Assembly (NCBI RefSeq): GCF_026341775.1
Contig: NZ_JAPEOB010000001.1
Coordinates: 3,038,001 to 3,102,000, forward strand
Length of the DNA: 64,000 bases
Source of the DNA: Streptomyces sp. NBC_00654
GTDB taxonomy: Bacteria; Actinomycetota; Actinomycetes; Streptomycetales; Streptomycetaceae
Direction of reading: 5' to 3'
In this document: positions 1 through 64,000 of the stretch, one piece after another
Layout of the letters: each line of letters opens with the position of its first letter
Position numbering within the stretch: position 1 is the stretch's first letter
The notes under the pieces: generated by a model
Seen by the model: the letters and a program-made list of their open reading frames with translations, nothing else
What the model was told of the DNA's origin: nothing
The model's database searches: none
Translations under genes and position numbers: made by a program

Positions 1-930
1 CGGCTCGCAGCCGCCGAGGCGCTGGGCATCGTGCCGTCCGTCGGCCTGGAGCACGAGGTGACATTTCACCGCGCCGACGGCTCGCCCCTCACCGCCCATG
101 GCATCGACTACGCGCTGGGCGGCACGGAGAACCTGGCCCCCCTGCTGCGCGAGATCCGTTCCACGCTGCGCGGGGCGGCGCTGGGAGTGGAGTCGGCGCG
201 CGCCGAATGCCACCCCGGTCAGTACGAGATCGTGCTCCGTCACCGTGACGCGCTGGCCGCCTGCGACGACGCGATGGTCCAGCAGACCCTCGTACGGCAG
301 GCCGCGGCCCGCCACGGTGTCACCGCCTCCTACCTCGCGGCGGAGGGCCCGGGGCAGGGCAGCTCCTGCCATGTCCACCTCTCGCTGAACGACGTGGACG
401 GCCACAATCTGGGGCCGGGCGCGGGCGACCCGCGCCGCCCGGGCCCGCTCCTGGGAGCGTTCCTCGCCGGAGTGCTGCGGGCGGCGGGAGACCTGACCCC
501 GATCTGGGCGCCGACCGTCAACTCCTATGTGCGGCTGCGCACCGGCGACTTCGCGCCGACCTCGGTCCGCTGGGGTGCCGACGACCGCACCGCCGCCGTC
601 CGGCTGGCCGGTCACGGACCGTCCCTGCGGCTCGAATGCCGGTTCCCGGGGGCCGACGCCCAACCCCACCTCGCCGTCGCGGCGTTGCTCGCCGCCGGAC
701 TCTCGGGCATCGAGGACGGCCTCCCGCTTCCCCCACCGGGCAAGGAGCAGGACCGGCTGCCCACCACCCCCTGGCAGGCACTCGACCGGTTCAGCACGTC
801 CCCGCTCCCGGTACGGCTGCTCGACGCCGAACTCGTCGACCACTGTGCCGCTCTCTTCAGGGCGGAGCTGGACGACTGGTGCGACGGCGTCACCGACTGG
901 CAGCGCCGCCGCGGAGCCCTCAGGTCCTGA
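1..930 (+). CDS. Glutamine synthetase family protein, C-terminal part
   Basis: The reading frame is already open at base 1, so the N-terminus lies outside the window; about 309 residues are visible. It shows the GS catalytic-domain pattern: an SVGLEHEVTF stretch, an ARAECHPGQYEIVL segment with metal-binding glutamates, SSCHVHLSL (the ATP/metal-site His region), and RLECRFPGADAQPHLAVAALLAAG (given here as its conserved LECR-x-PGAD-x-NPYLA-like region). The divergence from GlnA points to a GS-like ligase such as the gamma-glutamylpolyamine or ethanolamine synthetases rather than the assimilatory enzyme; the substrate cannot be told from the sequence. A strong hairpin follows the stop codon. Confidence 0.85.
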   Translation, partial: RLAAAEALGIVPSVGLEHEVTFHRADGSPLTAHGIDYALGGTENLAPLLREIRSTLRGAALGVESARAECHPGQYEIVLRHRDALAACDDAMVQQTLVRQAAARHGVTASYLAAEGPGQGSSCHVHLSLNDVDGHNLGPGAGDPRRPGPLLGAFLAGVLRAAGDLTPIWAPTVNSYVRLRTGDFAPTSVRWGADDRTAAVRLAGHGPSLRLECRFPGADAQPHLAVAALLAAGLSGIEDGLPLPPPGKEQDRLPTTPWQALDRFSTSPLPVRLLDAELVDHCAALFRAELDDWCDGVTDWQRRRGALRS

Positions 931-985
931 TCACCGAGGCCGTCCGGGCCGCCCCGGCCCCGTCGAGTGCCCCTGTCCGGAACGG

Positions 986-1026
986 GGCCGGGGCCGCGCG
1001 GTGGGTGTCACCGTGCGGCCCCGGCC
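986..1026. terminator. Bidirectional hairpin terminator
   Basis: A 12-bp perfect inverted repeat (GGCCGGGGCCGC at 986-997 and its complement at 1015-1026), with a further GGTG/CACC pairing inside, sits between the convergent glutamine synthetase-like gene and etfA. No T-tract follows, as is usual in Streptomyces. Confidence 0.6.
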
Positions 1027-1084
1027 GGGGTGGTGCTGTGGGTGGTGCTGTTGTGGTGGTACGTGTGTTGGTGTGTGGTGGGGG

Positions 1085-2047
1085 TCAGCCCTTGCGGGTA
1101 TTGATCTCCTCGGTGAGCTGGGGCACGACGTCGAAGAGGTCTCCGACGATCCCGTAGTCGACGAGGTCGAAGATCGGGGCCTCGGCGTCCTTGTTGATCG
1201 CGACGATCGTCTTCGAGGTCTGCATCCCGGCCCGGTGCTGGATCGCGCCGGAGATCCCGGAAGCGATGTACAGCTGCGGGGAGACCGACTTGCCGGTCTG
1301 CCCGACCTGGCTGGAGTGCGGGTACCACCCGGCGTCGACCGCGGCACGCGAGGCACCGACCGCCGCGCCGAGGGAGTCCGCGAGCGCCTCGATCAGCGGG
1401 AAGTTCTCCGCCCCGTTCACCCCCCGGCCGCCGGACACCACGATCGCGGCCTCGGTCAGCTCGGGACGCCCCGTCGACTCCCGCGGCGTCCGCGACAGCA
1501 CCCGCGCCGCCGTCGACAGGTCCGAGAACTCCACCGCCAGCTCCTGGACCGCACCCGCGGCCGGAGCCGCCTCGACCGGCGCCGAGTTCGGCTTCACCGT
1601 GATCACCGGAACCCCCTTCACGACCCGCGACCGCGTCGTGAACGACGCCGCGAACGCGGACTGCACCGCGACCGGACCCGCCTCGCCCGCCTCCACGTCC
1701 ACCGCGTCCGTGATGATCCCCGAACCCGTACGCACCGCGACCCGCGCCGCGATCTCCTTCGCCTCCGCCGACGACGGCAGCAGCACCGCCACCGGCGACA
1801 CCGCCCCGAACGCCGCCACCAGCGCGTCGACCCGCGGCACCACCAGATAATCCGCGAACTCCGGACCCTGCGCGGTCAGCACCCGCACCGCACCGTGCTC
1901 CGCGAGCACCCCCGCCGTCCCGGCCGCACCGGCACCCACCGCCACCGCCACCGGATCACCCAGCCGCCGCGCCAGCGTCAGCAGCTCCAGCGTGGGCTTA
2001 CGGACCGCACCGTCCACATGATCGACAAAAACCAGAACTTCAGCCAT
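1085..2047 (-). CDS. etfA: Electron transfer flavoprotein subunit alpha
   Basis: The 320-aa product begins [10 protein letters not shown], typical of EtfA/FixB, and carries the C-terminal FAD-binding signature around [17 protein letters not shown] and [11 protein letters not shown] takes electrons from acyl-CoA dehydrogenases and passes them to the respiratory chain through ETF:quinone oxidoreductase. The start at 2047 is preceded by GGGAG about 8 bases upstream; an in-frame ATG 15 codons earlier has no such site. It lies downstream of etfB on the same strand, 165 bp away. The shared operator upstream of etfB suggests co-regulation with the ethylmalonyl-CoA operon, whose acyl-CoA dehydrogenase would need an ETF acceptor (inference). 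Confidence 0.95.
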
Positions 2048-2112
2048 GACAAGATCTCCCGCACATACGAAGAAACAGGTAGAGGAACACACACACCACC
2101 CACCGCACGACC

Positions 2113-2192
2113 CGGCCGGACCAACCAGACCAACCAGACCAACCGGATCAACCAGATCAACCGGACCGGCACAACCGGCACAACCGGCCGGA
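2113..2192. repeat. Short tandem repeats between etfB and etfA
   Basis: The 165-bp gap holds repeated ACCAACCAG / ATCAACCGG units followed by two CACAACCGG units. The repeats carry no stop-free gene of their own; role unknown. Confidence 0.6.
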
Positions 2193-2212
2193 CACGGCGG
2201 GCGAGGAGCGCG

Positions 2213-2998
2213 TCAGATGAACTTCCGGCCCGCGAGGAACTCGGCCAGCCGCCTGCCGCCCTCACCCTCGTCCTTCACGACCGTGCCCGCCGTCCGCGCC
2301 GGACGCTCCACCGCCGCGTCCACGACCGTCCACGCACCCCCCAGACCGACCTCGTCCGCGCCGATCCCCAGATCATCCAGATCCAGCGACTCCACCGGCT
2401 TCTTCTTCGCCGCCATGATCCCCTTGAACGACGGATACCGCGCCTCGCCCGACTGGTCGGTCACCGACACCACCGCCGGCAACGACGCCTCCAGCACCTC
2501 ACTGGCCGTGTCACCGTCCCGACGCCCCCGCACCGCACCGTCCCCGACCGACACCTCCGACAACAACGTCACCTGAGCCACCCCCAGCCGCTCCGCGAGC
2601 AACGCCGGCAGCACACCCATCGTGCCGTCCGTCGACGCCATCCCACAGATCACCAGATCGAACCCCGCCCGCCCGACCGCCTTCGCCAGCACCAGCGACG
2701 TCCCCATCGCGTCCGTACCGTGCAGAGCGTCGTCCTCCACATGAACAGCCCGGTCCGCACCCATCGACAACGCCTTGCGCAACGCGTCCTTCGCGTCCTC
2801 GGGACCCACCGTCAGCACGGTCACCTCAGCCCCGTCCACCCCGTCCGCGATCCGCAACGCCTGCTCGACCGCGTACTCGTCCAGCTCCGACAACAGACCA
2901 TCGACATCCTCACGGTCCACCGTCAGGTCATCGGCGAAACGCCGGTCACCGGTCGCGTCGGGCACATACTTCACACAGACAACGATCCTCAAGCTCAC
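2213..2998 (-). CDS. etfB: Electron transfer flavoprotein subunit beta
   Basis: The 261-aa product starts (GTG) SLRIVVCVKYVPD and has the EtfB core: ALRIADG, VTVLTVGPEDAKDALRKAL with GADRAVHV, DLVICGMASTDG (the AMP/FAD region) and the C-terminal SVTDQSGEARYPSFKGIMAAKKKP. GTG at 2998 is chosen because AGGAGA lies six bases upstream and the family begins here; the frame stays open further upstream but without homology. It is the first gene of an etfB-etfA unit. A paired-palindrome operator lies 43 bp upstream, shared with the divergent tetR gene. Confidence 0.95.
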   Translation of the reverse strand: MSLRIVVCVKYVPDATGDRRFADDLTVDREDVDGLLSELDEYAVEQALRIADGVDGAEVTVLTVGPEDAKDALRKALSMGADRAVHVEDDALHGTDAMGTSLVLAKAVGRAGFDLVICGMASTDGTMGVLPALLAERLGVAQVTLLSEVSVGDGAVRGRRDGDTASEVLEASLPAVVSVTDQSGEARYPSFKGIMAAKKKPVESLDLDDLGIGADEVGLGGAWTVVDAAVERPARTAGTVVKDEGEGGRRLAEFLAGRKFI

Positions 2999-3040
2999 GC
3001 CGGCTCTCCTACCTGGGTGTGGTTCGTAGAACGAGATTAT

Positions 3041-3075
3041 GGCACTCAGTACCCTCTGTAAAGGTACGTAGTGCC
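3041..3075. promoter_or_regulatory. Paired-palindrome operator between etfB and tetR
   Basis: Two imperfect 13-bp palindromes, GGCACTCAGTACC (3041-3053) and GGTACGTAGTGCC (3063-3075), start 22 bp apart. The whole is itself a large inverted repeat. The same arrangement recurs at 3823-3858 and 41099-41133. It is placed to control both etfBA (minus) and the TetR gene (plus), and is inferred to be the TetR binding site. Confidence 0.8.
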
Positions 3076-3106
3076 AAAGCGTCGTTCCGGTGCTACGTTT
3101 CGCCGC

Positions 3107-3811
3107 ATGACCGAGGCGCGCAGACCGGAGAAGAAGGCCCCCATGCGGGAGGTGCTCGCACAGGCGGCTTTCCAGCTCTTCCTGGAGCGCGGATTCGAGC
3201 AGACAACGGTGGACGACATCGTGGCGCGGGCCGGGGTCGGGCGGCGTTCGTTCTTCCGCTACTTCCCCTCCAAGGAGGACGCGGTCTTCCCGGATCACGA
3301 GAGTTGTCTCGCCGAGGTGACCGCTTTTCTGGCGGCCGTCGACGACAGCGATCCGGTGGCGGCGGTGTGCGACGCGGCCCGGATCGTGCTGCGGATGTAC
3401 GCCGCCAACCCCGAGTTCTCCGTGCAGCGTTACCGGCTCACCCGGGAGGTTCCCGGTCTGCGCACGTATGAACTCTCCGTGGTGCGCCGCTACGAGCAGA
3501 CGCTGGCCGGTCATCTCCGGGGCCGGTTCGGTGAGACGGGTGACGAGGCGCTGCGGGCGGAGGTGATCGCCGCTTCGGTGGTCGCCGCGCACAACAACGG
3601 GCTGCGCCAGTGGCTGCGTTCGGGCGGTGCGGGTGATCCCGAGGCTGCCGTGGATCATGCGCTGGGCCTGGTCCGGGAGGTGTGGGGGAGCCCCGTCGAA
3701 CGTACGGCGGTGGCGTCCGGCGACAACGAGGTGATCGTCATGGTCGCCCCGAGGGGCACCCCGATGTGGCGCGTCGTGCAGCAGATCGAGGCGGTCGTGG
3801 GCCAGGAGTGA
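3107..3811 (+). CDS. TetR family transcriptional regulator
   Basis: The 234-aa product has an N-terminal TetR helix-turn-helix (residues about 12-58), with recognition helix RAGVGRRSFFRYF preceded by TTVDDIVA, and a divergent ligand-binding C-terminal domain. ATG 3107 is preferred to the upstream ATG 3071, which would lie inside the operator. It is divergent from etfBA and followed after 11 bases by a second operator pair. It is a paralogue of the TetR at 42121-42939, sharing RYKLTREVP-like (here RYRLTREVPGLR) and VVAAHNNGLRQWLR blocks. It probably represses etfBA, itself and the next gene in response to an acyl-CoA-type ligand; the ligand is inference. Confidence 0.92.
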   Translation: MTEARRPEKKAPMREVLAQAAFQLFLERGFEQTTVDDIVARAGVGRRSFFRYFPSKEDAVFPDHESCLAEVTAFLAAVDDSDPVAAVCDAARIVLRMYAANPEFSVQRYRLTREVPGLRTYELSVVRRYEQTLAGHLRGRFGETGDEALRAEVIAASVVAAHNNGLRQWLRSGGAGDPEAAVDHALGLVREVWGSPVERTAVASGDNEVIVMVAPRGTPMWRVVQQIEAVVGQE

Positions 3812-3822
3812 GTCCGAGATTA

Positions 3823-3858
3823 GGCACTCAGTGCCTTTACGTCTCGGCACTCAGTGCC
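3823..3858. promoter_or_regulatory. Two perfect GGCACTCAGTGCC operators
   Basis: Two identical 13-bp perfect palindromes at 3823-3835 and 3846-3858, 23 bp start to start (about two helical turns), lie between the tetR stop and the Zn-ribbon gene. These are the best matches to the motif in the window and should define the consensus. Confidence 0.85.
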
Positions 3859-3922
3859 ATATGGTGCGGACGCGCCGACGTCGAGGTGCGGCGCGTGCGA
3901 TCCGAGCGCAGGGGGTAGAGCC

Positions 3923-4321
3923 GTGTCCCAGTCAGGAATTGGCACCGTCCGGAAGCCGCACGAGGAGTGCGGACTGTCCTACCACCGCTGCCGCTGGTGC
4001 GGCACCGCCTCCTTCCGGCGGCTGCTGTGTCCCGTCTGCGCGTCGAGCGACCTGGAACCCGAGCACAGCGCCGGTGACGGTGTCGTCGTACGGGCCGCGG
4101 TCGTGCACCGCTACACGGAAGCGGCACGCAACGAGTCCCTGGTGCGGTTCTCCGAAGGCTTCGTCTTCCGCTGCCGGGTCGTGGGTGTCGCCCCGCACCT
4201 GGTGACGGCCGGTGCGCGGGTCCGACCCGTCGCCGCCGTGGGGGCGGGCGGGGGCGCGGTGGGCGAGGACGATGTCGTCTTCGAACTCTGCGATCCGCCC
4301 GAGTGCAACGCCTGGACCTGA
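3923..4321 (+). CDS. Zn-ribbon domain-containing OB-fold protein
   Basis: The 132-aa product starts at GTG 3923 (AGGGGG five bases upstream). It has a rubredoxin-like Zn ribbon, CRWCG ... CPVC near residues 23-45, followed by an OB-fold-like beta-rich tail, as in the DUF35/ChsH2 family that accompanies thiolases and acyl-CoA enzymes. No thiolase partner is next to it. The double operator directly upstream places it in the same regulon as etfBA and ccr, which supports a role in acyl-CoA metabolism. Confidence 0.75.
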   Translation: MSQSGIGTVRKPHEECGLSYHRCRWCGTASFRRLLCPVCASSDLEPEHSAGDGVVVRAAVVHRYTEAARNESLVRFSEGFVFRCRVVGVAPHLVTAGARVRPVAAVGAGGGAVGEDDVVFELCDPPECNAWT

Positions 4322-4360
4322 CGCGCCCGCCCCGTCGACCCCGCCACGTCCGTCCCCGCC

Positions 4361-4441
4361 CCGTTCTCGCCCCGTCCCCGTTCTCGCCCCGTCCCCGTTC
4401 TCGCCCCGTCCCGCCTCGCCCCGTCCCGCCTCGCCCCGTCC
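4361..4441. repeat. 17-bp and 15-bp C-rich tandem repeats
   Basis: Three copies of CCGTTCTCGCCCCGTCC are followed by two shorter CGCCTCGCCCCGTCC copies in the gap between the convergent Zn-ribbon and PfpI genes. No gene is visible here. Confidence 0.75.
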
Positions 4442-4466
4442 CCGCCTCGTCCCCGTCCGTCCGGCT

Positions 4467-5162
4467 TCAGGTCAGCTTCTTGAGGAGTTCGGCGGCCAGC
4501 GGTGCGGAGGACGCGGGGTTCTGGCCCGTGACCAGGTTGCGGTCGACGATCACGAACGGCGCCCATGGCTCGCCCTCCTGGAATTCGGCGCCGATCTCCA
4601 CGAGGCGGTCCTGGAGCAGCCACTTCGCCCTGTCGGCGAGCCCTGCCTGGCGTTCCTCCGCGTTGGTGAAACCGGTCAGCCGGTATCCGGAGAACGCGTT
4701 GGTGCCGTCCGGGCCGTCCGCCGCGAGCAGCGCCGCCGGGCCGTGGCAGACGACTCCGAGCGGCTTGCCGGACTTCAGGGCCGAAGCGAGCAGCCGGCCG
4801 GAGGCGGCGCTGACGGCGAGGTCCTCCATGGGCCCGTGGCCGCCGGGGTAGAAGACGGCGGCGTAGGCGTCCAGGTCCACGTCCTCCAGTGCGATCGGCT
4901 CCCGCAGCGCGCTGAACGAGTCGAGCGTCGCGGCGACGCGGGCGGCGCCTTCCTGGCCGCCGTTGACGTCGGGGGCCAGGCTCCCGCGGTCCACGGTCGG
5001 TACGACTCCGCCGGGTGTGGCGACGACGACCTCGTGGCCGGCGGTGGTGAACGCCTCGTACGGGGCGGCGGCCTCCTCGGCCCAGAAGCCGGTCGGGTGC
5101 TCGGTCCCGTCGGCCAGGGTCCAGTGGTCGGCGCCGGTCAGCACGAGAAGGATCTTTGCCAT
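4467..5162 (-). CDS. DJ-1/PfpI family (type 1 glutamine amidotransferase-like) protein
   Basis: The 231-aa product (MAKILLVLTGADHW) has the DJ-1/PfpI fold features: a conserved acidic residue in FTTAGHEVVVATPGG, FYPGGHGPMEDL, and the nucleophile elbow GVVCHGPAALL with its cysteine. Relatives are chaperones or glyoxalase III/deglycase-type stress proteins; the length matches the HchA/YDR533C-like subgroup. It is a single gene, convergent with the Zn-ribbon gene. The exact activity is not decided by sequence. Confidence 0.85.
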   Translation of the reverse strand: MAKILLVLTGADHWTLADGTEHPTGFWAEEAAAPYEAFTTAGHEVVVATPGGVVPTVDRGSLAPDVNGGQEGAARVAATLDSFSALREPIALEDVDLDAYAAVFYPGGHGPMEDLAVSAASGRLLASALKSGKPLGVVCHGPAALLAADGPDGTNAFSGYRLTGFTNAEERQAGLADRAKWLLQDRLVEIGAEFQEGEPWAPFVIVDRNLVTGQNPASSAPLAAELLKKLT

Positions 5163-5630
5163 GTCACATGTCTCCGCGGTCCGGGGCGTCGCTGACGACT
5201 CCGACCGTAGTCGGCTGCGGCGGCCGGCGGAGGGCGGGCGCGGCTGATCGGCCCGCCCCGGGGGAGCCGTTCCCGGGGGAGCCGCGTGTCCTTGTCTCCT
5301 GGTCATCACCGGGGCGCGGCCCTGCGGCGGGCCCCGGGGGCGGTGCGCCTCGCGGGTGAGGGGTTCGCCCTGGTGGCCGCGCCCGTCCGGGCGGCGCGGC
5401 GCATCGGCCCCGCGCATCGGCCCCGGATATCGGCCCCGCGCGTCGGGCTCCGGGCATCGGCGCGTCGGTCCGGTGTACGGGCCCCGTGCGTCGGTCCCGC
5501 GTCCCCTCCGTTATCCGATCGTCAGGAAAATCTTGTCCGCCATGTGGGCGGACCTCTTGCCTTGCGGACTGTATGCGAAATACGGTCTGCGATATTCCCT
5601 TGATCACCCCCTGGCGGGAGGTAGGCCCTC
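5163..5630. promoter_or_regulatory. 468-bp intergenic region with inverted repeat upstream of oligopeptide transporter
   Basis: No gene is seen. The middle (about 5395-5500) has loose repeats of a GCGCATCGGCCCC type. GTCCGCC (5535-5541) and GGCGGAC (5547-5553) form a 7-bp inverted repeat some 80 bp before the transporter start, a candidate operator or leader hairpin. A GGGAGG ribosome site precedes GTG 5631. Confidence 0.35.
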
Positions 5631-7238
5631 GTGCGCCGAAAAGCGGTTGCCCTGGTGGCAGTTGCATTGGTGTCCCTCACCTCGGGCTGCGCGTCGCTGC
5701 AGTCCTCGGCGACCGAGGTCGGCGGTGTACGGAAGACCGATGAGCGGCCCGTACGCGACGGCGGGACACTCACCGTCGCCCTCAACTCCGACCCCGACAA
5801 ACTGGACCCCACCCTTGCCCAGACCCTTGTAGGCCGCACGGTCTTCGCGGGCATGTGCGAGAAGCTCTACGACATCGACGAGGACGGCGCCGTCGTGCCG
5901 CAGCTCGCCGCGGCACTCCCGGGCGTCTCGGCCGACGGCCGCACCGTCACCCTGACGGTGCGCCCCGGTCTGACGTTCAGCGACGGAACCCGGCTCGACG
6001 CCCGAGCGGTCGTCACCTCACTGCTGCGCCACCGCGATCTCCCCGGATCCGCTCGCGGCACCGAACTGGCCCCGGTCACCGGGATCCGGGCCACCGGACC
6101 GCTCACCGTCAGCCTGACCCTCGACCACCCCTACGTACCGCTCACCGGCGTACTCGCCGACCGGGCCGGGATGGTGATGTCACCGGCCGCACTCAAGAAG
6201 TACGGGAAGGACTTCACCAACCACCCCTCCTGCGTCGGCCCCTTCCGCTTCGTCGAGCGCGTCGGCGGCGACCGCATCGTGCTGGAGAAGGACCCCCACT
6301 ACTACGACGCCGACAACGTCCGGCTGGACGGCGTCGTCTACAAACCCATCCCCGACGGCAACGTCCGCCTCGCCAACCTGCGCTCCGGCGACCTCCAGGT
6401 CGGCGACCAGATGGGCCCCGTCGACGTACGCAGCGCACTGACCGAGCCGAAGCTCCAGCTGTTCAACTCGCCCTCCCTCGGCTACCAGGGCATCGGCCTC
6501 AACGTCGGCAATGTGAACGGCCTCGGGAAGAAGCCCGGCAGGCTCGACACCCCGATCGCCCGGGACGTCCGCGTCCGGGAGGCCTTCGAACTCGCCATCG
6601 ACCGCGACCTGATCAACAAGGTCGTCTTCCAGGGCATGTACGAACCGGCCTGCGGCCCGATCTCCCCGCAGTCCGCCATCGCACCCGGCGTCAAGCCCGA
6701 GGACTGCCCCCGGCGCGATGTCGCCAAGGCCAGGAAGCTGCTGAAGGAGGCGGGAGTGAGGACCCCGGTCAGGATCGAGCTGAAGACCTCCACGACCCCC
6801 GAACAGGGGCGCGTCGGCCAGGTCCTCCAGGCCATGGTCAAGGAGGCGGGCTTCGAACTGACGCTGCGGCCCACCGAGTACGCCACCATGCTCGCGGAGA
6901 CCGACGCGGGCGACTACGACGTCTTCACCAGCGGCTGGTCCGGCCGGCTCGACCCGGACGGCAACGTGTCCAACTTCCTCAAGACCGCCGGCGCCATGAA
7001 CGCCTACGGCCTCGGCGACCCCCGGATCGACGCACTGATCGCCCAGGGCCGCACCGTCGCCGATCCGGCCCGGCGCACCGAGATCTACGACGAACTCACC
7101 CGTCGCGTCCAGGACGCCCACGCGATGATCTACCTCTACCGGCAGAAGAACTACGTCGTCGCCACCAAGGACGTCGCGGGCATCCGCGTCTACGGCGACG
7201 GACTGGTCCGGGTCAGGACTGCGGGGTACACCCGATGA
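5631..7238 (+). CDS. Oligopeptide ABC transporter, substrate-binding lipoprotein
   Basis: The 535-aa protein starts with GTG and has a lipoprotein signal: basic MRRK, hydrophobic stretch, then LTSGC with the lipidated cysteine near residue 20. The mature part matches solute-binding family 5 (DppA/OppA): GGTLTVALNSDPDKLDP, RPGLTFSDGT, FELAIDRDLINKVVFQG and YLYRQKNYV. It captures peptides outside the membrane and delivers them to the permeases encoded immediately downstream (ATGA overlap). The following gamma-glutamyltransferase makes glutathione or gamma-glutamyl peptides plausible cargo (inference). Confidence 0.93.
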   Translation: MRRKAVALVAVALVSLTSGCASLQSSATEVGGVRKTDERPVRDGGTLTVALNSDPDKLDPTLAQTLVGRTVFAGMCEKLYDIDEDGAVVPQLAAALPGVSADGRTVTLTVRPGLTFSDGTRLDARAVVTSLLRHRDLPGSARGTELAPVTGIRATGPLTVSLTLDHPYVPLTGVLADRAGMVMSPAALKKYGKDFTNHPSCVGPFRFVERVGGDRIVLEKDPHYYDADNVRLDGVVYKPIPDGNVRLANLRSGDLQVGDQMGPVDVRSALTEPKLQLFNSPSLGYQGIGLNVGNVNGLGKKPGRLDTPIARDVRVREAFELAIDRDLINKVVFQGMYEPACGPISPQSAIAPGVKPEDCPRRDVAKARKLLKEAGVRTPVRIELKTSTTPEQGRVGQVLQAMVKEAGFELTLRPTEYATMLAETDAGDYDVFTSGWSGRLDPDGNVSNFLKTAGAMNAYGLGDPRIDALIAQGRTVADPARRTEIYDELTRRVQDAHAMIYLYRQKNYVVATKDVAGIRVYGDGLVRVRTAGYTR

Positions 7239-8188
7239 CGAAATACCTGCTGACGCGCCTGCGCCAGTCCCTGATCACTCTCTTCCTCGTCAGCGTCGTG
7301 GTCTTCGCCGGAATCCGGGCGCTGCCCGGCGATCCGGCACTCGCGCTGGCCGGGGAGGAGCGCAGCCCCGAGGCGCTCGCCGCGATCCGCGAGAGCTACG
7401 GACTCGACGACAACGTCGTGGTCCAGTACGGGCGGTTCATCGGCCACGCCCTCACCGGCGACCTCGGCAACTCCTCCCGCACCGGGCTCCCGGTCGCCGA
7501 TGCCATCGGGCAGGCCCTGCCCGTCACCCTGGAACTGGCCGCGCTCTCCCTGCTCCTGGCGATCGTCCTCGGCATCGGTGCCGGTGTCGTGGCCGCCGTA
7601 CGGCGCGGAAAGCCGGAGGAGTGGCTGGCCAACGTCATCGCGCTGATCGGCCTCTCCATCCCGACGTTCTGGCTCGGCATCGTGCTCGTTCTCGGATTCG
7701 CCATCGCCCTGCCGGTGTTCGCCGCCTCCGGATACGTCCCCTTCGGCACCGACCCGATCGACAACCTGCGCCGCATGGTGCTGCCCGCGATCGTGCTCGG
7801 CTCCGGACTCGCCGCCGTCGTGATGCGGCAGACCCGGGCCGCGATGCTCGACTCGCTCTCCGCCGACTACGTCCGCACCGCCCGCGCCAAGGGACTGTCC
7901 AGGCGCTCCGTCATCGGCGGCCACGCGCTGCGCAACTCCCTCGTCACCGTGGTGACCGTGCTCGGCCTCCAGCTCGGCCATCTGATCTCCGGCGCCGTCG
8001 TCACCGAGCAGATCTTCGTCCTGCCCGGCTTCGGCAAGCTGACCATCGATGCCGTCTTCACCCGTGACTACGCGACGCTCCAGGCCGTGGTGCTCTGCAC
8101 CTCGGCCGCGTACATCCTCATCAATCTGCTGGTCGACGTGGTCTATTCGGTCATCGACCCGCGCATCCGGCTCGGAGGTGCCCGGTGA
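7235..8188 (+). CDS. Oligopeptide ABC transporter permease (DppB type)
   Basis: The 317-aa membrane protein starts MTKYLLTRLRQSLITLF, has about six membrane segments, and shows the DppB/OppB pattern: ALPGDPALALAGEERSPEAL, GDLGNSSRTGLPV, and the coupling EAA loop YVRTARAKGLSRRSVIGGHALRN (only its core AKGLS-x7-HALRN is needed for the call). It overlaps the binding-protein gene by four bases and the next permease by four. Confidence 0.95.
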   Translation: MTKYLLTRLRQSLITLFLVSVVVFAGIRALPGDPALALAGEERSPEALAAIRESYGLDDNVVVQYGRFIGHALTGDLGNSSRTGLPVADAIGQALPVTLELAALSLLLAIVLGIGAGVVAAVRRGKPEEWLANVIALIGLSIPTFWLGIVLVLGFAIALPVFAASGYVPFGTDPIDNLRRMVLPAIVLGSGLAAVVMRQTRAAMLDSLSADYVRTARAKGLSRRSVIGGHALRNSLVTVVTVLGLQLGHLISGAVVTEQIFVLPGFGKLTIDAVFTRDYATLQAVVLCTSAAYILINLLVDVVYSVIDPRIRLGGAR

Positions 8189-9075
8189 CCACCGCGACCA
8201 CAGCGCTCCCCACCCCGCCTCCGGCCACCGGGAGGCGCGGGGGCGGCGGCAAGCTGCGGGCCCTGCGCCGCAACCGGCTCGCCCTGACCGGGGCGGTCAT
8301 CGCCGCCGTCTTCATCCTCGCCGCCCTGTTCGCCCCGCTCATCGCCCCGTACGATCCCGCGCAGCCCGACTTCGGCAACGTCCTCGCCGAGCCCAGCTGG
8401 GCACACTGGCTGGGCACCGACGACCTCGGCCGCGACCAGCTCTCCCGCATCGTCCACGGTGCCCGCGCCTCGATGCAGGTCGGCCTCGTCGCCGTCGTCC
8501 TGGCCTTCGTCGTCGGCGTACCGCTGGGACTGCTCGGCGGGTACTACGGCCGGTTCGCCGACAGTGCGGTGTCACGCCTCACCGACACCATGCTGGCGTT
8601 CCCGTTCCTGGTGCTCGCCGTCGGGCTCGCCGCGATCCTCGGCCCGTCGCTGACCAACGCCACCATCGCCATCGGCATCTCCCAGATCCCCGCCGTCATC
8701 CGTATCACCCGGGCCGAGACCCTCCGGCTCAAACACGTCGACTACGTCGGGGCGGCCATCGTCAACGGCGGCGGGGACGCCACCGTCCTCTTCCGGCACA
8801 TCCTGCCCAACGCCACCTCCGCACTCATCGTCCAGGCCACCGTCGGCATCCCCGCGGCGATCATCGGCGAGGCACTCCTGAGCTTCCTCGGCCTGGGAGT
8901 CCAGCCCCCCGACCCCTCGCTCGGCGTGATGCTCTCCGGAGCCCAGTCGTTCCTGGCCCCCGCGCCCTGGCTGGCGGTCTTCCCCGGTCTGGCGATCGTC
9001 GCGGCGACGCTGGCCTTCAATCTGCTCGGCGACGGACTGCGGGACGTCCTCGACCCCCGTGGAGGGACCCGATGA
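8185..9075 (+). CDS. Oligopeptide ABC transporter permease (DppC type)
   Basis: The 296-aa product starts with GTG in a GTGA overlap. It has a Gly-rich cytoplasmic N-terminus, then RALRRNRLALTGAVIA and the DppC motif HWLGTDDLGRDQLSRIVHGA. The EAA loop includes AAIVNGGGDATVLFRHILPN. With the DppB-type protein it forms the membrane channel of the transporter. Confidence 0.95.
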   Translation: MTTATTALPTPPPATGRRGGGGKLRALRRNRLALTGAVIAAVFILAALFAPLIAPYDPAQPDFGNVLAEPSWAHWLGTDDLGRDQLSRIVHGARASMQVGLVAVVLAFVVGVPLGLLGGYYGRFADSAVSRLTDTMLAFPFLVLAVGLAAILGPSLTNATIAIGISQIPAVIRITRAETLRLKHVDYVGAAIVNGGGDATVLFRHILPNATSALIVQATVGIPAAIIGEALLSFLGLGVQPPDPSLGVMLSGAQSFLAPAPWLAVFPGLAIVAATLAFNLLGDGLRDVLDPRGGTR

Positions 9076-10178
9076 CCGAGACCGTTCCCGGGACCGGGCC
9101 CGAGCCCGTGCCCGATTCCGCAGCCGTACGGGAGTCCGCCCGCGAACCCGTCCTCAGCGTGCGCGACCTGTCGGTCTCCTTCCGCTCCGACACCCGCACC
9201 GTGCACGCCGTCGACGGTCTCTCCTACGACCTCGCACCCGGCGAAGTCCTCGCCGTGGTGGGGGAGTCGGGCTGCGGGAAGTCCGTCACCTCGATGGCGG
9301 CCATGGGGCTGCTCCCGCCGACCGCCAGGATCGGCGGCTCGATCAGGCTGGGCGGACGCGAACTGGTCGGCGCGCCGGAGAAGGAGCTCCAGAAGATCCG
9401 CGGCAAGGACATCGCGATGATCTTCCAGGAGCCGATGACCTCACTGAACCCGGTCCTCACCATCGGCCGGCAGATCGGTGAAGTGCTGCGCAGGCACCAG
9501 GGGCTGAGCAAGAAGGAGGCCGGGGCACGCGCCGTGGAACTCCTCGAACTCGTCGGCATCCCCGCCCCCGCCCGCCGCATCGACGAGTACCCGCACCAAC
9601 TCTCCGGCGGCATGCGCCAACGCGTCATGATCGCCATCGCCGTCGCCTGCGACCCGTCCGTCCTCATCGCCGACGAGCCGACGACCGCACTCGACGTCAC
9701 CGTGCAGGCGGGCATCCTCGAAGTCCTCCAGTCGCTGCGCGAACGGCTCGGCACCGCCATCGTCCTGGTCACCCACGACCTCGGCGTCGTCGCGGACGCC
9801 GCCGACCGGGTGCTCGTGATGTACGCGGGCCGGGCCGTCGAACAGGCCCCGGTCCACGACCTGTTCGCCTCCGGCCGCCACCCCTACACCCGCGGACTGC
9901 TCGGCGCGGTGCTCCGGCCCGGCGGCGAGGGCAAGCGCCGGCTCCCCGAGATCCCCGGCCTCGTCCCGAGCCTCGACAGCCAGCCCGACGCCTGCACCTT
10001 CGCCCCCCGCTGCGCCCGCGCCGACGATATCTGTACCGGCGGCCGGCCCGGTCTGAGGTCCGTCGACCGGCGGTCCGGCGCGGACGCCCCGCACCGGGCG
10101 GCCTGCTGGCACCCGTACACCGACGGCGAAGCGGCAGCCGCCCCCGACGCGCGACCCGACCAGGAGGCCGGAAAGTGA
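9072..10178 (+). CDS. Oligopeptide ABC transporter ATP-binding protein (DppD type)
   Basis: The 368-aa product has Walker A GESGCGKS, signature LSGGMRQRVMIA, Walker B VLIADEPTTALD and the H-loop VTHDLG. The oligopeptide-specific C-terminal extension contains Cys residues in CTFAPRCARADDIC, a likely Fe-S or Zn site seen in OppD/DppD. The start is in an ATGA overlap with the permease. Confidence 0.95.
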   Translation: MTETVPGTGPEPVPDSAAVRESAREPVLSVRDLSVSFRSDTRTVHAVDGLSYDLAPGEVLAVVGESGCGKSVTSMAAMGLLPPTARIGGSIRLGGRELVGAPEKELQKIRGKDIAMIFQEPMTSLNPVLTIGRQIGEVLRRHQGLSKKEAGARAVELLELVGIPAPARRIDEYPHQLSGGMRQRVMIAIAVACDPSVLIADEPTTALDVTVQAGILEVLQSLRERLGTAIVLVTHDLGVVADAADRVLVMYAGRAVEQAPVHDLFASGRHPYTRGLLGAVLRPGGEGKRRLPEIPGLVPSLDSQPDACTFAPRCARADDICTGGRPGLRSVDRRSGADAPHRAACWHPYTDGEAAAAPDARPDQEAGK

Positions 10179-11221
10179 CCACCGCACAGGCCGTCCCCGC
10201 ACCGCGCGCAAGCGGCGAGGGCAAGGAAGGCACCCCGCACCCCCCGGTGCTGGAAATCAGCGCCATGGAACGGCACTTCGCCGCATCCGGCGGCGGCACC
10301 GTCCGCGCCGTCGACGGGGTCTCGATCACCATCGGGCGCGGCGAGGTCGTCGGCCTCGTCGGCGAGTCCGGCAGCGGCAAGTCGACCGTCGGGCGCTGCG
10401 CCGTACGCCTGGACGAACCCACCGCCGGGACCGTCCGTATCAACGGCACGGATGTCACCCACCTGTCCCGCCGTGCCCTGCGCCCCCTGCGCAAGGACTT
10501 CCACCTGGTCTTCCAGGACCCGTCGTCCTCGCTCGACCCGCGGATGACGATCGGCCAGATCATCGCGGAACCCATCAGACTGCACCGCCGGGCCCGCGGC
10601 GCCGCCGTACGGGACCGGGTCGAGCAGCTGCTCGGCCAGGTCGGACTGCGCCCCGAACACGCCGACCGGCACCCCCACGAGCTGTCCGGCGGGCAGCGCC
10701 AGCGCATCTCGATCGCCCGCGCGCTGTCCTGCGACCCCGATCTGGTGATCGCCGACGAACCGACCTCCGCACTCGACGTCTCCGTCCAGGCGTCGGTGCT
10801 CAATCTGCTCGCCGACCTCCAGCGCGACCGGGGCTTCGGCTGTCTGTTCATCACCCACGACCTGGCGGCCGTCGAGTTCCTCGCCGACCGGATCGCCGTC
10901 ATGTACCTCGGCCAGATCGTCGAACAGGCCCCGACCGCGGAGCTGTTCACCGCTCCCAAGCACCCCTACACCCAGGCGCTCCTGTCCGCCGCGCCCGTCC
11001 CCGACCCGGTGCTCCAGCGCTCACGCGAACGCATCGTGCTGCACGGCGAACTGCCCAGCCCGCTCGACCCTCCGCCCGGCTGCCGCTTCCACACCCGCTG
11101 CCCGCTGGTCACCGACCGGTGCCGCACCGAGGTGCCGGAACTGCGCGGGATCCCCGGCGGACGGCAGGTCTCCTGCCACCTCGTGACCGACGACGGCACG
11201 GCCCCCGACGCGGCCGCCTGA
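10175..11221 (+). CDS. Oligopeptide ABC transporter ATP-binding protein (DppF type)
   Basis: The 348-aa product starts with GTG, overlapping the DppD-type gene. It has Walker A GESGSGKS, signature ELSGGQRQRISIARAL, Walker B VIADEPTSALD and the OppF-type C-terminus CRFHTRCPLVTDRC. It completes the five-gene transporter; a tandem-repeat leader then separates it from the gamma-glutamyltransferase gene. Confidence 0.95.
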   Translation: MTTAQAVPAPRASGEGKEGTPHPPVLEISAMERHFAASGGGTVRAVDGVSITIGRGEVVGLVGESGSGKSTVGRCAVRLDEPTAGTVRINGTDVTHLSRRALRPLRKDFHLVFQDPSSSLDPRMTIGQIIAEPIRLHRRARGAAVRDRVEQLLGQVGLRPEHADRHPHELSGGQRQRISIARALSCDPDLVIADEPTSALDVSVQASVLNLLADLQRDRGFGCLFITHDLAAVEFLADRIAVMYLGQIVEQAPTAELFTAPKHPYTQALLSAAPVPDPVLQRSRERIVLHGELPSPLDPPPGCRFHTRCPLVTDRCRTEVPELRGIPGGRQVSCHLVTDDGTAPDAAA

Positions 11222-11283
11222 CCCTCGGCCGCGGAGCCGCCGACGGCGCGTACGTACGATCCGCACAGCAGCCAAGAACCCGG

Positions 11284-11351
11284 AAGGTCCCGGAGACCCG
11301 AAGGTCCCGGAGACCCGAAGGTCCCGCAGACCTGACCGTCCCGCAGACCTG
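11284..11351. repeat. 17-bp tandem repeat, four copies
   Basis: Four 17-bp units related to AAGGTCCCGGAGACCCG, the last two diverged to ACCGTCCCGCAGACCTG, stand in the 215-bp gap between the DppF-type gene and the gamma-glutamyltransferase. A partial fifth unit follows. No gene lies in this gap. Confidence 0.8.
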
Positions 11352-11436
11352 ACCGTCCCCGGACCGACCGCGCCCGACCCGAACTCCCCGCACCCCCACT
11401 CCAGAACCTCGCACGTCGCAGCAAGGAGCCGCACCC

Positions 11437-13278
11437 GTGTTCACCACCCGGCCGACCCTCCAGGGCACCTTCGGCATGGTGTCCTCCACCCACTGGCTCG
11501 CCTCGCAGTCCGCGATGGCCGTCCTGGAGGACGGCGGCAACGCCTACGACGCGGCCGTCGCCGCCGGATTCGTCCTGCACGTCGTCGAACCGCACCTCAA
11601 CGGCCCGGCCGGTGAGGTGCCGATGATCCTGGCGCCCGAGGACGGCGACGTACAGGTGCTGTGCGGCCAGGGCCCCGCCCCCGCGGGCGCCACCGTCGCG
11701 CACTACCGCTCCCTCGGCCTCGACCTGGTGCCCGGCACCGGACCGCTCGCCGCCGCCGTACCGGGCGCCTTCGACGCCTGGATGCTGCTGCTGCGCGACC
11801 ACGGGACCAGGACCCTCGCCCAGGTCCTGCGGTACGCGATCGGCTACGCCGAGGACGGCCACGCCCCCGTCGAACGCGTCGGCCAGACCGTGGAGACCGT
11901 CCGCGAGCTCTTCGAGACGGAGTGGCGGACCTCCGCCGACGTCTACCTCCCCGGCGGCAGGTCGCCCAGGCCGGGCGAGCTGTTCCGCAACCCGGCCCTC
12001 GCCGCGACCTGGCGCCGGCTGACAGCGGAGGCCGAGGAGACCGGCGGCGAGGACCGCACCGCGCAGATCGAGGCCGCCCGCGCGATCTGGCGCACCGGCT
12101 TCATCGCCGAGGCACTCGTCCGCCAGGCCGCCGTCCCCACCAAGGACACCAGCGGGAACCGCCACACCGGCACCCTCACCGCCGCCGACCTGGCGGGCTG
12201 GTCCGCGTCGTACGAGGCGCCCGCCACGTACGACTGGAACGGCTGGACCCTGGCCAAGGCGGGCGGCTGGAGCCAGGGGCCCGCCTTCCTCCAGCAACTC
12301 GCCCTGCTCCCCGCCGAACTGCCGCGGTACGGCTCCGCCGACTACGTCCACCTGCTCATCGAGGGCTGCAAGCTGGCGATGGCCGACCGCGAGGCCTGGT
12401 ACGGCGACGCCACCGGCGTACCGCTCGACGCGCTGCTCTCCGAGCCGTACAACGCCGAACGCCGCGCCCTGATCACCGGCACCGCCTCACGGGAGCTGCG
12501 CCCCGGCAGCCCCGGCGGCCGCACCCCGGTCCTCAGCGCGCACGCGCACGCGGTCGCCTCCGGGGAGTCCGGCTTCGACGCCATGGGCATCCCGGCGGCC
12601 GGAGTCGGCGAGCCCACCGTGGCCAAGGACGGCGCGGAGCCCGGTGAGCAGGTGGTGGCCGCCGACGGCGGCACCCGGGGCGACACCTGCCATGTCGACA
12701 TCGTCGACCGCTGGGGCAACATGGTTTCCGCCACCCCGAGCGGCGGCTGGCTCCAGTCCAACCCGGTCGTGCCGGAGCTGGGCTTCCCGCTCGGCACCCG
12801 GCTCCAGATGGCCTGGCTGGAGGAGGGGCTGCCGAACTCGCTGACCCCCGGCCGCCGCCCCCGCACCACGCTCACCCCGTCCCTCGCCCTGCGCGACGGC
12901 GTCCCCGTCATGGCGTTCGGCACGCCGGGCGGCGACCAGCAGGACCAGTGGCAGCTGCACTTCTTCCTCGCCGTCGCCCTGCGCGCCGAGGTCCGCGGCG
13001 GTCTCGACCTCCAGGGCGCCATCGACGCCCCGAACTGGCACAACGACAGCTTCCCGGGTTCCTTCTTCCCGCGCGGCATGCGTCCGGGCAGTGTCACCGT
13101 CGAGGAGGGCATGGACCCGGAGGTCGTCGCGGAGCTGCGCCGCCGCGGCCACGACGTCACGGTCGGCAGCGCCTGGTCCGAGGGCCGCATGTGCGCGGTC
13201 GCCAGGGACCCGGGGACCGGCGTCCTGTCCGCCGCCGCCAATCCGCGCGGGATGCAGGGGTACGCGGTCGGCCGCTGA
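11437..13278 (+). CDS. ggt: Gamma-glutamyltransferase family protein
   Basis: The 613-aa product matches the GGT N-terminal nucleophile family: MVSSTHWLASQSAMAVLEDGGNAYDAAVA at the start (shortened here: SSTHWLAS, GGNAYDAA), autoprocessing and nucleophile region GDTCHVDIVDRWGNMVSATPS with the catalytic Thr in GDTCH, and GRRPRTTLTPSLALRDG near the end. It cleaves gamma-glutamyl bonds of glutathione and related compounds. No signal peptide is visible, so it is probably cytoplasmic, unlike classical periplasmic GGT. Position after a peptide importer suggests hydrolysis of imported gamma-glutamyl peptides (inference). Confidence 0.92.
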   Translation: MFTTRPTLQGTFGMVSSTHWLASQSAMAVLEDGGNAYDAAVAAGFVLHVVEPHLNGPAGEVPMILAPEDGDVQVLCGQGPAPAGATVAHYRSLGLDLVPGTGPLAAAVPGAFDAWMLLLRDHGTRTLAQVLRYAIGYAEDGHAPVERVGQTVETVRELFETEWRTSADVYLPGGRSPRPGELFRNPALAATWRRLTAEAEETGGEDRTAQIEAARAIWRTGFIAEALVRQAAVPTKDTSGNRHTGTLTAADLAGWSASYEAPATYDWNGWTLAKAGGWSQGPAFLQQLALLPAELPRYGSADYVHLLIEGCKLAMADREAWYGDATGVPLDALLSEPYNAERRALITGTASRELRPGSPGGRTPVLSAHAHAVASGESGFDAMGIPAAGVGEPTVAKDGAEPGEQVVAADGGTRGDTCHVDIVDRWGNMVSATPSGGWLQSNPVVPELGFPLGTRLQMAWLEEGLPNSLTPGRRPRTTLTPSLALRDGVPVMAFGTPGGDQQDQWQLHFFLAVALRAEVRGGLDLQGAIDAPNWHNDSFPGSFFPRGMRPGSVTVEEGMDPEVVAELRRRGHDVTVGSAWSEGRMCAVARDPGTGVLSAAANPRGMQGYAVGR

Positions 13279-13323
13279 CCGCCCGCCCGAGATGTCCCCG
13301 GCGGCGCGTGCTTAGCTGGAGTC

Positions 13324-14169
13324 ATGATCGATGACTTTCTGGCCGAGACCGCCGGGGACACCGGGCCGCTGACCGAGGTCGAGGCGGCCGTCCGCGCCGC
13401 GGCCGCCGCCGAGATCATGCCGCGCTTCCGGCAGCTCGCGGCGGACGAGATCATCGAGAAGAACGGCCCGCACGACCTGGTCACCACCGCCGACCGGCTC
13501 GCCGAGGAACACCTCACCGCCTCCCTGACCGCACTGCTGCCCGGATCGGTCGTCGTCGGCGAGGAGGCCGTCCACGCCGACGCGGCGGTGTACGACGCGC
13601 TGGGCGGCGACGCCCCGGTGTGGATCGTCGACCCGGTCGACGGCACCCGGCAGTTCGTCCGCGGCGAGACGGGCTTCTGCACGCTCGTGGCCCTCGCGCA
13701 CCACGGCGAGATCCTCGCCTCCTGGACGTACGCCGCCGCACGGGACGAGATGGCCGTCGCGGTACGCGGCCGGGGCGCCATGCTCGACGGAGTGCCGATA
13801 CGTTCCGGCTCGCCCGCCCCGGACGCCGTCCTGAGGGTGGCGATGTCCCACCCCGACTACACCACCGACGCCCAGAAGCGGGCGCTGCTCGGCCTGCGCA
13901 CCGACGGCATCGACGCGCGCCCCTGCGGCTCGGCGGGCCTGGAGTACCTCGCCGTGGCCCGCGGCGAGTCGGACGCGGTCGCCTTCAACTGGGAGTTCGC
14001 CTGGGACCACGCGGCGGGCCTGCTCCTGGTCACCGAGGCGGGCGGCGCGCAGGCCACCCTCTCCGGCGTCCCCTACCGGATCACCGGCGGCAACGACCTG
14101 CCCTTCACGGCGGCCCGCGACGAGGCCACCGCGGCCCGCGTCCTGACCGCGCTGCGCGCGGGAGCCTGA
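13324..14169 (+). CDS. Inositol monophosphatase family protein
   Basis: The 281-aa product has the lithium-sensitive phosphatase motifs: VVGEEAV (metal Glu), WIVDPVDGTRQFVRG (the DPVDGT signature) and AWDHAAGLLLVTEAGG (C-terminal WD-x-AG). Members dephosphorylate inositol phosphate, histidinol phosphate or 3'-phosphoadenosine compounds; the substrate is not decidable here. It lies 45 bp after the gamma-glutamyltransferase gene, so may be co-transcribed. Confidence 0.9.
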   Translation: MIDDFLAETAGDTGPLTEVEAAVRAAAAAEIMPRFRQLAADEIIEKNGPHDLVTTADRLAEEHLTASLTALLPGSVVVGEEAVHADAAVYDALGGDAPVWIVDPVDGTRQFVRGETGFCTLVALAHHGEILASWTYAAARDEMAVAVRGRGAMLDGVPIRSGSPAPDAVLRVAMSHPDYTTDAQKRALLGLRTDGIDARPCGSAGLEYLAVARGESDAVAFNWEFAWDHAAGLLLVTEAGGAQATLSGVPYRITGGNDLPFTAARDEATAARVLTALRAGA

Positions 14170-14315
14170 CCCGTACCGGCGCCGACGGACAACCCCGGCG
14201 GTCCCGGGCCGTCCACGGCCGTCCCTCGGCCCGCCGGGGACGCCCCGCCACCACGCTGTCCGCGGGCCCGAATATCCTGGGCCCCTTGCCCACCGGCTGA
14301 CGAAGGAGCCCGAAG

Positions 14316-15731
14316 GTGCCGTCGATGCTCGATGCCGTCGTCGTGGGGGCGGGCCCCAACGGACTGACCGCCGCGGCCGAACTGACCCGCCGGGGCTTCG
14401 CCGTGGAGGTGTACGAGGCGGCCGGGACCGTCGGCGGAGGCGCCCGCACCGAGGAGCTCACCCTTCCCGGCTTCCGGCACGATCCGTGCTCCGCCGTCCA
14501 CCCGCTGGGGATCGGCTCACCCGCGTTCCGGGGGATGCCCCTGGCCCGGCACGGACTGGAGTGGCTCCAGCCGGAGCTGGCGCTCGCGCACCCCTTCCCG
14601 GACGGCACCGCCGCCGTCCTCAACCGGTCGGTGGGGGAGAGCGCGATGTCGCTCGGGCCGCAGGACGCCGGGGCCTACCGCAGGCTCGTCGCCCCCTTCC
14701 TCGGCCACTGGGACACTCTCGCCGCCGACTTCCTGCGCACCCCGTGGGACGGACTGCCCCGTGACCCGTACCGGCTGGCCCGCTTCGGCGCGCTCGGGCT
14801 GCGGCCCGCGACCTGGCTCTCGCGGCGCTTCGACGGGGACCGGGCCCGGGGGCTCATCGCCGGTCTCGCCGCCCATGCCATAGCGCCGACCAGCGGATTC
14901 GCCACCGGGGCCATCGCCCTGGTCTTCGCGCTCGCCGCCCACGAGAACGGCTGGCCGGTGCCGCGCGGCGGCTCGCAGGCCATCTCCGACGCCCTCGCCT
15001 CCTACGTACGCGAACAGGGCGGCACGATCCGCACCGGCACCGAGGTCAGACGGCTGGACGAACTCCCGCCCGCCCGCTCCTACATCTTCGACACCTCACC
15101 CACCGCCATGGCCCGGATCGCCGGACTCGGCGACGCCTACCGCGGCTACCGCTACGGCGCCGCCACGTTCAAGATCGACTATGCGCTGTCGGGCCCGGTG
15201 CCCTGGACGGCGCAGGAGGCCCGGCGCGCCGGCACGGTCCACATCGGGCCCACCGCCGGAGAGATCGACACCGCGCTGCGCGCCGCCGTCCAGGGCCGGG
15301 ACCCGGACGTGCCCTTCCTGATCACCGCGCAGCCGAGCGTGACCGACCCGTCCAGAGCCCCCGAGGGGCGCCATGTCTTCTGGGTGTACGGGCATGTCCC
15401 GGCGGCCTGGGAGGGCGACGCCACCGACGTCATCGAACGCCAACTGGAGAGGTTCGCCCCCGGGTTCCGCGATCTGGTGCTCGCCCGCGCGGTCGCGGGA
15501 CCGCCCGAGATCGCCGCGCGCAACGCCAACTACGTCGGCGGTGACATCGCCTGCGGGGCCTTCTCCGGACTCCAGACCCTGATCCGCCCCAAGCTCGCCC
15601 GTGTCCCCTACGCCACCGCCCACCCGGCGGTCTTCCTCTGCTCATCGGCCACACCGCCGGGCCCCGGCGTGCACGGCATGTCGGGTCACCACGCGGCGAA
15701 GGCCGTCTGGCGGCGGCTCCGGGCCCGGTGA
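14316..15731 (+). CDS. Phytoene desaturase-like FAD-dependent oxidoreductase
   Basis: The 471-aa product starts at GTG 14316 (AAGGAG seven bases upstream; an ATG three codons later is the alternative). It has the dinucleotide motif [20 protein letters not shown], then [15 protein letters not shown], and the C-terminal carotenoid-oxidoreductase block [14 protein letters not shown]. Such CrtI-related proteins (NAD(P)/FAD-dependent) act on diverse substrates; no other carotenoid genes are nearby, so carotenoid synthesis should not be assumed. Confidence 0.9.
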
Positions 15732-15791
15732 ACGAGGCGCGAGGCCCGGTGAACGAGGGCGCGGGCCCCGGTGTGACGGCATGATGTCCGC

Positions 15792-16334
15792 ATGAGCACC
15801 TCCGAGCCCGAGCCGGTGGCCGTCCGGCTGTTCCGGGGCGACATCACCGCCCAGTCCGTCGACGCCATCGTCAACGCCGCGAATTCCTCGCTCCTCGGCG
15901 GAGGCGGCGTGGACGGCGCGATCCACCGGCGCGGCGGTCCGGAGATCCTCGCCGCCTGCCGGGACCTGCGCGCCTCGCACTACGGCAAGGGCCTGCCCAC
16001 CGGACGTGCCGTGGCCACCACCGCCGGCCGGCTGGACGCCCGTTGGGTCATCCATACGGTCGGCCCGGTCTTCAGCGGAGTCGAGGACCGCTCAGCGCTG
16101 TTGGTCTCCTGCTACCGCGAATCCCTGCGCGTGGCCGCGGAGTTGGGGGCCAGCGCCGTCGCGTTCCCGGCGATCTCGACCGGCATCTACGGCTGGCCGA
16201 TGGACGACGGCGCGCGCCTCGCGATCCGGACGGTGCTGGCGGAGGCCGTGGCACCCGTAGAAGAGGTGCGCTTCGTGCTGTTCGACGCGCATGCGTACGC
16301 GGAGTTCGAAGAGGCCCTCGCGAAAGAGGGCTGA
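15792..16334 (+). CDS. Macro domain protein, probable O-acetyl-ADP-ribose deacetylase
   Basis: The 180-aa single-domain protein has the MacroD-type motifs DAIVNAANSSLLGGGGVDGAI and PAISTGIYGWP for ADP-ribose binding. The Asn/Asp pair in NAANSSLLGGGGVDG is that used by MacroD enzymes to remove ADP-ribose or hydrolyse O-acetyl-ADP-ribose. A 22-bp direct repeat spans the preceding stop codon (about 15720-15765). It is followed by an 18-bp tandem repeat and the DNA-repair genes. Confidence 0.92.
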   Translation: MSTSEPEPVAVRLFRGDITAQSVDAIVNAANSSLLGGGGVDGAIHRRGGPEILAACRDLRASHYGKGLPTGRAVATTAGRLDARWVIHTVGPVFSGVEDRSALLVSCYRESLRVAAELGASAVAFPAISTGIYGWPMDDGARLAIRTVLAEAVAPVEEVRFVLFDAHAYAEFEEALAKEG

Positions 16335-16337
16335 TAC

Positions 16338-16409
16338 GTGACACTGGGCTGTGCCGTGACACTGGGCTGAGACGTGGCACAGGGCTGGGCCATGGCACAG
16401 GGCTGAGCC
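16338..16409. repeat. 18-bp tandem repeat, four copies
   Basis: Four 18-bp copies related to GTGACACTGGGCTGTGCC begin three bases after the macro-domain stop codon. The later copies change to GTGGCACAGGGCTGGGCC. The 178-bp gap before the Ada/AlkA gene holds no gene. Confidence 0.85.
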
Positions 16410-16512
16410 GGGAATCGCACGGCACCGTGCAATGTCGCATGTCGCATTTCCGCGCAACCGTGATGTCGGATTTCCGCCAGCCCTGCCCCCGGCGGTGGCC
16501 GATGCTTGAACC

Positions 16513-17985
16513 ATGCACACCGACACCGAGCGCTGCGTGCGGGCCGTCCAGTCCAAGGACGCCCGCTTCGACGGCTGGTTCTTCACCGCGGTCCTGACCA
16601 CCCGGATCTACTGCCGCCCCAGCTGCCCCGTCGTACCGCCCAAGGTCCGCAACATGGCGTTCTACCCCAGCGCCGCCGCCTGCCAGCAGGCCGGATTCCG
16701 GGCCTGCAAGCGGTGCCGGCCCGACACCAGCCCCGGTTCCCCGGAGTGGAACGCCCGCGCCGACTCGGTGGCCCGTGCCATGCGTCTCATCCAGGACGGT
16801 GTTGTCGACCGCGAGGGCGTACCCGGGCTCGCGGCCCGGCTGGGCTACTCCGCCCGGCAGATCGAGCGCCAGCTCCTCGCCGAGCTGGGCGCCGGGCCCC
16901 TGGCACTCGCCCGTGCCCAGCGGGCGCAGACCGCGCGCCTGCTGATCGAGACCACCACGCTCCCGATGGCCGAGGTGGCGTTCGCCGCCGGTTTCGCCTC
17001 CATCCGCACCTTCAACGACACCGTGCGCGAGGTCTTCGCCCTCGCCCCGGGCGAGCTGCGCACCCGGGCCGCCCGGGGCGCCCGGGTCCCCGCCGTCCCC
17101 GGTGTCATAGCGCTGCGTCTGCCGTTCCGGGCGCCGCTCAATCCCAGCAACCTCTTCGGGCACCTCGCCGCGACCGCCGTCCCCGGGGTCGAGGAATGGC
17201 GCGACGGCGCCTACCGCCGCACGCTCACCCTTCCGTACGGCCATGGCACGGTCGCCCTGACCCCGCAGCCCGACCACATCGCCTGCCGGCTCTCCCTCAC
17301 CGACCCGCGCGACCTCACCCTGGCCATCAGCCGCTGCCGTCGGCTGCTCGACCTGGACGCCGACCCGGCCGCCGTCGACGAGCGACTGCGCACCGACCCG
17401 CTGCTCGCGCCGCTGGTCGACACGGCCCCGGGGCGGCGCGTGCCGCGAACCGTGGACGGCGCGGAGTTCGCCGTGCGCGCGGTCCTCGGCCAGCAGGTCT
17501 CCACCGCCGCCGCGCGCACGCACGCGGCCCGGCTCGTCACCGCGCACGGCATCCCCGTCGACGACCCCGAAGGCTCCCTGACTCATCTCTTCCCGACCCC
17601 GGAGGCGCTGGCGGAACTCGACCCGGAGTCGCTCGCCCTGCCGCGCAGCCGCCGCAGGACCCTCACCACACTCGTCGCCGCGCTCGCCGGGGATTCGCTC
17701 CGGCTGGGGTCCGACACCGACTGGGAGCAGGCACGCGCCGATCTGGCCGCACTGCCCGGCTTCGGCCCCTGGACGGTCGAGGTGATCGCCATGCGGGCAC
17801 TGGGCGATCCGGACGCCTTCCTGCCCACCGATCTCGGCATCCGCCGGGCGGCGGAGCGGCTCGGCCTCCCGGCGACCCCCGCCGCCCTCACCGCGCGCAC
17901 CGCGGACTGGCGGCCCTGGCGGGCGTATGCCGTCCAGTACCTCTGGACCGTCGACGACCACCCCATCAACCACCTGCCCGCCTGA
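16513..17985 (+). CDS. Ada/AlkA fusion: methylphosphotriester sensor, AraC HTH and 3-methyladenine glycosylase
   Basis: The 490-aa protein joins three parts. Residues 1-75 are the Ada Zn domain with Cys34, Cys38, Cys65 and Cys68 (CRPSCP ... CKRCRPD); the first of these accepts methyl groups from phosphotriesters in Ada. About 85-190 is an AraC-type double helix-turn-helix. From about 195 comes an AlkA N-terminal domain and a HhH-GPD glycosylase with [14 protein letters not shown] and the catalytic Asp in [11 protein letters not shown]. It removes alkylated bases and can activate transcription of repair genes. The Ogt gene follows 19 bp downstream, forming an adaptive-response operon. Confidence 0.95.
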
Positions 17986-18004
17986 CCACGGAAGGACCTC
18001 TCCC

Positions 18005-18523
18005 ATGTCCGCCACCGATTCGCCGACCAGATGCCACACGGTCACCGACAGTCCGTACGGCCCGCTGACGCTCGTCGCCACGGACGGTGTCCTGTCCGCC
18101 GTCTACATGACGGAGCAGCGCCACCGGCCGCCCGAGGAGACCTTCGGCGCGTTCGACCCACGCCCGTTCCCCGAGGTGATCCGCCAGTTGGAGGCGTACT
18201 TCGCGGGCGAGCTGACGGAGTTCGATCTGCCGCTGCGTCTGGCCGGCACCCCGTTCCAGCGGAGCGTCTGGGACGAGCTGCTGAAGATCCCGTACGGCGA
18301 GACCCGTTCCTACGGCGAACTGGCCGAATCGCTCGGCAAGCCCAACGCCTCCCGGGCGGTCGGTCTCGCCAACGGCAAGAACCCGGTCTCGATCGTCGTC
18401 CCGTGCCACCGGGTGATCGGCGCGTCCGGCAGCCTCACCGGATACGGCGGCGGGCTCGACCGGAAGCAGCGGCTGCTCGCCTTCGAGAGCGGCAGGGACA
18501 ACGACGTGCCGGCGCTGTTCTGA
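18005..18523 (+). CDS. ogt: Methylated-DNA-[protein]-cysteine S-methyltransferase
   Basis: The 172-aa product carries the acceptor motif VVPCHRVIG, the Arg-finger/HTH region [24 protein letters not shown] (core [12 protein letters not shown]) and GLANGKNP. It takes O6-methylguanine methyl groups onto its cysteine in a suicide reaction. ATG 18005 has GGAAGGACC upstream and lies 19 bp after the Ada/AlkA fusion. Confidence 0.96.
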
Positions 18524-18548
18524 TCAGGCGGCGGCCGGGCGGCCGGGC

Positions 18549-18578
18549 GGGCAGGCGGGCGGACCGGTCCGCCTGCCC
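18549..18578. terminator. Hairpin between convergent ogt and GDT1 genes
   Basis: GGGCAGGCG (18549-18557) pairs with CGCCTGCCC (18570-18578); the centre is itself the palindrome GCGGACCGGTCCGC. It separates two convergent genes. Confidence 0.55.
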
Positions 18579-18611
18579 GCCGCCCCCGCCGCCCCCGCCG
18601 AGTCAGCCGCG

Positions 18612-19196
18612 TCAGCCGGTGAAGATCTCCACGGCCGACCAGATGGCGAGGCCGAGCATGCACAGACCGCCGATGCGCTGAACGGTCTTCAGCGGCACCC
18701 GCTTGGCGATGAACCGTCCGGCCAACAGCGCCAGAGCGGAGACGGACATCAGGGCGGCGGCCGAACCGATCGCCGTGGACCAGGTGCCGTTGCTCGCCGC
18801 GAGGTTGGCGGTGGTGATCTGGGTGAGGTCGCCCCACTCGCTGATGAAGACCGCCATGAACGCGGTCGAGTAGACCGGCCAGAAGCCGGTCACCGTCCTG
18901 ACCTCGCCGTCCTCGTCGTCGTCGCCGCTCCCGCTGCGCAGCAGCATGAACGCGCCGAAGGCGAAGAGCGAGGCCGAGACCAGCTTGACGATCCAGTCGG
19001 GCAGCAGCCCGATCAGGCTGCCGGCGCCGACCGCGATGGCCACATGCACGATGAACGCGGACGAGGTGCCGAACCAGACATAGAGGGGACGCATACGCGT
19101 ACCCATGGCCAGCGAGGCGAACATCGTCTTGTCGGGGAGCTCCGCGAGGAAGATCAGCCCGAAGGCGGTGAGGATCGCCAGGGGGTCGAGATGCAT
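18612..19196 (-). CDS. TMEM165/GDT1 family manganese/cation exporter
   Basis: The 194-aa membrane protein has two copies of the family signature E-x-G-D-(K/R)-(S/T): ELPDKT near residue 19 and EWGDLTQ in the second half, with six predicted membrane segments and an acidic central loop (SGDDDEDGE). Family members export Mn2+ or exchange Ca2+/Mn2+ for protons. The start MHLDPLAIL at 19196 is set by this motif spacing. A yybP-ykoY riboswitch directly upstream on the same strand strongly supports manganese as the regulated ion. Confidence 0.93.
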   Translation of the reverse strand: MHLDPLAILTAFGLIFLAELPDKTMFASLAMGTRMRPLYVWFGTSSAFIVHVAIAVGAGSLIGLLPDWIVKLVSASLFAFGAFMLLRSGSGDDDEDGEVRTVTGFWPVYSTAFMAVFISEWGDLTQITTANLAASNGTWSTAIGSAAALMSVSALALLAGRFIAKRVPLKTVQRIGGLCMLGLAIWSAVEIFTG

Positions 19197-19317
19197 TCCG
19201 GGTGGCTTTCTGTGAGAGCCGGGCCCCGGGTCTCCGCGAAGTGCCGTTTCGAGCTTTCGGAGGACCACTCGGCCCGGCATGACGGCAGCGCCCGCAGGAC
19301 GCGGGCGTGTCATACCT

Positions 19318-19420
19318 GACCGAAGGTCTCGCCCGCCCATAAGCATCTACGGGCCCGGCCACCGGGAACCCGAGGGCTCCAGTGTGTCGACGACCGGTTT
19401 GCGGGGCTACTCCCCTTCGC
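19318..19420 (-). promoter_or_regulatory. yybP-ykoY manganese riboswitch
   Basis: Read on the minus strand, the leader contains the two hallmark strands of this class: AAGGGGAGTAGCC (19417 down to about 19405) and, about 75 bases later, GGGCGAGACCTTC (19333 down to 19321). Between them is a GC-rich arm with GGGTTCCCGGTGGCC. A hairpin GCCCGC/GCGGGC (19290-19306) follows and may be the expression platform. It precedes a TMEM165/GDT1 gene, a known partner of this Mn2+-sensing RNA. Confidence 0.85.
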
Positions 19421-19529
19421 AGCCATCAACACTACCCCACCCCGTCCGTCGGGGGTGCAGGTGTTCGAGGCGGTGGCCGCTGGGTAGAGTCCGGTGATCA
19501 TCAGCATCGCCCTACCGGAAGTGCCCCGC

Positions 19530-19934
19530 ATGAGCCGCCGACCCCGCAAGGCCGCCCCCGCCGAGGGGCCGCCCCGGCCCACCGTCAGCGTCTGCCGGGG
19601 CTGCTGCTGCGGTACGGAGAAGATCCCCGGAGTGGACCACGCCGGCCAGCTGGCCCAGCTGCGGCAGTCCCTGGGGGGCGCTGCCACGGTGCGCGCGGTG
19701 GAGTGCCTGGACGCCTGTGAGCAGGGCAATGTCATCGTCGTCCAGCCCTCGTCCGAGGGCCGCAGGGCCGGGGGACGACCGGTCTGGCTGGGGCTGGTCA
19801 ACGACCCGGACGCGGTGGCGGACATCTCGGCCTGGGCGGCGGCGGGCGGCCCCGGCCTCGTGGACGCCCCGGAGATCCTCGACCTCTACGTCTTCAAGCC
19901 CTCGCGCCGCGTCCAGGCCGAGCTGGATCACTGA
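19530..19934 (+). CDS. Thioredoxin-like [2Fe-2S] ferredoxin domain protein
   Basis: The 134-aa product has VSVCRGCCCGTEKIPG near the N-terminus and VECLDACEQGNVIVVQP later. The spacing of Cys residues (C-x2-C-C-C ... C-x3-C) fits thioredoxin-like 2Fe-2S ferredoxins. Start ATG 19530 is used; a GTG 12 codons upstream (19494) is possible. It is divergent from the riboswitch-GDT1 unit. Redox partner unknown. Confidence 0.75.
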   Translation: MSRRPRKAAPAEGPPRPTVSVCRGCCCGTEKIPGVDHAGQLAQLRQSLGGAATVRAVECLDACEQGNVIVVQPSSEGRRAGGRPVWLGLVNDPDAVADISAWAAAGGPGLVDAPEILDLYVFKPSRRVQAELDH

Positions 19935-19953
19935 GGGCCGTCGGCAGCCGGTG

Positions 19954-21207
19954 TCACACCGCGGGAACGACCGGACCGAACGGTGACGGGGTGCGCCCCG
20001 TCCAGGTGTTGAGCTCCGCTCGCGCGGTCTGCTTGGTGACCCCGCCGTCCTGGACCGTGCCGCTGCGGGCCACGTAGAACCGTCCGTCGTCGAGCGAGAC
20101 CAGCCCGTACTGGCCGTACTGCCCGGGAGCCGGCCAGCCGTACGTTCCGGTCGGCGCGTCGTGCAGACCCGCGCGGAGCAGCGGCAGCAGCAGTCCGCGC
20201 TCCGGCTCCCGCTGCCCGCGGACCATGCCCCGTACGGGCTTCTTCGAGCCGTCGAGCGCGAAGACCGTGTAGTTGGGGAAGCCGGGCTTGGTGCCCTTGT
20301 ACGCCGCCATCAGCCAGTTGCCGCTGTGCCCGTCGAACTCCAGGTTCTGCACGCCGTACGTGGTGTTCCCGGTGTACGCGAAGTACTTGCCGCCGACCCG
20401 GGCGGGACCGCTGGTGTGCGGAGCGGCCTCGGAGAGCGGACGCTCGTACTTCTTCCACCGGCCGATGTCGTACTGGAGCAGGACCTGATGGTCGTTGTCC
20501 GCGCGTCCGGTGTTGGCGTACACGCCGTACGCCACGGTCAGCCGTTGCTTGCCGTGCTTCCTGCCGAACTCCGGCCCGAACGCCACCCCGTCGATGCCGC
20601 TGCAGCCGTACCGGTGGTCGGGAGTGTTGCCGGTGTCCCCGTCGAAGACCCCGTCGCCGTTCATGTCGGCCGTGAAGTCCCGTACGACCTCCTTGAGGTG
20701 GACGGTCGAGACGACGTCCGTGGACTGGGCGTCCATGCCCATGCGGGTGATGCGGTCGGCGTCGAGGATCGCGATGTAGAACGACTTCGCGGCCTTGTAC
20801 TCCAGCGAGCCGTAGACCCTGCCGTCCCGCGCGTTGAAGTCCAGATCGCCGAGGTGCCCGGTGAAGCCGGTGACCGAGCCCACCGGCCGGCCCCTGAGGT
20901 CGGTCTTGACCAGCAGATCGGTGAACGAGAAGTACATGAAGCCCTTGCGGCGGTCGATGGCCATGCCCTGGACATGACCCGACCGCCAGGCGCCGCCGTC
21001 GACCGAGGACGGCAGCCGGGGCGGCTCGGTGGGCCGCGACGGGAACGGGGACCGCGGCGACGGTGCGTCGCGTACGGCGGCGGGCGCGGCCGCCGCTGCC
21101 GTACCCACTCCGCCGCCGGCCAGTGCTGTGCAGGCAACCGCCGTGCAGGCCAGTGCCGTTGCCGCCGTCCTGCGCAGTGTGCCGATACGTCCCATGAGTG
21201 TGCGCAT
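19954..21207 (-). CDS. Secreted protein of unknown function
   Basis: The 417-aa product starts MRTLMGRIG with basic residues, then a hydrophobic Ala-rich stretch and an AAAAAPAAV region typical of a Sec signal peptide. The mature part has repeated beta-strand-like segments (VQGMAIDRRKGFMYFSF, GDLDFNARDGRVYGSLEY) like a beta-propeller, plus a calcium-loop-like DMNGDGVFDGDTG. GGGGAGGGG lies just upstream of the chosen ATG. I do not recognise a defined enzymatic family. Confidence 0.8.
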   Translation of the reverse strand: MRTLMGRIGTLRRTAATALACTAVACTALAGGGVGTAAAAAPAAVRDAPSPRSPFPSRPTEPPRLPSSVDGGAWRSGHVQGMAIDRRKGFMYFSFTDLLVKTDLRGRPVGSVTGFTGHLGDLDFNARDGRVYGSLEYKAAKSFYIAILDADRITRMGMDAQSTDVVSTVHLKEVVRDFTADMNGDGVFDGDTGNTPDHRYGCSGIDGVAFGPEFGRKHGKQRLTVAYGVYANTGRADNDHQVLLQYDIGRWKKYERPLSEAAPHTSGPARVGGKYFAYTGNTTYGVQNLEFDGHSGNWLMAAYKGTKPGFPNYTVFALDGSKKPVRGMVRGQREPERGLLLPLLRAGLHDAPTGTYGWPAPGQYGQYGLVSLDDGRFYVARSGTVQDGGVTKQTARAELNTWTGRTPSPFGPVVPAV

Positions 21208-21364
21208 GGCCCCTCCCCTGTCGTGGAGCTCGGATGATGCCGGGCATGGATGCACGACGGACCAATGGCGCGTGAACGAGCGAGTCCGTCATGTGCGGAG
21301 GCACGTCACGAGGTTGACATGGGCATGGTGATCGATGCGAGAGTGCGTACAGCCGGAGAGCTCG

Positions 21365-21859
21365 TCAGGAACCGGCCGGTTCGCCGTCCTCCAGCTCCAC
21401 CGTCCCGGCACCGGACGCGAGAACCTCCAGTGCCGCCCCCACCCGCCGCCGCAGGGGGCTCGGCAGATGGCCGTCCAGTTCGGCGGGCAGCACCAGCTTC
21501 CAGGACAGGAGTTCCTCCTCCTGGAGCCGGATCGCCGCGAACTGCTCCTCGGAGAGCACTCCTCCGTCGTAGAGATACGCGGCGATCGGCGGACGAGCCG
21601 CCCCGCGCGCCCAGTCGACGGCGAGCAGCCGGCCCGGCTCCAGGTCGAGTCCGATCTCCTCGGCCGTCTCCCGGCGGGCGGCCTGCCGGGGGCCCTCGCC
21701 GGTGTCCGACTCGACCGTTCCGCCGGGCAGCGCCCAGCCGTCACGGTAGTTGGGCTCGACGATCAGGATCCGGCCCCGGCCGTCGCGGAACAGTGAGGCG
21801 GCGGCGGCCAGGACACGGGGGAGTCCGGCGATGTACGTGGCGTAGTCGGTGGAGGTCAC
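21365..21859 (-). CDS. Nudix hydrolase
   Basis: The 164-aa protein has a Nudix box at about residues 46-70, WALPGGTVESDTGEG then RRETAEEIGL. The box carries two extra residues between the Gly and Glu compared with the classic G-x5-E-x7-REUXEEXGU spacing, but the RETAEE metal ligands are kept. It should hydrolyse a nucleoside diphosphate linked to another group; substrate unknown. It is divergent from glycerate kinase. Confidence 0.88.
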   Translation of the reverse strand: MTSTDYATYIAGLPRVLAAAASLFRDGRGRILIVEPNYRDGWALPGGTVESDTGEGPRQAARRETAEEIGLDLEPGRLLAVDWARGAARPPIAAYLYDGGVLSEEQFAAIRLQEEELLSWKLVLPAELDGHLPSPLRRRVGAALEVLASGAGTVELEDGEPAGS

Positions 21860-21975
21860 CCCAGGCAGCGTAGCGGCAGCATCGGGTGCGCTTCTGGACG
21901 CCCATGGGCAGATCAGGGGTCGTGCGGATAGGGTCGGGGCGGCGCGACTGCCTGTTCGAAAGCAAGGGATGCAAG

Positions 21976-23109
21976 GTGACGGACGGAGCAGAGATGGAGA
22001 CCGCCCGCGTGCTCGTCGCGGCGGACAAGTTCAAGGGCTCGCTCACGGCCGTACAGGTCGCGGAGCGGGTGACGGCCGGGCTGCGGTCCGTCGTCCCCGG
22101 TGTGCGGGTCGAGACCCTGCCCGTCGCGGACGGTGGCGACGGCACGGTCGCGGCGGCGGTGGCCGCCGGATTCGAGCGCCGCGAGGCGCGGGTGACCGGC
22201 CCCCTCGGGCAGCCGGTGACCGCCGCGTACGCGCTGCGCGGGTCCACCGCGGTGGTGGAGATGGCCGAGGCCTCGGGGCTCCAGCACCTCCCCGCAGGGG
22301 TGTTCGCCCCCCTCACCGCCACCACGTACGGCTCGGGCGAACTGCTGCGGGCCGCCCTCGACGCGGGCGCCCGGACCCTCGTCTTCGGGGTCGGCGGCAG
22401 TGCCACCACGGACGGCGGCGCGGGCATGCTCGCCGCGCTCGGAGCCCGCTTCCTGGACGCCGACGGCAAGCCGGTCGGCCCCGGCGGCGGAGGCCTCGCC
22501 GACCTGGCGGAGGCCGATCTCTCCGGGCTCGACCCGCGCCTCGCGGAGGTCGACCTGATCCTGGCCAGCGATGTGGACAACCCGCTGACCGGGCCGAAGG
22601 GGGCCCCCGAGGTGTACGGGCGGCAGAAGGGGGCGTCCGAGGACGACATCGCGGTCCTGGACGCGGCCCTCGTCCACTACGCCTCGGTCCTGGGCCCCGG
22701 CCACGCGGCCCTGCCCGGCGCGGGCGCGGCCGGAGGCATCGGCTACGGGGCACTGGTCGCCCTGGGCGCCCGCTTCCGGCCCGGCATCGAGGTCATGCTG
22801 GACGTCCTCGGTTTCGCCCCGGCGCTCGCCCGCGCCACGCTGGTCATCACCGGCGAGGGTTCGCTGGACGAGCAGACGCTGCACGGCAAGGCTCCGGCGG
22901 GGGTCGCCGCGGCCGCCCGCGCCGCCGGCATCGAGGTCGTCGCGGTCTGCGGCAGGCTGGCGCTGTCCCCGGAGGCGTTGGGCAGGGCGGGCATCCGGCG
23001 TGCCTACGCCCTCACCGAGCTGGAGCCCGACCCGGCCGTCAGCATGGCCCAGGCCGGGCCGCTGCTGGAGCGGGTCGCCGGTGCGATCGCCCGTGACTTC
23101 CTGAGCTGA
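21976..23109 (+). CDS. glxK: Glycerate kinase
   Basis: The 377-aa product has the type 1 glycerate kinase motifs VLVAADKFKGSLTA, VADGGDGTVAA, GVGGSATTDGGAGM, DVDNPLTGPKGA and VITGEGSLDEQTLHGKAP. It phosphorylates glycerate for entry into glycolysis. GTG 21976 (AAGGGA upstream) is used; ATG 21994 with GGAG five bases upstream is equally plausible and would remove six residues. Confidence 0.93.
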   Translation: MTDGAEMETARVLVAADKFKGSLTAVQVAERVTAGLRSVVPGVRVETLPVADGGDGTVAAAVAAGFERREARVTGPLGQPVTAAYALRGSTAVVEMAEASGLQHLPAGVFAPLTATTYGSGELLRAALDAGARTLVFGVGGSATTDGGAGMLAALGARFLDADGKPVGPGGGGLADLAEADLSGLDPRLAEVDLILASDVDNPLTGPKGAPEVYGRQKGASEDDIAVLDAALVHYASVLGPGHAALPGAGAAGGIGYGALVALGARFRPGIEVMLDVLGFAPALARATLVITGEGSLDEQTLHGKAPAGVAAAARAAGIEVVAVCGRLALSPEALGRAGIRRAYALTELEPDPAVSMAQAGPLLERVAGAIARDFLS

Positions 23110-23156
23110 GGCCGGGCGGCGCGCCGCGTCACGGGCGCCCGGACCCGTGAACCCCG

Positions 23157-23201
23157 GGGGCCGCAGGGGCCGCAGGGGCCGCAGGGGCCGAAGGGGCCGG
23201 G
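23157..23201. repeat. 9-bp tandem repeat GGGGCCGCA, five copies
   Basis: Five 9-bp units (three exact GGGGCCGCA, then GGGGCCGAA and GGGGCCGGG) lie between the convergent glycerate kinase and PucR-like genes. No gene is present in this 167-bp gap. Confidence 0.85.
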
Positions 23202-23276
23202 TCCGGGCCGGGGTCCGGGGCCCGCTTCCGGGCTCCTGTCCACGCGAACTGCGCACCCACCCCCGTACCCCGTCGG

Positions 23277-24056
23277 CTACGGCCGTGACGACGGCGGCAG
23301 CCGGAACGCGTCCAGGGCCAGCATGACCTCGGTCAGCTCGCGCGGCACCGACAACGAGCGCGCCGTCAGCCCCTCCAGCCGGCGCAGGCGGTTGAACACC
23401 GTGTTCCGGTGGCAGCGCAGCCGCTTCGCCGCCCGGCTCACCGAACCGCCGCACTCCAGCCATGCCTCCAGCGTCTCCACCAGCGGTGTCCGCTCCGCGG
23501 GTGCCAGAGCCAGCAACGGACCGAACACCTCGCCGACCAGCCTGGCCGACAGCTCGGGCCGGCTCACCACCAGTGCGGTCGACAGCCGCTCGTCCAGCCG
23601 GACGATCTCCCGCGCCCGCGGGGCACAGGTCAGCAGCGCGAACCCGGCCAGCCTTCGGGCCAGGCCGAGTTCGGCCAGACCGTCCACCACCGGACTGAGG
23701 CCGGCCGGACCCGCGCAGCGCTCCGCGAGCAGCGCGGCCGGCGCGGAGAGGCTCCCCTCGCCCAGGGCGACGACGGCGATCTCGCAGTCCGCCCGTGTCC
23801 GCCAGCACCAGCGCATGCCGTCCGTGTCCAGGGCCCACCGCACGGGAGCCGGCCGCCCCACCGGGTCACCCCGGCCGGCGCCCAGCACCGCCACCGCGTA
23901 GCGCCCCCGTTCGGGCAGCCCGAGGCACGCCGCCGTACGCCGGGCGAGGCCCGGCACCGCCCGGCCGTCCAGCAGTACGTCGAGCAGGGCCCGGCCCCGC
24001 TCGTCCCTGCGCCGCTGCATCCTCTGATCCCGTTCGCGCGTTCCGCGGCCGCTCAT
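23277..24056 (-). CDS. PucR-like helix-turn-helix transcriptional regulator
   Basis: The 259-aa product ends with the PucR/CdaR-type DNA-binding domain: TLEAWLECGGSVSRAAKRL, RCHRNTVFNRLRRLEGL and LALDAFRL. The N-terminal half lacks the long PucR sensor and is a short unassigned domain. The start is uncertain (ATG 24056 or 24020; no convincing ribosome site). It is divergent from the liv operon and may regulate it (inference from position). Confidence 0.8.
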   Translation of the reverse strand: MSGRGTRERDQRMQRRRDERGRALLDVLLDGRAVPGLARRTAACLGLPERGRYAVAVLGAGRGDPVGRPAPVRWALDTDGMRWCWRTRADCEIAVVALGEGSLSAPAALLAERCAGPAGLSPVVDGLAELGLARRLAGFALLTCAPRAREIVRLDERLSTALVVSRPELSARLVGEVFGPLLALAPAERTPLVETLEAWLECGGSVSRAAKRLRCHRNTVFNRLRRLEGLTARSLSVPRELTEVMLALDAFRLPPSSRP

Positions 24057-24380
24057 GAGCGGTGAGGATGCCACCGGCCGCGGCGGGCGCCGACGCGCGG
24101 CACCGTCCTCTGTGCGCGTGCACAACCACGCCCTTCACTCGCTGGTCACCCGCATCGAGTCGGCCCCGCCCCGTGGACGCACGGGTCGCTCCGGTGCTGG
24201 TCTGTGGCACCACACGGCGCACACCCCGCGACGCGGCACCCCGGCGACGCGGCAGGTGGCACGACGCGACACGTGGCACGTGACATGGCACGCCCCACCG
24301 CGCTCGTCCCACGGCGCTCACCCCCACAGCGCCCGCCCCCCTGTGCGTGCGCGGCACAGCGCACGCACCCCACTACACGA

Positions 24381-24471
24381 ACACCAGTACCAGTGCCAGC
24401 ACCAGTACCAGCACCAGCACCAGCACCAGAGCGAACACGAACGACAACACGAACACGAACACGAACACGAC
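24381..24471. repeat. Hexanucleotide repeat tract upstream of livF
   Basis: Runs of ACCAGC/ACCAGT hexamers are followed by runs of GAACAC hexamers, ending just before the livF ribosome site GGAGGAGG. The rest of the 436-bp gap (24057-24380) has no supported gene. Because hexamers keep frame, an open frame happens to read through into livF. Confidence 0.8.
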
Positions 24472-24492
24472 AAGGCGGAAGGAGGAGGACGC

Positions 24493-25290
24493 ATGGCAAC
24501 GCTAGAGATCCGCGCACTGTCCGTGGGCTACGGCCCGGTACGGGCCCTGCGCGATGTCTCCGTCGACGTGCCGGCCGGCGCGATCACCGCCGTACTCGGT
24601 GGCAACGGCGCCGGCAAGACCACGCTGCTGCGGGCCGTATCGCGGACCCTCGGCTTCCACCGCGGAACGGGCACGGGCACCATCCACTTCGACGGCAGGC
24701 CCCTGGAAGGGCTTCGGCCCGCCCAGGTGGTGGCCGCCGGAGTGGTCCAGGTGCCGGAGGGGCGACAGGTGTTCGCCCGGATGACGGTGGCCGACAATCT
24801 GCGGGCGGGCGCACTGGGGGCCCGCGGCGGGCGCAAGGACGTGACCGCCGCACTGGCCCGCGTACACGAGCTGTTTCCGGTGCTCGCCCAGCGCGCGCAC
24901 CAGCGGGCCGGGCTGCTGTCCGGCGGCGAGCAGCAGATGCTGGCGATGGGCCGGGCGCTGATGGCGGGTCCCCGGCTGCTCCTGCTGGACGAGCCGTCCC
25001 TCGGCCTCGCCCCGCTGATGGCGGCCAGGATCGCCGAGACCATTCAGGAGATCAACGCGGCCGGTACCTCCGTCATGCTCGTCGAGCAGAACGCGGCCAT
25101 CGCCCTGCGGCTCGCCTCCACCGCGTACGTCCTGGACGTCGGCGAGGTCGCCCTGTCCGGACCGGCCGACGAACTCGCCGCGTCCGACGAGGTACGCCGC
25201 CGCTATCTGGGCGTCGTCGACGAGACGGCCGCCGAGGACACCGACCCGGCGGCCCGGTCGGCCCGCACCCTGAGCAGGTGGTCCGCGTGA
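24493..25290 (+). CDS. livF: Branched-chain amino acid-type ABC transporter ATP-binding protein (LivF)
   Basis: The 265-aa product has Walker A GGNGAGKTT, the LivF-specific GVVQVPEGRQVFARMTVADNL (core PEGRQVFA), signature LLSGGEQQMLAMGRAL, Walker B LLLLDEPSLGLAP and an H-loop-like VEQNA in place of a His, as is normal for LivF. GGAGGAGG precedes ATG 24493. It opens a five-gene operon with overlapping ends. Confidence 0.95.
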   Translation: MATLEIRALSVGYGPVRALRDVSVDVPAGAITAVLGGNGAGKTTLLRAVSRTLGFHRGTGTGTIHFDGRPLEGLRPAQVVAAGVVQVPEGRQVFARMTVADNLRAGALGARGGRKDVTAALARVHELFPVLAQRAHQRAGLLSGGEQQMLAMGRALMAGPRLLLLDEPSLGLAPLMAARIAETIQEINAAGTSVMLVEQNAAIALRLASTAYVLDVGEVALSGPADELAASDEVRRRYLGVVDETAAEDTDPAARSARTLSRWSA

Positions 25291-26138
25291 AGAACGCGCC
25301 CAACGCACCCGGCGCACCCAGCGCACCGAACGCCGCCGGGAACGCCGCCGGGGCCCCCGGCCCCACGCCCGCCCCCGCGGCCCTCGCCGTCCGCGACGTG
25401 ACCGTGCGCTTCGCCGGGCTCACCGCCCTGGACGGCGTCTCGTTCACCGTGGAACCGGGCAGCGTGCACGCCGTGATCGGCCCGAACGGCGCGGGCAAGT
25501 CCACCTGCTTCAACGTGCTCTCCGGCGTCTACCGCGCCACCTCGGGCACCGTCCACCTCGGTACCACCGAGCTGACCGGCCTCCCGCCGCACCGGATCGC
25601 CGGACTCGGCGTCGCGCGCACCTTCCAGAACCTGGCCCTGCCGCCGCACGCCACGGTCGCCGACAGCCTGCTGCTCGGCCGGCACCGGCTCACCCGCTCC
25701 GGTTTCCTCGCCACCGGTCTGCGCCTGCCGTCCGCCGCCCGCGAGGAGCGTCGCCATCTGGACCGGGTCCGGGAGATCGCCGAATTCATCGGCCTGGAAA
25801 AGGAGTTGGACCGTCCCGCCGGGGCCCTCCCGTACGGGCAGCAGAAGCTCGTCGAGTTCGGCCGCGCCCTGTGCATGGAGCCACAGGTCCTGCTGCTGGA
25901 CGAACCCATCGCCGGGATGACCGCCGACGAACGCCGCCGTACGGCGGCCGTCGTCGCGAACGTGCGCGACAGCCTCGGCATCTCGATCGTGCTGGTGGAA
26001 CACGACATGGGGGTGGTGATGCGGCTCGCCGACGCGGTGACCGTACTCGACTTCGGACGCAGGATCGCCGGCGGCACGCCCGCCGAGGTCCAGAACGACC
26101 CGGCCGTCGTCCAGGCCTACTTGGGGGCACCGGAATGA
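25287..26138 (+). CDS. livG: Branched-chain amino acid-type ABC transporter ATP-binding protein (LivG)
   Basis: The 283-aa product starts with GTG in a GTGA overlap with livF. An Ala/Pro/Asn-rich 30-residue low-complexity N-terminus precedes the ATPase domain: Walker A GPNGAGKST, VARTFQNLALPPHATV, signature-like LPYGQQKLVEFGRAL and Walker B LLLDEPIAGM, with H-loop VEHDM. The extra N-terminus may be avoided by an internal start. Confidence 0.94.
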   Translation: MKNAPNAPGAPSAPNAAGNAAGAPGPTPAPAALAVRDVTVRFAGLTALDGVSFTVEPGSVHAVIGPNGAGKSTCFNVLSGVYRATSGTVHLGTTELTGLPPHRIAGLGVARTFQNLALPPHATVADSLLLGRHRLTRSGFLATGLRLPSAAREERRHLDRVREIAEFIGLEKELDRPAGALPYGQQKLVEFGRALCMEPQVLLLDEPIAGMTADERRRTAAVVANVRDSLGISIVLVEHDMGVVMRLADAVTVLDFGRRIAGGTPAEVQNDPAVVQAYLGAPE

Positions 26139-27025
26139 CCACGTTCATCGAACTCCTCCTCGGCGGGCTCTCGATCGGTTCGGTCTACGCGCTGATCGCG
26201 CTGGGCTTCGTCGTCATCTTCAAGGCGACCGAGGTCGTCAATTTCGCCCATGCGTCCCTGCTGTTGGCGGGCGGTTATGTCACCGCCGTGCTCCACGACG
26301 ACATCGGCTTCTGGCCGGCGCTCGGTGTCGGCATCGCTGGTGCCGCGGTCGTCGGCGCGGCGGTCGAGTTCTTCGTGATGCGCCGCTACCGGGGCAGCGA
26401 CCACAGCGTCCTGGCCATCGTCACCATCGGCGTCGACATCCTCCTCACCACCGAACTCACCCGCCGCATGGGCACGGACGTGCTGGCGCTCGGAGACCCG
26501 TGGGGCGACGAGGTCGTCACCGTCGGAGGTGTCACCCTCGCCCAGACCCGCATCGCCGCGTTCGTCGCGGCCGGGCTGCTGATCACGGTGTTCCTGCTCG
26601 CCTTCCGCTACACCTCCTGGGGTGTGTCGATGCGGGCCGCCGCCGAGAACCCGCAGACCGCGGCACTGATGGGGATCAAGCTCGGCCGGGTCTCGCTCGC
26701 CGCCTGGGCGGTCGCCGGAGCACTCGCCGCCGTGGCCGCGCTCTTCCTCACCGTGTTCCCGACCCCCGGCCTCGAACGGGCCACCTCGCTCGCCGCGCTC
26801 AAGGCGTTCCCCGCGGCGATCCTGGGCGGACTCGACTCCACGACGGGGGCACTCGCCGGCGGACTCATCGTCGGTGTCACCGAGTCGCTCGCCACCGGCT
26901 ACCAGAGCGATCTCTCCTTCCTCGGCCGGGGCATCGGCGATCTGGCGCCCTATCTGGTGATGGTGATCGTGCTGCTCATCCGGCCCGCGGGACTCTTCGG
27001 TACGAAGGAGCTCGCCCGTGTCTGA
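26135..27025 (+). CDS. livH: Branched-chain amino acid-type ABC transporter permease (LivH)
   Basis: The 296-aa membrane protein starts MTTFIELLLGGLSIGSVYAL and carries LGFVVIFKATEVVNFAHASL and MRAAAENPQTAALMGI, both typical of LivH. It has about eight membrane segments and overlaps livG by four bases and livM by eight. Confidence 0.95.
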   Translation: MTTFIELLLGGLSIGSVYALIALGFVVIFKATEVVNFAHASLLLAGGYVTAVLHDDIGFWPALGVGIAGAAVVGAAVEFFVMRRYRGSDHSVLAIVTIGVDILLTTELTRRMGTDVLALGDPWGDEVVTVGGVTLAQTRIAAFVAAGLLITVFLLAFRYTSWGVSMRAAAENPQTAALMGIKLGRVSLAAWAVAGALAAVAALFLTVFPTPGLERATSLAALKAFPAAILGGLDSTTGALAGGLIVGVTESLATGYQSDLSFLGRGIGDLAPYLVMVIVLLIRPAGLFGTKELARV

Positions 27026-28151
27026 CGCCATCGCCGAACCCGCCGTGACGGACGTTCGTCCCCCGGCGGGGAGCACCGCCGGGTCCGCGGAGAGCTTCAC
27101 CGGCCGGCTGCGCCGCCCCCGTACGTACGTCCTGCTGATCGGCTCGGTCCTGCTGCTGGTCCTCCCGTTCTACCTGGACCGCTTCTGGCTCCAGGCCGGG
27201 CTGTTCGCGATGGCCGCCGCGATCGGGGCCATCGGCATCAACCTGCTCACCGGAGCCACCGGCCAGCTCTCCATGGGCCACGCCTTCTTCCTCGCCGTGG
27301 GCGCCTACGGCTACTGCGTCCTGGCGGGCGGGAGCGGCACCGAGAACGGGCACGCGCTCAGCGGCCTGGGGCTTCCGACCTGGCTCGCGGCGATCCTCGC
27401 CGTGCTGCTGGCGGGGGCCGCGGGCGGGATCTTCAGCCCCATCGCGGGCCGGCTGCGCGGCGCGTACCTCGGTATCGCCACGCTCGCGCTGATCTTCATC
27501 GGCCAGCATGTGCTGTTCAACGCGGGCTCGTTCACCGGTGGCTTCAACGGCCGTGCCGTACCGCCGCTCTCGGTGTTCGGCTTCACCTTCGACGACAGCG
27601 AACTCGTCGTCGCCGCCGTGCCGTTCCAGTCCGCCGAGAAGCTCTGGTACGTCGCCCTGCTCGCTCTGCTCCTCAGCGGACTGTTCGCCCGCGGAGTGCT
27701 GCGCGGCAGGCCGGGCCGGGCGATGAACGCCATCCGGGACCACCGGATCGCCGCGGGCGTGATGGGCGTGCCCGTGGCCCGCTACCGGGCCGGGGTCTTC
27801 GTCCTGTCCTCGATGTACGCGGGCCTGGCGGGCGTCCTGCTCGCCCTGCTCTTCCAGCGGACCGTGCCCGAGTACTTCGGCATGATCCTCTCGCTCGAAT
27901 ACCTTGCCATGATCGTCATCGGCGGGCTCGGCAGCGTCGCCGGAGCGGTCGTCGGCGCGGCCTTCGTCTCCCTGCTCCCGCAGGTGCTCACTCACTACAG
28001 CGACTCCCTCCCGCTCGTCTCCGCGCCCGGTACGGGCGGGCTGGCACCGGGTGAGGCGTCCCGCTATCTGTACGGCGCCGCGGTGGTCGCGGTGGTCCTG
28101 TTCCTGCCCGGCGGCATCGCGCGTCTGAAGAATTCTGGGGAGAAGAAATGA
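27018..28151 (+). CDS. livM: Branched-chain amino acid-type ABC transporter permease (LivM)
   Basis: The 377-aa product starts with GTG. It contains INLLTGATGQLSMGHAFFLA, RLRGAYLGIATLAL and MNAIRDHRIAAGVMG, the LivM signatures, among about ten hydrophobic segments. It pairs with LivH in the membrane. It overlaps the binding-protein gene by four bases. Confidence 0.95.
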   Translation: MSDAIAEPAVTDVRPPAGSTAGSAESFTGRLRRPRTYVLLIGSVLLLVLPFYLDRFWLQAGLFAMAAAIGAIGINLLTGATGQLSMGHAFFLAVGAYGYCVLAGGSGTENGHALSGLGLPTWLAAILAVLLAGAAGGIFSPIAGRLRGAYLGIATLALIFIGQHVLFNAGSFTGGFNGRAVPPLSVFGFTFDDSELVVAAVPFQSAEKLWYVALLALLLSGLFARGVLRGRPGRAMNAIRDHRIAAGVMGVPVARYRAGVFVLSSMYAGLAGVLLALLFQRTVPEYFGMILSLEYLAMIVIGGLGSVAGAVVGAAFVSLLPQVLTHYSDSLPLVSAPGTGGLAPGEASRYLYGAAVVAVVLFLPGGIARLKNSGEKK

Positions 28152-29401
28152 AACTGAGAGCACTCACGGCCGTGGTCGCGGCCCTCACCGTCACCCTCGT
28201 GGGATGCAGTGGAAAGGCCACCGAGGGGGACGGCGGCGAGAAGGACAAGAGCGGGATGAAGACCGGAGAGGGAGTCAGCTCCGAGAAGATCTCCCTCGGC
28301 GCACTGACCGATATGACGGGGGTTTACGCCTCGCTCGGCAAGAGCGTCACCCAGGCCCAGCAGCTGTGGGTGGAGCAGACCAACGCCGCGGGCGGAATCT
28401 GCGACCGGAAGATCGAACTGACCGTCCGTGACCACGGCTACGACCCGCAGAAGGCCATCGCCGCCTACACCGAACTGGAGCCGGAGGTACTGGGCTTCAC
28501 CCAGTTCATCGGCTCCCCGTTCGTCGCCGCGGTGGAGCAGCGCATCGACGGCCAGGACAAGGGACTCGTCCTTCCGCAGGCCTGGTCGGCGAGCCTGCTC
28601 GGCTCCAGCTACGTACGGGTCATCGGGGCCACGTACGACATCGAGACGATCAACCTGATCGACTATCTGCTCGCCGAGAAGCGCATCGCCAAGGGCGACA
28701 GGATCGGCCATGTCTACTTCGAGGGCGACTACGGCGAGAACGCCCTCGCCGGGTCGAAGCACGCGGCGAAGGAACTGGGCCTCACCGTCGTCGAGCAGAA
28801 GATCAAGCCGACCGACAACGACATGACCGCCCAGGTCGCCGCACTCAAGCAGGCAGGCGTGAAGGCGGTCGTCGTGAGCGCCGGTCCGCGCCAGGCGGCC
28901 TCGCTCGTCGGGGTGGCCGCGGCCACCGGCTTCGATGTCCCGGTCGTCGGCAACAACTCGGCGTTCGCGCCGCAGCTGCTGAAGACCCAGGCGGGCCCGG
29001 CCCTGCTCAAGGACTACTACGTCGCCGCCTCCACCCTGCCGATCGGCGACCCGGGCACGGGTCCGGCCAAGCTCGCCAAGGAGTACGCGGCGCAGTACCC
29101 CAAGGACGGGCTCGACAACGGCGTCGTCGCCGGATACACGGCGGCGTCCCTCTACGGCGAGGCGCTGAAGAAGGCGTGCGGGTCCAAGGACCTCACGCGC
29201 GCGGGGGTGGACAAGGCGCTGCTCACGATCAAGGGGTACGGAGCGGAGTTCGGGATGTCGCACGACTTCTCGGACCCGGCGGCGCCGTCCACCCGGCAGA
29301 GCGTCATCATGAAGCCCGACGCGAAGATCCCCGGTGGCCTCAAGGTGATCCGCCCGGCCGCGGTGGCCACGGCGGCCGAGTCCTTCACGATGAAGCCCTG
29401 A
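28148..29401 (+). CDS. livJ: Branched-chain amino acid-type ABC transporter substrate-binding lipoprotein
   Basis: The 417-aa product has a lipoprotein signal ending VTLVGCSG (lipid Cys near residue 19), then a charged linker and the periplasmic-binding type I fold: ISLGALTDMTGVYASLGK, NAAGGICDRKIEL and VVVSAGPRQAASLVG. Homologues bind branched-chain amino acids, amides or urea; the ligand cannot be assigned. The last codons form the first unit of a 15-bp tandem repeat. Confidence 0.92.
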   Translation: MKLRALTAVVAALTVTLVGCSGKATEGDGGEKDKSGMKTGEGVSSEKISLGALTDMTGVYASLGKSVTQAQQLWVEQTNAAGGICDRKIELTVRDHGYDPQKAIAAYTELEPEVLGFTQFIGSPFVAAVEQRIDGQDKGLVLPQAWSASLLGSSYVRVIGATYDIETINLIDYLLAEKRIAKGDRIGHVYFEGDYGENALAGSKHAAKELGLTVVEQKIKPTDNDMTAQVAALKQAGVKAVVVSAGPRQAASLVGVAAATGFDVPVVGNNSAFAPQLLKTQAGPALLKDYYVAASTLPIGDPGTGPAKLAKEYAAQYPKDGLDNGVVAGYTAASLYGEALKKACGSKDLTRAGVDKALLTIKGYGAEFGMSHDFSDPAAPSTRQSVIMKPDAKIPGGLKVIRPAAVATAAESFTMKP

Positions 29402-29486
29402 TCGTGAAGCCCTGATCCGTGGGGTCCTGACCTGTGAGCGGCGATCCGTGAAGCGCTGCCCCGTGAAGCGCTGATCCGTGAAGCCC
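29388..29486. repeat. 14-15-bp tandem repeat overlapping the end of livJ
   Basis: About seven units related to ATCCGTGAAGCGCTG run from the last codons of the binding-protein gene into the intergenic region. Unit length drifts between 14 and 15 bp. Confidence 0.75.
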
Positions 29487-29547
29487 CGCCCGCCGAAGCC
29501 TTCCGCAGGCCCGGCAGGGCGGGGCGCCGGACAACCGAGCACACGCC

Positions 29548-29598
29548 GAATGCCCGAGCGGGTCCGGCCGATTCCCGGCCGGACCCGTTCGGGCGTTC
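29548..29598. terminator. Strong bidirectional hairpin terminator
   Basis: A 23-bp stem (29548-29570 with 29576-29598, two G-U-compatible mismatches, 5-base loop) lies between the liv operon and the convergent efflux gene. It is the longest terminator-like structure in the window. Confidence 0.85.
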
Positions 29599-29631
29599 TC
29601 GTATCCACCGGTGCGCCGCGTGCCCCGACGG

Positions 29632-31347
29632 TCACGGCCGTGCCGGTGCGCTCTCCTTCTCCGGGTGCGGGCCGATGCCGGTGCCGGTGCCGGTGCCGGT
29701 GCCGGTTCCGGTGCCGGTGACTGCGGCCGGCGCCGCGGCCGCGTCGGACTCGCCGGCCTTCGCGGTGGCCCGAGTGCCCCGAGCGGCGGGGATGAGGGCG
29801 GTGGCCACAAGACCGAGCACCACGAAGCCCGCCGCGAGGTAACTGCCCAGCGCGAGGCCCTCCGTCATCGCGGAGCGTGCCGCGTCGGCGACGGCGGCCG
29901 TCTGCGGATGCGCCGACAGCGGGCCGATGGCGGCGCCGGCGCTGTCCGTGACCGCCGCGGTGAGCCGGTCGGCCTGGGCCGGGGGCAGCCCGGCCGTGGC
30001 CAGCCGGTCATGCAGCCTGGAGCTCAGCGCGGAGAGGAACACCGTGGTCAGCACCGCGATGCCCAGGGCCGAGCCGAGCTGGCGGAAGGAACTCTGGATC
30101 CCGGAGCCCTGGCCGGCGCTGTGGTGCGGAACGTCGGCGAGTACGACATTGGTGACCTGGGCCGTCGCGAACCCGACGCCGATCCCGTACAGGAAGAGGA
30201 CCAGCGCCACGGTCCACCAGGGGCTGTCCGTGGCCGCGATCAGCCCGAGTCCGGCCAGGCCCGCGACCTCCAGCGCCAGACCGATCCGGACCTGGCCGAG
30301 CGCCGCGACCCTGGCGGCCATGCCGAAGCTCGCGCCGCTCGCGACGAAACTCCCCACCGCCACCGGGACCAGGGCGAGCCCCGCCTGCAGGGCGCTGTAG
30401 CCGAGCGTGAACTGGAGCCACAGGGGGAGCACCGCGATGATGCCGAACTCGCCGAGGCCGATGATCAGGGTGGCGATGTTGCCGTTCCGGAACGAGGCGA
30501 CGGAGAACAGCCGGACGTCCATCAGGGCCCGGGAGGGATCGCCGCTCCGGGTGAGGGCCGACTGACGGCGGACGAAGGCGAACAGGGACAGCGCGGCGAT
30601 CACCAGCGCGACCAGCACCGGGGAAGGCCCGCCGCTCCAGGTGAAGCCGAGGACGTGCAGCGGCTCGACCGTGCCGAGCCAGCCGTAGGTACGCCCCTCG
30701 ACGAGGCCGAACGCGAGTGTTCCCAGACCGAGGACGGACAGGGCCGCGCCGATGCCGTCGATGCGTCCCCCGGTACGGGGCGAGGGCGCCAGGTACAGCA
30801 CGGCGCCGACGACGATCAGTGCCGAGAGCGGCACATTGATGCCGAACGCCCAGCGCCAGGAGGCGTGTTCGGCGAGCCAGCCGCCGAGCAGCGGGCCCAG
30901 CGCGGAGGCGGCGCCGATGGTCGAGCCCCACACGGCGAACGCCTGGCCGCGCGCCTTGCCGGTGAAGGTCGCGTTCAGCAGGGAGAGCGAGGTCGGCAGG
31001 ATCATCGCCGCCGCCACGCCCTGGAGGAAGCGGGCCAGGATGAGCAGGCCGCCCGAGGGGGCCAGCCCGGCCATCACGCTGGTCGCGCCGAACAGCACGA
31101 CACCCGCGAGGAAGATCCTGCGGGCGCCGAGGATGTCGGCGAAGCGGCCGACGAGCAGGAGCAGCGCCGCGCAGACGATGGCGTACGACTCCTGGATCCA
31201 CTGCGCCTGGGCCGAGTCGGCGTCCAGGTCCTCGATGACCGAGGGGACGATCACGTTGACGATCGTGGTGTCGACCACGATCAGTGCCACCCCCAGGGCG
31301 ATGGCGATCAGACCGAGCCAGCGCCGAGTGGCGGACGGGTCACGCAT
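29632..31347 (-). CDS. DHA2-type MFS multidrug efflux transporter
   Basis: The 571-aa protein has 14 predicted membrane segments and the EmrB/QacA motifs: IVVDTTIVNVIVPSV (motif D1 region), GRFADILGARRIFLAG (motif A) and WRWAFGINVPLS (motif C neighbourhood). The C-terminus ends in an ALPAAVTGTGTGTG-type Gly-Thr repeat encoded by a GGTGCC hexamer run (29670-29720). The ribosome site GGAGGT is inside an inverted-repeat operator. The divergent MarR gene probably controls it. Confidence 0.93.
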   Translation of the reverse strand: MRDPSATRRWLGLIAIALGVALIVVDTTIVNVIVPSVIEDLDADSAQAQWIQESYAIVCAALLLLVGRFADILGARRIFLAGVVLFGATSVMAGLAPSGGLLILARFLQGVAAAMILPTSLSLLNATFTGKARGQAFAVWGSTIGAASALGPLLGGWLAEHASWRWAFGINVPLSALIVVGAVLYLAPSPRTGGRIDGIGAALSVLGLGTLAFGLVEGRTYGWLGTVEPLHVLGFTWSGGPSPVLVALVIAALSLFAFVRRQSALTRSGDPSRALMDVRLFSVASFRNGNIATLIIGLGEFGIIAVLPLWLQFTLGYSALQAGLALVPVAVGSFVASGASFGMAARVAALGQVRIGLALEVAGLAGLGLIAATDSPWWTVALVLFLYGIGVGFATAQVTNVVLADVPHHSAGQGSGIQSSFRQLGSALGIAVLTTVFLSALSSRLHDRLATAGLPPAQADRLTAAVTDSAGAAIGPLSAHPQTAAVADAARSAMTEGLALGSYLAAGFVVLGLVATALIPAARGTRATAKAGESDAAAAPAAVTGTGTGTGTGTGTGIGPHPEKESAPARP

Positions 31348-31350
31348 CTC

Positions 31351-31389
31351 ATTACCTCCATGGTGAAGTATCTCGATGGTGAAGGTAAA
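31351..31389. promoter_or_regulatory. Probable MarR operator
   Basis: ATTACCT (31351-31357) and AGGTAAAT (31383-31390) form an inverted repeat around two direct copies of ATGGTGAAG. It overlaps the ribosome site of the efflux gene and lies in the gap to the divergent MarR gene. Confidence 0.65.
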
Positions 31390-31517
31390 TTGGGGCCGGG
31401 TAGGTTGTCAAAGTGATCCGACGGTGTGGATCACGGCGCAGGACGCGGTGCGGATCACGGTGTGGCTCGGCGGCAGGGACCGCCGGTCATGGACACGAGG
31501 GAAGGTGGTGGGCTCCC

Positions 31518-31994
31518 ATGGAGGAACCGCAGCTCGACGGGGTCGCGGTGCGGCGCGAGCAGTTGATGGACGGGCTCAGGGCCTACGGTGAGTGCTACAA
31601 CCGGGTCAGCCGCCGCTTCGCCGTCTGGCTGGGCCTGCACTCCACCGACGCGGACGCCCTGCTGGAGATCGTCGCCGCCGAGGAGCGGGGCGCCCCGCTG
31701 TCACCCGCGCGCCTCAGTGAACGCATCCTGCTGTCCTCCGGCGCCACCACCGCGCTCCTCAACCGCCTCGAAGGGGCCGGGCACATCGTCCGCAGCCGGG
31801 AGCACACCGACCGGCGGATCGTCACCCTGCGCACCCGGCCGCACATCCTGGAGCGCGCCACCGAGTTCTTCGACCCGCTCGCCGAGCGGCTGGACGGGGT
31901 GCTGGCCCAGTACGCGCCGGAGCAGCTGGAGGAGTTCAGAACCTTCCTGGCGCGGATGTCCGGCGCGATGGACGATCACCTGGCCGAGCTGTAG
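31518..31994 (+). CDS. MarR family transcriptional regulator
   Basis: The 158-aa product has a winged helix-turn-helix: LSPARLSERILLSSGATTALLNRLEGAGHI with the wing SREHTDRRIVTLR (cores SSGATTALLNRLE and DRRI). ATG 31518 gives the usual MarR length. It is divergent from the DHA2 efflux gene across a clear operator, the common repressor-pump layout. Inducer unknown. Confidence 0.92.
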   Translation: MEEPQLDGVAVRREQLMDGLRAYGECYNRVSRRFAVWLGLHSTDADALLEIVAAEERGAPLSPARLSERILLSSGATTALLNRLEGAGHIVRSREHTDRRIVTLRTRPHILERATEFFDPLAERLDGVLAQYAPEQLEEFRTFLARMSGAMDDHLAEL

Positions 31995-32108
31995 CCGGGG
32001 GTGGCCGGCCGGGGGAGCGGCCGAGGGGAGCGGCAAGGGGCGGCCGAGGGGGAGCGGCCGAGGGGGTGCCGTGGTCGGACGGCGGGCTCCCCGGTAACGC
32101 CTCGGTCT

Positions 32109-32122
32109 TTGGTCTGGACCAA
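32109..32122. promoter_or_regulatory. DasR-like operator (dre) upstream of PIG-L gene
   Basis: TTGGTCTGGACCAA closely matches the DasR element, whose core is TGGTCTAGACCA; only one central base differs. It stands 100 bp before the PIG-L deacetylase start. DasR is the GntR-family regulator of N-acetylglucosamine use in Streptomyces. The rest of the gap 31995-32222 is a G-rich repeat tract without a gene. Confidence 0.7.
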
Positions 32123-32222
32123 GACGCACTGGTGATGATTAGCTCCATGGCGACCGGGCCCGCGTCCGGCCCACCGGGCCGTCGCGCCCCTCACCCCTGC
32201 CGCACCCTTTCCGGAGCACCTC

Positions 32223-32993
32223 ATGTCCCTGCCGCACACGCCCTCCTGGCGCACCGTCATCCTCTCGCCGCACTTCGACGACGCCGCGCTCTCCCTGGCC
32301 GGACTGCTGCCCGGACTGCCGGGCCCCACCGCCGTGGTCACCGTCCACGGCGGAGCTCCGGCCCCCGGCGTCCCGGCCTCCGACTGGGACGACCTCGGCG
32401 GTTTCACCACCGGCGCGCAGGCCCATGAGGTCCGCCGGGCCGAGGACGCGCGGTCCTGCGCGCTGCTCGGCGTCGAGCAGGTGACCATCGACCATCCCGA
32501 CGGCCCGTACCTCGACGGCGACGACGGGCTCGGGCCGACCGCTCTGGACGACCTCCTGAGGAGCCTCGCCCCCGGCACCCGGGTCCTCGCCCCGCTCGGC
32601 ACCAATCAGCGCGACCACCGGGCCGTACGGCTGCGCGCCACGCGGGTCCTGGCCGAGGCGGGCGCCCCCGCCCCCTGGGTGTACGCCGACCTGCCGTACA
32701 CCGGGCATCTGCCCGAGTGGGACACCGAGCAGGCGTGCGAGGCGCTGGCCGGGAGCGAGGCGTACGGCCTCGCGTACCAGGAGCTCCTGCGCGACCACAG
32801 TGTCACCCTCCGCCACGAGCTGCGGCTGACGGACGAACAGTGGGCGGCGAAGCGCGAGGCGGTCCTGTGCCACGCCTCGCAGCTCGCCGCACTCGTCCCA
32901 GGCCACGGCAGCTTCCTCGTCCGCAACGGGCCGCTGCGCACCGAACGGATCTGGAGTCTGGAACCCCGCGATCCGGCCGGCCGGGCGGAGTAG
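32223..32993 (+). CDS. PIG-L family deacetylase (LmbE-like)
   Basis: The 256-aa product has the Zn-binding LmbE/PIG-L motif SPHFDDAALSLAG (the usual P-H-x-D-D) and a C-terminal metal His region in GTNQRDHRAVRLRAT. Family members remove acetyl groups from N-acetylglucosamine conjugates, as MshB does in mycothiol synthesis. GGAG lies eight bases before ATG. The DasR-like site upstream fits a role in amino-sugar metabolism (inference). Confidence 0.88.
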   Translation: MSLPHTPSWRTVILSPHFDDAALSLAGLLPGLPGPTAVVTVHGGAPAPGVPASDWDDLGGFTTGAQAHEVRRAEDARSCALLGVEQVTIDHPDGPYLDGDDGLGPTALDDLLRSLAPGTRVLAPLGTNQRDHRAVRLRATRVLAEAGAPAPWVYADLPYTGHLPEWDTEQACEALAGSEAYGLAYQELLRDHSVTLRHELRLTDEQWAAKREAVLCHASQLAALVPGHGSFLVRNGPLRTERIWSLEPRDPAGRAE

Positions 32994-33025
32994 GGCCCTT
33001 CACGGCACCAGCGGCACACACGCGA

Positions 33026-33059
33026 GAGGGCCCGGATGCTGGGGAGCATCCGGGCCCTC
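33026..33059. terminator. Perfect 15-bp hairpin terminator
   Basis: GAGGGCCCGGATGCT (33026-33040) pairs perfectly with 33045-33059 across a GGGG loop, between the convergent PIG-L and pssA genes. Confidence 0.85.
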
Positions 33060-33080
33060 ATGCGTGTCGCGCGAGCGCGG

Positions 33081-33944
33081 CTACGGCAGCTGCGCCGCCC
33101 GTGCCTCGCGCCGGTTGTCGCGGAACGTGTTCACACGGCGGGCCGTCGCGAAGAGCGGGATCACCGCGCCCAGCACGACCTGGAGTGCGCAGCCGGTCTG
33201 GAGGAGCAGCTGACCGCCGGGCGCGTCGAAGGCCCATGCGGCGAGCAGCCCCATCGCGGCCACGATCCAGCTGAGCATCGCCACCGCGAGAATGCCCCGC
33301 GGCTTGGGGTACTCGACCCGGCTCACCATCAGCCACGCCACACCGACGATCGCGAGCAGCGTCGGCACGAAGGGCAGCTCCAGGAGCACGATCGAGACGA
33401 CCGTCAGCGCTCCGAAGGGGCTCGGCATGCCCTGGAACATGCCGTCCTTCATGGTCACACAGGAGAATCTGGCCAGTCTGAGCACGACCGCCAGCAGCAC
33501 CACGATCGCCGCCAGTGCCGATACCCGCTGGTGGGCGTCGTCCGCGACCATCCCGTACACGAGCACGAAGTAGGCCGGGGCGAGCCCGAAGCTGATCAGG
33601 TCCGACAGGTTGTCCAGCTCGGCGCCCATCGGGGAGGAGCGCAGCTTGCGTGCCACGAGCCCGTCGAAGAGATCGAAGACCGCGGCCATGAGCATGAGGA
33701 TCACCGCGGTCGCCGCCGAGTGACGGGCCATCCCCGACTCGTCGCTGCCCGTGAGGTGCGGGATGAGGATGCCCGTGGTGGTGAAGTACACCGCCATGAA
33801 TCCACACGTGGCGTTACCGAGAGTGAGGGTGTCCGCTATCGACAGCCGCATGGAGAGCGGCATGTCCTCCGTGCCGTCGGAGTCGTTCTCCTCGGCGGCC
33901 TGCGGCACCCAGCCCGCCTGAGTATCAGGATCAATCACGGTCAA
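33081..33944 (-). CDS. pssA: CDP-diacylglycerol--serine O-phosphatidyltransferase
   Basis: The 287-aa membrane protein has the CDP-alcohol phosphotransferase signature D-x2-DG-x2-AR-x8-G-x3-D-x3-D in DLFDGLVARKLRSSP followed by GAELDNLSD. It makes phosphatidylserine from CDP-diacylglycerol and serine. It most likely starts with TTG 33944, inside the psd stop region (14-bp overlap), with GGGGGTGA upstream; GTG 33938 is an alternative. Psd, encoded just before, converts the product to phosphatidylethanolamine. Confidence 0.93.
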   Translation of the reverse strand: MTVIDPDTQAGWVPQAAEENDSDGTEDMPLSMRLSIADTLTLGNATCGFMAVYFTTTGILIPHLTGSDESGMARHSAATAVILMLMAAVFDLFDGLVARKLRSSPMGAELDNLSDLISFGLAPAYFVLVYGMVADDAHQRVSALAAIVVLLAVVLRLARFSCVTMKDGMFQGMPSPFGALTVVSIVLLELPFVPTLLAIVGVAWLMVSRVEYPKPRGILAVAMLSWIVAAMGLLAAWAFDAPGGQLLLQTGCALQVVLGAVIPLFATARRVNTFRDNRREARAAQLP

Positions 33945-34578
33945 TTCGAGTCACCCCCGCGGTGGTGGCCTGGCCTACCTCGACCGCGACATCGACACCT
34001 TCCGGAAGGTAGATGTCGACACGCGAGCCGAAGCGGATCAGGCCGATGCGCTCACCCTGCTCCACCTTCGTACCCTGCGGGAGGTACGGCACGATGCGAC
34101 GGGCGACCGCTCCCGCGATCTGCACCATCTCGATGTCGCCGAGCTCGGTGTCGAAGTGCCAGACAACGCGCTCGTTGTTCTCGCTCTCCTTGTTGAACGC
34201 CGGAACGAACCCGCCGGGGATGTGCTCGACCGACGTCACCGTGCCGGCCAGCGGCGCCCGGTTGACGTGGACATTCAGCGGGCTCATGAAGATCGCGACG
34301 CGGGTGCGCCCGTCCTTCCACGGCATGATGCTCTGCACCACACCGTCGGCCGGGGAGATGACCCGGCCCTCGGTGATCTCGCGCTCGGGGTCACGGAAGA
34401 ACCAGAGCATGCCCGCCGCGAGCGCGGTGGTGGGCACGGCCACGGCGGCCCAGCGCCCGGACTTGCGTGCCCGGGAGAGGCTGAGTGCGGCGGTGGCGAC
34501 GGTCGGCAGGAGCCACGGCGATGCTCCGCGTGCGATGCGGACCCCACCGCGTGGTGCGGAGGTATGGCTGTCGGGCAT
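33931..34578 (-). CDS. psd: Phosphatidylserine decarboxylase
   Basis: The 215-aa product is the short archaeal/actinobacterial type of PSD. It has WFFRDPERE, VISPADGVVQSI, FMSPLNVHVNRAP and the autocleavage site RFGSRVDIYLP, where the Ser of GS becomes the pyruvoyl group. GAAGGT precedes ATG 34578. It overlaps pssA. Confidence 0.94.
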   Translation of the reverse strand: MPDSHTSAPRGGVRIARGASPWLLPTVATAALSLSRARKSGRWAAVAVPTTALAAGMLWFFRDPEREITEGRVISPADGVVQSIMPWKDGRTRVAIFMSPLNVHVNRAPLAGTVTSVEHIPGGFVPAFNKESENNERVVWHFDTELGDIEMVQIAGAVARRIVPYLPQGTKVEQGERIGLIRFGSRVDIYLPEGVDVAVEVGQATTAGVTRIDRD

Positions 34579-34758
34579 GAATGACCTTCGTAGCGGATGA
34601 TGCCGCGCTGGCAACGGGGGACGGCGGCTTTCCGGCGATGCTATCGGTTGCGAGCCGCAACTGGGCAAGCCAGCAGCCGAGTCGGACGGCTTGAGCGCAC
34701 CTGCCGAGGGTGACAGGGTGTGATCTTCTTCGCGACTAAATCACCCCTAAGGGGACAT

Positions 34759-35964
<1,206 letters not shown>

Positions 35965-35991
35965 GGCTGCTTCTCCTGTGGCTTCACGCGG

Positions 35992-36495
35992 TCAGTTGGA
36001 AGGCGTCGGGCGGCCGGGCTGTTCGCCGCCGCGCTCCTTGGTGTACGTCTCGGTGGGGACCATCACCTTGCGGCGGAACACACAGACCACGGTGCCGTCC
36101 TGCTTGTAGCCCCTGGTCTCCACGTACACGATTCCGCGGTCGTTCCTGGACCTCGACGGGGTCTTGTCCAGGACGGTGGTCTCGCCGTAGAGGGTGTCGC
36201 CGTGGAAGGTCGGCGCGATGTGCTTGAGCGATTCGACCTCCAGGTTGGCGATGGCCTTCCCGGAGACGTCCGGCACCGACATGCCGAGCAGCAGTGAATA
36301 GATGTAGTTGCCGACGACGACGTTCTTCCCGAAATCGGTCGTCGTCTCCGCGTAGTTGCTGTCCATGTGCAGCGGGTGGTGATTCATGGTCAGCAGGCAG
36401 AAGAGGTGGTCGTCGTATTCCGTGACGGTCTTTCCGGGCCAGTGCTTGTAGACGGCACCGACTTCGAATTCCTCGTATGTGCGTCCGAACTGCAT
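35992..36495 (-). CDS. MaoC-like dehydratase, probable mesaconyl-CoA hydratase
   Basis: The 167-aa single hot-dog domain protein starts MQFGRTYEEFEVG and has the R-hydratase-like motif MNHHPLHMDSNYA (Asp/His pair) and VVGNYIYSLLLGM. In this operon it would hydrate mesaconyl-CoA to beta-methylmalyl-CoA, the step between the dehydrogenase and the lyase; the assignment rests on context. GGAGG precedes ATG 36495, two bases after the mcl stop. Confidence 0.85.
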   Translation of the reverse strand: MQFGRTYEEFEVGAVYKHWPGKTVTEYDDHLFCLLTMNHHPLHMDSNYAETTTDFGKNVVVGNYIYSLLLGMSVPDVSGKAIANLEVESLKHIAPTFHGDTLYGETTVLDKTPSRSRNDRGIVYVETRGYKQDGTVVCVFRRKVMVPTETYTKERGGEQPGRPTPSN

Positions 36496-36497
36496 GA

Positions 36498-37472
36498 TCA
36501 GGCCTCCGGAACGTCGAACGTGGAGGTGCGCTGCATTCCGGCCGCACGGCCCTTGCCCGCGACGACCAGGGCCATCTTGCGGCTGGCCTCGTCGATCATC
36601 TCGTCGCCGAGCATCGCCGAGCCCTTCTTGCCGCCCTCCTCGGAGGTGTACCAGTCGTAGGCGTCCAGGATCAGCTCGGCGCGGTCGTAGTCCTCCTGGG
36701 AGGGCGAGAACACCTCGTTGGCCGCGTCGACCTGGCCGGGGTGCAGTACCCACTTGCCGTCGAAGCCGAGGGCGGCGGCACGGCCCGCGACCTCGCGGTA
36801 GGCGTCCACGTCGCGGATCTGGAGGAACGGCCCGTCGATCGCCTGGAGATCGTGGGTGCGGGCCGCCATCAGGATGCGCATCAGGATGTAGTGGTAGGCG
36901 TCCGCGCCGTAGCCCGGCGGCTGCTGGCCCACCACCAGGGTCTTCATGTTGATCGACGCCATGAAGTCGGCCGGGCCGAAGATCAGGGTCTCCAGGCGGG
37001 GCGAGGCGGCGGCGATGTCGTCGATGTTCACCAGGCCCTTGGCGTTCTCGATCTGCGCCTCGATGCCGATCCTGCCGGTCTCGAAGCCCATCGTCTTCTC
37101 GATCTGGGTCAGCAGCAGGTCCAGGGCGACGACCTGCTGGGCGTCCTGGACCTTCGGCAGCATGATGCAGTCGAGGTTCGGCCCGGCGCCCTCGACGACC
37201 GTGATGACGTCCCGGTAGGTCCAGTGCGTCGTCCAGTCGTTGACCCGCACGACCCGGGTCCTGCCCGTCCAGTCACCCTTGTTGAGCGCATCGACGATGT
37301 GGTGGCGGGCGCCCTCCTTGGCGAGCGGTGCGCAGGCGTCCTCCAGGTCCAGGAAGACCTGGTCGGCCGGGAGGCCCTGGGCCTTCTCCAGGAAGCGCGG
37401 GTTCGAGCCGGGCACGGCGAGACAGGAACGGCGCGGGCGCAGCCGGTTCACCGGCGTCGTGGGCGTGGTCAT
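36498..37472 (-). CDS. mcl: HpcH/HpaI (citrate lyase beta)-type beta-methylmalyl-CoA/malyl-CoA lyase
   Basis: The 324-aa product starts with RPRRSCLAVPGSNPRFLEKA and has the CitE-family features FLDLEDACAPLAKEGAR, IMLPKVQDAQQV, the metal-ligand Glu of GIEAQIENAKGL and LIFGPADFMASI. It cleaves beta-methylmalyl-CoA to glyoxylate and propionyl-CoA in the ethylmalonyl-CoA pathway. Its ATG overlaps the ecm stop by four bases. Confidence 0.9.
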   Translation of the reverse strand: MTTPTTPVNRLRPRRSCLAVPGSNPRFLEKAQGLPADQVFLDLEDACAPLAKEGARHHIVDALNKGDWTGRTRVVRVNDWTTHWTYRDVITVVEGAGPNLDCIMLPKVQDAQQVVALDLLLTQIEKTMGFETGRIGIEAQIENAKGLVNIDDIAAASPRLETLIFGPADFMASINMKTLVVGQQPPGYGADAYHYILMRILMAARTHDLQAIDGPFLQIRDVDAYREVAGRAAALGFDGKWVLHPGQVDAANEVFSPSQEDYDRAELILDAYDWYTSEEGGKKGSAMLGDEMIDEASRKMALVVAGKGRAAGMQRTSTFDVPEA

Positions 37473-39481
37473 GCGGGGACCTCCAGAGGGTCGAGCTTGT
37501 TCGCTTTCCGGATCTCGTCGACGATACGGCCGATGATTTCCGTGATGCCGAAGTCCTTCGGGGTGAAGACGGCGGCGACGCCGGCTCCGATCAGGGCGGT
37601 GGCGTCGGCGGGCGGAATGATGCCGCCCGCGATCACCGGGATGTCGGCCGCGCTGGCCTCGCGCAGCCGGTGGAGCACATCGGGCACCAGCTCGGCGTGC
37701 GAGCCGGACAGGATGGACAGACCGACGCAGTGCACATCCTCGGCCAGGGCGGCGTCGACGATCTGTTCGGGGGTCAGCCTGATCCCCTGGTAGACCACTT
37801 CGAACCCGGCGTCACGGGCCCGTACGGCGATCTGCTCGGCGCCGTTGGAATGCCCGTCCAGGCCCGGCTTGCCGACCAGCAGCCGCAGCCGGCCCACCGC
37901 CAGGTCCGCCGCCGTACGGGCGGCCTTCTCGCGGACCAGCGCGAGCGGGGTGCCCGCCTCGGCGGTGACGGCGACCGGTGCCGACGAGACGCCCGTCGGT
38001 GCCCGGAACTCGCCGAAGACGTCCCGCAGCGCCCAGGACCACTCGCCGGTGGTGACGCCCGCGCGGGCGCACTCCACGGTCGCTTCCATCATGTTCTCGG
38101 TGCCCGCGGCGGCCTTCTTCAGCGCCGCGAGCGCCTCGGTGGCGCGTGCTTCGTCACGATTGTCGCGCCACTGGTGCAGGGCGGCGACGACCTTGGCCTC
38201 GTTCGCCGGGTCCACCGTCATGATCGCGCCGTCCTGGTCGGCGGTGAGCGGGTTGGGCTCCGTCGTCTCGTAGATGTTGACGCCGACGATCTTCTCCTCG
38301 CCGCCCTCGATCCGGGCCCGCCGTGCGGCGTGCGAGGAGACCAGCTCCGACTTGAGGTAGCCGGACTCGACGGCGGCCATCGCGCCGCCCATCCGCTCGA
38401 TCCGGTCCATCTCCGCGAGCGACTCGGTGACCAGGGCGTCCACCTTGGCCTCGATGACATGCGAACCGGCGAAGATGTCCTCGTACTCCAGCAGGTCGCT
38501 CTCATGGGCGAGGACCTGCTGGATACGGAGCGACCACTGCTGGTCCCAGGGGCGGGGGAGCCCCAGTGCCTCGTTCCAGGCCGGCAGCTGTACGGCGCGG
38601 GCGCGGGCGTCCTTGGAGAGGGTGACGGCCAGCATCTCCAGGACGATGCGCTGGACGTTGTTCTCCGGCTGGGCTTCGGTCAGACCGAGGGAGTTGACCT
38701 GGACGCCGTAGCGGAAACGGCGCTGCTTGGCGTCGGTGATGCCGTACCGCTCCCGGGTGACGCGGTCCCAGATGCGGCCGAAGGCGCGCATCTTGCACAT
38801 CTCCTCGATGAAGCGGACGCCCGCGTTCACGAAGAACGAGATACGCGCGACGACATCGCCGAACTTCTCCTCGGGCACCTGGCCGGAGTCGCGCACCGCG
38901 TCCAGCACCGCGACGGCGGTCGACATCGCGTACGCGATCTCCTGGACCGGGGTGGCTCCCGCCTCCTGGAGGTGGTAACTGCAGATGTTGATGGGGTTCC
39001 ACCTGGGGATGCGGCCGACCGTGTACGTGATCATGTCGGTGGTCAGCCGCAGCGAGGGGCCGGGCGGGAAGACATGCGTCCCGCGCGAGAGGTACTCCTT
39101 CACGATGTCGTTCTGCGTGGTGCCCTGGAGCTTGTCCGGGTCCGCGCCCTGCTCCTCCGCGACCACCTGGTAGAGCGCCAGAAGCCACATCGCGGTCGCG
39201 TTGATGGTCATCGACGTGTTCATCCGTTCCAGGGGGATGTCCTGGAACAGCCGTCGCATGTCACCGAGGTGCGAGACGGGCACGCCGACCCGGCCCACCT
39301 CGCCCCGGGCGAGGATGTGGTCGGGGTCGTACCCGGTCTGCGTGGGCAGATCGAAGGCGACCGACAGACCTGTCTGGCCCTTGGCGAGGTTGCGCCGGTA
39401 CAGCTCGTTGGACGCCTCGGCGGTCGAGTGACCGGCGTAGGTCCGCATGAGCCAGGGCCGGTCCTTCTGGCGCTCAGTCAT
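37469..39481 (-). CDS. ecm: Ethylmalonyl-CoA mutase (coenzyme B12-dependent)
   Basis: The 670-aa product has the mutase barrel (LSVAFDLPTQTGYDPDH, INATAMWLLALYQVVAEEQG, NICSYHLQEAGA) and a C-terminal B12 domain with the cofactor His in LDGHSNGAEQ and LSGSHAELVP. Ecm (MeaA) converts ethylmalonyl-CoA to methylsuccinyl-CoA. Unlike methylmalonyl-CoA mutase it is a single chain of this length. It starts 10 bases after ccr in the same operon. Confidence 0.94.
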   Translation of the reverse strand: MTERQKDRPWLMRTYAGHSTAEASNELYRRNLAKGQTGLSVAFDLPTQTGYDPDHILARGEVGRVGVPVSHLGDMRRLFQDIPLERMNTSMTINATAMWLLALYQVVAEEQGADPDKLQGTTQNDIVKEYLSRGTHVFPPGPSLRLTTDMITYTVGRIPRWNPINICSYHLQEAGATPVQEIAYAMSTAVAVLDAVRDSGQVPEEKFGDVVARISFFVNAGVRFIEEMCKMRAFGRIWDRVTRERYGITDAKQRRFRYGVQVNSLGLTEAQPENNVQRIVLEMLAVTLSKDARARAVQLPAWNEALGLPRPWDQQWSLRIQQVLAHESDLLEYEDIFAGSHVIEAKVDALVTESLAEMDRIERMGGAMAAVESGYLKSELVSSHAARRARIEGGEEKIVGVNIYETTEPNPLTADQDGAIMTVDPANEAKVVAALHQWRDNRDEARATEALAALKKAAAGTENMMEATVECARAGVTTGEWSWALRDVFGEFRAPTGVSSAPVAVTAEAGTPLALVREKAARTAADLAVGRLRLLVGKPGLDGHSNGAEQIAVRARDAGFEVVYQGIRLTPEQIVDAALAEDVHCVGLSILSGSHAELVPDVLHRLREASAADIPVIAGGIIPPADATALIGAGVAAVFTPKDFGITEIIGRIVDEIRKANKLDPLEVPA

Positions 39482-39491
39482 CTGGTGAACC

Positions 39492-40865
39492 TCAGACGTT
39501 CCGGCTGGAAGGGACGGACTGCTCCGACGGAGCGTCACGGAACAGATTGATGGCGTCGATGTGGCGCTCGCGCAGCTCCTGGTCGCGCACCCCCAGGCCC
39601 TCGCGGGGCGCCAGCGCGAGGACGCCGACCTTGCCCTGGTGGAGGTTGCGGTGCACGTCGTACGCGGCCTGGCCGGTCTGTTCCAGGGAGTAGACCTTGG
39701 AGAGCGTGGGGTGGATCTTCCCCTTGGCCACCAGCCGGTTGGCCTCCCAGGCCTCGCGGTAGTTGGCGAAGTGCGAGCCCACGATCCGCTTGAGCGACAT
39801 CCACAGGTAGCGGTTGTCGTACTCGTGGTTGTAGCCCGAGGTCGAGGCACAGGTGACGATCGTGCCGCCCTTGCGGGTGACGTAGACCGAGGCGCCGAAC
39901 GTCTCGCGGCCCGGGTGCTCGAAGACGATGTCCACGTCCTCGCCGCCGGTCAGCTCGCGGATGCGCTTGCCGAAGCGCTTCCACTCGCGCGGATCCTGGT
40001 GGTGCTCGTCCTTCCAGAACCGGTAGCCCTCGGCATTGCGGTCGATGATCGCCTCGGCGCCCATCTTCCGGCAGATCTCCGCCTTCCGGTCGCTGGAGAC
40101 CACGCAGATCGGGTTGGCGCCGCCGGCCAGCGCGAACTGCGTCGCGTAGGAGCCGAGGCCGCCGCTGGCGCCCCAGATCAGCACGTTGTCGCCCTGCTTC
40201 ATGTCCGCGCCGTTGCGGGACACCAGCTGGCGGTACGCGGTGGAGTTGACCAGGCCCGGTGCGGCGGCCTCCTCCCAGCTGAGGTGGTCAGGCTTGGGCA
40301 TCAGCTGGTTGGACTTGACGAGGGCGATCTCCGCGAGCCCGCCGAAGTTGGTCTCGAAGCCCCAGATGCGCTGCTCGGGGTCGAGCATCGTGTCGTTGTG
40401 GCCGTCCGAGGACTCCAGTTCGACCGAGAGGCAGTGCGCGACGACCTCGTCGCCCGGCTTCCAGGCGTTGACACCGGGGCCGGTGCGCAGGACGACGCCC
40501 GCGAGGTCGGAGCCGATGACGTGGTACGGGAGGTCATGGCGCCTGGTGAGCTCGCTGAGCCTGCCGTACCGCTCCAGGAAGCCGAAGGTGGACATCGGCT
40601 CGAAGATGGAGGTCCAGACGGAGTTGTAGTTCACCGAGCTGGCCATGACGGCGACCAGTGCCTCGCCGGGGCCCAGTTCGGGCACCGGAACCTCGTCCAG
40701 GTGCAGTGACTTGCGGGGGTCCTTGTCGCGGGTTTCGAGCCCGGCGAACATCTCCGTCTCGTCCTTGTGCACGGTCACCGCGCGGTACGACTCGGGGACG
40801 GACAGGGCCGCGAAGTCCGCGGCGGTGCTGTCCTGCGATTGGATCGCGTCCAGGATTTCCTTCAC
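39492..40865 (-). CDS. ccr: Crotonyl-CoA carboxylase/reductase
   Basis: The 457-aa MDR-family product starts (GTG) KEILDAIQSQDSTAADF and has the Ccr features NYNSVWTSIFEP, HDLPYHVIGSDLAGVVLRTG, WGFETNFGGLAE, the NADPH-site WGASGGLGSYATQFA and FEHPGRETFGASVYVTRKGG (core FEHPGRETFGAS). It reductively carboxylates crotonyl-CoA to ethylmalonyl-CoA, also an extender unit for polyketides. GGAGG lies seven bases before GTG 40865. A leader of about 230 bases without a gene separates it from the operator pair at 41099-41133. Confidence 0.96.
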   Translation of the reverse strand: MKEILDAIQSQDSTAADFAALSVPESYRAVTVHKDETEMFAGLETRDKDPRKSLHLDEVPVPELGPGEALVAVMASSVNYNSVWTSIFEPMSTFGFLERYGRLSELTRRHDLPYHVIGSDLAGVVLRTGPGVNAWKPGDEVVAHCLSVELESSDGHNDTMLDPEQRIWGFETNFGGLAEIALVKSNQLMPKPDHLSWEEAAAPGLVNSTAYRQLVSRNGADMKQGDNVLIWGASGGLGSYATQFALAGGANPICVVSSDRKAEICRKMGAEAIIDRNAEGYRFWKDEHHQDPREWKRFGKRIRELTGGEDVDIVFEHPGRETFGASVYVTRKGGTIVTCASTSGYNHEYDNRYLWMSLKRIVGSHFANYREAWEANRLVAKGKIHPTLSKVYSLEQTGQAAYDVHRNLHQGKVGVLALAPREGLGVRDQELRERHIDAINLFRDAPSEQSVPSSRNV

Positions 40866-41098
40866 GGTGTTGCCTCCGGCGAAGCTGGCGTCGAGGGAAC
40901 GCTTGAGAGGTCCCTGCGGGGCAGGGGGAGCGGTGTGGAGGTGCTGCCGTCGGTTCGGCGGGTGGAGCTTCGGCCTGCTCTGTGGAGCAGAAGGGTGCCT
41001 GTGACGCAGGCGTCCGGGCGCGCGGACACGTGGTTCGCGGGGACAGCCGGCGTACGTGAGGTCCCAGCACGCCGGCCGCCCGGACTCCTTCAACGTAT

Positions 41099-41133
41099 GG
41101 CACTCCGTGACACCTGACAAGGCACCGAGTGCC
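41099..41133. promoter_or_regulatory. Paired-palindrome operator upstream of ccr
   Basis: GGCACTCCGTGAC (41099-41111) and GGCACCGAGTGCC (41121-41133), 22 bp start to start, match the double operator found at the etfB/tetR locus. It sits at the 5' end of the ccr leader in the gap to the acetyltransferase gene. Confidence 0.75.
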
Positions 41134-41218
41134 AACAATTTCTCTCACTTGTCATCCGGTGGGCACGCATGAGCAATACGATGGGTGTTACGGGTCGTTC
41201 TGTCCTGCCGGCGGCGCG

Positions 41219-42016
41219 TTACGGTGCGGGGCGGTACACGTACGGCGTCGTGGCACCCAGGGCCGTGAAACCCAGCCGGCGCAGGATCGGGGCCGAACGG
41301 TCGCTCGCGTCGACCTGGAGGAACCGGTAGCCCCGCTCGGCGGCGATACGCGTACGGAAGGCGACCAGCGCCCGGTAGATGCCCCTGCCCCGCCACGGGA
41401 CCACCGTCCCGCCGCCCCAGAGCCCCGCGAACCCCGTGCCCGGGTACAGCTCCATCCGGGCGGAGCCGACCGGCTCGTCGCCCGCCATCGCCAGTACCCC
41501 GACAAAGCTGTCCGGGTCCCGCTCCAGCCGGGCCAGCACCTGACGGCGCAGCCGCGACGGGTCCGAGCCGAACACCCGCTCATGGGCGGCGGCCATCAGC
41601 TCCGCACCGGCCGCGTCGGTCACCGTGCGGAGCCCGATCCCCGCGGGCAGTCCGACGGCGGTGGCCGCCGAGCCCACCGGGGCGATCATCAGGGTCTCCG
41701 GCGGCTCCGGAACGAAACCGGCCGCCCGTAGCCGCCGGGGCAGATCGACGGGCCGGTCGTGCGCGTAGAGCTTCCACTCGAACTCGTCGTGGCCGAGCGC
41801 CGTGTAGTACGCCACCTGCGCGGCGATCGCCGTGTCCGCTCCCTCGGAGTCCAGCTCCGGGGCCGACCAGACGACGCCGTTCCAGTCGTCGGCGGTGCCC
41901 ACCTGCCGGACGACCGGGCCGGCGCGCTCGACCCGTACGCCGGGGCCGTCGGGGCGGGCGTTCTCCCGCATCCCGTGGTCGAAGAGAGCGAGCAGAGTGT
42001 GCTGATCGTGATCCAT
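41219..42016 (-). CDS. GNAT family N-acetyltransferase
   Basis: The 265-aa product has an N-terminal unassigned half and a C-terminal GNAT domain: acetyl-CoA loop VVPWRGRGIYRALVAFR (R-G-x-G region) and beta-bulge segment FLQVDASDRSAPILRRLGF. It acetylates an unknown amine. Start ATG 42016 is chosen over an ATG 20 codons upstream, which would include a Trp/His-rich stretch without homology. Confidence 0.88.
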   Translation of the reverse strand: MDHDQHTLLALFDHGMRENARPDGPGVRVERAGPVVRQVGTADDWNGVVWSAPELDSEGADTAIAAQVAYYTALGHDEFEWKLYAHDRPVDLPRRLRAAGFVPEPPETLMIAPVGSAATAVGLPAGIGLRTVTDAAGAELMAAAHERVFGSDPSRLRRQVLARLERDPDSFVGVLAMAGDEPVGSARMELYPGTGFAGLWGGGTVVPWRGRGIYRALVAFRTRIAAERGYRFLQVDASDRSAPILRRLGFTALGATTPYVYRPAP

Positions 42017-42120
42017 CCGCCCAGCCCAGCACCGGCGGTGGGCGGCGGCAACCAGGTATCGCGCGGGCCGGAACACGGGACGGCGGGCCCGCCCCGGCGA
42101 ACGGGACGGACCGGCCCGGC

Positions 42121-42939
42121 TCAGCGTTCCTTGCTGAGCGCCTGCTGGATGGTGCGCATGACCTCGTCGAGCGGCGCGTCGGTCCGCGCCACCGCCACCA
42201 GTACCTCGCCGTCGGACGCCACCGTCGCGGAGGGCGCCGCCATCGGCTCGGACCCGGCGATCCGCCCGGCCCCGATGCCCGTACCGAACGTCTCCCGGAC
42301 GATCGAGAAGGCGTGGTCCAGCTGCGCCTCCACATCACCCTGGCCGCCCGCCCGCAGCCAGCGGCGCAGTACATGGTTGTGCGCGGTGACCACGGCGGAC
42401 GCGGCCACCTCGGCCAGCAGCGGGTCGTCATTGCCCACGTGATGGTCGCGCTCGTCGAAGTGGCCCAGCAGATAGCGGGTGAACAGCCGCTCGTAGCGGG
42501 CCACCGACGCGATCTCGGCCTCCCGCAGGGTGGGCACCTCACGGGTCAGTTTGTAACGGGCCACGGAGACGGCGGGCTTGGCCGCGTACATCTTCATGAC
42601 TTCCTTGATGCCGCGGCACACGGTGTCGAGCGGGTGCTCGTGCGCCGGGGCGGCGTTGAGCACGGCCTCGGCCCTGACGAGGGTGTCGTCGTGGTCGGGG
42701 AAGATCGCCTCTTCCTTGGAACGGAAGTGCCGGAAGAAGGTCCGCCGGGCGACACCCGCGGCGCCCGCGATCTCGTCGACGGTCGTCGCCTCATAGCCCT
42801 TCGTGGCGAAGAGTTCCATCGCCGCGGCGGCCAGTTCTCGGCGCATCTTGAGTCGTTGGGCGGCGGCGCGCGTGCCGGCGGCACTTTCCGGGGCGTCGGA
42901 CGCGGCGGAAACACGGGGTGACTTGGCGGGCTGGGACAT
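42121..42939 (-). CDS. TetR family regulator, paralogue of the etf-linked TetR
   Basis: The 272-aa product has a TetR helix-turn-helix at about residues 30-78 with TTVDEIAGAAGVARRTFFRHF, nearly the same recognition helix as the regulator at 3107-3811 (GVGRRSFFRYF). The ligand domain also aligns (RYKLTREVP, VVTAHNHVLRRWLRAGG). It stands next to the 3-hydroxybutyryl-CoA dehydrogenase gene and near ccr. No ribosome site precedes ATG 42939, so it may be leaderless. A CTGCA-TCCG-TGCAG repeat (42953-42966) overlaps the start region and could be its own operator. Confidence 0.92.
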   Translation of the reverse strand: MSQPAKSPRVSAASDAPESAAGTRAAAQRLKMRRELAAAAMELFATKGYEATTVDEIAGAAGVARRTFFRHFRSKEEAIFPDHDDTLVRAEAVLNAAPAHEHPLDTVCRGIKEVMKMYAAKPAVSVARYKLTREVPTLREAEIASVARYERLFTRYLLGHFDERDHHVGNDDPLLAEVAASAVVTAHNHVLRRWLRAGGQGDVEAQLDHAFSIVRETFGTGIGAGRIAGSEPMAAPSATVASDGEVLVAVARTDAPLDEVMRTIQQALSKER

Positions 42940-43030
42940 GGTGTGAACGTACTGCATCCGTGCAGGAGAGCGCGCCTGCGGGGGCGGGCCGCCCGGAGGC
43001 CCGAGCAGCCCGCCCCAGCCGGCCCCCGGC

Positions 43031-44812
43031 TCAGCGACGGGCATATTCGCGGAAGCCGCGCCCCGTCTTGCGGCCCAGACAGCCCGCGGCGACCAGATGC
43101 TCCAGCAGCGGTGCCGGAGCCAGGCCCGGGTCACGGAACTCGCTGTGCAGGACCTTCTCGATGGCGAGCGAGACATCGAGACCGACGACGTCCAGCAGTT
43201 CGAACGGACCCATCGGGTAGCCGCCGCCCAGCTTCATGGCGGCGTCGATGTCGTCGAGCGTCGCGTAGTGCTCCCCGACCATCTTGATCGCGTTGTTGAG
43301 GTACGGGAAGAGCAGCGCGTTCACGATGAAGCCGGCCCGGTCCCCGCAGTCCACCGGGTGCTTGCGCACCTTCGCGCACACCTCGCGGACCGTGGCGTGC
43401 ACATCGTCGGCGGTCAGCACCGTGCGGACCACCTCCACCAGCTTCATCGCGGGCGCCGGGTTGAAGAAGTGCATCCCGATGACGTCCTCGGGCCGCGCGG
43501 TGGCCCGCGCTATCGCGATGACGGGCAGCGACGAGGTCGTGGTGGCCAGGACCGCGCCCGGCCGGCACACCTTGTCCAGCACCGCGAACAGCTGCCGCTT
43601 GACCTCAAGGTCCTCGGCGACCGCCTCGACCGCGAGGTCCACCCCGGCGAAGGCGTCCAGCGAGTCCGCCGCCGTGATCCGGGCCAGCGTCTCGTCGCGC
43701 GCCCCGGAGGTCAGCCGCCCCTTGGACACCGAACGCTCCAGCGACGTGGCGATCCGGCCCTTCGCCGCGTCCGCCTTCTCCTGGCCGCGGGCGGCCAGGA
43801 CCACGTCGTAGCCCGCCTTGGCGAAGACCTCGGCGATACCCGAGGCCATCGTTCCGGAGCCCGCGACCCCCACGGACCGCACCGTGCGCCCGGCGGACGT
43901 CCCCGCGCCCTCCGGCGGCGTCAGCGCGTCGGGCACCACGGTCCGGCTGCCCGGGGCCTCGTACGTGTAGAAGCCGCGTCCCGCCTTACGGCCGGTCAGG
44001 CCCGCCTGGCCGAGCTGCCCCAGCACGGGTGCCGGTGCGTGCAGCCGGTCGTGCGAAGCGGCGTACATCGCCTCCAGGACCGTACGGGCGGTGTCGATGC
44101 CGATCAGGTCGAGCAGGGCGAGCGGCCCCATCGGCAGCCCGCAGCCCAGCTTCATCGCGGCGTCGATGTCCTCGCGGGAGGCGTAGTTCGCCTCGTACAT
44201 CGCGGCGGCCTGGTTGAGGTAGCCGAACAGCAGCCCGTCCGCGACGAAGCCCGGCCTGTCGCCGACCGCGACCGGTTCCTTGCCGAGCTCCCGGGCGAGC
44301 CGGGTGACGGACTCGACGGCGGGCGGTGCGGTCAGCACCGAGGACACCACCTCGACCAGCTTCATCGCGGGCGCCGGGTTGAAGAAGTGCAGCCCGAGCA
44401 CGCGCTCGGGGTACCGGGACTCGGCGGCCAGCCGGGTCACCGACAGGGCGTTGGTGCCCGTGGCCAGGATCGCGGTGGGGGAGACGACCGCGTCGAGCTC
44501 GCGGAAGACCTGCTGCTTGATCTCGTACGACTCCGGCACGACCTCGATGACCAGTTCCGCCTCCGCGACGGCCCGGAGGTCGGAGCAGGTACGGAACCGG
44601 GCGAGGACGTCGGTCCGCTCCCGCTCGGTGATCCGCTCGCGCCGCACGGCGCGGGCGGTGGAGGCTTCGAGGGAGGCGACGGCCCGCCGGGCCGCCGCGT
44701 CGCTGGTGTCGATACCGATGACCTCGCGGCCCGCGCGGGCCAGGACCTCGGCGATGCCGGTTCCCATGGTGCCGAGGCCGACGACGGCAATGGTGCTGAG
44801 CGGGGTGTCCAT
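43031..44812 (-). CDS. Tandem-duplicated 3-hydroxyacyl-CoA (3-hydroxybutyryl-CoA) dehydrogenase
   Basis: The 593-aa protein contains two complete dehydrogenase units. Each has a Rossmann motif (VVGLGTMGTGIAEVLARAG near residue 10; VAGSGTMASGIAEVFAKAG near 310), the catalytic-region LHFFNPAPAMKLVEVV or MHFFNPAPAMKLVEVV, and a C-terminal domain ending GRKAGRGFYTY or GRKTGRGFREY. Usual PaaH/FadB2-type enzymes are half this length. It would supply crotonyl-CoA precursors (3-hydroxybutyryl-CoA) for ccr. It is downstream-facing toward the TetR gene, 91 bp away. Confidence 0.93.
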   Translation of the reverse strand: MDTPLSTIAVVGLGTMGTGIAEVLARAGREVIGIDTSDAAARRAVASLEASTARAVRRERITERERTDVLARFRTCSDLRAVAEAELVIEVVPESYEIKQQVFRELDAVVSPTAILATGTNALSVTRLAAESRYPERVLGLHFFNPAPAMKLVEVVSSVLTAPPAVESVTRLARELGKEPVAVGDRPGFVADGLLFGYLNQAAAMYEANYASREDIDAAMKLGCGLPMGPLALLDLIGIDTARTVLEAMYAASHDRLHAPAPVLGQLGQAGLTGRKAGRGFYTYEAPGSRTVVPDALTPPEGAGTSAGRTVRSVGVAGSGTMASGIAEVFAKAGYDVVLAARGQEKADAAKGRIATSLERSVSKGRLTSGARDETLARITAADSLDAFAGVDLAVEAVAEDLEVKRQLFAVLDKVCRPGAVLATTTSSLPVIAIARATARPEDVIGMHFFNPAPAMKLVEVVRTVLTADDVHATVREVCAKVRKHPVDCGDRAGFIVNALLFPYLNNAIKMVGEHYATLDDIDAAMKLGGGYPMGPFELLDVVGLDVSLAIEKVLHSEFRDPGLAPAPLLEHLVAAGCLGRKTGRGFREYARR

Positions 44813-45186
44813 CACGGGACTCCAGGGTGAGTGACGACTGAGGGAGCACGGCGCGCCGGGAATCGGTCGACCGGCGCGGGGCGTGCGGAAGGTGCGTGCC
44901 GTGGTGCACGGGGCCGGGGTGCTCGGAGTGCACCCGGGCCGGGAAGGGGCGACGGACTCCGTCCCGAAGTCGCGTCTCGCGGAACTGCCGAACCGACAAG
45001 CAACTCCGGATGGCTGCGTCACCAGGCCATCGGAGCCTGCGGGGAGTGCGCCCCGCTCACATGAGGTTAACCGGCGAGTAATGAGCGCGCCAGCCCTGCG
45101 TCGGTATGTGCTGGGTCACACCGCACGCCCCGGAGTGAGCGCCGCCGGGGTCCACACGGAACGTACCCGCCGATACGCTGAGCGTC
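44813..45186. other. 374-bp divergent intergenic region
   Basis: This gap separates the dehydrogenase (minus) and HEAT-repeat (plus) genes. It holds CGCGCCGG (44852-44859) and CCGGCGCG (44871-44878), an 8-bp inverted repeat near the dehydrogenase start. No GGCACTCAGTGCC-type site and no gene are seen. Confidence 0.5.
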
Positions 45187-45759
45187 ATGGATGAGGAGTT
45201 CCGGTCGCTCAAGCACCGGCTGCGGGACGAGGCGGGGCGGTCGGCGGCCTATGACCGGCTCATCGGCACCGACGACGACGAGGAGCTGGCCCGGGTCCTC
45301 GTCGAACCCGAACGTCCGCTGTGGGCACGTGAGATCGCCGCGTTCCGGCTCGGCTGCGGCGGTGACCGGCGGGCCTTCGAGACGCTGGTCCTGCTGCTCA
45401 ACCACCGCGACCCCGAGCGCTGTGTCTCCGCCGCCCACGCCCTGGAGCGGCTGGGCGATCCCCGCACGCCCCGGGCGGCCGCCGCGCTCGCCACCAACAC
45501 CCTGCGCACGGCCTACGCCCTGCACCCCGTGCGGCTGCTCACCGCGCTGCGCGCACCCGAGTCCGTCCCGGCCCTGGTCGGAACGCTGGAGCGGCTGCTG
45601 GCTCCGCGGGAGCCGCACTGGCGGGTGGCGCTCGCCTGCGTGGAGGGGCTGGGCGCGCTGGGCGACGACCGCGCCCGCCCGGTCCTGCGGGCGGCGCTGC
45701 CGCACCCCCGCCTCGGCCCCGCCGCGGCCGAGGCCCTCAGCCGGCTCCCGGCCGGCTGA
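45187..45759 (+). CDS. HEAT-repeat domain protein
   Basis: The 190-aa product is made of helical repeats: ERPLWAREIAAFRLGCGGD, CVSAAHALERLGDPRTPRAA, ESVPALVGTLERL and WRVALACVEGLGALGDDRA, each with the A-x2-ALG-x-LGD pattern of bacterial HEAT/PBS-lyase repeats. It is probably a protein-binding scaffold; no enzyme motif is seen. Confidence 0.85.
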   Translation: MDEEFRSLKHRLRDEAGRSAAYDRLIGTDDDEELARVLVEPERPLWAREIAAFRLGCGGDRRAFETLVLLLNHRDPERCVSAAHALERLGDPRTPRAAAALATNTLRTAYALHPVRLLTALRAPESVPALVGTLERLLAPREPHWRVALACVEGLGALGDDRARPVLRAALPHPRLGPAAAEALSRLPAG

Positions 45760-45809
45760 GCCCGCGTACGTACCGGACCTCCCGGCCCGGGACGGGTCGC
45801 CGCGCCGGT

Positions 45810-47423
45810 TCAGCTCCGGAAGCCCAGCAGCCCGTGGAGGCGGCTGCCCTTGCTGCCGTTCGTGCTCTGCGCGGCCGCCTTCTCGGCGGGCAGCGGCGTC
45901 GGGTCGGGCAGTGCGGAGCAGACCGCGTCCACACCGGCCCGGCCGCCCTCGCCGCGCGGGACGGCGCCCGTGGCGAGGTAGTCCGCGAGATACGCGTCCA
46001 GGCAGTCGCTGCCGCTCAGGGTGATCCCGTGATTGCCCCCGCCCCGCTCCACGACCAGGCTGGAGCCCTTGAGCGCGCGGTGCATGGTGACACCGCCCTC
46101 GTACGGGGTCGCCGCGTCCTCGGTGGCCTGGAAGAGCAGGGCCGGCGGGAGCCTGTCGTTGGACACCCGCACCGGATCGAGCGGCTTCACCGGCCAGGAC
46201 GCGCACGGGGCGTTGTACCAGGTGTTGTTCCAGGTCATGAAGGGCGCCTTGGCGTGCGCCGCGCGGGAGTCGTCGCGCCAGGTGCTCCAGTCCCGCGGCC
46301 ATGCGGCGTCGCGGCACTGGACGGCCGTGTAGACCGAGTAGCCGTTGTCGCTGCCCGCGTCGGCGGCGCCGAAGGTCTCGTAGGTCTCGGCCAGCGCCTC
46401 CTGGTCCCCCTCGTTCACATAGGCGGCGAACGCCTCGGCCAGATAGGGCCAGTAGCCGTTGTAGTACCCGCCGGGCAGGAAGGTGTCCTCCAGTTCGCCC
46501 GGTCCGACCCTGCCGCCCGCGGGGTGCTCCCCGACCGCCGCGCGCATCGCGTACCAGGCGGCCTCGACCCGCGCCGGGTCGGTGCCGAGCCCGTAGGCGG
46601 CGTCGTTCTTCGCGACCCAGGCGGCGAACGCCTTGTGTCGGGCGTCGAACGCGTAGTCCTGGGCGAGGTTGTCGTCGTACCAGACCCCGGACGGGTCGAC
46701 GACCGAGTCGAGCACCAGGCGCCGCACCCGCTCGGGGTACAGCTTGGCGTAGACCGCACCGAGGTAGGTGCCGTACGAGTAGCCGAAGTAGTTGATCTGC
46801 CGTGAGCCCAGCGCCCGGCGGATCACATCGAGGTCCTTGGCGGCGCTGACGGTGTCCATGTGGGGCAGCAGGTCGCCGTGCTTCTCCCCGCACGCCCCGG
46901 CGAACGCGGCGGCCCGGTCCCGCCCGGCCCGCTCGTCCCGGAAGGACGCCGGCACCGAGCCGGGGCGTACCGGATCGAAGTGGCCGGGTACGCAGTCCAG
47001 CGCCGGGGTGCTCCTCCCGACCCCGCGCGGATCGAACCCGATCACGTCGTAGCTCGCGGCGACCTTCGCCGGCAGTGCGGAGGCCACGAAACCGGCCATC
47101 GAGAGACCACTGCCGCCGGGGCCGCCCGGGTTGACCAGCAGGGGGCCCTGCGAGGTCTTCGCGGTGTGCGGGATCCGGGACAGGGCGAGCGTGACCTGGC
47201 GGCCGGAGGGGCGGTCATGGTCCAGCGGGGCGCGGACCGTCGCGCACTGGAGCGCCGGGTAGTCCTCCGTCGCGCAGCCGGTCCAGGTGAGCTGCTGCGC
47301 GGGCGGCGCGTTCACGCCGGCGCCCGCCGAGGACGGCGCGGCGCTCACCGGGGCGGGCGCGGCGCTCACCAGACCGGCGACCGTCGCGCCGACGGCGACC
47401 AGAATTCCTGCACGATTCGTCAT
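45810..47423 (-). CDS. Secreted alpha/beta hydrolase, tripeptidyl aminopeptidase type
   Basis: The 537-aa product has a signal peptide (MTNRAGILVAVG, hydrophobic run, AAPAPVSAAP). The catalytic domain shows the oxyanion VNPGGPGGSG, DPRGVGRS, nucleophile elbow GYSYGTYLG, acid region FQATEDAATPYEGG and His in GGNHGITL. It matches the Streptomyces Tap/SlpD-E family that clips tripeptides or other peptides outside the cell. GGGAGG precedes ATG 47423. Confidence 0.93.
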   Translation of the reverse strand: MTNRAGILVAVGATVAGLVSAAPAPVSAAPSSAGAGVNAPPAQQLTWTGCATEDYPALQCATVRAPLDHDRPSGRQVTLALSRIPHTAKTSQGPLLVNPGGPGGSGLSMAGFVASALPAKVAASYDVIGFDPRGVGRSTPALDCVPGHFDPVRPGSVPASFRDERAGRDRAAAFAGACGEKHGDLLPHMDTVSAAKDLDVIRRALGSRQINYFGYSYGTYLGAVYAKLYPERVRRLVLDSVVDPSGVWYDDNLAQDYAFDARHKAFAAWVAKNDAAYGLGTDPARVEAAWYAMRAAVGEHPAGGRVGPGELEDTFLPGGYYNGYWPYLAEAFAAYVNEGDQEALAETYETFGAADAGSDNGYSVYTAVQCRDAAWPRDWSTWRDDSRAAHAKAPFMTWNNTWYNAPCASWPVKPLDPVRVSNDRLPPALLFQATEDAATPYEGGVTMHRALKGSSLVVERGGGNHGITLSGSDCLDAYLADYLATGAVPRGEGGRAGVDAVCSALPDPTPLPAEKAAAQSTNGSKGSRLHGLLGFRS

Positions 47424-47579
47424 ACGGCCTCCCAGGGTGGAGGGAACGCGGCTGTGGGTGGCACAGCCCCCGCCGCATGGTCCCCGCATTCCGAGGGAAA
47501 CGGACATGTTCCGCCAAGAGTTGACCCGATTGGTCATGGAGGAACGATCACCTGCCGGTCGGCGGCGGCGCGGCCCCGG

Positions 47580-48416
47580 TCACAGCAGCGTCAGCTGGGT
47601 CGGGCCGGGCGACCCCTCCCCGGCGGGCCCCGGTGTCCCGGACGCGGCGACGCGGCGGGCGGCGCCCCAGTCGGGCGGCCCGATCCCGAACTCGGTGGCC
47701 AGTTCGTGCACCTGGCGGGTGATCCGGCGCTGGTACCACGTCGGCGCGTACGACCCGTCCGCGTACATCCGCTCGTAGCGCGCCACCAGGTGCGGGTGGT
47801 GCCGGGCGAGCCACTGTATGAACCACTCCCGGGCGCCGGGCCGCAGATGGAGGACGAGCGGGGTGACCGACGTCGCCCCGGCGGCGGCGATCGCGCGGAC
47901 CGTGTCGCGCAGCTGGTCTGGCCGGTCGCCGAGGAACGGGATCACGGGGGCCATCAGGACCGCGCAGCCGATGCCGTTGGCGGTGAGCGCGCGTACGACG
48001 TCGAGGCGCCGTTCGGGGGAGGGCGTGCCGGGCTCCACCGTGCGCCACAGCTCGCGGTCGGTGAAGCCGACGGAGACGGAGACCCCGATCTCGGTGACCT
48101 CGGCAGCCTGCCGCAGCAGCTCCAGATCCCGCAGGATCAGGGTGCCCTTGGTCAGGATCGAGAACGGGTTCGCGTGATCGCGCAGGGCCGCGATGATGCC
48201 GGGCATCAGCCGGTAGCGGCCCTCGGCCCGCTGGTAGCAGTCGACATTCGTGCCCATCGCGATGTGGTCGCCGTGCCAGCGGCGGGACGCGAGTTGCCGC
48301 CGCACCAGCTCCGCCGCGTTGATCTTGACGACGATCTGGGAGTCGAAGCCCAGCCCGGTGTCGAGATCGAGGTAGCTGTGGGTCTTGCGGGCGAAGCAGT
48401 ACACACAGCTGTGCAT
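47580..48416 (-). pseudogene. Rv2578c-type radical SAM gene, truncated at the 5' end
   Basis: The remaining 278 codons start MHSCVYCFARKTHSYLDLD and match the Rv2578c/SPL-like radical SAM family (GFDSQIVVKIN, SILTKGTLILRDLELL). The motif C-x3-C-x2-C lacks its first cysteine: the frame begins MHSCVYC, where CMHSCVYC is expected, and the roughly 60-80 N-terminal residues before it are gone. Without the first ligand the 4Fe-4S cluster should not form, so it is probably inactive. The break joins directly to a tap remnant. Confidence 0.8.
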
Positions 48417-49410
48417 CCCATCCTGGAACGCGCTGGACCCCCGGTTCTGGGATCACGCCGCGCAGCTGTCCCCGGCGGAGCTCGCCCGTGTCCTGGGCAC
48501 CTACGCAACCCGGGTGATGACGCCCCCGGGTCGACCGCCGTCACCAGCCTGGAACTGATGACCGCGCTGCACCCGCCGACCCACGCCGTACGAGACGAGG
48601 AGACCGGCGCCCTGCGGCAGGCCGACACCAAGACACCCGGCTCGCTCGGCACGACCCGGTGGACTGCGCACCGCCTGAGGCCCCCGACGGACACCCGGTG
48701 CTCAACGCGCTGAACCTGCCGCGCTTCCACGTGCGCGGCCCGTCGGAGAAGCTGTTCGAGGAGGCCTACGACTGGGCGCAGCCGATGACCGACGAGGAGT
48801 GCACCCTGCGCTACCTGGTCGGCCTGGACGTGAACATGGCCTTCGCCGCCGGCGCGAACGGGCTGACCGTCGGTCTCGGTGAGCCGACGTACGTCAAGAA
48901 CCCGGTGTTCGACCCGAAGCCGTCCGGCTCGTGGCTGGTCGACCTCTCCCACGTCGACCTGTCCCGCGTGAAGGCGGCAAGGAGTGGGTAGAGCTGGACG
49001 GCAGCCTGCTGCCCTCCCCGTTCACGTACAAGGGCGACCGCCCCACCGGCCCGGCCTGGTACGCGACACCGACCGTCGCCTACGCCCAGGAGCTCGGCTA
49101 TGACGTGACGCCGACCGAGGCGTGGGTACGGTACGACAACGGCCGCTATCTGGACGGCTGGTACCAGCGGCTGCGGGACGCCTACCTCGCCACGATGGCC
49201 GACCTCGGCGTCACCGCCGACCTGTCGCCGGAAGACTTCCTCACGGCGATGGACGGCTACAAGGACCGCGACCCGGAGCTGGGAATCGTCATCACGGCGA
49301 TCAAGGCAACAGTCAAGGGCGGCGTTGGCAAGCTGCGCGAGCCGCCCCGCGGGGAAGGCTGGCGGCCCGGAGAGCGGTGGCGGGCCCTGGAACGGCCGAC
49401 GTGGCGGCCC
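48406..49410 (+). pseudogene. Telomere-associated protein (Tap-like) remnant
   Basis: Translated in three successive frames, the region gives one continuous match to Streptomyces Tap: QLCIPSWNALDPRFWDHAA ... ARVLGTYATRVMTP (frame to about 48530), then ELMTALHPPTHA, then FHVRGPSEKLFEEAYDWA and YLVGLDVNMAFAAGANGL (48659-48991 frame), then PTGPAWYATPTVAYAQELG and GRYLDGWYQRLRDAYLATM (last frame). It starts internally and stops at RPTWRP. At least three frameshifts and both ends missing show it is dead. Tap helps replicate telomeres of linear Streptomyces replicons. The family name is from memory of Tap sequences. Confidence 0.75.
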
Positions 49411-49733
49411 CGCTCGGCGAGCAGGGGCCGCATTTCACCGATCGCACGCGTAATGGTGGAGCGGTCCACGCCGAACCAGCAGGCCAGGACATCGTGCGCC
49501 GTTGCATGGCGGAGGTACACGAGCATGGCCAACAGGCGGTCAATGAAGACCAGCTTGTGCTTGGCTCCGGCACCGATGGCCCGGCGGCGGGGGTGTGACG
49601 TCAACACGGCCTGGTGCCGCTCGTGCAATAACGGGCCGAGTTCAGCGATTACAGCGGGTGTCAGCCCGGCGATCTGCTGGCTACGGATGATTGCTGTACG
49701 CGCCCAGTCCTTTGCCACACGGATCATGATCAA
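49411..49733 (-). mobile_element. Truncated IS transposase (IS5-like, N-terminal part)
   Basis: About 105 residues from MIMIRVAKDWARTAIIRSQQ include the helix-turn-helix region LAMLVYLRHATAHDVLACWF and GVDRSTITRAIGEMRPLLAERG, as in IS5-group transposases of Streptomyces. The frame then runs into the tap remnant, so the DDE catalytic part is absent. The left end of the element may reach about 49850, but no inverted repeat partner remains to prove it. Confidence 0.7.
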
Positions 49734-49793
49734 CGATCAAGGTCTCGACGCGTTACCGCCAACCAGGCATGAGCTCGTTAGGTTGTCGGGGGG

Positions 49794-50795
49794 ATGCTGT
49801 GGCTGGTGGGGGAAAGGGGTAACTGGGTCCGGTGTGATCAGCCATACTTTGAAGTGGAAACGCGGAGGGGAAGTGCGAGTGATGCGGGACTGTTGGTGAA
49901 ACGTCGTGTCGGCCCCGACGGGGTACATCTCTTTGACCGTCGCACGGGTTTGAACGTCCTCTTCGATGAGGTCGATGCCCCTCAAACGCAGTGGGCCCGT
50001 GCGCCCCGCCAGGTTTCGATCGCCCTGACCAACGCGTGCGACCTTGCCTGCCCGTTCTGCTACGCGCCCAAGACCGCTGCGGTGCTCGACGCCGAACGGC
50101 TGTGCGCATGGATCGACGAACTGGACGCAGAGGGCTGCCTCGGCATCGGGTTCGGCGGCGGAGAGCCTACCCTCTACCGCCGCCTTCCGCAGGTGTGTCG
50201 TCACGCGGCGCAGCGCACGGGGCTGGCAGTGACGATGACGACGCACGCACACCGCTTCACTCCCCAGTTGATCGATGCGCTGGCCGGATCGGTCAACTTC
50301 GTCCGCGTCAGTGTCGACGGAGCTGGCACCACCTACGAGAAGCTGCGCGGTCGCCCTTTCGCCGAGCTCGTGCAGCGGCTCACCTGGATCGGGCGGACCT
50401 TTCGGTTCGGGCTCAACTGCGTCGTTAATGCTGAAACGTTGCCGGATCTCGACGCCGTCGCCGACCTGGCGGCTTCGGCCGGGGCCGCGGAACTCCTGCT
50501 GCTCCCCGAGCGACCGGCACGCGGACGCCCAGGCTCCACCCCGCACACCGTGGCCGCCCTCCACGAATGGATCACCAACTACCGCGGGCCGGTAGCCCTC
50601 ACCATCGGCGAGGGCGACAGCGGTGCTCTGCCGACCGCCCAGCCGTTGCCAGGCGAGACGGGACTGCGCGCTTACGCCCACATCGACGCCGTCGGAACCC
50701 TGCGGCGCACCTCCTACCACTCGGCCGGCGAACCGGTCGACGACCGTGGCGTTCTCGCCGCGCTCGACTGCCTGCAGGAGAAGGGTGTCGCATGA
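49794..50795 (+). CDS. Radical SAM protein, first gene of a defence-like unit
   Basis: The 333-aa frame has the cluster motif C-x3-C-x2-C in TNACDLACPFCYAPK (Cys82, 86, 89), the SAM-binding GFGGGEPTLYRR, and a partial TIM barrel through VRVSVDGAGTTYEKLRG. There is no SPASM or second cluster domain. The start is uncertain: ATG 49794 has G-rich sequence directly before it, while GTG 49854 or 49896 would leave the conserved part intact and avoid possible IS sequence. It overlaps the next gene by ATGA, so translation is coupled. It does not look like a viperin (no matching C-x3-C-x2-C context), and its substrate is unknown. Confidence 0.8.
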   Translation: MLWLVGERGNWVRCDQPYFEVETRRGSASDAGLLVKRRVGPDGVHLFDRRTGLNVLFDEVDAPQTQWARAPRQVSIALTNACDLACPFCYAPKTAAVLDAERLCAWIDELDAEGCLGIGFGGGEPTLYRRLPQVCRHAAQRTGLAVTMTTHAHRFTPQLIDALAGSVNFVRVSVDGAGTTYEKLRGRPFAELVQRLTWIGRTFRFGLNCVVNAETLPDLDAVADLAASAGAAELLLLPERPARGRPGSTPHTVAALHEWITNYRGPVALTIGEGDSGALPTAQPLPGETGLRAYAHIDAVGTLRRTSYHSAGEPVDDRGVLAALDCLQEKGVA

Positions 50796-51202
50796 AGGTC
50801 TGGTACGGGTACGGGACCGAGCACTCCATGAATCTCGTCATGATTGGCCGGTTCAAGGACGCCACTGCCGCCGAACGAGCCCACGCTGTCATCAAAGAGT
50901 TCACCAAGGCTTTGGAAGCGGAGGAGGAAGCCGGCCGCCTGACTATCGGCGAGCCGGACGACCGATTCAGCGACGAGGTCTTGAAACTGCTGAGCGACCT
51001 CAACATTCACAGCGTCGGACCCCGTGAGCTTGAGCAGTTCCTGTACGACCTCACCATGCGACGCGAGGGCGACTCCATCGTGGTGACCACCGATGAGAAC
51101 GATGTCCAGGCGCTGCTTAAGGTCCTCCTGGACAAGGGGGCCCGCATCGAGGTGTATTCCGCGCACGACTACCCCGGCACCGGCCACGGCCGGGGCGAGT
51201 AG
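50792..51202 (+). CDS. 136-aa protein of unknown function coupled to the radical SAM gene
   Basis: The product starts MKVWYGYGTEHSMNLVMIGR and is a small alpha/beta protein with alternating charged helices (AAERAHAVIKEFTKALEAEE) and two beta-strand pairs (DSIVVTTDENDVQALLKVL, ARIEVYSAHDYPG). It resembles a ferredoxin-like or ACT-like fold by strand pattern, but I recognise no named family. The start overlaps the radical SAM stop, and the STAND NTPase gene begins 16 bp later, so the three genes form a tight unit. It may be the substrate or partner of the radical SAM enzyme. Confidence 0.75.
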   Translation: MKVWYGYGTEHSMNLVMIGRFKDATAAERAHAVIKEFTKALEAEEEAGRLTIGEPDDRFSDEVLKLLSDLNIHSVGPRELEQFLYDLTMRREGDSIVVTTDENDVQALLKVLLDKGARIEVYSAHDYPGTGHGRGE

Positions 51203-51217
51203 GGGGCGAGCGATCCG

Positions 51218-54200
51218 ATGACCGGTCTGGATTGGGAGAAGTTCACCGCGCTGCCAGGAAGCCGCCGGGACAACTTCGAGCTGCTGTGCAGGGGGGCCGT
51301 GACCCACGCATACGCTCGTTACGGTCGCTTCATCGCCCTGGCCCAGCAGCCTGGGGTCGAGTTCCACCTCGACATCGACCAGCCCGCCTGCCCCCTGGGT
51401 GAACCCGGTCGCTGCTTCGGGTGGCAGACCAAGTGGTGGGACATCCCCTCGGGCCGCGCCATCGGTGCCACCCGCCGAGCCGATATCGAGGATTCCCTCA
51501 AGAAGACCGAGAAGCACTTCCCGGGCATCACCGACTTCGTGCTGTGGACCCGGCGCCCTCTCACCACCGGTGACCAAGCGTGGTTCCGCGGTCTGCCCAC
51601 CAAAATGAAGCTGCACCTGGCCACGGAGGTCGAGCTCGACCATCTCCTCGTCGGAGATGCCATCTTGCTGCGCGAGTCCTACTTCGGTTCCCTCGTCCTG
51701 ACCCCGGAGCGTCTGGCCGAACAGCACGAGCGGGCCGCCGCCGAGGCGGGCGAACGCTGGATTCCCGAGGTGCATCAGGCATCGGCTGCCGAACGCCGGC
51801 TTCGGCGGATGCTCGCCGAACCCGACGCGTGGGACGACTTGAGCGACACTCACCACAACATCGCCCGCTTCGAAGCGGCCCTTGATGACGCGGCCATAAC
51901 CATGCCTCCCCCGCTGGCCGAGCAGACCGCGACGATCATCGCCACGGGACGAGACGTCTCCGAACTTCTGCACGAGGCACACCAGCAGATCCGCAACAGC
52001 CAGCCCTCCCCGCTGCTGGGCGCCACCGACCGCACCGTGCCCCCGGCTCCCCTGGCGCAGCCCACCGTGCTTCGGCGGCTGCGGGCCCTGCGGCATCCCG
52101 CCGCGCTGCCGCTGACCAACCTGATCGCCCACATCCGTGACGCCGCCGCTCTCGCTCACCACGTCACCGATCACCTGGCGACCCGACTCGCGGTCGTCAC
52201 CGGCGACGCCGGATTCGGCAAAACACAACTGTCTGCGACGCTTACCGCGCCGACCGCGGCACGCCCCGCCGGTGTCCTGCTCTACGGCAGGCGCCTGGGC
52301 GCCCGACAGAGCCTCGACAACCTCGCCAGTCAGATCACCGTAGCGGGCAAGCCCTTGTCCTCCTTTGAGGAACTCCTTGCCGCCGTCGACGCGGCTGCAC
52401 AGCGCGCCGGATGCCGGCTGCCCATCGTCATCGACGGTCTCAACGAGGCCGAAACCCCTGCTATGTGGTCGCCGTTGCTGAGCAGCCTGCAGGTGACTCT
52501 CAAGCGGTACCCGTCCGTACTCGTGGTTTGCACGGTCCGCGAGGCATTCCTCGACGACACCATCCCCCCCCGGCGTGAACGACATTTACGAGCTCGACGG
52601 ATTCGACGAGGACCTCGACGAGGCCATCGCCCGCTACTTCACCCACTACAAAATCGAACCAGGCGACGCCGACCTACCGCGCGAACTCCTCAGTCATCCA
52701 CTGACACTGAAGATCTACTGCACCGTAGCCAACCGGGAGCGCAGACAGCCCGTCAGTGCTGCGAGCCTGCCCAGCTCCCTCACCGGAATCTTCAGCGCTT
52801 TCCTCACCTTCGCCGCCCGCCGCGTCTACGAACTCATCCCGTCCATCCACCCCAACGACGTCAACCAGGCCCTCGACGCGCTGGGAGACGCCCTGTGGGA
52901 GAAGCAGGCCCGCGATCTTCCCGACACCCAGGCGAAGCAACTCTGCCAGGACACCAATCGCCGCTGGCAGGAAAGCCTTCTCGCCGCACTCGAACACGAG
53001 GGCGTCCTCCTGCGTCACCCGGACGACGTGGGCGGCGCGGCCTGGTCGTTCGTCTACGACCTGATGGCCGGACACGTCGTCGCCACTAGTCTGGTGCGCA
53101 CCCACGGCAGTAGAGGCATCCGCCAGCTGTTGCACGAAGACACCACCACGGCACGCTTCAACGGGACGCCGGAGGAACGCCATCCGCTCGCCACCGACAT
53201 CTTCCAGGCCCTGGCAGGTGTTCTGCCCCGCGCCGGCGCAGCGCAATTGTGGCAGTCCGTTGCCGAACCCCTCCGTCTGCGTGCCCTCCTGCAGTCCGCC
53301 CGGCTCGAAGCAGACCACCTCGACTCCGCTACCGTGGACGCCCTTGCCGCACACTGCGATGACCTCCGGGGAAGAAGCGACATTCTCCAACGGCTTTACA
53401 GCACCCGCGCAGCCCCTCGGCATCCCCTCAACGCGGTCTTCCTCGACCGGATTCTGCGTAACCGCTCCGTCGCCGACCGCGACCTGCGGTGGAGTGAGTG
53501 GCAGCGTGGCCACAGCCGCCGCCGCCGCCTCCTCGTCGACGCCGCCGCCCTGGCCACACGCTGGCGCGAGCATCTGCACCGCGCGGAGTCCGACGGGCTG
53601 CGAGCCCGGTGGCTGATGTGGACGCTGACCAGCACTGACCGTGACCTCCGCGATGCCGCCACGGCGGCCCTGTACTGGTACGGCCGGCGCGACATCAATG
53701 GCCTGTTCAACCTCGCACTGGAAGCGATCACCATCAACGATGCCTACGTCGGCGAACGTATGGTCGCCGCCTGCTACGGCGTCGCGACGGCTCACCCGCT
53801 CCATAATCCGGACCTGGATGCCGCCCTGCCTGACTACCTCGCAGGACTACTGAACGCATACACCGGGGCCGAAGCGACCCACCCCACCTTCCACGCCCTG
53901 ATCAGGTACTACGTCTCCTCAACGTTCGATCTCGCGCACCGCTCGTATCCCGCTACGGTGCCAGACACAGCCGAACTGCCTCTGACTTTCAGCCCAGCAC
54001 CGGCCATCACCCCGCTGGCCGAGGGCGACCCGCGCCGGGATGACGTCAGCTCGACGATCGGCATGGACTTCGGTAACTACACCCTCGGGCGCCTGTTTTC
54101 GGACCGCGACAACTACGACGACTCCCATCCCGGCCACCGGGAAGCCACCGCTGTCGTCCTCGGTGTAGTGCACGCACTGGGCTGGCGCCCTGACCCGTTC

Positions 54201-55178
54201 GACGAGGTGGAACGCCGCATCACCTCAGCAGCCTCCCTCCGGCGTCGCACCTCCGGCGGCCGGACCGACCGCTACGGCAAGAAGTACGGCTGGGTCGGCT
54301 TCCACACCATGGCGGGCATGCTCGCTGACCGCGGCCAGCCACCCGAGGACCTCGAAGTAGATATCGACCCGACCTTCCCCCAGCCCTCTCAGCCGGTCCC
54401 GGTCCCGCTTGGCACATGGACGCTGCGGACCCCAGCCGACGACCTCGAATGGCTGCGCCACGGAATCGTCGACGTGCCGGACGACTTCCTTGCGCCGGCC
54501 CGGCTCGGTGAGGACGAAGGCCCATGGGTACTCGTGCACGCAGAGATCGACACCGAGGATGTGACCACCGGACGCGACGCCTTCGGCCTGTTCAACACCG
54601 TCCTCATCGACCAGGAGAACCTGACCGATCTCCTAGAGGTGTTCGATGCCTTGCCTCACCCCGGCCGAGACACGATCGACTTGCCAACCGAGTATTACGT
54701 CTTCGCCGGCGAGATCCCATGGCACACCCGGTTCGCTGCACCCGAACCTGGACTGACCACCGAGGACCTGTACAGCGGCACACCTCGCTACGACCGGCCC
54801 GACCTCCGCTTCGAGCGGCTGGCCCACCACTTCGTCTGGGAGCCCCACCACAGCAGCCAAAACCAGGCGACCGCCTACGTCCCCAGCAGACCGTTCTCAC
54901 AGGCTTTCGACCTGCGTACTCTCCCGGTCGGCTTCGACCAGTGTGAACCCTCCGGTGCACACGCCGCCCGGTCTTTCGCTGCCCCCTCCGGCTTCTCGGG
55001 AGGACTGTTGTACCTGCGTGCCGACCTCCTTCGACAGTATGCGGCCGGCCGTGCGATCGTCACCCTCTGCTGGGGGGAGCGGCAGATCACGACCGCCTGG
55101 CCCGAAAGACCGTCCGGCGCCTTGAGTGATCTATACCGGGCTTATCAGAACATCTGGCGTCAGGCTAAGCAGCACTGA
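51218..55178 (+). pseudogene. Nuclease-like/STAND NTPase (Avs-like), interrupted by a frameshift at a C8 tract
   Basis: The first part (codons 1-451) has an N-terminal PD-(D/E)xK/Mrr-like segment with Glu48 in GVEFHLDI and a Q-x-K motif Gln70-Lys72 in CFGWQTKWW, then a STAND/NACHT-type ATPase with Walker A GDAGFGKT (329-336), Walker B LPIVIDGLNEAE (Asp406) and VCTVREAF. At 52564-52571 eight C residues shift the frame; removing one C continues into VNDIYELDGFDEDL and a further ~868 residues of helical C-terminal sensor-like region ending at 55178. Joined, it is about 1,319 aa. The layout matches Avs-type anti-phage NTPases. It may be inactive, phase-variable or a sequencing error. The gap 55179-55404 holds no supported gene. 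Confidence 0.75.
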
Positions 55179-55404
55179 ATCCGATGAGGAAGCTCGTGGG
55201 CAACCTCGTGACCCATCAGCTCCGTTGGGCCGAGAGGGACCGCCAGGAGGCCGTCTGGGTCGAGCGGCAGATGGCCACCGCACCCTCCTGACCGTGGCCC
55301 AGACTCAGATGCTCCGGCGCATGAAGACGGATCTGATGCAGTTGGTACGAACACGCGCCTGAAACCTCGGTGACGCTGTCATCCCTCAGCCGTATCTTCG
55401 ATAG

Positions 55405-56454
55405 ATGAGCAAGCCCGATGGCAGGAAGACGAAGCGCCACCACCACACCGTGCCGCGCTTCTACCTGCGACGTTTCGCAGCGCCGGACAGCCGCCTCCTA
55501 CGGGTGCCCATCGATGGCAGCGCTGCCCGCCTCGTGGGGGTGGGCGACGCTGCTGTTCACAAGGACTTCTACTCATTCAGAGGACCAGACGGATCCCTTG
55601 ACGATGTGGTCGAAAACCAGCTCTCCGTTGTGGAGGACGCAGCAGCTCCTGTTCTGCGAAGGGTTGTAGACGAGCGCCGATGGCCTCTGTTCGGGGATGA
55701 CCGCGAGATCATGGCCCTCTGGGTCGCGCTTCAGTACCTGAGGGTCCCCGCTCACCGAAAGGCCGGGAATGAGGTCACCGACCACTTGGTCAAGACCACG
55801 ATGGCGATGGGCGGTAAGCCCGGCCTGCGGAGTCGGATGGAGGAGTTGGCGAAGGGCCCCGTCGCTGACGACGAAGTCGAGCGTGCATGGGCTGAGGTGA
55901 GCGACTTCTCGAACTATGAAGTTCGATCCGACAACGCGGAACATCTCAGCCTGATGGGGATGATGATCCCGGAGATAGCTCTGTTGCTGATGAGCCGGAC
56001 GTGGGTCTTGGTGAGGTTCAGCCGGAAGACGCTTATTACCTCTGACCATCCTGTTGTGCAGATCTGGGACCCCTCGGTACCGGATTGGATTGGCCAGGGC
56101 ATGGCGACTGTCCCCGCCGTCTGTCTGCCCCTCGATCGGCGCGTCGCTCTGTTGATGTTGCTTCCTGGCGGTGCGCCGGACCGCGAGACGACGCCTACCG
56201 TGGCGATGGCGCGCGATCTCAATCAACGAGTGGCGGCCAGCGCGCGAGGCGCCGTCTTTCACCATCCTGAGGACGACCTGGAGGGCATCGTTCTTCCGGA
56301 ACCGCGTTTGAGGGAGATGCGTATCAGCGGAGGCCCGGCAGGTTTTCTCCTCCCCGACGGTCCGTCCGAGGAGTTCAAGGCCACCATGAGCGAGGCTCCG
56401 GAGCCCCCCGCTACCGCCAGAGCACCTCGACGCGGTCCGGGTTCCACACGTTGA
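55405..56454 (+). CDS. DUF4238 domain-containing protein
   Basis: The 349-aa product has the DUF4238 hallmark HHHTVPRFYLRRFAAPDS at residues 12-29, followed by VHKDFYSFRGPDGSLDDVVE and ITSDHPVVQIWDP. Function is unknown; such proteins are common in mobile islands. GC content is visibly lower than in the core region. The C-terminus overlaps a short minus-strand frame. Confidence 0.8.
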   Translation: MSKPDGRKTKRHHHTVPRFYLRRFAAPDSRLLRVPIDGSAARLVGVGDAAVHKDFYSFRGPDGSLDDVVENQLSVVEDAAAPVLRRVVDERRWPLFGDDREIMALWVALQYLRVPAHRKAGNEVTDHLVKTTMAMGGKPGLRSRMEELAKGPVADDEVERAWAEVSDFSNYEVRSDNAEHLSLMGMMIPEIALLLMSRTWVLVRFSRKTLITSDHPVVQIWDPSVPDWIGQGMATVPAVCLPLDRRVALLMLLPGGAPDRETTPTVAMARDLNQRVAASARGAVFHHPEDDLEGIVLPEPRLREMRISGGPAGFLLPDGPSEEFKATMSEAPEPPATARAPRRGPGSTR

Positions 56455-56539
56455 AAGGTCGGGTCGCGGGGTGGATAAGGATCTCCCTGCTCAGGCCCCG
56501 GTACGTCGACTGCCTCCGGGCGACGAGTAGTCCTTTCAC
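56411..56539 (-). CDS. Possible 42-aa protein
   Basis: GTG 56539 opens a frame that ends at TAG 56411, overlapping the DUF4238 gene tail. It is preceded by an upstream frame ending ...AELRKA whose TGA overlaps this GTG, a translational-coupling layout. That upstream frame (RRSYHYLDGDRPAWEIREAID, about 56580-56690) carries a frameshift, so the pair looks like a decayed small operon. Product RPFNVWNPDRVEVLWR at its end suggests a genuine former coding sequence. Confidence 0.3.
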   Translation of the reverse strand: MKGLLVARRQSTYRGLSREILIHPATRPFNVWNPDRVEVLWR

Positions 56540-56817
56540 GCCTTCCGCAGCTCGGCCGCGCTGATCTCATGGAGGTTGGCCTTGACCCCGTATCCGGCGG
56601 GCGTCGGCCATGCGGACGTTCAAGGTGTCGATTGCCTCCCTGATCTCCCAGGCCGGGCGGTCGCCGTCCAGGTAGTGGTAGGAACGACGCGCTGCCGACT
56701 GCGTCGGCTGGCTTCCGGGCAATCGTCGTGTAGCGCAAGCGACCTAGCTTGCCCTTTATTCGGCCGTCACTGGTCCGCTGTCGCGGCCGGTTGCTCCTCG
56801 TCCTGGGGGAGGCTGGC

Positions 56818-57040
56818 TTAGCTGCCGGGGTTGGTGCGCCGGATGCCCGCGTGCACTCTGGCGGGGACGCCGGGGGTGGGCGGGGTCGCGCGGATCTCGG
56901 TGATGCCGGAGGCGGCTCAGAGCTGTTGCAGCCCGTCCATCAGGGCCAGGGCGCTCTCCTCGTCGGCGGCGGTGATGCCGAGTGCGACGAGCCCGGGCTT
57001 GCTGACGTGGCGGCGGCGATGACGGAATCCATACCCGGTC
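56818..57040 (-). pseudogene. DUF6207-like small gene, nonsense mutated
   Basis: The minus strand reads HVSKPGLVALGITAADEESA, then LALMDGLQQL, a TGA where a Trp codon is expected, then AASGITEIRATPPTPGVPAR and VHAGIRR before TAA 56818. This matches the small Streptomyces DUF6207 proteins, but the start codon is missing and the TGA breaks it. The family name is from memory. Confidence 0.55.
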
Positions 57041-57054
57041 GACGCCGCGGACGC

Positions 57055-57864
57055 TCAGGGCTTTCTGGCGACTGCCCCGTACATGGCGATGTCGCGGCCG
57101 TCGATGCCGTTCTGTTCCGGTCCGGGCCGCCAGGAGTGGACCTGGGTGACCCCCGGGTCCTGTAGCTCCAGGCCGTCGAAGTGCGAGGTGGCTGTGGCGA
57201 GTTCGCGCAGGACGAAGGGCATGCCTTGCTGGCGGTACTCCTGGGCGACCCGGTTGACCTCCTCTGGCGCGAAGTCTGCGGTGCCGATGGTCATCGCCAG
57301 GTAGCTGCCGGACGGCAGCGGGTCCAGCAGGCGTTGGACCAGGCGCCGGTCGTCCGGGGGCAGGATGAAGTGCATGATGCCGATCACCATGAGGCCGACG
57401 GGCTGGCTCAGGTCGATCAGCTCCTGGAACTCCTGGCTGCCGAGGATGGCGTCGGGGTCGTGCATGTTCGCGTCCACGTAGGCGGTTGCGCCCTCGGGTG
57501 AACTCTGCAGGAGCGCGCGGGCGTGAGCGAGGACGATGGGGTCGTTGTCGACGTAGACCACGTGCGATTCCGGGGCCACCTCCTGCACGATCTCGTGCAG
57601 GTTCGGCGACGTCGGCAGGCCGGTTCCGATGTCGAGGAACTGGCGGATGCCCCGTTCCTCTGCCAGGAAGCGGGCGGCGCGGTGCATGAACCGGCGGTTC
57701 TCCAGCATGTGCACGGGCAGGGCGGGCCAGTGCCGGGCCATGGCGTCGCCCGCTTCCACATCCACCGGGTAATGGTCCTTGCCACCCAGGATGTAGTCGT
57801 ACACCCGGGCGGAGTGGGCCCGTGTGGTTGCCAGCCCGCTCTGACGGTCGTTCGGCGTGTTCAT
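57055..57864 (-). CDS. SAM-dependent methyltransferase (DUF574/Methyltransf_19 type)
   Basis: The 269-aa product has ARVYDYILGGKDHYPVD at the N-terminus, the SAM motif QFLDIGTGLPTSPNLHEIV, VYVDNDPIVLAHARALL and VGLMVIGIMHFI, the pattern of the large Streptomyces-specific family once called DUF574. Substrate unknown; members are numerous per genome and often next to regulators. The phosphatase gene lies upstream on the same strand, 91 bp away. Confidence 0.9.
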   Translation of the reverse strand: MNTPNDRQSGLATTRAHSARVYDYILGGKDHYPVDVEAGDAMARHWPALPVHMLENRRFMHRAARFLAEERGIRQFLDIGTGLPTSPNLHEIVQEVAPESHVVYVDNDPIVLAHARALLQSSPEGATAYVDANMHDPDAILGSQEFQELIDLSQPVGLMVIGIMHFILPPDDRRLVQRLLDPLPSGSYLAMTIGTADFAPEEVNRVAQEYRQQGMPFVLRELATATSHFDGLELQDPGVTQVHSWRPGPEQNGIDGRDIAMYGAVARKP

Positions 57865-57955
57865 ACAGAGCCTCTTTCGTCCGGGGACGGGCCTTCTCGA
57901 CGGTATAGAGGCACTGTTCCGGGCGCAAACGATGAGGTGGTCGATACGGGCGGGG

Positions 57956-59595
57956 TCATGAGTCCGCCGGCCCGGCTTGCAGGGCGATGATGGCGATGTC
58001 GTCCCGGCGGTGGTGGAGAGGCGGCAGAAGGCCGCGGATCACGGAGGGCAGCGGCAGGTTCCGGCGGGCCAGCGCGTCGGAGCGTGTCCGCAGCCGCAGC
58101 AGGTTGTCACCGATGTCCGTGTCCGGCGTCTCCACCAGCCCGTCGGTGTAGAACACCAGGGTGTCGCCCTCCCGCAGGTCTGCGTGGAGGATGGCGCGGG
58201 TGAGGTTGTCAGTGACGCACAGGGGCGGGTCCGGGGCCGTGGGGCCGTGCAGATAGCGCGACGGCGCGTCCGCCGGGATCAGCAGGGGCGGCGGGTGCCC
58301 GGCGTTGGACAGGACGATGTGCCAGCCGCCGGGTGTCTGGCGGCGCAGGACCGCGTGAACCGCCGTGACCATCGATGGACTGTCGAGGGCCTGCACGATG
58401 CGGTCGAGACGGCTCAGGGTGACCGCCGGACTGGCGGCCGGGCCGCTGTCGTACACGAGCCCTCTCAGCATGCTGTTGACCCGTGCCATCGCCATGGCCG
58501 CGTCGAGGTCGTGCCCCGCGATATCGCCGATCGACAGGGCGAGGGCGTCGGCGGAGAGCCGGACGGCGTCGTACCAGTCCCCGCCGACCTCCGCCGCCGA
58601 GTCCGCCGGATGGTAGAGCGCGGTAATCGTGAGACCGTCGATGGACGGCGGCGCCGCCAGGAAGCTCTGCTGCAGCGCAAGCGCCTTGCCACGGATGCTC
58701 TGCAACTCCATCGTCCGGCGCAGCGGCCCACTCATCTGCTGGAAGACGTCCCGCAGCAGCGAGAGGTCGGCCTCGTCCGGGGGCGGGTTGCCCCGGCAGG
58801 TCGCAATCGTCGCCAGAGCGACGGTCCGGCCGTCCACCACCACGGGCACCAACGCCACACCCGTCGCCCCGGCCTCCCGCAGCCACCGCACGGAAACGTC
58901 CGAAAGCCCGTCCCCGGGAGGCCCGTCGGGCGGGAAGACCAACAGCCGGGCCTCCTGGCTCTCGATCGCCCGCTGGGCGACCGGACCCAGCACAAAATCG
59001 GCGTCCAGCGGGGGCAGGGAAGGCAGCCCGGGGGCAAGCCCCACACGCTCCTGCGACGCCGCGGCCGGTACCCCGGAAGGCCGCACACCGGCCTCGACGC
59101 CGTCCACGACACGGAAGATGGCCACCGCATCAGCGAGCTCGGGCACAACAGCCGCCGCCGTCGTCAGAAAAGCCTCCGAAAGATCGCGGGCCGCAGGCAC
59201 CGCCGCCATACGCGCCAGCAACTTCTCCCGCATCCGGCCGCGCCAGTGCTCCTCCGCGTCGGTGGCCGTTCCAACAAACTCCACCTCACCGTCCTCGTCG
59301 ACAACGGGCGCAGCGATGATCTTGACGTGGCGGAAACGGTCGACCGCACCCTGACGATCGTGTCGAGAGGGGACCGCTGCCGCGTGGCCCTGCGCCACGC
59401 CCGCTGGAACCAGTCCCGGTCCTTGGGATGCACGGCATCCAACCACGAGGTGTCAGCGCCGGGAGTCCACAGCTTCTCGGCGATCCCGCCCCCGGACAAC
59501 ACGGTGACGACACCGCCGGGCGACATCACCCACACCGACTGCGGCACGGCCCCCATAAGCGCCTGGTACCGCCTGAGGAGACGCTCCTCGTTCAC
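57956..59595 (-). pseudogene. PAS-GAF-PP2C (SpoIIE-type) phosphatase with a frameshift
   Basis: From GTG 59595 a PAS domain reads NEERLLRRYQALMGAVPQSV ... DTIVRVRS, then near 59335-59350 the frame changes to DRFRHVKIIAAPVVDEDGE and continues through a GAF-like part and a PP2C phosphatase domain (EVGGDWYDAVRL, SIGDIAGHDLDAAMAMA, YTDGLVETPD, HRRDDIAIIAL). The two frames join within one expected PAS domain, so one base has been lost or gained. The second part (start within 59446) could still make phosphatase without the PAS sensor. Family members dephosphorylate anti-anti-sigma factors. Confidence 0.75.
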
Positions 59596-60206
59596 GGCCG
59601 CCCCCTCCGCCGCCGGGCCGACGACCCCGAGGACCAGGCCGACGGCATGGCACCGCCTGCGGCCGTCTCCGATCGCCTCCGCCCGCCCCACTCTCCAGAC
59701 GGCGCCAGTGGATCATCACCACTCATTCTCCGATGATCCCCCGCATCCCGGACATCAGCACACCCAGGCGCTCCGCGCGACCACCGAGCCTCCAGCGGCC
59801 GACGGCACCGCGGTATGTACTGTTCGGACGCAGAGTGCGCTCGCGGGGGCAGGCAGCCGGAAGCGAGGACACACCCCTGAGCACGACCGGGGGGCTCTCT
59901 CGAAAGCCACTGCGTGCGGGCTCTGGGGACACGCCTGACTACGGGGCGCTTCTTTTACCGTGCCTGCCAGACCGACTGCCACCGTCAGGACGCGCGGTGC
60001 CGGACGGGCGTGCGGTCCAGGGAAAGGACGAGCCGACCGAAGGGGGCCTTCTCCTCGTCGTAGCCCGAGACCCGCGGCCACGGAGAGCGCCTCCCACCGC
60101 CCAGCGCTGCGGCGCAGTGTTCCACCAAGATCCTGAGGGCGTCGGGAGGGTGTCTCTATGTCCTTCGTCAAGGATGTGGTGTCTGGTGTGCGGGTGTTTG
60201 GGATGG
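59596..60206. other. 611-bp region without supported gene
   Basis: Open frames exist on both strands because of high GC, but none shows a recognised family or a convincing start. It separates the phosphatase from the IS110 remnant and may include target or remnant IS sequence. Confidence 0.4.
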
Positions 60207-61420
60207 TCATGCGGCGAGGGTGACGGTGGGGCTTCTGGACTCGTAGAAGGTGCCGTCGCGGAGCATGGCGAAGAGGACGCTGATGCGTTGGCGGGCGAGG
60301 CGGAGCAGTGTCTGGGTGTGGGTTTTACCGCGGGCGCGTTGGCGGTCGTAGTAGGTGCGGGAGCGGGGTCGGCGTTCATGCAGGCGAGGGCGGAGAGGAA
60401 CATGGCGCGTTTGAGCTGCCGGTTTCCGCCTCTGGGTGCGTGTTCGCCGTGGATCGAGGTCCCCGAGGATCTGGTGGTGGGGGCGAGGCCGGCGTAGGAG
60501 GCGAGGTGGGCGGCGCTGGGGAAACCGGTGCCGTCGCCGACGGTGACCAGGAGGACGGCTGCGGTCCTGACTCCGACTCTGGGCATCGAGGTCAGGACCG
60601 GGTGAAGAGGGTGGGCCTCCAGCAGGGTGCTGATCTGGGCTTCCAGTGCCCGGCGCTGGTTGTGGACCGCGGCGAGGGAGGCGGCCAGGGACGGGATCAC
60701 GATGTCGAGGGTGCCCGTGCCGGGAACGATGTCGGTCTGCTCGTCGAGAGCGTCGAAGACGTCGTCGATCAGCCGCGCGGCCATGCGCGGGGCTTTCGGT
60801 CGGATGAGTTCGACGAGTCTGCGGCGGCCGGCCTTCCTGAGAGAGGCTGGGGACCCGTATCGCTCGAGGAGCCAGGTGACGGCGGGGTGGTCGAGCCGTG
60901 GGCCCAGGACGCGTTCCAGGGAGGGGTGGAACTGGGTGAGCAGGCCGCGTATCCGGTTGGAGGTGCGGGTCGCCTCGGCCGCGAGGTCCTGGTCGAAGCC
61001 GGTCAGCACCGTGAGCTCGGCGGTGATCTCGTCGGTCAGCTCCAGCGACCGCAGCGTGTGAGGCATCGTCCGGGCCGCGTCCGCGATCACCGCGGCGTCC
61101 TTCGCGTCGGTTTTCGCCTCGCCGGATAGAGATCGGCGATCCGCCGCATCGCGAGTCCGGGCAGGTAGGCGACCTCGCAGCCCGCGTCGCGGGCCACGGT
61201 CAGCGGCAGGGCGCCGATGGACGCGGGCTGGTCCACGATCACCAGGACGGTGCCGAACTTGGTCTTGAGCTTGTCGAAGACGGCCCGCAGCTTGGGTTCG
61301 CTGTTGGGCATCGGCTTGTCGAAGACCTTCTTCCCGGCCGGGGTGAGCCCGTGGCCGTGGTGGGCCGTCCTGCCGACGTCCATCCCGAGGAAGACGCCCA
61401 CGCCTTCGATGTCGAACATC
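60207..61420 (-). mobile_element. IS110-family transposase, decayed
   Basis: From ATG 61420 (MFDIEGVGVFLGMDVGRTAH) the product shows the DEDD-type N-terminal domain, a frameshift near 61120 (YPARR in one frame, GEAKTDAKDAAVIADAARTM in the other), then the Transposase_20 region VLTSMPRVGVRTAAVLL and GLAPTTRSSGTSIHGEHAPR with the conserved Ser. A second frameshift near 60372 leads to SRTYYDRQRARGKTHTQTL and RDGTFYESRSPTVTLAA before the stop at 60207. Two frameshifts indicate a dead element. IS110 elements lack inverted repeats, so ends are not defined. Confidence 0.85.
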
Positions 61421-61718
61421 GCACCCTCTCCAGGGTCGTTGACCATGCCGGCCATGGCGGTGGCACCGTGCTCGCGCATCCACGTTATGCAGACCTGCCG
61501 CCCACGTCTGTGCCCGGCATTGCGCCGGACCGGGCGGTGGCCGGGTCTCTCATCAGCGTCTCCGACGGCACCCCACAGGCCCGGCGACACCACCCCCCCC
61601 CAGGTCATCCGTTCGACAGAGGGGACACAGTCATACCGGGCCCGGAGGCCAGCGGCCCCATTGCAGGACCGCGAAAACCATAACGGGGGGCAGTGCCGGG
61701 GGCCGATGCCATTTGGGA
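61421..61718. other. Intergenic region upstream of IS110 remnant
   Basis: About 300 bp with a C-run (CCCCCCCCC near 61592) and no supported gene. It lies between the IS110 remnant and the putative immunity gene. Confidence 0.4.
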
Positions 61719-62210
61719 TCACCGAGGTTCATCAGTGCCCGCTATGGGCCCCTTACTGCACCAGTCATCGAGAATCCGTACTTTTTCCTCGAAGCGTCGG
61801 TCAGCGAGTGACATGGGAGCACGCAGCGATGCTCGCCCACCGCTCTTGAGAATTATCGATACTTGCCGTACGCCCAGGGTGCTTCGTACTTCGATTCCGT
61901 GGACGTCCTCGCGTGCTATCTGGGAGCGGCGGTCTCCGAGGACGATGAGGACATCCCGAGTGATTGTCACTCCGTAGCGGCGTGACAGCAGAGGAATCAC
62001 CACGGTGGCAATCGCAGCAGCCACAAGGCATTGGATGAGTTCGGTGGGTTGCATCGGTGATGAAGTTGCCGCCGAGGCCGCGTAGACCAGGCCGCTGCCG
62101 ACCAACGTGCCGACAAGGACGGGGAGCGCGATCTGGAGAGTACCCAGCCGGAAAGTGACCTCGGCGCCCGGTGAGCGCGGAACAGCAGGGAGGCCTGGAC
62201 GATTCAGCAT
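61719..62210 (-). CDS. Small membrane protein, putative immunity protein of the RHS toxin
   Basis: The 163-aa product has two hydrophobic segments (LQIALPVLVGTLVGSGLVYA and LVAAAIATVVIPLL, about residues 25-75) followed by a PH-domain-like beta-rich tail (GVTITRDVLIVLGDRRSQI, VRQVSIILKSGGR). It lies directly downstream of the RHS gene on the same strand, the usual place for the immunity gene of a polymorphic toxin. The immunity role is inference from position. Confidence 0.65.
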   Translation of the reverse strand: MLNRPGLPAVPRSPGAEVTFRLGTLQIALPVLVGTLVGSGLVYAASAATSSPMQPTELIQCLVAAAIATVVIPLLSRRYGVTITRDVLIVLGDRRSQIAREDVHGIEVRSTLGVRQVSIILKSGGRASLRAPMSLADRRFEEKVRILDDWCSKGPIAGTDEPR

Positions 62211-62240
62211 GACGCCTTCGATTCAGTGGACAGTTGGGTC

Positions 62241-62275
62241 GGGTGCCGGTGGTGTCGTGGACACCACCGGCACCC
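62241..62275. terminator. Perfect 16-bp hairpin after the RHS gene
   Basis: GGGTGCCGGTGGTGTC (62241-62256) pairs perfectly with 62260-62275 across a GTG loop. It lies between the RHS stop and the downstream membrane-protein start, so that gene may have lower or separate expression. Confidence 0.8.
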
Positions 62276-62306
62276 GTCAAGTCAATGCTGGGAAGTCACC
62301 GACTCG

Positions 62307-64000
62307 CTACTTGCGCTTGCAGTACTTGTTTTTCTTGCTCACGTTGCCGGGACGTGCCCAACCGTAGACTCCGTGGCCCACGGTGGCTCCGAACTTCCAG
62401 GTGAAACAACCTCCCCGCTTGACAGCCGCGTTGATGTTGTTGACTGACCACCAGGTGTAAGCCCAGGCGTAGGCCGTGCATGCCCCGGCAGCCACGGGGT
62501 GTATGAGCTTGGAGCACATGTACGCCTCGGCGACGGCTGCGCCCGCAGCCCCCATGGTGCTGATGTCGTCCTTGAGGATCTCCGTGTGGTAACGGGTGAC
62601 GTAGAACTTGCACCAGAAGGAGTACCCCCTCCAGCCCCAATCGGTGCCGCACTTGCGCACCCAGCGTCGCTGCCCGTTGAGGTCGTAGCTGTTGACCGGA
62701 TCCTGGTTGACGTAGTCGTAGGCCGTCGCCGAGCCGCCGTACACGGGGTCCGACTGCAGGAATCGTCCGGTCGACGGGTTATACAGGCGTACGCCCATCA
62801 GCACGTCGCCCGTCACCGTCTCCGTGGAACGCTGCTTGCTGCCAAGCCATCCGTAGCGGGCGGATGATTGTCCAGTGCGAGGATTACCGAATTCATCGTG
62901 GTCGAGCGCTACCGACGCCTTCGTGGTGTCCAGTGGCAGCAGCAAGGCAACGTCACCGTGGATGGTGCTCAGCTGTAGAACTGTGTCACCCGTCTTGCTC
63001 GTGGTGGCACCGAGGCTGCCTGTGGCGGAGGTGACGTTGCGAGTGACGGCTCCGGTGACGGTGTCCTCGACGATCCATCGAGGGCTGTCGCCGTCGTCAC
63101 CGTAATGGTTCACCTTTGCGGCGGTCTGGGTCCAGCTTGTGCCGCTACCGGTCTCGACCTTCCAGGACCGCAGTCTCTGTGCGGCGTCAAGCTGCCACGT
63201 CTGTCGCTTGGTGCCGGCGGACTGCTGGTGGATCAGGTCGTTAACGTAGTAGCTGAGCGTGCTACCGGGCTCTGCTGTGGTGCGGCCCAACGCGTCGTAG
63301 GTGTACCCGGTGTCGACAAGGCGGTCAGCGCTGTCGTAGGTGTGGTTGGCTGCAGTGCCTCCAGAAGTCGGGCAGTCGGCGCCGGGGCCAGCGACTGCAG
63401 TGGTCAGAGACTTGCGGTTGCTGCGGGTGTCGTAGGCGTAGCTGCGTCGGGTGCAAATGGTGTCGGTTGTGTCTTGCACAGTGCTGAGCCGGCCCGCGTT
63501 GTCGTAGGCGTAGGTCTGGTCGGACCAACCAGCATGTGAGGTGACCTGGCCGTGCACGGATTCGGTCACGTTGTCGGAGTAGACGAGGGCCGAGTCGCTG
63601 TCCCGCGTGTACGTCCGCTCGACCAGGGCACCGGTGGTGTCCCGGCCTTGGGTGAGTGTGTACCCGCCGGGCAGTGTTTCGCTGCTGACGCTGCCGTCCG
63701 AGTCGTAGGTGGCCTGGAAGCTTCCAGCTATCGAGTCGGTGACCTTGGAGGTGAGTCCTCGCGGGTCGGTGTTCGTGTCGTAGGTGTAGGCAGTGGTGGA
63801 GGGGGCGCCATCGGTGACCTTGACGGGCCGATCGAGCAGGTCGTACTCGATGGTTGTGGTGCCGTTGTCTGCGTCGGTGTAGGAGACCTGTCGGCCGAGT
63901 TGGTCGTACTTCCTGAAGATGGTGCCCCCGGTCATCGACACGGTCTTGACCGGCTTGCCGGAAGTGGAGTCGTACTCGGTCGTTGTCTCTGGCAGGGCCT
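62307..64000 (-). CDS. RHS repeat polymorphic toxin, C-terminal part
   Basis: The frame is open to the right edge of the window, so the N-terminus is missing; about 564 codons are visible. It has many YD repeats (TIEYDLLDRPVKVTDG, YAYDNAGRLSTV, GYTYDALGRT) and the RHS core end VRLYNPSTGRFLQSDPVYGG ... AYDYVNQDPVNSYDLNG. After this cleavage-type boundary comes a ~125-residue variable tail from QRRWVRKCGTDWGWRG to KKNKYCKRK, with six Cys, a Trp-rich hydrophobic middle (TAYAWAYTWWSVNNINAA) and a basic end. I recognise no toxin family for the tail. A hairpin and the putative immunity gene follow. Confidence 0.88.
   Translation of the reverse strand, partial: ALPETTTEYDSTSGKPVKTVSMTGGTIFRKYDQLGRQVSYTDADNGTTTIEYDLLDRPVKVTDGAPSTTAYTYDTNTDPRGLTSKVTDSIAGSFQATYDSDGSVSSETLPGGYTLTQGRDTTGALVERTYTRDSDSALVYSDNVTESVHGQVTSHAGWSDQTYAYDNAGRLSTVQDTTDTICTRRSYAYDTRSNRKSLTTAVAGPGADCPTSGGTAANHTYDSADRLVDTGYTYDALGRTTAEPGSTLSYYVNDLIHQQSAGTKRQTWQLDAAQRLRSWKVETGSGTSWTQTAAKVNHYGDDGDSPRWIVEDTVTGAVTRNVTSATGSLGATTSKTGDTVLQLSTIHGDVALLLPLDTTKASVALDHDEFGNPRTGQSSARYGWLGSKQRSTETVTGDVLMGVRLYNPSTGRFLQSDPVYGGSATAYDYVNQDPVNSYDLNGQRRWVRKCGTDWGWRGYSFWCKFYVTRYHTEILKDDISTMGAAGAAVAEAYMCSKLIHPVAAGACTAYAWAYTWWSVNNINAAVKRGGCFTWKFGATVGHGVYGWARPGNVSKKNKYCKRK

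Follow-up and report, generated by a model that had tools for sequence, protein, structure and literature searches.

We present a three-gene unit, found in the genus Streptomyces and widely beyond it, in which a radical SAM enzyme, a small protein of the DUF6375 family and a large Avs-like STAND NTPase with a predicted N-terminal nuclease domain are encoded in that order. The three genes almost certainly form one functional unit, and this unit is very likely an antiphage system. Avs proteins are the bacterial counterparts of the eukaryotic NLR immune receptors.

The unit lies in a window of 64,000 nucleotides, the whole stretch of DNA analyzed here, which covers positions 3038001-3102000 of a contig in the 9.6-Mb genome of Streptomyces sp. 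NBC_00654. On the forward strand, the gene for the radical SAM enzyme (49794-50795; PF04055, E-value 1.7e-15) is followed by that for the 136-aa DUF6375 protein (50792-51202; PF19902, 1.2e-46) and by the STAND NTPase gene, which occupies two frames. The first part of the latter (51218-52573, forward) codes for the nuclease domain, a helical linker and the NTPase with its Walker A and B motifs; the second (52575-55178, forward) for the remaining NTPase region, a helical region and a divergent C-terminal sensor-like region (PADLOC Avs2, 3e-62; 1146 bits, positions 449-1340, against a profile built from intact relatives). That profile matches 51218-52573 and then, in the next frame, 52566-55169. 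As the two matches meet at 52566-52573, the frame change lies in or adjoins a run of eight C residues at 52564-52571 on the forward strand, and it may be a true mutation or a sequencing error; the window copy looks broken by a reading-frame shift. The true start of the radical SAM gene probably lies about 25-35 residues further downstream than 49794, because the alignment begins only at residue 18-38 in 20 of 22 relatives (at residue 7-8 in the other two). An earlier note on this DNA had described the genes as coupled or 16 bp apart. The coupling is borne out by an ATGA at 50792-50795 common to the radical SAM stop and the DUF6375 start, whereas the gap between the DUF6375 and STAND genes counts out at 15 bases.

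A scan of one-per-species genomes with the window DUF6375 protein, a query that picks up close relatives only, recovered 22 loci. In every one of these the radical SAM gene is upstream and the STAND gene downstream of the DUF6375 gene on the same strand, a recurrence of gene order far beyond chance. The enzyme and DUF6375 genes show the exact four-base overlap in 18 loci, and the STAND gene is a single open frame of about 1320-1450 aa in 20, the exceptions being one split gene (L009) and one cut by a contig end (L020). The four loci nearest to the window copy are from Streptomyces, while the entire set, in which several loci are from metagenome bins, spans ten phylum-level groups. From the record titles, we take these to be the Actinomycetota, Bacillota, Pseudomonadota, Cyanobacteriota, Schekmanbacteria, Nitrospirota, Planctomycetota, Verrucomicrobiota, Cloacimonadota and delta-proteobacterial lineages; copies presumably belonging to Deinococcota are on plasmids.

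The linkage is equally apparent within the genus. Among 392 of its genomes, the STAND profile at 1e-10 matches 17, with a full or near-full match in 11 (two of these in two frames, and one ending at 1180 of 1343); PF19902 is positive in 11 genomes and the radical SAM profile at E 1e-40 in 11, and the three probes each pick the identical 11. The chance that two random sets of 11 from 392 coincide is about 1e-21 assuming independent genomes, which these are not wholly. Of the six other STAND-positive genomes, five have only distant matches of Avs2 type, at 51-95 bits, and one (G747) has a remnant of 114 bits; profile searches found no DUF6375 or radical SAM match in these six. Since the first two STAND and the first five radical SAM candidates were scored per genome, the absence of the unit outside the 11 genomes depends on the first ranking. 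The co-occurrence of the three genes, a check proposed in the earlier note, is thus upheld both by the scan loci and by the three concordant genome sets.

Plasmids present the same picture. Of 72,556 plasmid records, 16 contain DUF6375, and each of these 16 also carries an annotated radical SAM gene. The STAND query returned 70 plasmid records; in the 40 that are listed, the match begins at the N-terminus for the top 15 alone, and all 15 belong to the 16 DUF6375 plasmids (in two, an IS3 transposase lies inside the STAND match), while the remaining 25 listed matches start at residue 284 or later and score 165 bits or less. On the sixteenth DUF6375 plasmid, that of Deinococcus peraridilitoris, the DUF6375 gene is followed by an IS3 element, and the record is absent among the STAND plasmid matches listed. 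In some strains, small plasmids carry the compact unit; one intact plasmid copy is that of Synechococcus elongatus PCC 11801 (L046). Over the 15 loci common to the three alignments, the pairwise divergence in each protein correlates with that in the others (r of 0.70, 0.83 and 0.87, with none of 2000 permutations as high). Excluded were L003, L004, L006, L009 and L018, in which the search for a radical SAM start codon found none, as well as L020, L024 and the window, all three absent from the STAND alignment. This correlation is a sign of joint inheritance and says nothing of contact between the proteins.

A second branch of the unit is present in the same genus (L027-L035 and L043), with identical gene order and DUF6375 proteins 32-42% identical to that of the window. 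Decayed copies also occur: in genome G747, STAND remnants of about 80% identity are found on two contigs (L036, L044), with no match there to DUF6375 or the radical SAM enzyme. In genome G761, DUF6375 lies in two frames (L057 and L058; positions 1-16 and 17-132), and TGA codons fall within the radical SAM matches, two of them in G473 and one in G761. The irregularities in G473 and G761 may represent broken copies, sequencing errors or matches extending past the gene end.

In the STAND protein, the PD-(D/E)xK-type nuclease domain is predicted to span about residues 1-160, with the Walker A lysine at K335 and the Walker B aspartate at D406 (all in the numbering of the intact relative L005, from Streptomyces sp. 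SID13726). The E48 and Q70-x-K72 motif that had been read from the window protein is indeed present; E21, E48 and Q70 are invariant in 21 of 21 sequences, and position 72 is K in 18 and R in three. The N-terminal segment, as had been suspected, is predicted to take a nuclease fold, closest to that of Avs4, and in its predicted fold, acidic residues and (D/E/Q)xK motif it fits the PD-(D/E)xK nucleases. The Avs likeness attributed to the large protein also holds. Its core is homologous to that of Avs2 (AVAST type 2; PDB 9o4e; profile E-value 2.6e-71, positions 322-966), and the PADLOC Avs2 model PDLC02164 scores 318-428 bits for five intact relatives, the best stretch ending at model position 933-998 of 1504 (protein residue 904-965) and a second stretch being present. 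Nevertheless, the NCBIfam Avs2 model NF041813 gives 199.5, 208.5, 292.3 and 306.2 bits for four intact relatives, and 58 and 137 bits for the two window parts, against a cut-off of 1000. Moreover, Avs2 is a single-gene system, whereas the STAND gene described here is tied to the radical SAM and DUF6375 genes at all 22 loci. Avs4 (AVAST type 4; PDB 8dgf) shares the predicted nuclease type but differs in that the STAND core here is Avs2-like; its model NF041815 reaches 16.9 bits in one of four relatives against a cut-off of 1500 and has no match at E 0.01 in the other three.

A literature search for a radical SAM enzyme tied to Avs found none; hence, we classify the locus as an Avs-type system to which a radical SAM-DUF6375 cassette is linked, probably of an undescribed type. 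In ten phylum-level groups, and on plasmids too, the radical SAM enzyme is nearly inseparable from the Avs protein, which suggests that radical chemistry is required for this branch to function. The nearest printed idea is that the radical SAM enzyme of the ternary vWA-MoxR-FtsH conflict systems likely modifies a peptide effector; radical SAM enzymes are present in both, but the core of those systems is vWA-MoxR-FtsH, and the paper mentions STAND/NACHT NTPases in other systems while the word Avs is absent (PMC7159879).

The radical SAM protein passes the PF04055 cut-off (58.1 versus 29.5 bits), and its motifs, CxxxCxxC at residues 82/86/89 and GGGEPT, are invariant in 18 of 18 sequences. The only invariant cysteines in these 18 are C82, C86, C89 and C135, and none of the SPASM/twitch-type auxiliary-cluster cysteines is conserved in the C-terminal part; with just one invariant cysteine beyond CxxxCxxC, the enzyme is predicted to have no conserved auxiliary cluster. 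Most SPASM peptide maturases have such cysteines. A family profile run against the PDB has SkfB (6efn; 1.4e-16, 63 bits) at its top, with viperin at 47 bits; the best NCBIfam models are StsB (4e-14, 52 bits) and viperin (NF038283; 1.8e-13, 50.3 bits against a curated cut-off of 180), both far below their cut-offs; and the best PADLOC model is pVip (3.2e-18, 64 bits). Judged by these scores, the enzyme sits between the peptide maturases and the viperins. With the SkfB/StsB-type maturases it shares, besides these best matches, a short protein encoded adjacent to it, but it differs from them in its missing auxiliary-cluster cysteines and in that the neighbor is a folded 136-aa protein and not a short precursor peptide. 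With pVip it shares the radical SAM core with a single cluster motif, but here the enzyme is paired with DUF6375 and a STAND nuclease.

These affinities bear on an alternative in which the synthesis of phage RNA or DNA is blocked by a modified nucleotide that the enzyme, like viperin, produces, DUF6375 binds or senses this nucleotide, and the STAND nuclease is a second arm. A maturase role is indeed opposed by the viperin score of 50 as against 52 bits for the best maturase model, by pVip being the top PADLOC model, and by the cysteine pattern. Nonetheless, we regard a viperin-like role as unlikely, given the shortfall from the curated viperin cut-off, the rank of SkfB above viperin in the PDB search, the absence of a kinase from the unit and the background-level structural matches of DUF6375.

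DUF6375 is a large family of at least 2900 protein clusters, and a literature search found no paper naming it. The window protein passes the PF19902 gathering cut-off at 159 versus 27.5 bits. Its predicted alpha/beta model (pLDDT 80) runs strand, helix, two short helices, strand, strand, helix, strand, and is at best ferredoxin-like; a structure search with it gave only matches at background level, with no significant one, and none among BFVD viral structures at E 0.001 or better. Residues 1-10 have a mean pLDDT of 39, which may be a mere effect of the 23-sequence alignment. Conservation was evaluated in 144 sequences, comprising the window, the 22 scan loci, 11 further loci and 110 single-domain proteins from the 120 best of 2900; the set is partly redundant and was weighted, and it excludes L047, which is truncated by an IS, L031, which is split between frames, and ten tandem proteins. 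Positions M1, W4, E10, H11, S12, G19, F21, A27, G116, A117 and H125 are invariant. Among nine blocks with boundaries drawn by hand, residues 1-12, with the consensus MKxWxGYGSEHS, rank first (3.70 bits), followed by 116-128 (3.64) and 13-22 (3.54), with the others at 2.2-3.0. We suggest that a conserved, poorly ordered tail beside a dedicated radical SAM enzyme resembles a modification site, though the tail could just as well make up one half of an active site, together with H125.

The latter option would make DUF6375 itself an enzyme or metal protein, in which E10-H11-S12 and S123-A124-H125 would meet at one end of the sheet to form the active site; its substrate or cofactor would then come from the radical SAM enzyme. 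It would account for the invariance of E10, H11, S12 and H125 throughout the 144 sequences, and a ferredoxin-like topology would place the start of strand 1 beside the end of strand 4. The tandem DUF6375 proteins (about 240 aa; P0001-P0010), ten of which are among the 120 best of 2900, point the same way: the EHS motif is single and at position 10 in nine of them (unmatched in one), and in the five whose sequences were inspected, the EHS tail is confined to the N-terminus and an intact SAHDYP-like motif to the vicinity of the C-terminus. We consider this alternative improbable, but the near-equal conservation of block 116-128, and the prospect that the tail and H125 could constitute one catalytic or metal site, do count against a tail-modification model.

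Our preferred reading remains that of an Avs-type antiphage module with a maturation or licensing pair, to which, taken as a whole, we give a little less than an even chance. In it, the large STAND protein would be both sensor and effector: its C-terminal part would bind a conserved phage protein, the NTPase would oligomerize, and the Avs4-like nuclease would cut DNA, stopping the infection. The maturation or licensing pair would consist of DUF6375 and the radical SAM enzyme, which are probably coupled in translation: by SAM radical chemistry the enzyme would modify the flexible N-terminal tail of DUF6375, and the modified DUF6375 would be a required partner or gate of the sensor. Of this model, the analysis itself shows the grouping of the three genes, an architecture like that of Avs proteins, a nuclease fold by prediction, a strongly conserved tail, and a radical SAM cluster motif that has no conserved auxiliary-cluster cysteines beside it. 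Whether the enzyme acts on DUF6375 at all we judge to be evenly balanced; action on the tail in particular is a more doubtful proposition, kept low because the conservation lead over block 116-128 is narrow. We entertain only tentatively the larger picture, namely an NLR-like sensor that cannot work until a dedicated radical SAM enzyme has modified the DUF6375 tail, such that the matured partner licenses or gates the Avs nuclease. If true, this licensed Avs nuclease would be an undescribed AVAST type and, to our knowledge, the first radical-chemistry step in an NLR pathway; the three-gene unit would also provide the DUF6375 family with a functional context.

The strict linkage of the three genes is silent on who modifies whom, and other Avs types have accessory genes. 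Accordingly, DUF6375 might instead serve as a decoy, an adaptor or an inhibitor by binding either the sensor or a phage protein, with the enzyme targeting something else, such as the STAND protein or a phage component. The lack of any BFVD viral structure matching DUF6375 at E 0.001 or better and the 4-nt coupling of the enzyme to DUF6375 speak against this, and we hold it to be quite unlikely.

Within 8-kb flanks, strong defense genes occur at seven of the 22 loci, in a survey where 19 of 116 neighboring ORFs were scanned singly. These are BrxC, with PglX directly upstream (L014), DpdE and DrmMI (L024), DpdF (L010), GajB (L011), BilD (L016), AriA/Old (L022) and a type I methylase (L023); a Vibrio plasmid copy is flanked by genes for an NYN-domain protein and a SIR2 protein. 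Because this survey has no matched control for the background rate, we treat the flanking genes as supporting evidence only. The island of decayed mobile DNA in which the earlier note placed the unit is borne out only in part, by a transposase remnant (HTH_Tnp_4; 49257-49733, reverse) and an IS110-type transposase ORF (59939-61480, reverse). The view that the genes have no role in defense, and are instead clustered by chance or for housekeeping or are decayed mobile DNA, might draw on the frameshifted window copy, these nearby transposase genes and the uncontrolled seven of 22 loci with defense neighbors, but is very improbable in light of a gene order kept across ten phylum-level groups, the scattered presence in 11 of 392 genomes, the plasmid carriage and the Avs homology.

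Several other genes of the window lie close to the unit. Another radical SAM ORF (47580-48416, reverse; PF04055, 2.6e-8) is located about 1.4 kb upstream on the opposite strand. Directly downstream on the forward strand is a DUF4238 gene (55405-56454; PF14022, 1.3e-41) with a weak match to the PADLOC model DUF4238-Pers (5.9e-6), a candidate defense family. It is followed on the reverse strand by genes for an S-adenosyl methyltransferase (57055-57864; PF04672) and a GAF-SpoIIE protein (57959-59446).
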